A stretch of 21,911 bases of DNA from a virus, in the IMG/VR virus record IMGVR_UViG_3300005260_000008, positions 1-21,911 of that record. One strand, 5' to 3'. Made by a program: the position numbers and the translations under genes. Under the pieces are notes generated by a model. It was not told where the DNA came from. It did not search any database and saw only the letters and a list, made by a program, of their open reading frames with translations. Below are positions 1-21,911 of the stretch, one piece after another (within the stretch, counting starts at the first letter, position 1; each line of letters begins with the position of its first letter).

Positions 1-421
1 CCCACAATCCTGTCTCGAGCATGCGCATCTGTCGTTCTGCTCTGTTGTGCGTTTGAACTCGCCACCAGTCGCTATCCCGCCCTGCTGCGGCGGCTATTAC
101 GTAATCTTTGGCCCCGAGTGCAGCAATGAAATCCGGCCAGTGCAGGGGCTTCGTAGAGAGCTGGAAGGCCATCGAGATCAACACCGCCTGCCGTACCTCG
201 TTCATGTCATCGAAGTACGGGAAGCGCTTGGCGATGGCACGCGCATTAGCCGAGTCGTGCGCGAACTGCGCATCGATCGCTGCATCGCACAGCCCCGCCC
301 CCAACTGGCTCTTATCGACCAAGCAACCAATGGCGATCGTGTAGTAGCCGAGGGAGTCGCGGTAGACGCAAGGATCGCGGCCCTCCTCCTCTGCGACGAG
401 TTGCTGGGCCAGTTCAGCCAC
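1..421 (-). CDS. GH24 (T4-type) lysozyme endolysin, 3' end cut by window edge
   Basis: Hydrolyses peptidoglycan at the end of the lytic cycle. Translating the minus strand from GTG at 419-421 gives 140 residues with no stop before the edge. The catalytic triad of T4 lysozyme is present with exact spacing: E13 (in EEEG), D22 (in VYRDS) and T28 (in GYYTIAIG), matching T4 E11-D20-T26. Further on, MAFQ and QTHNRAERQMRMLETGLW match the T4 core and its last helix, so only about the last ten residues should be missing. An in-frame TGA three codons upstream makes GTG the only sensible start; GAGGAG lies about 10 bases before it. The gene overlaps the end of the 70-aa ORF by 8 bases, suggesting coupling. 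There is no signal peptide, so release needs a holin. Confidence 0.93.
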   Translation of the reverse strand, partial: MAELAQQLVAEEEGRDPCVYRDSLGYYTIAIGCLVDKSQLGAGLCDAAIDAQFAHDSANARAIAKRFPYFDDMNEVRQAVLISMAFQLSTKPLHWPDFIAALGAKDYVIAAAAGRDSDWWRVQTHNRAERQMRMLETGLW

Positions 422-626
422 CTCGATTCATCTCCTCTTCGATGTACTTCGCAACTTGGTGGAGGTCATTGCCTTCCTGTCGAAGCCTTTGTGCCTGGTC
501 GGAATCCGCAGGCAACTTGCTCGCTTGGAAATGAGGCTCAGACGAGGCGCCGCGCAGGATGCTGCTGATCAGAAATGCTATCCTTCGCTTGATGCGAACG
601 AGAACGTAGGACTCATCTGTATCCAT
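414..626 (-). CDS. Small 70-aa protein between membrane coiled-coil protein and endolysin
   Basis: A 70-residue protein that I do not recognise. It starts at ATG 624-626, 13 bases after the stop of the membrane coiled-coil gene, and its stop overlaps the GTG start of the lysozyme. The N-terminal third carries a short hydrophobic run (IAFLISSIL) after basic residues. The second half is charged and Gln-rich with a helical look and ends EEEMNRGG. There is no clear full-length transmembrane segment and no lipobox, so I cannot call it a holin or o-spanin. No strong ribosome binding site precedes the ATG. Its place inside a lysis module is the only functional hint. The tight overlap with the lysozyme supports it being real, but the evidence is moderate. 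Confidence 0.55.
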   Translation of the reverse strand: MDTDESYVLVRIKRRIAFLISSILRGASSEPHFQASKLPADSDQAQRLRQEGNDLHQVAKYIEEEMNRGG

Positions 627-639
627 CGAATATCCATGG

Positions 640-990
640 TTAGTGTTTGGCTCGATGGCCGAGTTTGGGTACCGTGACCGTCTCTGCGACCCCTGTCACT
701 TTGTCCTTCCAGTCCTTGAAATCGCGCACATCCTCGTGCACGCGATCCAGTTTCTCGTCAAAAACCGCCTGTTTTTGCTGTAAGGAGGTGACCTTGTCGT
801 TCATGGAGTCCATTTTCTCCACCAACTGACTGACACTCTCTTCCAGCGCTTCGCTATGCATCTGCTTCTTGGTGTTCGCCACCGTAAATCCAATAATCGC
901 CACAATGGCGGCCCACCCAAAGTGAGCAATCAACTTCAGGTGCGGCTTGACTGCCTTGAGAGCCTTGGTTTGGATCGTGTCATCGGTCAT
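640..990 (-). CDS. Membrane-anchored coiled-coil protein, candidate lysis protein (spanin- or holin-like)
   Basis: A 116-residue protein starting at ATG 988-990, which overlaps the tail-fibre stop as ATGA; the longer reading back to 1071 lies inside the tail fibre gene and is discarded. Residues about 20-38 (LIAHFGWAAIVAIIGFTVA) form one transmembrane helix preceded by Lys residues, giving an N-in topology. Residues about 44-97 are a charged heptad-like coiled coil (EALEESVSQLVEKMDSMND onward), and the tail is basic. This is the layout of an inner-membrane spanin; single-span holins and XhlA-type proteins also pair a coiled coil with one membrane segment, but XhlA has it at the C-terminus. 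The position between tail fibre and endolysin fits a lysis role. No partner outer-membrane lipoprotein is visible in the window. Confidence 0.75.
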   Translation of the reverse strand: MTDDTIQTKALKAVKPHLKLIAHFGWAAIVAIIGFTVANTKKQMHSEALEESVSQLVEKMDSMNDKVTSLQQKQAVFDEKLDRVHEDVRDFKDWKDKVTGVAETVTVPKLGHRAKH

Positions 991-2015
991 ACGACTGAGA
1001 TCAGAATTCCCGAGGCCCACGTGTAGGTCTGCCCACCGATGACTTTCGACCCGGTGAATCCGGTCAACCATTTCGCTGGGGCTCCAACACCTCCGGATAC
1101 CAACGCCTGACCTGCGAGTCCTGCACCGGTTCCCGAGGCTGTGAGATAGATTTCGCCATTGGACAGGAACTGCATGAGGATCGTGCTGTTGATCCGAATG
1201 CGCACATCCCCCGGGATGCCGTTCAACAGAGTTGCAATCAGATGGACGTTGCCACCCTGTTTGCCGATGACTCCACCGGATACGAACGCATCCCCGGGGA
1301 CTGCAGCTCCAGTTGAGCCAGTGGCACTACCTCCCTGCAGCACCGCAGATCCCCCGGCCGCATGGGCGGAGGTGCCACCCTGCAGCTGCAGCAGTCCGCC
1401 CAAACCCCCGAAAGAGCCGCCGCCTGCGAGGAATAGCTCTCCACCGTTTGCAGTCCCAGCCCCTTGGGTTTCACCCGCGGTGATGCCGATAAAATTGCCA
1501 TCGGCCGAATTGTCATAGGCCTGGTCGGTGAGAATCCAGGCCGAGGCGGATGCAGAAAGCGATGTACTGGCGAGACTCTGGGAGACGTTGACGTTGTAGG
1601 TCCCTACCCCGCCGGTTCCGGTCCCCAGGCTCGCGATGCCCGTTCCAGCGGCTGCCCCTTTGATGAGCATGCCGCGTCCCAACAGCGTTCCGGGACTGAC
1701 CGCGGTCACCGTCATCACGGTGCCGGAAATGCTCCCGGTGAATCCCCCGCCGCCGCTGCCGATAAAGAGCGCAGGCCCGGGCAGTCCTGCGGGATTGGGC
1801 AGATTGGTGCCAAATTCGAGCTGGATGCTGCCTTGGAGGCTGTTATCCAGACCCCCGAAGGCGACAAAACCTGCGCCAAAATTGGTGACGTTGGCGTTTG
1901 AGCCGCCGACGAAACCGCCCACGAGCTTCAGGAGCTGATTGATTTTCTCAACGAGTCGGCGCCACCCGGTTTGGCTGTCACTGGGGGCGACGAGGGGCAG
2001 TAAGTCCAGAGCCAT
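987..2015 (-). CDS. Glycine-rich tail fibre / distal tail protein
   Basis: A 342-residue protein with ATG at 2013-2015 and a weak ribosome binding site. The N-terminal 35 residues include a short amphipathic helix (WRRLVEKINQLLKLVGG), probably for attachment or trimerisation. Residues about 92-156 form a beta unit of a kind common in phage fibres and other exposed virion proteins (FTGSISGTVMTVTAVSPGTL, then a GTGTGGVGTYNVNVSQ segment). Residues about 188-260 are a run of glycine-rich units of about 14-17 residues with the pattern GGxLxLxGGxS, suggestive of a polyglycine-helix or fibrous beta stack. The C-terminus is beta-rich. The place after the ejection proteins and before lysis genes fits a receptor-binding fibre. 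No catalytic motif or chaperone domain is seen, and the target is unknown. Confidence 0.7.
   Translation of the reverse strand: MALDLLPLVAPSDSQTGWRRLVEKINQLLKLVGGFVGGSNANVTNFGAGFVAFGGLDNSLQGSIQLEFGTNLPNPAGLPGPALFIGSGGGGFTGSISGTVMTVTAVSPGTLLGRGMLIKGAAAGTGIASLGTGTGGVGTYNVNVSQSLASTSLSASASAWILTDQAYDNSADGNFIGITAGETQGAGTANGGELFLAGGGSFGGLGGLLQLQGGTSAHAAGGSAVLQGGSATGSTGAAVPGDAFVSGGVIGKQGGNVHLIATLLNGIPGDVRIRINSTILMQFLSNGEIYLTASGTGAGLAGQALVSGGVGAPAKWLTGFTGSKVIGGQTYTWASGILISVV
1236..1454 (-). repeat. Glycine-rich repeat region inside the tail fibre gene
   Basis: Encodes residues about 188-260 of the tail fibre. Units such as GGELFLAGGGS, GGLLQLQGGTS and GGSAVLQGGSA follow a degenerate GGxLxLxGGxS pattern with a period of about 14-17 residues. 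At DNA level the copies are not identical, so this is an old protein repeat rather than a recent tandem duplication. Confidence 0.6.
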
Positions 2016-2044
2016 GCTAGAGTCGCGAAAACACTGAGGCAGAC

Positions 2045-2194
2045 ATGCCCGACTTCGTTCTAGCCATCATCCTGAGACCGTTCGTACTCCTGCTGATCAG
2101 CGTGCTTTTTCTGATTCCCGGCCGTCTTGCGGTGCAACGCTGGTTGCCGGACGGGAGAATCAAGCGCGTCCTACTGTGGCGAATTCCCAAGTAG
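2045..2194 (+). CDS. Small membrane protein (49 aa) on the opposite strand
   Basis: This is the only plus-strand gene I accept. ATG at 2045-2047 is preceded by GAGG five bases upstream and opens a 49-residue frame ending at TAG 2192-2194. The protein has a hydrophobic helix at about residues 4-26 (VLAIILRPFVLLLISVLFLI), then PGR and a basic C-terminus with LPDGRIKRVLL. The layout of a hydrophobic helix, a Pro/Arg turn, Pro-x-Gly and Lys-Arg-x-Leu-Leu is one I associate with small hypothetical proteins of podoviruses; no function is known to me. It fills the one sizeable gap in the minus-strand gene array and overlaps the last 24 bases of the 643-aa ejection gene tail to tail. Expression would need a plus-strand promoter, and none is obvious in the bases just upstream. 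Confidence 0.65.
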   Translation: MPDFVLAIILRPFVLLLISVLFLIPGRLAVQRWLPDGRIKRVLLWRIPK

Positions 2195-4102
2195 GCCTCC
2201 CACCGCCTGTTGACCCATAGGGGCCAAAAGCCCTTGACGCGCCCAGATCATTTGAGCCAGCCGTGGATTGGTCTGAGCGAGCCTCAGCAGTCTCTGGGCC
2301 TCCTGCGGGTTTAGAGAGGCATCCGCGAGGCGCTGAAGGATGCGCGGCTCCCCTGCGGCGGCTACAAACTGCATTGGACGCAACAGTGTCTGGCCCAACG
2401 TGCTTTGTGCAGCTCGTTCGCCCATGTTCTGCGGCAATCCCAAGGGACCCAGAAACTGGCGCAGCACGTTCTGGCTGGCGAGGTTTTGGCCTGTATTCGA
2501 TCCAACTGCCCGTCCCAACTCGTCCGCATTGGCTCGGCGCGCAAGCTGCTCACCCACTTGGCGTATCGTCGTCATCTGGGGCGCGCTCAACACCCCGGGC
2601 AATGTTGCATTGGGCAAGCCCGTAGCATTCGCGGCTAACGCATCTCCGTTGCGGACTGCGTTTGCATAACTGTTTGCTGATAAACGCGTATTGTTGCCGA
2701 AATCCCCTAGCGCGGGGACGAGTCGATCCCGCAGCGCGCCTCCAACTTCCATTTGGTTGATAGGCTGCGAGAGATCACGAAAAGAGGCATCTGCCGCTCG
2801 CAGTTGGGGCACGTTGCGTGTCGTCCACTGATTCAAATCTGCGAGTGTCGAGTCCAAGGCGCCTTGCTCATGCGCACCCATGCCACTTTGACGGCCAGCG
2901 TCTCGCAAATCATTCAGTCCCATTTTCAGGTACTGAATGGTTTGGCCAGAGATGTCATTGGCGTTGGGCTGTGCGAGCTGCACGCCCCGCTCGGCGGCCA
3001 ATTGTTGTGCCCGATCCCACGCCCGAGTCATGGATGGACGGGCCAGAAGCCTCCCCAACTCTGCGTCTGCAGGAACCACAGCCTGGGAGGCGGCATCGTA
3101 TAACGGTCGCGTGGCTGCAGCGCGCGCAGTGGTCGCGGCATCCATTGCCTGAGGGGTTCCAGCGATCTGATCCAAAGCGCCCGTCATCGCCGCGCGGTTC
3201 GACTGGTTGCGCGCGGTGAGGGCCTGGAGCGCCTCGGGGTTATTCCGCAGAGTTCGTTCGAGCTGCGCGATGCCGGCGTTATTGGCGAGTTCGGCCGTCG
3301 TCGGCTCAACCCCCGGGAGAATGGATCGGGCGTTGGTGAGGATCGAATTCGCTGCATCCGCTGCGGCTTGGGGGCCGCCAGCGAAGGACTGAAGGGTGCG
3401 CGCGGCAATCCGCTCCTGGCCACCGCGGAAGAGTGGCTCCAAGGCTGCTACAGCGCCACGCCCGGCGGCCGCTACACCTCGTCCGATCGCGATCGATGCG
3501 GGGCCGGCTGCCGCTCCCAGCCCGATATTGGAGAGCGTCTCACCCGTACTGGCCGAGGGCTGCAGGGCTCCCAATCCAGCGCCCACCGCGCCAGCTCCGA
3601 CGAGAGTACCCGCGCCAGGGATGAATGCGGCAGGGAGTGAATCTGCGATGTTGCCGGTGATAAATCCGGCCTTCCCGGCTCCGGTCTTCATGAGCGGCGC
3701 ATCGAGCGCGCGTGAGTCGGCAACGGCTTGGCGCCATTCATCCACGCGGGATTGCGGTTTCTGCCCGGTGACGAGACCGCTCAGGGTCTGATCCCGTGGA
3801 TTCACAACATCAGCAATGCCAGCGCCCACTTGGCCGATGCCTCTGCCGAGATCCACAGTCGCTTTGCCGGCACCGGCAAGGAAGTTCTGGACGCTGCTGT
3901 CGGATACCGGCGACTGGGCGGCCTTGGCTTCCGGTGAACCGGTGGGCGCCATGCCCCCGCCGGGCAGCGCGTCGAATGACTTCCCCGAGCCGAACCGGTG
4001 CTGGCCGGTCACCTGCGCGATGATCGCCGACGGATCTGCGTTATCCGGCCCTTCGATGCGATAAACCGCCCCGGCAGAACCGTGTACTTCGTAGGTGGCC
4101 AC
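2171..4102 (-). CDS. Large internal virion / DNA ejection-type protein (643 aa)
   Basis: Starts at GTG 4100-4102, directly abutting the TAA of the upstream gene (TAAGTG). The N-terminal 30 residues (MATYEVHGSAGAVYRIEGPD, then DPSAIIAQVTG) resemble a short beta-beta-alpha segment found at the start of many phage internal proteins. Residues about 145-225 are Gly/Ala-rich and hydrophobic (AAFIPGAGTLVGAGAVGAGL), able to insert in or cross a membrane. The rest is a long Ala/Leu/Gln/Arg-rich helical region. No lysozyme or transglycosylase motif is visible. By size, composition and place after the nozzle genes it is probably ejected with the DNA to build a channel through the cell envelope. The family is inferred from context rather than from a signature motif. 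Confidence 0.7.
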   Translation of the reverse strand: MATYEVHGSAGAVYRIEGPDNADPSAIIAQVTGQHRFGSGKSFDALPGGGMAPTGSPEAKAAQSPVSDSSVQNFLAGAGKATVDLGRGIGQVGAGIADVVNPRDQTLSGLVTGQKPQSRVDEWRQAVADSRALDAPLMKTGAGKAGFITGNIADSLPAAFIPGAGTLVGAGAVGAGLGALQPSASTGETLSNIGLGAAAGPASIAIGRGVAAAGRGAVAALEPLFRGGQERIAARTLQSFAGGPQAAADAANSILTNARSILPGVEPTTAELANNAGIAQLERTLRNNPEALQALTARNQSNRAAMTGALDQIAGTPQAMDAATTARAAATRPLYDAASQAVVPADAELGRLLARPSMTRAWDRAQQLAAERGVQLAQPNANDISGQTIQYLKMGLNDLRDAGRQSGMGAHEQGALDSTLADLNQWTTRNVPQLRAADASFRDLSQPINQMEVGGALRDRLVPALGDFGNNTRLSANSYANAVRNGDALAANATGLPNATLPGVLSAPQMTTIRQVGEQLARRANADELGRAVGSNTGQNLASQNVLRQFLGPLGLPQNMGERAAQSTLGQTLLRPMQFVAAAGEPRILQRLADASLNPQEAQRLLRLAQTNPRLAQMIWARQGLLAPMGQQAVGGLLGNSPQ

Positions 4103-5791
4103 TTATTTGACTCGCGTCACCGTGAAACCGCCAATCTTCTGGGATTGACCCTGACCAATTCCGCCCGATCCGGGGGCATTTCCGCCGATCAAGCTGGTGA
4201 GTGAATCCTTCTCGTCCTGCAATACTTTGAGAGCATTCTGACCATCCATTGTGATGGCTTTACCTGCCGCCTCCAGCGTGCCCTCGGACATGTATTTGTT
4301 GATGGCATCGTGCGCCTCTTTGCGCACAGACACGGACGGAGCCGCCGCTCCGGTCCCACCTGAATTCAACTTCGCATACTCACCTTCAACCGCGTTCAGG
4401 TGTACGACCAACTGAGCAACAGCCGGATCGCCCTTGACGCCTTGTTGCCATGCTCGGATAGCACGGTTGACCAATGGTGACTGGCTGCCACCAGCAGCTT
4501 TTGCAGCATCCAGCAGGTTACGCAAGTCCAAATCCAGCTTTTTAACCGCAGGCTCTATTACCGCGAGCTTCTTGGTGTTCATGTCCAGCGCCTGACCGTT
4601 GGCCTTCAATGCTCCCTGCCGGGCGGCGATTGCTCCAGCAGTATCGCCACTGGCCGCCGCATCTGATGCCACCTTCTCCAACACCTTTGCCTGCATTGCC
4701 GGATTGCGACCAAAGGCTGCGGGAAACTTGCCTGTCGTGCGGTATGTATCCGCGGCAAATTGCAGCGCCTGATCGGATACGTTCTGAGCGCCGTAGATAC
4801 TGGCGTTGAAAGGCTGCTTGCCGACCGCCTGAGAGTCTGTAACCAGAGTGGGAAGGCCTGTTTTTGTGTCTACAATCTGCTTTAGCCCTTCTTCGCCCTT
4901 TACCTGACTCAGCTTGCCGGTAACTTGGTTCTTCTGATAGATCGAGCCCAACGGACCATTGATAGTCTGCTCGGGCACAATCGGCGCTTCATCGCCCAAC
5001 TGCACGCGCGAGGCGATCTTGTTACGTGCCGAATTCAACACAGTCCGGACATTCTGGTCCGTGAAATCCTTGACCGGATTGAATCCTAACTGCGGTGCGA
5101 CTTGATTCCAGATCTGGTGCAATGCTGAGTCTGCGGCCACGTATTGCGTTGGTTTATCCGACTTCACCACTGTGTCGAGCGCGGAGATCTGAGGCTGCGC
5201 CTGTCGCTGCGCTTCCTTCAATTGCAACTCGTAGGTCTCTTTCTCCGCCGTGAGGGGATCTTTGCCACTCAACACTGCAAGACGCTTGTAGGTCTGTGCC
5301 GGTATGCCGTTGATCGGCATCTGCGAAATATCATCCGAGGCCGCGGCCAACTGAGTGGGCGCCTGGACGGATTGGGAGGTCGGCTGCGCCCCAGCTGCCG
5401 GCATCTGACTGATGCCGGGAAGGAATGCCTGCTGAGCGGGAGGCTGTGCAGGAGGCGGTTGGCCTGCCGATGGCGTAGCAGCGCCCTGACCCCCGTTCAG
5501 GTAGTCCATGATCGCCTGCTGCTTCTGCAGGCTCGTGCCCAAGCCAATCGCCCCTTGCGCGAGCTGCAGCCGGTTCATCATGTTCTGCTGCTGCAACTGC
5601 TGTGTGTCGAGCGCAGACTTGCCCAGGATCTGGCCGAAATGGCCCCCTGAGTTGGAATTCGCGAGCAGCGAGAGGCCGAAGTTCGACGTGGGGTCAGCGC
5701 CCCCCAACAGGCCCGACATCGGGCCCGAGGGTGCGGAGTAATTCAGTAGCCAGCCCAGCAACTGCTGCATGGCATCCGGAGAAGCACTCAT
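4103..5791 (-). CDS. Internal virion / ejection-type protein (562 aa)
   Basis: Starts at ATG 5789-5791 with GGGAG seven bases upstream; that site lies in the glycine-zipper tail codons after the preceding gene. Residues 1-60 are Gly/Ser-rich. Then comes a Gln-rich helix (TQQLQQQNMMNRLQLAQGAI) and a Pro/Gln/Ala linker at about 105-150. The remainder is mostly helical, with Ala/Lys/Leu-rich coiled-coil-like stretches, and the C-terminus ends IGGFTVTRVK. No enzyme motif is seen. Composition and position between two other low-complexity virion proteins suggest an injected internal protein or a scaffold for the ejectosome. It is immediately followed by the 643-aa gene. Confidence 0.68.
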   Translation of the reverse strand: MSASPDAMQQLLGWLLNYSAPSGPMSGLLGGADPTSNFGLSLLANSNSGGHFGQILGKSALDTQQLQQQNMMNRLQLAQGAIGLGTSLQKQQAIMDYLNGGQGAATPSAGQPPPAQPPAQQAFLPGISQMPAAGAQPTSQSVQAPTQLAAASDDISQMPINGIPAQTYKRLAVLSGKDPLTAEKETYELQLKEAQRQAQPQISALDTVVKSDKPTQYVAADSALHQIWNQVAPQLGFNPVKDFTDQNVRTVLNSARNKIASRVQLGDEAPIVPEQTINGPLGSIYQKNQVTGKLSQVKGEEGLKQIVDTKTGLPTLVTDSQAVGKQPFNASIYGAQNVSDQALQFAADTYRTTGKFPAAFGRNPAMQAKVLEKVASDAAASGDTAGAIAARQGALKANGQALDMNTKKLAVIEPAVKKLDLDLRNLLDAAKAAGGSQSPLVNRAIRAWQQGVKGDPAVAQLVVHLNAVEGEYAKLNSGGTGAAAPSVSVRKEAHDAINKYMSEGTLEAAGKAITMDGQNALKVLQDEKDSLTSLIGGNAPGSGGIGQGQSQKIGGFTVTRVK

Positions 5792-5794
5792 TGA

Positions 5795-5854
5795 TCAACT
5801 CCCGCCGAGCAATCCGCCCAACACGCTACCGGCCAAAGAGACACACCCGCCCCC
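5795..5854 (-). other. In-frame 19-codon extension behind the TGA of the glycine-zipper gene
   Basis: Read in the same frame past TGA 5855-5857, this segment encodes GGGCVSLAGSVLGGLLGGS and then TGA. The LAGSVLGGLLGG core continues the periodicity of the zipper encoded just before the stop. The segment also contains GGGAG, the ribosome binding site of the 562-aa gene. It is either a readthrough tail or the remnant of an ancestral longer C-terminus. Confidence 0.7.
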
Positions 5855-6559
5855 TCAGGAGACGCCCAGAGCGCTTCCGATCGCATTACCGAGCCCCGCG
5901 CCTACGATGCCGCCACCCAATGCGCCAGCGCCGGCATTGAAGGCAGGCGTGCTCGAAGTCGTCTGACCCAAGGCACCGTTCACCTCCGAGAGATACTGGT
6001 TCAGGAAATTCTGTGGGGCGTTGATGTACTGCTGGCTCTGGTTCTGGACCTGCTGCCCGGCCCCGCTCAATGCGGACTGCAAGGCCAACTGGCTCTGCAG
6101 GTTGCTCGGTGCGGCATTCAGGGCCGCCTGCTGCAAGCCGGCTTGCGTGTTGAAGGCGTTGCCATACAGATTCGCACCGAATGTGCCGAGCGCGAGCGCA
6201 TTGGCGCCTTGGGATTGATCGACGTTTCGGCCGGCGCCTGCAAACTGACTCGCCAACTGGTTCTGGATCTGGTTGGCACCTTGTGAGAACAGCGCATTCA
6301 ACTGCGGGTTCTGCTGAACGTTGCCGCCCAAGGTATTCGTGATGAAGCTCTGCGCCGCCTGGGTGGCAGGGTCTCCATTGGCCGCCATGTTGGTGATGTT
6401 GGAGATCGCCTGCTCCTGCTGGGGAGCAAATGGAGCCACCAAAGTTTTGGTATTCTGGTACTGACTCAACGCCTGGTTGAGACCGTAGTTTTGATAACCG
6501 GTCTGCCACGAGGGCGCTGTTGATGTTTGTGTCGCGGGAGTGGTGTCGAAGATTCCCAT
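5855..6559 (-). CDS. Gln/Ala-rich virion protein with C-terminal glycine zipper (234 aa), ended by an unexpected TGA
   Basis: Starts at ATG 6557-6559, one base after the stop of the upstream gene. The body is Gln/Asn/Ala-rich and helical (NQALSQYQNTKTL; QQYINAPQNFLNQYL) with an FAGAGRN motif at about 107-112 of a kind common in small podovirus virion proteins upstream of ejection genes. Residues 209-231 are a glycine zipper (GALGGGIVGAGLGNAIGSAL), a membrane-active motif typical of ejection proteins. The annotated stop is TGA at 5855-5857, but the same frame stays open for 19 more codons that extend the zipper to a second TGA at 5795-5797. The gene may therefore be 254 codons long with an internal TGA. 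Role inferred: minor virion or ejection protein. Confidence 0.72.
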   Translation of the reverse strand: MGIFDTTPATQTSTAPSWQTGYQNYGLNQALSQYQNTKTLVAPFAPQQEQAISNITNMAANGDPATQAAQSFITNTLGGNVQQNPQLNALFSQGANQIQNQLASQFAGAGRNVDQSQGANALALGTFGANLYGNAFNTQAGLQQAALNAAPSNLQSQLALQSALSGAGQQVQNQSQQYINAPQNFLNQYLSEVNGALGQTTSSTPAFNAGAGALGGGIVGAGLGNAIGSALGVS

Positions 6560-6560
6560 A

Positions 6561-7529
6561 TCAGGGTCCTGCGTGGATATTGCCTGTATTGACGTTGTTG
6601 GCCTTGCCCCATGCCGTAATGGCGGCAGCGGCTTGGGCTTTGGTCAACGTCGAACCATCGGGCAACAGGTAATGCCCGGTTGCGATTGCACCCGTAGGAG
6701 TGTTTCCGGTGAGACTCATGCCGTTGGTGGTGCCGAGCGCGGACGGTACCCACTTCGCGCCAGTCGATTTTGCCCACGCCGCCATTGCATCATTGCCGGC
6801 ATCGTTGGCCTTATCACTGATGGCACCCGAGCCGATGAGCCCTACCAACCCGGCTACCGCCAAAGGCGCGGCAGCACCCAGGAGGCTCCCTCCTGCACTG
6901 GCGCTACTTCCGGCGCCAGCGGCTCCTCCGGTTGCGAATCCACCGGAAGCGGCCAGGGAACTCGCGCCGGTCGAACCGATCGCCCCGCTTCCCAGGAGGC
7001 CTCCGGTTGCAGCACCAGCCCCTGCATCGGTTCCGGCCAACGCCGCGCCGGCATCGGCTGCAGCGGAATCCACCGCAGGCGCCACCGCTCCCGTGCCCAC
7101 AGTGGACAACGTAGGGCTTCCGCCTGCGAGGATCGAGGCTGCCGACCCGTCGGCCGCACCGCCGCCCAGAAGCCCGCTGATGCCGTTGTAGGCGCCCTTG
7201 AGAAGCTGCGGATTCTTGAGCACCGATCCCAAGAGGCCGGTTGCAATCGAGCCCAACGCGCTTCCGCCCGAACTCCCCGTGGCGTTGGTGTTGACCGGCG
7301 TGGGTGGCGGGGTTACCTGCGCATAGGCCCCGCCCTGCTTGGGGCTTCCGGCCATCTGGTAGGCCAACTGTGACCACGGTCCCATGCTGGCGAGCAATCC
7401 CCCGCCCGGGGATGCGGTGGCATCGAGTGAGGCTTGCGGGTACGGATTGAATCCCGCGGTGAGCAGTCCGCCCAAGGGTTGCTGGGGGTTCTGCATCCCG
7501 GTGAAGGGCTGAATCTGCATGTTAGGCAT
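6561..7529 (-). CDS. Gly/Ala-rich probable internal virion protein (322 aa)
   Basis: Starts at ATG 7527-7529 in a TGATG overlap with the nozzle gene. The N-terminal 80 residues are Gln/Pro/Gly-rich. Residues about 85-210 are almost wholly Gly, Ala and Ser with scattered Leu (SALGSIATGLLGSVL; GAALAGTDAGAGAATGGLLG). Residues about 215-238 form a hydrophobic helix (LLGAAAPLAVAGLVGLIGSG). The C-terminal 80 residues look globular (WAKSTGAKWVPSAL; ITAWGKANNVNTG). No family signature is recognised. Low complexity, a membrane-active helix and its place among ejection-type genes suggest an injected or neck-internal protein. The strong Gly/Ala codon bias also creates long but empty plus-strand frames here. 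Confidence 0.65.
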   Translation of the reverse strand: MPNMQIQPFTGMQNPQQPLGGLLTAGFNPYPQASLDATASPGGGLLASMGPWSQLAYQMAGSPKQGGAYAQVTPPPTPVNTNATGSSGGSALGSIATGLLGSVLKNPQLLKGAYNGISGLLGGGAADGSAASILAGGSPTLSTVGTGAVAPAVDSAAADAGAALAGTDAGAGAATGGLLGSGAIGSTGASSLAASGGFATGGAAGAGSSASAGGSLLGAAAPLAVAGLVGLIGSGAISDKANDAGNDAMAAWAKSTGAKWVPSALGTTNGMSLTGNTPTGAIATGHYLLPDGSTLTKAQAAAAITAWGKANNVNTGNIHAGP

Positions 7530-8968
7530 CAGAAGGCGCTCGAGGCTTGGGCATCAAATGACCCACCCATGGCTTGAGTGAAGTTTCCGGTGATCGCGAT
7601 CTGTGCGCGGTGGTATCGATCGTCCACAAAGAAGTTGCTGTCACCGGTGAAGGCGTCGGGTGCCACCGCGGAGGTATAGGTCACCGAGTCCGACTGCTTG
7701 CGTCGGTGACCCACGGCCACCGTGAGGGAACTGCTGCCCGTCACCTGAGGGCTGACAGCGGTCACAATGGCGCTCTTGCCAGGAAAGAATTCCGCTTCGG
7801 CCGTGGTGAATGTCGCAGTGCCCGGGGTTCCGCTGAAGGACCCCACTTTGGAATCGTTACCAAAGAGCGTAGGTCCGTTGCGCGAACTCATTACCGACTC
7901 TTCTTCATCGACAAAGCACCGCAGCACATCCGATGCGTGCGTCCATCGGTCTTCCACGTAGTTATAGATCAGAACTTCGGTCGCGAAATCGCTGCCCGAT
8001 CCGGAGTTGGGCAGTGTCCAGTAGATGAGCTTCTTGATGTAGTCCACACCGGCATGGATGCCCAGTGTTGAATTGCCATTGAAGTTCTTGGCGAAGTAGG
8101 CGTTGACGCGCCCTTCCCCGATGGGTTCGATGTTCACCCCATCGCAGGTGAAGAATCCGGCTTCACACCAGTAGTAGATCTTTGCCCCCACCTTCACCCA
8201 ACTGTTCAAGCCCGTTCCCGGGGCTTTGGAGATGGTGTCGAACTGGAACACCACCTGCCCGCCGACATAGGTCATGCGAACGATGCCGCCTTCGGTGAAG
8301 ATCAATCCCCACTGATCGCCCTGGGAGATGCCCAACACAGACCCCAGGGATGAATCCAGGTACTGAAGTCCCGACTGCTCGGCAATCGCCTGGGCACTGT
8401 TGGGCGTGGGCCAATCAAAGGGTGCGTTGATCCCGCTCCACTGCACCGCATAAGGGGCTGCAGGCGTTGCGCCCAGCACGACAAATTGACCCACGATGCC
8501 GCCGCAGCGCGCCATGGGTGCGTCCCCATAGGTGCCGGCGAGCTTGGCAAACAGGGTGCTCGTAGGCGTTCCGAGCGTGCGATATTGCGGGTTGCTGCCG
8601 GCACTGATCGCGATCACCTGTTCGTTGTACTGCACGAACGAGATACGCTCATCCTCGATCAACGCGGGGCCGGTGACATCCGTAAACGTCCCGGCCGCAG
8701 GTGGACGTACATAGAGGCGATTGCCCGTGGAGTTGTTGGCAACCGCCGCATAGACCTCACCGGTTGTATCAATCGTGCCTTCACCCCGAGCCCGAAAGGC
8801 GCGGTTGACGGTTCCCGAGAGGGCCGTTCCGGTGGTCACGAGCGGGACATACGGCTGATAGCTGCCGTTGATCCAACAGGTGTTTCGACATTCGGTGAGG
8901 CCGGGGTTATCCAGGTCCGGCTGATCCGGCATCCACTGGCCGAACTTGAACTTGGTATCCGGCTTCAC
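7529..8968 (-). CDS. Tail nozzle / DNA stabilisation protein, propeller-like (479 aa)
   Basis: Starts at GTG 8966-8968 in a GTGA overlap with the adaptor gene. The sequence is beta-rich with recurring short strands ending in aromatic residues, as in the propeller-shaped plug or nozzle proteins of short tails (P22 gp10-like). Typical landmarks are ERISFVQYNEQVIAIS, RCGGIVGQFVVLGA, ISQGDQWGLIFTEGGIVRMT, KIYYWCEAGFFTCDG and EVLIYNYVEDRWTHA. The N-terminus (FGQWMPDQPDLDNPGLTECR) resembles the start of this family, where a PD/NPG segment precedes the first blade. The order adaptor, nozzle, ejection proteins is the normal podovirus order. The protein would close the head-tail channel after packaging. 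Fold assignment rests on pattern recognition. Confidence 0.78.
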   Translation of the reverse strand: MKPDTKFKFGQWMPDQPDLDNPGLTECRNTCWINGSYQPYVPLVTTGTALSGTVNRAFRARGEGTIDTTGEVYAAVANNSTGNRLYVRPPAAGTFTDVTGPALIEDERISFVQYNEQVIAISAGSNPQYRTLGTPTSTLFAKLAGTYGDAPMARCGGIVGQFVVLGATPAAPYAVQWSGINAPFDWPTPNSAQAIAEQSGLQYLDSSLGSVLGISQGDQWGLIFTEGGIVRMTYVGGQVVFQFDTISKAPGTGLNSWVKVGAKIYYWCEAGFFTCDGVNIEPIGEGRVNAYFAKNFNGNSTLGIHAGVDYIKKLIYWTLPNSGSGSDFATEVLIYNYVEDRWTHASDVLRCFVDEEESVMSSRNGPTLFGNDSKVGSFSGTPGTATFTTAEAEFFPGKSAIVTAVSPQVTGSSSLTVAVGHRRKQSDSVTYTSAVAPDAFTGDSNFFVDDRYHRAQIAITGNFTQAMGGSFDAQASSAF

Positions 8969-9609
8969 GAAGCTTGAATCGCCATGTTGCCACCGGACCA
9001 GCGTTCGGCCTTATCGCGCAGGATCAACGATTCCAGCTTGTCGGTGTATTCCTGATTCCACATCCCCAAGGAGTCAGGGTCTTTGAGGAAGCGCGCCGAT
9101 TTGACCAAACAGGCCGCAAGCAACAGGGTTGGGGCCTGAGTCACCATCCAGTTGGTCGGTGCGCCGCTCGTGAGCAAGGGAGCCGCGGCGTAATAGATAC
9201 CGGCCACGTTGTAGCCGGAATCCGGGAAGGGCCCAAAGATGAAACTGGCCCCTTCGCGTGCGATGTAGGCCGGTAGCCCGGAGGCCTGACGGTTCGGATA
9301 CGTCGCATACATCTGCTCGGGCGAGATGAAGGCGAGTCCGGAGATCCGGTTTCCGCCGCTGTCCACCACTTCGAGCAACTTGGGGCTCAACCAGTCAGAA
9401 GGAACGCCGACCGTTCCAGCGGTGATCGTACCGGTAAAGGTCGCTTCCATCGGGCGAATGCCGTTGCCGAAGTTCTCCGCGAAGATGTCGTCGTTGATCT
9501 TCTCTTGCGCGTTCTGAATGAAGTAATCGACGTACGAACTCAAGTCGCTACGGTGCGTGAAGTCGAGGATGGCCTGCACCAGCGACGAGTAGTTCGTGAT
9601 GGTAGCCAC
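8965..9609 (-). CDS. Head-to-tail adaptor protein (214 aa)
   Basis: Starts at GTG 9607-9609, abutting the upstream TAA (TAAGTG). The N-terminal helices (ITNYSSLVQAILDFTHRSDL, then YVDYFIQNAQEKINDDI) carry the pattern of SU10/P22-like adaptors: a short leading helix, an Asp-containing turn, then an aromatic-rich helix of the form 'FI..A...I'. The middle is beta-rich (GTVGVPSDWLSPKLLEVV; YIAREGASFIFGPFP) and the C-terminus returns to helix (APTLLLAACLVKSARFLKD; YTDKLESLILRDKAER). It would form the ring joining portal to nozzle. Its neighbours, nozzle downstream and small conserved protein upstream, agree. Length is normal for the family. Confidence 0.8.
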   Translation of the reverse strand: MATITNYSSLVQAILDFTHRSDLSSYVDYFIQNAQEKINDDIFAENFGNGIRPMEATFTGTITAGTVGVPSDWLSPKLLEVVDSGGNRISGLAFISPEQMYATYPNRQASGLPAYIAREGASFIFGPFPDSGYNVAGIYYAAAPLLTSGAPTNWMVTQAPTLLLAACLVKSARFLKDPDSLGMWNQEYTDKLESLILRDKAERWSGGNMAIQAS

Positions 9610-9945
9610 TTACTTGATCCGCTTGTCGATGGTGGTTCGGAACAGTGCAAATTCCGGCTTTTTGAGCTCGGCATGAATGCGCTTGGAGTATTCCGCCTGG
9701 AACATCAGTCCCGGCTCGATCCCCAGGCGCTGACAGACCATCAGCATAATGTTGTGCGGGATGGACATGGTGCGGCGGAATTCACCGCGCTTGCCGAATG
9801 CGCCGCGTTCTTCCGCATCCACCCGCCGTTCGCGCGCGCACATTTGCAGATGCGGCTCCACGTCCTGGTAGGTATGGATGAGAACCTTGTCGCCCTCTTC
9901 CTTGGCGGTGGTGATGGTGTCGCCCACAAACTGTGAAACATTCAT
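9610..9945 (-). CDS. Conserved-looking small phage protein upstream of the adaptor (111 aa)
   Basis: Starts at ATG 9943-9945, overlapping the upstream stop as ATGA. A much longer frame runs back to 10599, but it only shadows the adhesin-like gene, so the short form is chosen. The protein is charged and mostly helical: TITTAKEEGDKVLIHTYQDV, then VEPHLQMCARERR, GEFRRTMSIPHNIMLMVCQR, and a C-terminal LFRTTIDKRIK. The VEPHL...R...RR...SIP pattern followed by a short helix is one I associate with small proteins near the adaptor gene in podoviruses. No function is known to me; a virion assembly role is plausible from position only. Confidence 0.8.
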   Translation of the reverse strand: MNVSQFVGDTITTAKEEGDKVLIHTYQDVEPHLQMCARERRVDAEERGAFGKRGEFRRTMSIPHNIMLMVCQRLGIEPGLMFQAEYSKRIHAELKKPEFALFRTTIDKRIK

Positions 9946-11123
9946 AGCGTCAGTCCTGGCATCGCAGTCAAACAATCGAAAGAGCCTCCCGCACAGGTCA
10001 CCGGGGTCAGCGGGTGTCCGTAGATGAGTCCCACGTTCTGGCCCATCACCGGCACTGCCCGCATGCTCACCGGCATGACGTACACGTTGTGTCCGGCGGG
10101 CGCATAGACGAAGGTGACCGTTCTGCCGGCAACCGGAACCGACAACGCCGTCACACCGAGCGCATAGCCTGCAAAGGCCGGTGCCATGAGCACCGGAACC
10201 AATGCAGTACCCACTGGCAACAGGTAGTTGGTCGTTGCGCCGCTGTGATAGGTCAGCGTGACCGACTGGCCCGCGACCGCAACCGACCGGCTCGTAACCT
10301 GGAGGGTATGCCCAACCTTGAAATTGACCGTCTGCCCTGCAACTGGAACCGACAGTCTCGTGACTGGCAGGGTGTAGACGTGCGTCGCGTAGGTCAGCGT
10401 GACGGTCTGACCCACTACCGGCACATTGGCCTTGGTGACCGACAGCGTGTAGTTGGTGCCGCCCTCGGCAATGGCGACTGCCGCCACCATGAAGGACGAT
10501 CCACCATCGGCGGCCGTGAAGGTCGCCGGCAGCGCTGTAGTCGCAGTGACGCGCTTGTGCTCGGGACGGGCCCACGCCACCCCTCCGCCAAAGGCCCAAC
10601 AGGCTGTCAGGGATGTGAAGCCGGTCCCGGCCGTCGGCGAAGAGGCCGCGACCTGGGTAATGTCATAGCCGATGCCGAAGAATCCGCACGGCTGTGTCGT
10701 CAGGGTGCCGGTATTGCCGGAGGTAACACCATCCGCGCCCGTACCCGGGGAGTCCTGCTCGACGTACTTATTGCCCGCGACGGTGCCTGATAATCCAGAG
10801 CACTCAATGGCGAGAATCGACGGATCGTTGATCGCACCGGAGAAGTTGGCAGTAACCGCAGTCGTGCCGGCCGCGGCGCTTCCGATGACAAACGCCTGTA
10901 TCTCGTAGCCCTGAGCCGCGTTGTACAGCACCGTCCCGGCCGGCGTTACGGTGTCAGATCCACGGGTAACCGTGATGGTCTTGCTGCTGGCCGCACCCGT
11001 GGCGACAAACACCACGATCTGGTGGCCGGCCGTGACGGAAGACCCAAAGGCCGCCGTGGAGATCGTCGATATGCCCGAGCTGGTGCTCGAACCTTCGGTT
11101 TGCTGGATGACTGCGTATGTCAT
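9942..11123 (-). CDS. Adhesin-like virion protein with five to six short beta repeats (393 aa)
   Basis: Starts at ATG 11121-11123 in a TGATG overlap with the upstream 688-aa gene. Residues 1-222 form a beta-rich Gly/Ser/Thr domain (TAGHQIVVFVATGAASSKTI; PSILAIECSGLSG), a composition usual in phage surface or lectin-like domains. Residues 225-368 are a tandem array of units of about 25 residues with consensus YxLPVxxxSVPVxGQxVxLxY; copies begin near residues 225, 250, 273, 300 (degenerate), 320 and 348. A short Cys-containing tail ends the protein. The same unit occurs in the neighbouring 688-aa protein, so the two probably share an assembly or binding mode. The likely place is the capsid or tail surface. 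No enzyme motif is seen. Confidence 0.72.
   Translation of the reverse strand: MTYAVIQQTEGSSTSSGISTISTAAFGSSVTAGHQIVVFVATGAASSKTITVTRGSDTVTPAGTVLYNAAQGYEIQAFVIGSAAAGTTAVTANFSGAINDPSILAIECSGLSGTVAGNKYVEQDSPGTGADGVTSGNTGTLTTQPCGFFGIGYDITQVAASSPTAGTGFTSLTACWAFGGGVAWARPEHKRVTATTALPATFTAADGGSSFMVAAVAIAEGGTNYTLSVTKANVPVVGQTVTLTYATHVYTLPVTRLSVPVAGQTVNFKVGHTLQVTSRSVAVAGQSVTLTYHSGATTNYLLPVGTALVPVLMAPAFAGYALGVTALSVPVAGRTVTFVYAPAGHNVYVMPVSMRAVPVMGQNVGLIYGHPLTPVTCAGGSFDCLTAMPGLTL
10020..10451 (-). repeat. Tandem array encoding six 20-27 residue beta units
   Basis: Covers residues 225-368 of the 393-aa protein. Examples are YTLSVTKANVPVVGQTVTLT, YTLPVTRLSVPVAGQTVNF, YALGVTALSVPVAGRTVTF and YVMPVSMRAVPVMGQNVGL. 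The unit near 300 has lost the GQ turn. On the plus strand the recurring anticoding words include aaccggaaccgac and gtctgacc-like segments. Divergence between copies suggests an old duplication under selection for the fold. Confidence 0.85.
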
Positions 11124-13189
11124 CAGCTGAACTGCCCTATGAGTTGTTGAGTCTGAGTCGTGTGGTTATAGGCCGACAGATACAGACCCGAGAGCGAGGT
11201 GAACTCGCCCTGATTCAGCGCCAGGCGCCACGAACTCGTGGTCCCGCTGTTGATCGGAACCTGAAACTCCCGCTTCGTGCTCGATGACAACACGGAGTTG
11301 TCATGGATGTAGAACACCAAGTTGATAAAGTCGATGAAGTAATCGGCCCAATAGCCGGTATCGCCCACCTCGAGGAGATTCCCGAGGTCCAGCGTGTGAC
11401 CAGAGAGATTTCCAGGCGACCAGGTGGAACCTGTGCGATTCCACTGGTTTTTGCAGTTCAGCATCGTCTGGACTTGGATGCTGCTCAGAAGCTTGTTGTA
11501 GTACTCAACGTGATTCCATCCGGATGTGAAGGAATCAGGCGATGAGAAGACATCCTGGGCTTCGTTATTCGATCCCGTGAGGTCGCTACCGCCTGCGCTC
11601 GTGCCGTTGGTCGCGAAGTAGATCGAGTCTGCCGAGCCCCACGAGCGCCAGTGCTTGCCGTTGTACGTCGAGCCGAGTCGGAACTTGTAGCCGACGTATA
11701 GTTCAGCCGGGTTCGTCGAGGGGAACATCTGCAATTCGCCCTGCCGCGAGGTCTGACCTCGTTGGCGGGCGCATTTGGTCAGGTTGGTGGGCGGCGTGAC
11801 AGTGGTGCTGGTGACCACATCCCACACCGCACCCCCGGTATTCCAGGCCAACCCGTTGTTCTGGTATTGACCATCTTCAAAGGACTTGGCGAGGTAGCAG
11901 GTATACTGGTTACCGTTCCAGGTGTAGGTGGACGGGTTGTAGTTTCCGCGTGCGATGAGCGCACTGAGCGCGCTGTTGACCGTAAAGGGCGCGCCGTGAG
12001 TGAAGGTGCTATCGGGTGTGACGGTGAAGTTGGCCTGCGGCGTAAACCCGCTCGTATGCGAGTAGGTCAACGTGACTGCCTGTCCGGTCACCGGGACCGA
12101 CTTCTTGGCGACCGGCAACACATAGCCACGGGTCGTCGGCGGAATGAACTCGACGTTGTCGAAATAGAACACGTCGCCGACGTTGCTGCTGTTGTTCTGG
12201 ACGTTGGTCTTGTACCAAGCCGTCAACTGCGTGGGCGTGCCGGAGGTATAGTCCAGCATCAGAACAGATAGCGGAATCGTGACCCGCACCCAGGAGCCAT
12301 TGACCAGGGTTGCGTAGGTAGACGACTGCACTACCAGCTGCGTGCCGCCTGAATTCTGTATCGGGACATCACCGACCCGGATGGGCACGAGCTGCAGAGA
12401 GGAGCCCGACTGCATGGCTTTGACATCCATTGCCAAATAGCCATAGGCGCCAATGGCGAGGTTCCACTGCGTGGCGTTGTTGCCTGCCCATGGAATCCAG
12501 TCACCAAACGCGCCGGTTGTGGTCATCTTCATGCACAGGGTGTGTCCGCCCTGTGGAGCACCGGTCGTGCTCGCATAGTCCGTGGTCGCATTGAGGTTGA
12601 AATCACCTCCGGTGTGATCCTGCACCCCGTTGGCGTAGTACACGCACTTCTGCGTATCGGACAGCGGACCCTCAACACTCCCTACGATCGCGGAGATCTT
12701 GTACCGGTAGACGTTCGCGACGTAGTAGTCAGGGCCTGAACCCGCCGTGCCGTTCACACACAGCGTGGCTGCCAGATCTTGGTAGCTATTGGTCGATGGC
12801 GTGCCGACGACGCTGTAACTGCCCCCGTTGGTCGAACGATAGACGTTGTAGCTCGTGGCACCCGATACGGCATCCCACAGAACCGTCTGTTGATTCGGCA
12901 GCGGCGGCGTGGGCGGGCTGGGCGTCGAGTTTGAACTGCTCTGGCCCTGAAGGCCGATGCGCACGTTCAGTGGCGCTGCGGGAGTTCCCGAGGCCGGGGT
13001 GTAGCCCAACACCACGGTTTCACCGATGACGGTAATCGAGCGTGCAGCGACCGACAGCGAGTAGCTAGTGCCCGAAGTGCCTGTTTTCCTCAGTGAGACG
13101 AAGATCCCACGGCAATTGAGGAATGCACGGCTGACCGGCAGAGTCTTCGGGCCGAATCCAAATCCGACCCGAAGCGAAAGAGCCGTCAT
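11123..13189 (-). CDS. Modular carbohydrate-binding-type virion protein (688 aa): beta repeats, FnIII, CBM-like and lectin-like domains
   Basis: Starts at ATG 13187-13189 in an ATGA overlap. Reading along the protein: a degenerate beta repeat near 16-34; a clear repeat at 43-64 (YSLSVAARSITVIGETVVLG); a fibronectin type III-like domain at about 72-180 with VLWDAVSGATSYNVYRSTNG; a jelly-roll, carbohydrate-binding-module-like domain at about 186-350 with WVRVTIPLS and FYFDNVEF; a second clear repeat at 356-376 (YVLPVAKKSVPVTGQAVTLT); then a probable concanavalin-like lectin domain to the C-terminus (LYVGYKFRLGS, GWNHVEYYNKL, GYWADYFIDFINLVFYIHD). The set suggests glycan attachment, as a decoration or appendage. 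Its place behind capsid genes rather than in the fibre slot fits a head-surface or neck adhesin. I see no catalytic residues that allow an enzyme call. Confidence 0.75.
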   Translation of the reverse strand: MTALSLRVGFGFGPKTLPVSRAFLNCRGIFVSLRKTGTSGTSYSLSVAARSITVIGETVVLGYTPASGTPAAPLNVRIGLQGQSSSNSTPSPPTPPLPNQQTVLWDAVSGATSYNVYRSTNGGSYSVVGTPSTNSYQDLAATLCVNGTAGSGPDYYVANVYRYKISAIVGSVEGPLSDTQKCVYYANGVQDHTGGDFNLNATTDYASTTGAPQGGHTLCMKMTTTGAFGDWIPWAGNNATQWNLAIGAYGYLAMDVKAMQSGSSLQLVPIRVGDVPIQNSGGTQLVVQSSTYATLVNGSWVRVTIPLSVLMLDYTSGTPTQLTAWYKTNVQNNSSNVGDVFYFDNVEFIPPTTRGYVLPVAKKSVPVTGQAVTLTYSHTSGFTPQANFTVTPDSTFTHGAPFTVNSALSALIARGNYNPSTYTWNGNQYTCYLAKSFEDGQYQNNGLAWNTGGAVWDVVTSTTVTPPTNLTKCARQRGQTSRQGELQMFPSTNPAELYVGYKFRLGSTYNGKHWRSWGSADSIYFATNGTSAGGSDLTGSNNEAQDVFSSPDSFTSGWNHVEYYNKLLSSIQVQTMLNCKNQWNRTGSTWSPGNLSGHTLDLGNLLEVGDTGYWADYFIDFINLVFYIHDNSVLSSSTKREFQVPINSGTTSSWRLALNQGEFTSLSGLYLSAYNHTTQTQQLIGQFS
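12062..12124 (-). repeat. Beta repeat unit between CBM-like and lectin-like domains
   Basis: Encodes residues 356-376 of the 688-aa protein, a near-consensus copy of the unit found in tandem in the neighbouring 393-aa protein. Confidence 0.8.
12998..13063 (-). repeat. Beta repeat unit in the N-terminal part of the 688-aa protein
   Basis: Encodes residues 43-64, matching the YxLxVxxxSxxVxGxxVxLxY pattern of the neighbouring protein, with GE in place of the usual GQ. Confidence 0.75.
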
Positions 13190-13605
13190 CCAACCTGCAA
13201 CACACCGTTGGTGCCGTCGAAGTCCACCGTGAACGTATCGGCGCTCGCCATCGTCACGTTGGACCCATAGTCAGCCCAACCCACCAGGGGCTTGGCGGGC
13301 GTGGTCTGGGTGTCGTTGTAGAGCACCGCGTAGCGGAACGGTCCGACGGCGCCTGTGGCGGTCACCACCACATCCGAGCAGAAGATCGTCTCAACGCCGG
13401 ACGCATTGGAGCGGGTAACCGTAGTGGCAGGTCCCCCTGCGCTGTACCCGTTGGCTGCTGTGATTTCAGTGATGTCCGCCTTGACCGCGTTGGTTGCAAC
13501 CGGCGCGGTGTTGGTGAGCATCACTTTGTAGGTGGCTGAGGAGAAATCGTGCTTTCCCGCTGTCAGATCCACCGTGAAGACATTGAACTTGGTGAAGGTT
13601 GCCAT
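13186..13605 (-). CDS. Conserved phage virion-type protein (139 aa)
   Basis: Starts at ATG 13603-13605, with GAGG five bases upstream overlapping the previous stop codon. The sequence follows a pattern I recognise from many phage genomes: FNVFTVDLTAGKHDF, then YKVMLTNTAPVATNAVKADI, TEITAANGYSAGG and a beta-rich end (FRYAVLYNDTQTT; GWADYGSNVTMASADTFTVD). Members lie next to head genes and are usually annotated as hypothetical; a head-decoration or head-tail role is possible but not shown. The length is normal. It lies between a similar small beta protein and the large adhesin-like gene. Confidence 0.85.
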   Translation of the reverse strand: MATFTKFNVFTVDLTAGKHDFSSATYKVMLTNTAPVATNAVKADITEITAANGYSAGGPATTVTRSNASGVETIFCSDVVVTATGAVGPFRYAVLYNDTQTTPAKPLVGWADYGSNVTMASADTFTVDFDGTNGVLQVG

Positions 13606-13612
13606 GAAAGCC

Positions 13613-13915
13613 TCAGTGCGTTAGCCACGTTGCAAACAGGGTCCCCGTGGCCGCGGCGTCTTGAATGACGGCCACGACATCACCGGGGGAAACCGCAAAA
13701 ACGAGCGGCGGATAGGCGGATCGAATCAACGTATCCGTGTTGACAGCGGTCTGAGCGGGATTGCCGATGCGGATGTGACAGTCACCGGTCGCCACGATCA
13801 GCACGGCATGCACACCGTTGGGGGCTGCCGCGGTGGACTGTGAAGCCGCTCCAACAGAGGCAGTGACCGCAGGCGTTATGAGGCGCCACGGCGATATAGG
13901 CATTGCGCCTGCCAT
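13613..13915 (-). CDS. Small beta-rich virion-type protein after the capsid terminator (100 aa)
   Basis: Starts at ATG 13913-13915 with GGGAG six bases upstream, right behind the U-tract of the capsid terminator. The N-terminal third is Ala/Ser-rich; the rest reads like a compact beta domain: VHAVLIVATGDCHIRIGNP, then PPLVFAVSPGDVVAVIQD and ATGTLFATWLTH. The 'DCHI.IG' strand followed by 'F.VSPGD.VAV' is a pattern I have seen in small phage proteins next to head genes. A decoration or head-completion role is only inferred from position. Because no promoter is visible between terminator and start, its expression depends on readthrough. Confidence 0.8.
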   Translation of the reverse strand: MAGAMPISPWRLITPAVTASVGAASQSTAAAPNGVHAVLIVATGDCHIRIGNPAQTAVNTDTLIRSAYPPLVFAVSPGDVVAVIQDAAATGTLFATWLTH

Positions 13916-13926
13916 GAAGGTCTCCC

Positions 13927-13953
13927 AAAAAGAAAGGGGGCCCGAAGGCCCCC
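13927..13953 (-). terminator. Intrinsic terminator after the major capsid gene
   Basis: On the minus strand the order is GGGGGCC, loop TTCG, GGCCCCC, then TTTCTTTTT: a perfect 7-bp G/C stem with an ultra-stable UUCG loop and a U-rich tail. The plus-strand hairpin is at 13936-13953 and the A-tract at 13927-13935. It begins 24 bases after the capsid stop. Confidence 0.93.
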
Positions 13954-13976
13954 AAGGTGAGCGCTAGAGGAAAACC

Positions 13977-14927
13977 TCAGCCGTTGGTGTCAAAGATGGC
14001 GCCGATGGCCTTCTCGTTGCCCAGTTCCAACGTCCACTCGACCAGCAACTGCTTCTGGTCAGAGTCGCCGGTCTTGGCCAACGGGTTGGTCTGGAACGGC
14101 CGCAGGTAGGCTACCGATACGTACTGCGAGTTGATCCAGAACGTATCGCGCGAACGGGCGAGGAAGATGTCCGGCACGAGCTTGATGGGCCCGAAGTCCG
14201 TCTCGTAGACATCAATCGCCGTCGCCAGGACCTTGTCCTCGACCTGGGTGAAGCGCGTACCCGGACCTGAGAAGGCCGAGATGTTCTGCTTGTTGGTCGG
14301 GGACACCAGACCGTAGTCCGGGGACTCACCCGAGTTGCTGTACACCTTCTGGGCCATGCTCTTGACCTGCGCTTCCGTCAGCGCAGTCTGCGTGCCATCG
14401 GTGCGGGTCGCGGTGCCGTTCAGTGAGCCAGGATTCGCGCCACCTGCGCCAAACACGGTATTGCTACCGAGCCAGGAGGTGATACCGGCCGAGATACGAG
14501 CGGTGGAGGAGGAACCGGCGCTCTTGGCAGCGTTGTTGGTCAGAATGCCCTCCATGTCGCGCTTCAACTCCTTGGACTTCTTCAGGAGCTGATAGCCCAT
14601 CTTGTTCGAGCCACCGGCGGCCACGACGGCTTGTGAGGTGCCCGAGATCTGGATGGTCTTCTGACTGATCTGGGTGTAATTGCCCAGACGCACCGTCGGG
14701 GACACGGCGATGTTGGTGGGGTTGTCACCTTCGACCGCGGCATTTGAGAGGTTCTGGGCCGCGAGGGAATCCGTATTCCACTCGTGGTAGGTCTGATTGG
14801 CGCTGGTCTTCTTCGCCATGTTCAGCAGCGGGGTCTTGAACGGGTCCACGTTCATGATCTTGTTGCCCAGATCCTCGCGGATGTTGACCTGCGTATAGAC
14901 CTGGAGCGTGTTTGAAGGAACAGTCAC
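13977..14927 (-). CDS. Major capsid protein, SU10/DUF5309-like (316 aa)
   Basis: Forms the icosahedral shell (HK97 fold expected). It starts at GTG 14925-14927 behind TAGGAGATACCC, where the GGAG is seven bases upstream and overlaps the scaffold stop. Family landmarks: an N-terminal region with VNIREDLGNKIMNVDPFKTP and LLNMAKKTSANQTYHEWNTD, then NYTQISQKTIQISGTSQAV, and the long helix KMGYQLLKKSKELKRDMEG; the C-terminal part has DVYETDFGPIKLVPDIFL and QLLVEWTLELGNEKAIG. These match the layout of SU10-type capsid proteins (the DUF5309 family). Length is normal. It follows the scaffold and ends just before a strong terminator, so its message should be the most abundant of the late region. Confidence 0.93.
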   Translation of the reverse strand: MTVPSNTLQVYTQVNIREDLGNKIMNVDPFKTPLLNMAKKTSANQTYHEWNTDSLAAQNLSNAAVEGDNPTNIAVSPTVRLGNYTQISQKTIQISGTSQAVVAAGGSNKMGYQLLKKSKELKRDMEGILTNNAAKSAGSSSTARISAGITSWLGSNTVFGAGGANPGSLNGTATRTDGTQTALTEAQVKSMAQKVYSNSGESPDYGLVSPTNKQNISAFSGPGTRFTQVEDKVLATAIDVYETDFGPIKLVPDIFLARSRDTFWINSQYVSVAYLRPFQTNPLAKTGDSDQKQLLVEWTLELGNEKAIGAIFDTNG

Positions 14928-14936
14928 GGGTATCTC

Positions 14937-16052
14937 CTAGGCGAAGTGCTCGAATACGGCGGCCTGCGCGTCTAAATCGCGCGGATTCGCTCGCATGCGT
15001 TCCACTGCCTGATTGTATGAGTTGGCTTTGGGGTTACGGTCCACGCGCGCCCCGGGCTTGGCCATCTGGGGTGCTGCGCGAACCTGTTTGAGTACGGCCG
15101 GCTTTGCGGTCTCGATGGCGCGATACCGAGCCGCGTCGTGAAGGATCATCACGGCGATCGGATCGGTGATATTCAACTGCTCATCGGTGAGTCCGCGGGC
15201 CTTCCCGTACTCGATCATCACTTTGCGATCAGCTTCGAACTTGGCCGGATCGCGCCAAGTCGGATTCAGGTCGAGCAGTTTCTCCCGCTGTTGAGGTAGG
15301 GCCTTGACGTAGTCCTCTTGGGCGCGTCGTGCTTCCGCCTCTTTGGCTTGAGTCAACTGCTGCAGGTGAGCGCTGATCTGGCCCGCCCGCGTCTGATACT
15401 GTTGGTGCAGGAGTGCCGCTCTGCCGGGGTCCTGCTCCTGGAGTGCCTTCCAGTCGATGCCTTTGTATTCAGCGAGCAACTGGTCTTCGGCGAATTTGAA
15501 GAGCGCCTGGGTCTGTTCGACCTGCGACTTGAGAGCCGTGCGCACCTGGTTCTGCTCGGTTTCGAGCGCCTTGCGGTCGTCCTGAACCTGCATCAACCGG
15601 GCGGCAACGGTGCCTTCCAACTGATAGGACTTCTGCAGATCCTTGAGAGTGACGCTGCGTGTCTGTCCTTCGACCTTGACCGGAATGGGCAGGTCCATGA
15701 AGGACTCTTCATCGATCTGCGCTTCCTTGAGATAATCCCCGAGCGTGGAATAGGTCTTGGAATTCTCTTCCGCTGACGCCTCTTCCTGACCGCTGGCCTC
15801 CGACAGCTCTTCGGCATCGGTCTTGGCTTCAACAGCCTCAACAGGGGCCTTCACCGGCTTTTCGGGTGCTTTCTCAGCGCGTGCCTTGGCTTCATCTGGA
15901 GAGTCAAAGGCGCCCTTGTCCCACAGTTGGTCAAAGTCCTCGGCCGTGGTGACCGTGGAGCGCAGATCCTGCATCGGTGCGGTCGCAGGAAGTGGCTGGG
16001 CAATACTCGAGGTCTGCGTGCTCTGAGTCACGCTTTCAGCAGTAGCTGACAC
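14937..16052 (-). CDS. Capsid scaffolding protein (371 aa)
   Basis: Guides assembly of the capsid shell and leaves or is cut on maturation. It starts at GTG 16050-16052 behind GGAG eight bases upstream. The N-terminal 100 residues are acidic and Pro/Ala/Glu-rich (DEAKARAEKAPEKPVKAPVE; ELSEASGQEEASAEEN), with low order. The middle is a long Gln/Lys/Leu helix region (LMQVQDDRKALETEQNQVRT; QISAHLQQLTQAKEAEARRA), and the C-terminus is basic (KPGARVDRNPKANSYNQAVE). This composition and the place directly before the capsid gene are typical of scaffolds. No protease motif is present. The call rests on composition and synteny. Confidence 0.85.
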   Translation of the reverse strand: MSATAESVTQSTQTSSIAQPLPATAPMQDLRSTVTTAEDFDQLWDKGAFDSPDEAKARAEKAPEKPVKAPVEAVEAKTDAEELSEASGQEEASAEENSKTYSTLGDYLKEAQIDEESFMDLPIPVKVEGQTRSVTLKDLQKSYQLEGTVAARLMQVQDDRKALETEQNQVRTALKSQVEQTQALFKFAEDQLLAEYKGIDWKALQEQDPGRAALLHQQYQTRAGQISAHLQQLTQAKEAEARRAQEDYVKALPQQREKLLDLNPTWRDPAKFEADRKVMIEYGKARGLTDEQLNITDPIAVMILHDAARYRAIETAKPAVLKQVRAAPQMAKPGARVDRNPKANSYNQAVERMRANPRDLDAQAAVFEHFA

Positions 16053-16055
16053 GGG

Positions 16056-16358
16056 TTATCTCCGGAATTGTTCGGCCATGCGCTGCATGAGCGAGCGCTG
16101 GTTGGCCAAGGTGATCTCGGCCATCTGGCCGGTATCGATGATCTGTTGGAAGAAGTCCTGGAACTTGCCCCACACCTGCTCGGCGATGATCAGGCGGGTA
16201 TGCATCTCGGTCTCGCGCAGCGGAACCTGTTGGCGTTGGGCTGCGAGGTTGTCGGCGATGTGTTTGCAGGCGTCCTGCCACAGCACCGAGTTCACAATCT
16301 CCTTGGCTTGTCCTGCGCGAACGATCTCTTCCTGCGGGGTCTTGGGCGTGAAGTTCAC
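16056..16358 (-). CDS. Unknown helical protein between portal and scaffold (100 aa)
   Basis: Starts at GTG 16356-16358 in a GTGA overlap with the portal stop. It is almost fully alpha-helical and Gln-rich: EEIVRAGQAKEIVNSVLWQD, DNLAAQRQQVPLRETEMHTR, then EQVWGKFQDFFQQIIDTG and NQRSLMQRMAEQFRR. No family is recognised. Its stop codon overlaps the ribosome binding site of the scaffold. Small helical proteins at this point in podovirus head modules can be assembly factors; here that is only a positional inference. Confidence 0.78.
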   Translation of the reverse strand: MNFTPKTPQEEIVRAGQAKEIVNSVLWQDACKHIADNLAAQRQQVPLRETEMHTRLIIAEQVWGKFQDFFQQIIDTGQMAEITLANQRSLMQRMAEQFRR

Positions 16359-18607
16359 TGCATGCCCCGCACTTCCTGATAGTCATGCGAGAGCACCCGT
16401 CCGGCATCTGCCTCCGCGTTCTGCTTCAACTGGCTCGCGATGATCTGACCTAAGACCTTGATGAGCGTCTGGGCCATCTGAGAATTCTGCGCGGCCATAT
16501 CCACTTCGCGGTCGTGCTGGTTCTGCACCACGTCGTGGGCCGTTTGACGGTCTTCCTTCGCACGATCCATGACGGCATCGCGTTGGGCGTGCAATAGATC
16601 CACCTTGGCATCAATGATCTGACGCTGCAGTTCGCCCTGCTGCTGCATCTGGATGCCCTGATTGCGCAGTTGAGCAGCTTGTACGCGCGGATCGGGTGGC
16701 TGTGGCGGTCGTTGCGCCATCAACTGCTGGTATTCCGGCCCTGAGGGGTCTAGCGCAAAGGCCTGGGGATTCTCAAAGCCCAAGATCTCGCAGCCGCGCT
16801 TGAAGGTCTCGTACATCTGCTTAGGACCCACCATACCGGCCTGAGCCAGTTTGTCCTGCATGTTGGAGAGCAGATTCAAGTTGGCGCGCGCTTCCTCGCG
16901 GTTGCCGGAACCCAGTCCGACATTCGGTGTGACCTTGGTGCGGCGCCGCCAGGAAGTGGGATCGGTCTTGATCCAGCGTCCCGCGAGCTCAAATTCCAGC
17001 GGTCCGTCCTGGTGGCGGATGATGCAGTTGTGGATCTTGGTGAAGATATCCTTCACCCCTTCGGCCAGCAGTCGGGCAATCAGCTCGATCTTGAGAGAAG
17101 CGGCCGACATCGCCGCCAACTGACCGCCCTTGGTCACATCCTGCAGTGCATCGGCATCCAGTCCCACGGTGTCCCGGCCCACGCCAGTGCGCATCTCCCG
17201 CAACCGATCGGTGTATTCCATGGCCGGAATAACCTGCTCGACGAGGTTTGAGGGCTGCACGAGGGGCATGACCCAGTTGGACGGCGCGCCATTGCCGCGA
17301 ACCACGCCACCCGGCCGGGAGGTCATGAGGTCATCCAAGTTGCAGTTCTTCCAATCCACCGCCGTGCGGGTGTTGTTGGCGAGCGCGAGGTTATCCAGAC
17401 CCGCCCGATACAGCTGCGTCTTGATCACCTGCAGATCAGACAGCGTATCCGTGATACTGATCCCGATGTGCCGATGCGGCATGCGCTTAGGCACACAGGA
17501 GCAGTACGGGGTTTCTTCGATCTCCTCGTTTTCGAGGATCTTGTCCCCGGCCACGAGCACGCGGCGCAGTTCTGCAATGCCGTCGTTGTCGTAATCGACC
17601 CGCAAGGCCACCCGTCGCACTTCGATCAGCTGCATGGCGTGATCGCCCGGATTCTCAACCGAGTTCTCGTCCGTCACCTCGTTGCGCGCAAGGGCCACCA
17701 TGGAGAACCACTGCGGCGTCCCGGGAGAGAGCTTGTCCACCACGTCCCGCGGATGACCGTCCGCGATCAAATCAGAGCGCGTCTTGTCACTCTTGCGAAG
17801 CGTGAAGGGGGATTCTTCGAGATTGCCGCGCACCTGAGGGGATACGCGCATTTCCTCCGTCGGATTGCACTCGACCTTCACCTTGCCGACTTTGGAGGTA
17901 CGGCGGATCTTGATATCCCACAGCATCAGGGGCTGTTGGGGAGCCTGAGGATTGATTGGAGCGGGTGCCCCACCCTGCATGAGCTTTGCGACCTCGGGAT
18001 GATCCGTCATCGGATACTCCCGCTGCTCGATCACCTCGATCTCGGTCTTCTCATCGGCCTGCAGCACTTCCATCATCTCATCTTCGGTCAGGCCCGAATA
18101 CGATTCGACCGCAGTGCTCTCCTCCTCCACCCAATCGACGGAGGCATAGCCGTTCCGGAGGATCAGCGCATCCTTGAAGAAGTCGTGCAGCACGAAGAAG
18201 CCGTTGTTGCCCTTCATGAAGATGTGATTGACGGCCTGAGTTTCGATCTCGGCCTGGTCCACATCCTGAGGTCCCTCGGGCTCAAACCGGCAGATGTGCT
18301 TGCTGGCGGCGAACATGCGCATCAGCTGCGGCATGATCCAGTCCACCGTATCGGCCACTTCAGGTAACACGACCTGGGAGCGGTTCTCGATCTCGTTGCC
18401 CAAGGGACGGGCAAAGTACAGGTTGAGCGCGTTGTACTGGTCTATCTCGAGGGTGGTCTGGTTGTTCTGCGAGGCGGGGAAGTATTGGCCGACAGAGGCC
18501 CCGGAGGAGACAGACGAGCCCATGGAGGCGAGTTCGTAGGCTCGGATGATGTTCAGCAGCGTCTCATCGGTCATGCGCCCCGATGGTTTCTGCTCAGACT
18601 CGCTCAC
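16355..18607 (-). CDS. Portal protein, P22-like (750 aa)
   Basis: Forms the dodecameric portal through which DNA is packed and released. It starts at GTG 18605-18607, overlapping the TGA of the small coiled-coil ORF. P22-type portal landmarks: LNLYFARPLGNEIENRSQVV, then VLPEVADTVDWIMPQLMRMF, HDFFKDALILRNGYASVDW, RRVALRVDYDNDGIAELRRV, and SITDTLSDLQVIKTQLYRAG in the clip/stem region, followed by GGVVRGNGAPSNWVMPLV. The C-terminus is a long Gln-rich helix (RNQGIQMQQQGELQRQIIDA), the barrel-like part found in P22-type portals. The length is close to P22 gp1 (725 residues). It follows the terminase genes, the canonical order. Confidence 0.93.
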   Translation of the reverse strand: MSESEQKPSGRMTDETLLNIIRAYELASMGSSVSSGASVGQYFPASQNNQTTLEIDQYNALNLYFARPLGNEIENRSQVVLPEVADTVDWIMPQLMRMFAASKHICRFEPEGPQDVDQAEIETQAVNHIFMKGNNGFFVLHDFFKDALILRNGYASVDWVEEESTAVESYSGLTEDEMMEVLQADEKTEIEVIEQREYPMTDHPEVAKLMQGGAPAPINPQAPQQPLMLWDIKIRRTSKVGKVKVECNPTEEMRVSPQVRGNLEESPFTLRKSDKTRSDLIADGHPRDVVDKLSPGTPQWFSMVALARNEVTDENSVENPGDHAMQLIEVRRVALRVDYDNDGIAELRRVLVAGDKILENEEIEETPYCSCVPKRMPHRHIGISITDTLSDLQVIKTQLYRAGLDNLALANNTRTAVDWKNCNLDDLMTSRPGGVVRGNGAPSNWVMPLVQPSNLVEQVIPAMEYTDRLREMRTGVGRDTVGLDADALQDVTKGGQLAAMSAASLKIELIARLLAEGVKDIFTKIHNCIIRHQDGPLEFELAGRWIKTDPTSWRRRTKVTPNVGLGSGNREEARANLNLLSNMQDKLAQAGMVGPKQMYETFKRGCEILGFENPQAFALDPSGPEYQQLMAQRPPQPPDPRVQAAQLRNQGIQMQQQGELQRQIIDAKVDLLHAQRDAVMDRAKEDRQTAHDVVQNQHDREVDMAAQNSQMAQTLIKVLGQIIASQLKQNAEADAGRVLSHDYQEVRGMQ

Positions 18608-18747
18608 TTCTTGCGCTTCTCCAGCATCTCGATACGACGCACGAGTTGATCGTGAGCGTCTTCGAGTACCTTGATCCGGGCGTCCCGGTGCTGTTCCAAG
18701 TTGTTCAAGCGTTCCTTGATGGCGTTCAGCTCGTTGATCAAACCCAT
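18604..18747 (-). CDS. Small coiled-coil protein upstream of the portal gene (47 aa)
   Basis: A short frame from ATG 18745-18747 to TGA 18604-18606, whose stop overlaps the portal GTG. The product is a basic, charged helix with heptad-like leucines: MGLINELNAIKERLNNLEQ, then a DARIKVLEDAHDQLVRRIEM segment and an EKRKK end. A TTG at 18754-18756 in the same frame would add three residues and has GGAG nine bases upstream, a better site than the ATG has, so the true product may be 50 aa. The function is unknown; such coiled coils sometimes act as chaperones for portal or terminase assembly, which is speculation here. Confidence 0.7.
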   Translation of the reverse strand: MGLINELNAIKERLNNLEQHRDARIKVLEDAHDQLVRRIEMLEKRKK

Positions 18748-18756
18748 GTCAGGCAA

Positions 18757-18782
18757 TTCAAATCACTCCGCTCTTGCCATAC
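18757..18782. repeat. Copy 2 of the terminase-end repeat
   Basis: Ends the 72-aa ORF. It matches 18972-18997 at 21 of 26 bases, with the first ten identical. Both copies encode YGxSGVI and the stop on the minus strand. Confidence 0.85.
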
Positions 18783-18976
18783 CGCAACGGCGTATTGAAA
18801 CCGTTGACCTGCTTGCTAAATCTCCAAAATTCTTTGCCGATGGGGCACAGAAACACACGACCCTCGACATCCCCGGTCACGCTGATCAATCCCTTGTGGT
18901 TACGGCAGATCGCCGTCTCCACCCCTTGTGTCTCATTCGGCTGAATGGGCGGACGTGCGAGAGTTGAGATGTTCAA
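18758..18976 (-). CDS. Small protein after the large terminase, ending in a copy of its tail (72 aa)
   Basis: Starts at TTG 18974-18976, overlapping the terminase TGA; there is no internal Met, so TTG is the natural choice. The protein has two Cys and several basic and aromatic residues (AICRNHKGLISVTGDVEG; RVFLCPIGKEFWRFSKQV). I recognise no family. The last residues, LRYGKSGVI, mirror the terminase end LKYGASGVI, and the DNA repeats too. Reading frame length, tight overlap and protein-like composition argue that it is translated, but the start is non-canonical with no strong ribosome binding site, so it would depend on coupling to the terminase. Confidence 0.6.
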   Translation of the reverse strand: MNISTLARPPIQPNETQGVETAICRNHKGLISVTGDVEGRVFLCPIGKEFWRFSKQVNGFNTPLRYGKSGVI

Positions 18977-18997
18977 ATCACGCCACTCGCGCCGTAC
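18972..18997. repeat. Copy 1 of the terminase-end repeat
   Basis: The 3' end of the large terminase gene. It is repeated imperfectly 215 bases away at 18757-18782 in the same orientation, bracketing the 72-aa ORF. Confidence 0.85.
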
Positions 18998-20241
18998 TTG
19001 AGCTTGGGCAACTGCATCGCCAGCTCGTTGTCCATCATCGGTGCCGACATCGCCACATAGCGCATCGCATCCGCACCGTGTGAGTACACGTCGTGCAGCG
19101 GCTTGCCCGGCTCACCGGTTGAGTTGGGTATCGAGCGCCGATAGCGCTTCAGACACTCCACCAGCCGATCACAGCTTTTGTCGATGAAGGTCTGCTTGAG
19201 CATCATCCGTGTGGCGCGGATGCCTTCCTCGACGCTCGTATTGGGCAATACCTCGACGCTCCACCTGAGGTCCTGCAGGATCTCCTGTGCGGTGCGACCG
19301 GTCTTGAAGTCCCCGTGTCCACCATCGTGCGGCAAGAAGATCTTGCCCCAGCTGTAGTTGAGCTTCCTCAGCTCCTGGCTGTACCAGTCGAGCGTCTTAT
19401 GGGAATCCTCGATGTATCCCACAACGCGAATCTGACTGACGTGACGCTGAACCAGGATGATCGACATCTGGTCATTCCATCCGAGGTCGAACACCGGATA
19501 GACCAGGAGATGCGGATCGACCGGAAACTCCCCGATACGCCGCGAGAGCTGAAGGTCTGCAACCTCATCAGCGTAGATCGCACCGGACAAGGCAGGCCTG
19601 GGTTTGCCTTCCCAGATGTTCTCGTAATCGGCCTTGGAGAGCTTCGCCAGATCCCGTTGGCGCTCTTTCTCCAGCACTTCCGGGAACCAGGGGTTGTCCC
19701 GCCAGTTCATTTCAATGTCGATCGAGCCTTCCGCGGCATGCGCGACCAGCTCATCCCAGGTGGGATCGGTGTCGAGCTCGGGATTCCAGGTAGCCCAGAT
19801 CTCGCTCCCGGGCTTTCTGATCGTGGGCTTCAGGATCGTCCAGGAGCGCTGAGTCAGCACCTGCGCTTCCTCGAGCCACACGATATCCACGCCTTCGTAG
19901 GACTTCAGAGACTCGGCGGTTTGATCAGAGAGTCCCGTGAACAGAAACTCACAACCGTTGTGGCCTTTGATGCCTTGCACGTTGATCTCGTACAGGCTGC
20001 CCAAACCCAGCAGCGCGATCTGATCGGAGATCAGTTTGTGAACGGATTCACGAATCGAGTTCTGCGTCTCTCTCGTGCACAACACACGCAACGGTTCTGT
20101 CGCGGTCCTCGTCACCAGCACTCGGGCAACTGACCAGGACTTTGCAGATCCTCGCCCCCCGCGCAGGCTCTTATAGCGGGCCGGCTGAAAGAGCGGCGCG
20201 AGCTTACTAGGGAGTTGGGCCCGGAACGCCAACGAACTCAA
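18973..20241 (-). CDS. terL: Terminase large subunit, PBSX/Terminase_3 type (422 aa)
   Basis: The ATPase-nuclease motor that cuts and packs DNA into the head through the portal. Starts at TTG 20239-20241, the first start codon after an in-frame stop, with AAAGG about six bases upstream; the gene overlaps the small terminase by 35 bases. ATPase motifs: Walker A GGRGSAKS (28-35, with Ala where many relatives have Gly), Walker B VDIVWLEE (118-125) and coupling motif ATWNP (150-154). Nuclease motifs: FDLGWND with D252 at 251-257, HDGG at 305-308 and HGADAMRY at 388-395. Landmarks RYKSLRGGRG, VLCTRETQNSIRESVHKLIS and WRDNPWFP are typical of this type. Length is normal. Confidence 0.97.
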   Translation of the reverse strand: MSSLAFRAQLPSKLAPLFQPARYKSLRGGRGSAKSWSVARVLVTRTATEPLRVLCTRETQNSIRESVHKLISDQIALLGLGSLYEINVQGIKGHNGCEFLFTGLSDQTAESLKSYEGVDIVWLEEAQVLTQRSWTILKPTIRKPGSEIWATWNPELDTDPTWDELVAHAAEGSIDIEMNWRDNPWFPEVLEKERQRDLAKLSKADYENIWEGKPRPALSGAIYADEVADLQLSRRIGEFPVDPHLLVYPVFDLGWNDQMSIILVQRHVSQIRVVGYIEDSHKTLDWYSQELRKLNYSWGKIFLPHDGGHGDFKTGRTAQEILQDLRWSVEVLPNTSVEEGIRATRMMLKQTFIDKSCDRLVECLKRYRRSIPNSTGEPGKPLHDVYSHGADAMRYVAMSAPMMDNELAMQLPKLKYGASGVI

Positions 20242-20611
20242 TGGTCGCCTTTACTTGAACCGCGCCACCGTTCTCCCCTACATGCTCCGTGCGCGCCAGT
20301 TTGGGACGGACGAATTCAGCCGCTTCCATGGCGAGCTTCATGGCTCCATGCGGATCGGGGCGAATGAGCCAATTCCATTCGACCTTTGGATTGCCATCCT
20401 CATCAAACGAAGGCGCGCCGTTCTCATCGAGCACCGGCTCGGGCTCTTTGATGCCTTCAGCCACCTGTGTGATCCACTTGTCGAAGTGGGCGCTCTGGTC
20501 AGCGTAGAGCTGCGCAAAAACGTCCTTCATCATCTTGGTCGATTTGTTCATCGACCCTTTGGGGCGTCCCTTGCCCGCATTCGGTGGCTTACGAGCCGGT
20601 TTAGTGTCCAT
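20207..20611 (-). CDS. terS: Probable terminase small subunit (134 aa)
   Basis: Would recognise the packaging site and hand DNA to the large subunit. ATG at 20609-20611 is chosen over a TTG at 20648-20650 that lies inside the previous gene. The N-terminus is basic with a GKGRPKGSMNKST motif, a minor-groove or nonspecific DNA-binding pattern common at the start of small terminases and related phage proteins. Then come helices (KMMKDVFAQLYADQSAHFDK) and an acidic segment (EPEPVLDENGAPSFDEDGNP). The C-terminal part, RPDPHGAMKLAMEAAEFVRP, is helical and ends in a short beta stretch that overlaps the large subunit gene. The placement directly before terL is the main support. Confidence 0.75.
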   Translation of the reverse strand: MDTKPARKPPNAGKGRPKGSMNKSTKMMKDVFAQLYADQSAHFDKWITQVAEGIKEPEPVLDENGAPSFDEDGNPKVEWNWLIRPDPHGAMKLAMEAAEFVRPKLARTEHVGENGGAVQVKATIEFVGVPGPTP

Positions 20612-20630
20612 GAGCAGTAAATTGCTGGCG

Positions 20631-20984
20631 TTACTGCCCCAGCTTCTCAAACTCGTCCGCGGTCATGGGCGGCTGAGCTTCAGGTTCTGAGCCCTCGATG
20701 GAGGCGTTGGTGAGATCCGGCTCACCCGTGGCTTCCGGCACATCATCTCCGAAGCGCTCTTTGGCCACATCGCTGTGAACGATGGCGAGATCACTCGCAG
20801 GGATCTTGTCTGAGGGCGTGGCCTGTTTTTCTTTGCAGTTGCAGGCCGTGAGACTCACCTGAGCGGGAATGCCGGAGTGCAGATCACGCGGTTGCAAAAG
20901 TGTGACGTGATACAGCGAGTTGCAATAGACCTCGGTGTGATGGGCTTGGTCGTGGCGAATGATTTCGAACGGTTTTTCAGACAT
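20631..20984 (-). CDS. Unknown protein upstream of the terminase genes (117 aa)
   Basis: Starts at ATG 20982-20984 in a TAATG overlap with the preceding stop. The N-terminal 60 residues look like a compact beta domain with several His and Cys residues: EIIRHDQAHHTEVYCNSLYH, then SLTACNCKEKQ. The CNC pair with the nearby His residues might bind a metal, but spacing matches no finger I know. The C-terminal half is acidic and Pro/Glu-rich (DDVPEATGEPDLTNASIEGS), likely disordered. The function is unknown. Confidence 0.72.
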   Translation of the reverse strand: MSEKPFEIIRHDQAHHTEVYCNSLYHVTLLQPRDLHSGIPAQVSLTACNCKEKQATPSDKIPASDLAIVHSDVAKERFGDDVPEATGEPDLTNASIEGSEPEAQPPMTADEFEKLGQ

Positions 20985-21151
20985 TACTTGCTTCCCAGTG
21001 ATTCGAATTCGGCGTGGCTCTGTGGGTGCTGTGCCTCGCCGTAACCGCCCCCGTTGATCTTGCCTTCAGACTCCCGGCGACCTTGGAACTGGCCGCTCGG
21101 GCGTTTGAAGCTCTTGACTTTCTGGACAGGGACAACAGGTTTGATTTTCAT
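20984..21151 (-). CDS. Small basic protein (55 aa)
   Basis: A short frame from ATG 21149-21151 to TAA 20984-20986, starting two bases after the stop of the GH16 gene. A longer reading from 21304 lies inside the GH16 gene and is rejected. AGGG about seven bases upstream of the ATG serves as ribosome binding site. The product is basic and Gly/Gln/Ser-rich (MKIKPVVPVQKVKSFKRPSG, then QGRRESEGKINGGGYG) with no hydrophobic segment. Not recognised; probably unstructured or nucleic-acid binding. The overlap with the next ATG as TAATG supports translation. Confidence 0.65.
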   Translation of the reverse strand: MKIKPVVPVQKVKSFKRPSGQFQGRRESEGKINGGGYGEAQHPQSHAEFESLGSK

Positions 21152-21153
21152 GA

Positions 21154-21911
21154 TTAGCCCTGCCAGATCTTTTTCTCGTAAATATCGAATGTGTAAGGGA
21201 ATTGCGCGCTCGTGAGCGGGAACAGGAGCGAGCTGATATAGGTGGCAATGAAGCTGCCACAACCCAGGTTGGTGCCCAACTGACCCGTACAACCAGACCC
21301 CCACGGCATCACGTAGCAGGTGAACAACACGCCATCCACAAAGCGGTAGCTACGGTCGGGGGTCCAGAGGATCTGATATTTGTGGGTCGTAGCTGAATAA
21401 TCAGGGGCGCCAGCGGGACGGAAGAACCCAAACGCATCCCAGTAGGAGGAATGGACGCCGATGAGCTTTGCGTACTCCTGGCGCTCGTATAGGCCACCGT
21501 GGTTGTTGCCGGACCAGGCAGAGGCATTCGCGCTACCGCTGATGTTGAACTCGAAGTTGTCCAGTTCAGAGGCATCGATCGGAAAGCCTTCACTGGTGCG
21601 CGAGTACACCCAATCGGCCGGCCATGCCCCTTGCTTGGTGTTGCCGGGGATCTGGCAGGTGATTTCGATGGCAATGAAATTGGCGCCGTTCTTCCCCGGC
21701 TGATAGCCGGCCTTGGTCCACATCTGTCCCGAGGTGATCGGCGGGGACATGATCGTGAAATCACTCGTCGCCTGACTGACTGAGCCATCGAAGGTGATGG
21801 TCGTGCCGGTTTTACTGACAACCCGGCGAGTGCCAAAGGTACCGGTCGTGATGTTGTTGTAGTACATCCCGACCTGAATTCCGGAGGGCACGGACGAGTA
21901 CGTCATCGTGG
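21154..21911 (-). CDS. GH16-family glycoside hydrolase-like protein, 5' end probably beyond the window
   Basis: A concanavalin-like glucanase fold that would cut beta-linked glycans (beta-1,3 or 1,3-1,4 glucans, agar-like or capsular polymers). Numbering from ATG 21904-21906, the family landmarks are GAWPADW at 93-99, the catalytic pattern ExDxxE as ELDNFE (nucleophile E114, D116, acid/base E119), and HKYQILWTPDRSYRFVDGVL at 175-194, which matches the WTP...VDG strand pair of GH16. There is no signal peptide at the visible start. The first 50 residues read like a beta linker (TGTFGTRRVVSKTGTTITFD), and the frame remains open to the window edge, so the gene probably begins upstream and this is its C-terminal part. 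In a phage this suggests a virion-borne depolymerase. Substrate cannot be told from sequence. Confidence 0.85.
   Translation of the reverse strand, partial: TMTYSSVPSGIQVGMYYNNITTGTFGTRRVVSKTGTTITFDGSVSQATSDFTIMSPPITSGQMWTKAGYQPGKNGANFIAIEITCQIPGNTKQGAWPADWVYSRTSEGFPIDASELDNFEFNISGSANASAWSGNNHGGLYERQEYAKLIGVHSSYWDAFGFFRPAGAPDYSATTHKYQILWTPDRSYRFVDGVLFTCYVMPWGSGCTGQLGTNLGCGSFIATYISSLLFPLTSAQFPYTFDIYEKKIWQG

Follow-up and report, generated by a model that had tools for sequence, protein, structure and literature searches.

A premature in-frame TGA ahead of the second C-terminal glycine zipper of a putative DNA ejection protein in an SU10-like phage contig

Why should the gene of a virion protein stop at a TGA when the DNA behind it goes on, in the same frame, with what looks like more of the same motif? 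The question is raised by a gene in the window, by which we mean the whole 21,911-nucleotide stretch analyzed here (IMGVR_UViG_3300005260_000008, positions 1–21,911). This record is a 21.9-kb virus contig that encodes an SU10-type portal, a major capsid protein and an adaptor (Pfam SU10 families), together with a large terminase and a nozzle-like virion protein. The gene in question, here called the zipper gene, lies two genes behind the nozzle-like gene, inside the structural block that follows the nozzle and adaptor genes, among large proteins rich in Gly, Ala and Gln. A first-pass annotation had described a 234-residue frame closed by a TGA, 19 further codons and a second TGA, and both its coordinates and its sequence are correct. 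The 234-codon frame runs from 6559 to 5855 on the minus strand and terminates at the TGA of 5857–5855; read on in the same frame, the DNA gives the 19 sense codons GGGCVSLAGSVLGGLLGGS (the tail) and then the second TGA at 5797–5795, so that the junction on the minus strand reads ...GALGGGIVGAGLGNAIGSALGVS-TGA-GGGCVSLAGSVLGGLLGGS-TGA. The elements of the locus are the following.

6561..7529, minus strand: preceding gene, 322 aa, Gly/Ala-rich, ending 1 nt before the start of the zipper gene (gene list, comparison)
5855..6559, minus strand: truncated frame, 234 aa, of a Gly/Ala/Gln-rich virion protein that is distantly related to the DNA ejection proteins of phages (phrog_4287; homologue searches, E=0.0011 for the window protein and stronger for other members)
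5855..5857, minus strand: premature TGA, private to this record; the aligned codons are Ser (L002), Thr (L003) and Gly (L008) (codon alignment)
5798..5854, minus strand: 19 sense codons, GGGCVSLAGSVLGGLLGGS, corresponding to the family's second C-terminal glycine zipper and still in frame (translation, alignment)
5799..5803, minus strand: GGGAG, which overlaps the tail's final codons and is likely the Shine-Dalgarno sequence of the gene that follows (read from the sequence)
5795..5797, minus strand: ancestral stop position, occupied by TGA here and by TAA in L002; 3 nt separate it from the next gene (codon alignment)
4103..5791, minus strand: next gene, 562 aa, likely another ejection or internal virion protein, starting 63 nt behind the premature stop (gene list, comparison with the L002 phage)

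The spacing of the genes already distinguishes the two stops. The second TGA stands 3 nt ahead of the ATG of the next gene (5791), whereas the first leaves a gap of 63 nt before it. Because the other neighbors in the series of genes from 9941 down to 2171 overlap or lie about 1 nt apart, the 63-nt gap is atypical of the block and the 3-nt distance typical.

Relatives of the zipper protein were gathered by two scans of IMG/VR, one with the protein and one with its alignment, and by tblastn in loci fetched via the major capsid protein. Their identities range from 86% (the window protein against L002) down to about 33%, and the homology of the remaining 234 residues to the close family (L002, L003, L008 and others) is not in doubt. 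At 86, 72, 62 and about 50% identity, and in the remote relatives at about 33%, sense codons run through the site of the stop in all sequences with a readable C-terminus, a set that leaves aside L013 and L076, which run off their contigs. None of the readable relatives, then, ends at the first stop. The closest of them, L002 (86% identical), aligns without gaps over all 254 codons and ends in ...AIGNALGGS-S-GGGWGSLIGAIGGGLLGGS, followed by TAA; the ends of L003 and L008 read ...FGGSTGSGWGGLLGALGGAYLGG and ...FNNSGSSGWGSLLGGLAGAFLGGQG. The homologue in the isolated phage C72C1, which was reached with the family profile (E 4e-33), also continues through the site and has a glycine-rich segment at its end. 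A second glycine-rich C-terminal segment is present in most relatives; the 234-residue product of the record is without it, and the DNA behind the stop retains it. Behind the zipper the remote homologues are more variable; L024, for example, continues with an Ala-rich end. Two of the relatives, L021 (9713–10873) and L023 (7233–8312), carry a C-terminal Peptidase_S74 domain (chaperone of endosialidase) immediately after the glycine zipper (Pfam E values of 7e-08 and 4e-07), an unexpected domain for an ejection-type protein. No relatives of the zipper protein were found in bacterial genomes, and neither exact DNA patterns nor neighboring proteins retrieved a further record of the same virus that covers the site.

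Since every readable relative has sense codons at this position, the comparison identifies the TGA as private to the record and the tail as the ancestral C-terminus. By the same alignments, the C-terminus of the family normally consists of two glycine-rich segments, and the stop of the record interrupts the Gly/Ser turn that separates the two. A structural model of a full-length relative has a mean pLDDT of 42, which is too poor for a fold search; the same low-confidence model draws two short C-terminal helices, at residues 217–230 and 239–251, that flank the position of the stop. If these helices are correct, the truncation would take away one half of a glycine-rich helix pair.

The proposal that the tail continues the zipper, and does not do so by accident, is borne out by its comparison with L002. 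The tail is the family's second C-terminal glycine-rich segment, and it matches the last 19 residues of the L002 homologue at 13 of 19 positions, in register and without gaps; among the approximately 43,700 stretches of 57 bases in the window (all frames, both strands) the runner-up reached 9. The likeness is thus far above chance. Behind the other genes of the window, the same-frame continuation is either unrelated sequence or the frame of the next or an overlapping gene.

The mode of divergence of the tail is equally informative. Between the window and L002 it has accumulated 24 substitutions, 13 of them at third positions, and yet only 6 of the 19 codons show a replacement. When 24 substitutions were simulated without constraint, about 13 replacements were expected, and the share of the 20,000 runs with six or fewer was printed as 0.0. 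The tail has therefore diverged from L002 in the manner of coding DNA, which leaves for the stop a recent origin, an error or readthrough; the small number of replacements implies that the tail was under translation during most of the period since the split from the L002 phage, or that it is read through. L003 was used to assign the replacements to the two branches. On the window branch there are 4 in the 19 codons of the tail and 12 in the 234 of the body (Fisher p=0.023, for four changes that were noticed post hoc); on the L002 branch there are 0 in the tail and 13 in the body. This mild excess weakly suggests a relaxed constraint in the lineage of the record, as expected of a tail that is no longer translated. 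It thereby tips the balance slightly from an isolated base error toward a true nonsense mutation and speaks, as weakly, against a functional extended form. In two of the four codons concerned, 245 and 247, all three bases differ from L002, and these changes are consequently not simple base-call slips.

We consider it slightly better than an even bet that the TGA at 5857–5855 is a private and recent nonsense codon, carried by an SU10-like podophage in the gene of an internal virion protein of the DNA-ejection type. In its ancestral state the protein has 254 residues and ends in two glycine-zipper segments with a Gly/Ser turn between them. The stop strikes this turn and removes the second segment, cutting the protein 20 residues short; most ribosomes would terminate there and release a protein of 234 residues. 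The 19 codons behind the stop would be the former C-terminus, which has yet to decay. From the ordinary leakiness of UGA a trace of full-length product would be expected, and there is no sign of selection for it.

That the stop is a real mutation, as opposed to an error, is something we infer, and the competing view, in which the metagenomic contig is wrong at this place and the virus has a sense codon and makes a normal protein of 254 residues, retains an appreciable though lesser probability. The stop is private, lies within an otherwise intact module and strikes a segment that is kept in nearly all relatives. The second zipper is in fact preserved in nearly all relatives with readable ends, so that its loss would probably be costly, which weighs against a truncation. 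Moreover, the site belongs to a G-rich run that contains GGCGGG, a motif reported to be the chief cause of strand-specific errors on the MiSeq (PMC3431227), although the platform used for this record may differ. Directly behind that motif stand two odd replacements, W239C and G240V, where L002, L003 and L008 all have Trp and Gly. Nonetheless, the stop itself lies before GGCGGG on the minus strand and not behind it, and elsewhere in its vicinity the private changes involve several bases of a codon at once, which has the look of genuine evolution. Nor does an interior stop occur in any other window gene that could be paired with one of the L002 phage. Of the three origins that the first-pass annotation had offered, a recent nonsense mutation and a base-call or consensus error are accordingly the two that stand. 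The third, programmed readthrough of the UGA, finds no relative with a stop at the site, and in the window it finds no suppressor tRNA, recoding or unusual RNA structure on which to rely.

It is, in our judgment, improbable that such readthrough has been selected here to yield a major form of 234 residues and a minor one of 254, after the fashion of the Qbeta coat and A1 proteins. For a phage structural gene, Qbeta A1 provides a precedent of UGA readthrough (PMC6526423), and the tail is in frame and has evolved under coding constraint, observations that ancestry explains equally well. However, the stop is not conserved among the homologues, and the branch that leads to the window shows more replacements in the tail, not fewer. 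The base after the stop is G, and a G after UGA is not known as a strong readthrough context. Three devices by which the codon could be decoded were considered and rejected: an alternative genetic code in which UGA is recoded, as TGA terminates most genes of the window; a suppressor tRNA, as the 21.9-kb record, a fragment, contains no tRNA; and a stimulatory RNA fold, as the structure around the stop is not unusual (z = -0.27). A more specific version, in which a leaky UGA has been newly placed between the two zippers of the ejection protein in this SU10-like lineage and provides short and long forms in a set ratio, appears to us slightly less probable still. Least credible of all is a real truncation of long standing, with the tail DNA kept on some other account, for instance because it houses the ribosome-binding site of the gene that follows. 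GGGAG does stand in the tail's final codons, ahead of the next ATG; but such a site would preserve only the last few bases, and the coding-type pattern spans the whole of the tail.

Whether the stop is a recent nonsense mutation or an error, the finding is an ordinary one, and nothing that we found points to a new decoding trick. Annotators should treat the gene as a shortened copy from a family of 254-residue proteins, and should not mistake the C-terminus given by the record for the family's real end. The comparison also reveals a two-segment glycine-zipper C-terminus in a family of ejection-type phage proteins. Should the extended form occur in virions, it would be unusual as an instance of UGA readthrough affecting a structural protein of a double-stranded DNA phage.

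Other features of the window deserve mention in their own right. A module of about 21 residues, Y-x-L-x-V-x4-V-x-V-x-G-x2-V-x-L-x-Y, occurs in two adjacent proteins of the tail region (9942–11123 and 11123–13189, minus strand); four matches to the pattern lie in the first (393 aa) and one in the second (688 aa), and more degenerate copies can be seen by eye. The closest relative here, L014, has no match to the module, and its counterpart of the 393-aa protein has a different repeat (LTGQTVTASQGT-like). The 688-aa frame corresponds to two overlapping L014 genes (5577–6488 and 6485–7477, plus strand; 303 and 330 aa), and the join between them within the window's frame holds one copy of the module. 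At the end of the window (21154–21909, minus strand) a partial protein is encoded that shares 96% identity with the C-terminal part of a protein of 551 aa in the L002 phage, whereas the other proteins common to the two are about 51–86% identical; a recent exchange or a strong constraint are possible explanations.

How, finally, does the locus compare with known systems? With the coat and A1 proteins of Qbeta, whose readthrough product is important for infectious particles (PMC6526423), it has in common that a UGA stands in frame in the gene of a virion protein and that coding sequence follows; it differs in that its relatives have no stop and that nothing indicates a selected second form. In the Kuravirus SU10, gp20–24 are present in the virion and absent from the genome-release intermediate, and are hence taken to be ejection proteins (PMC9509320). 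The window resembles SU10 in its portal, capsid and adaptor and in having the zipper gene placed a short way behind the nozzle-like gene; tblastn of the zipper protein matched no record in the phage collection. There is also a tie with the DNA ejection proteins of phrog_4287. The window protein, without the family's last 20 residues, matches it weakly over residues 94–232, whereas 7 of the 14 aligned family members match it, the best at 1e-29, as does the C72C1 homologue (8e-13), which sits in the structural block with a nozzle-like protein on one side and an annotated DNA ejection protein on the other. Place and distant similarity together suggest that the zipper protein is a distant relative of the DNA ejection proteins, with a presumptive role in ejection, within the module of an SU10-like podophage.
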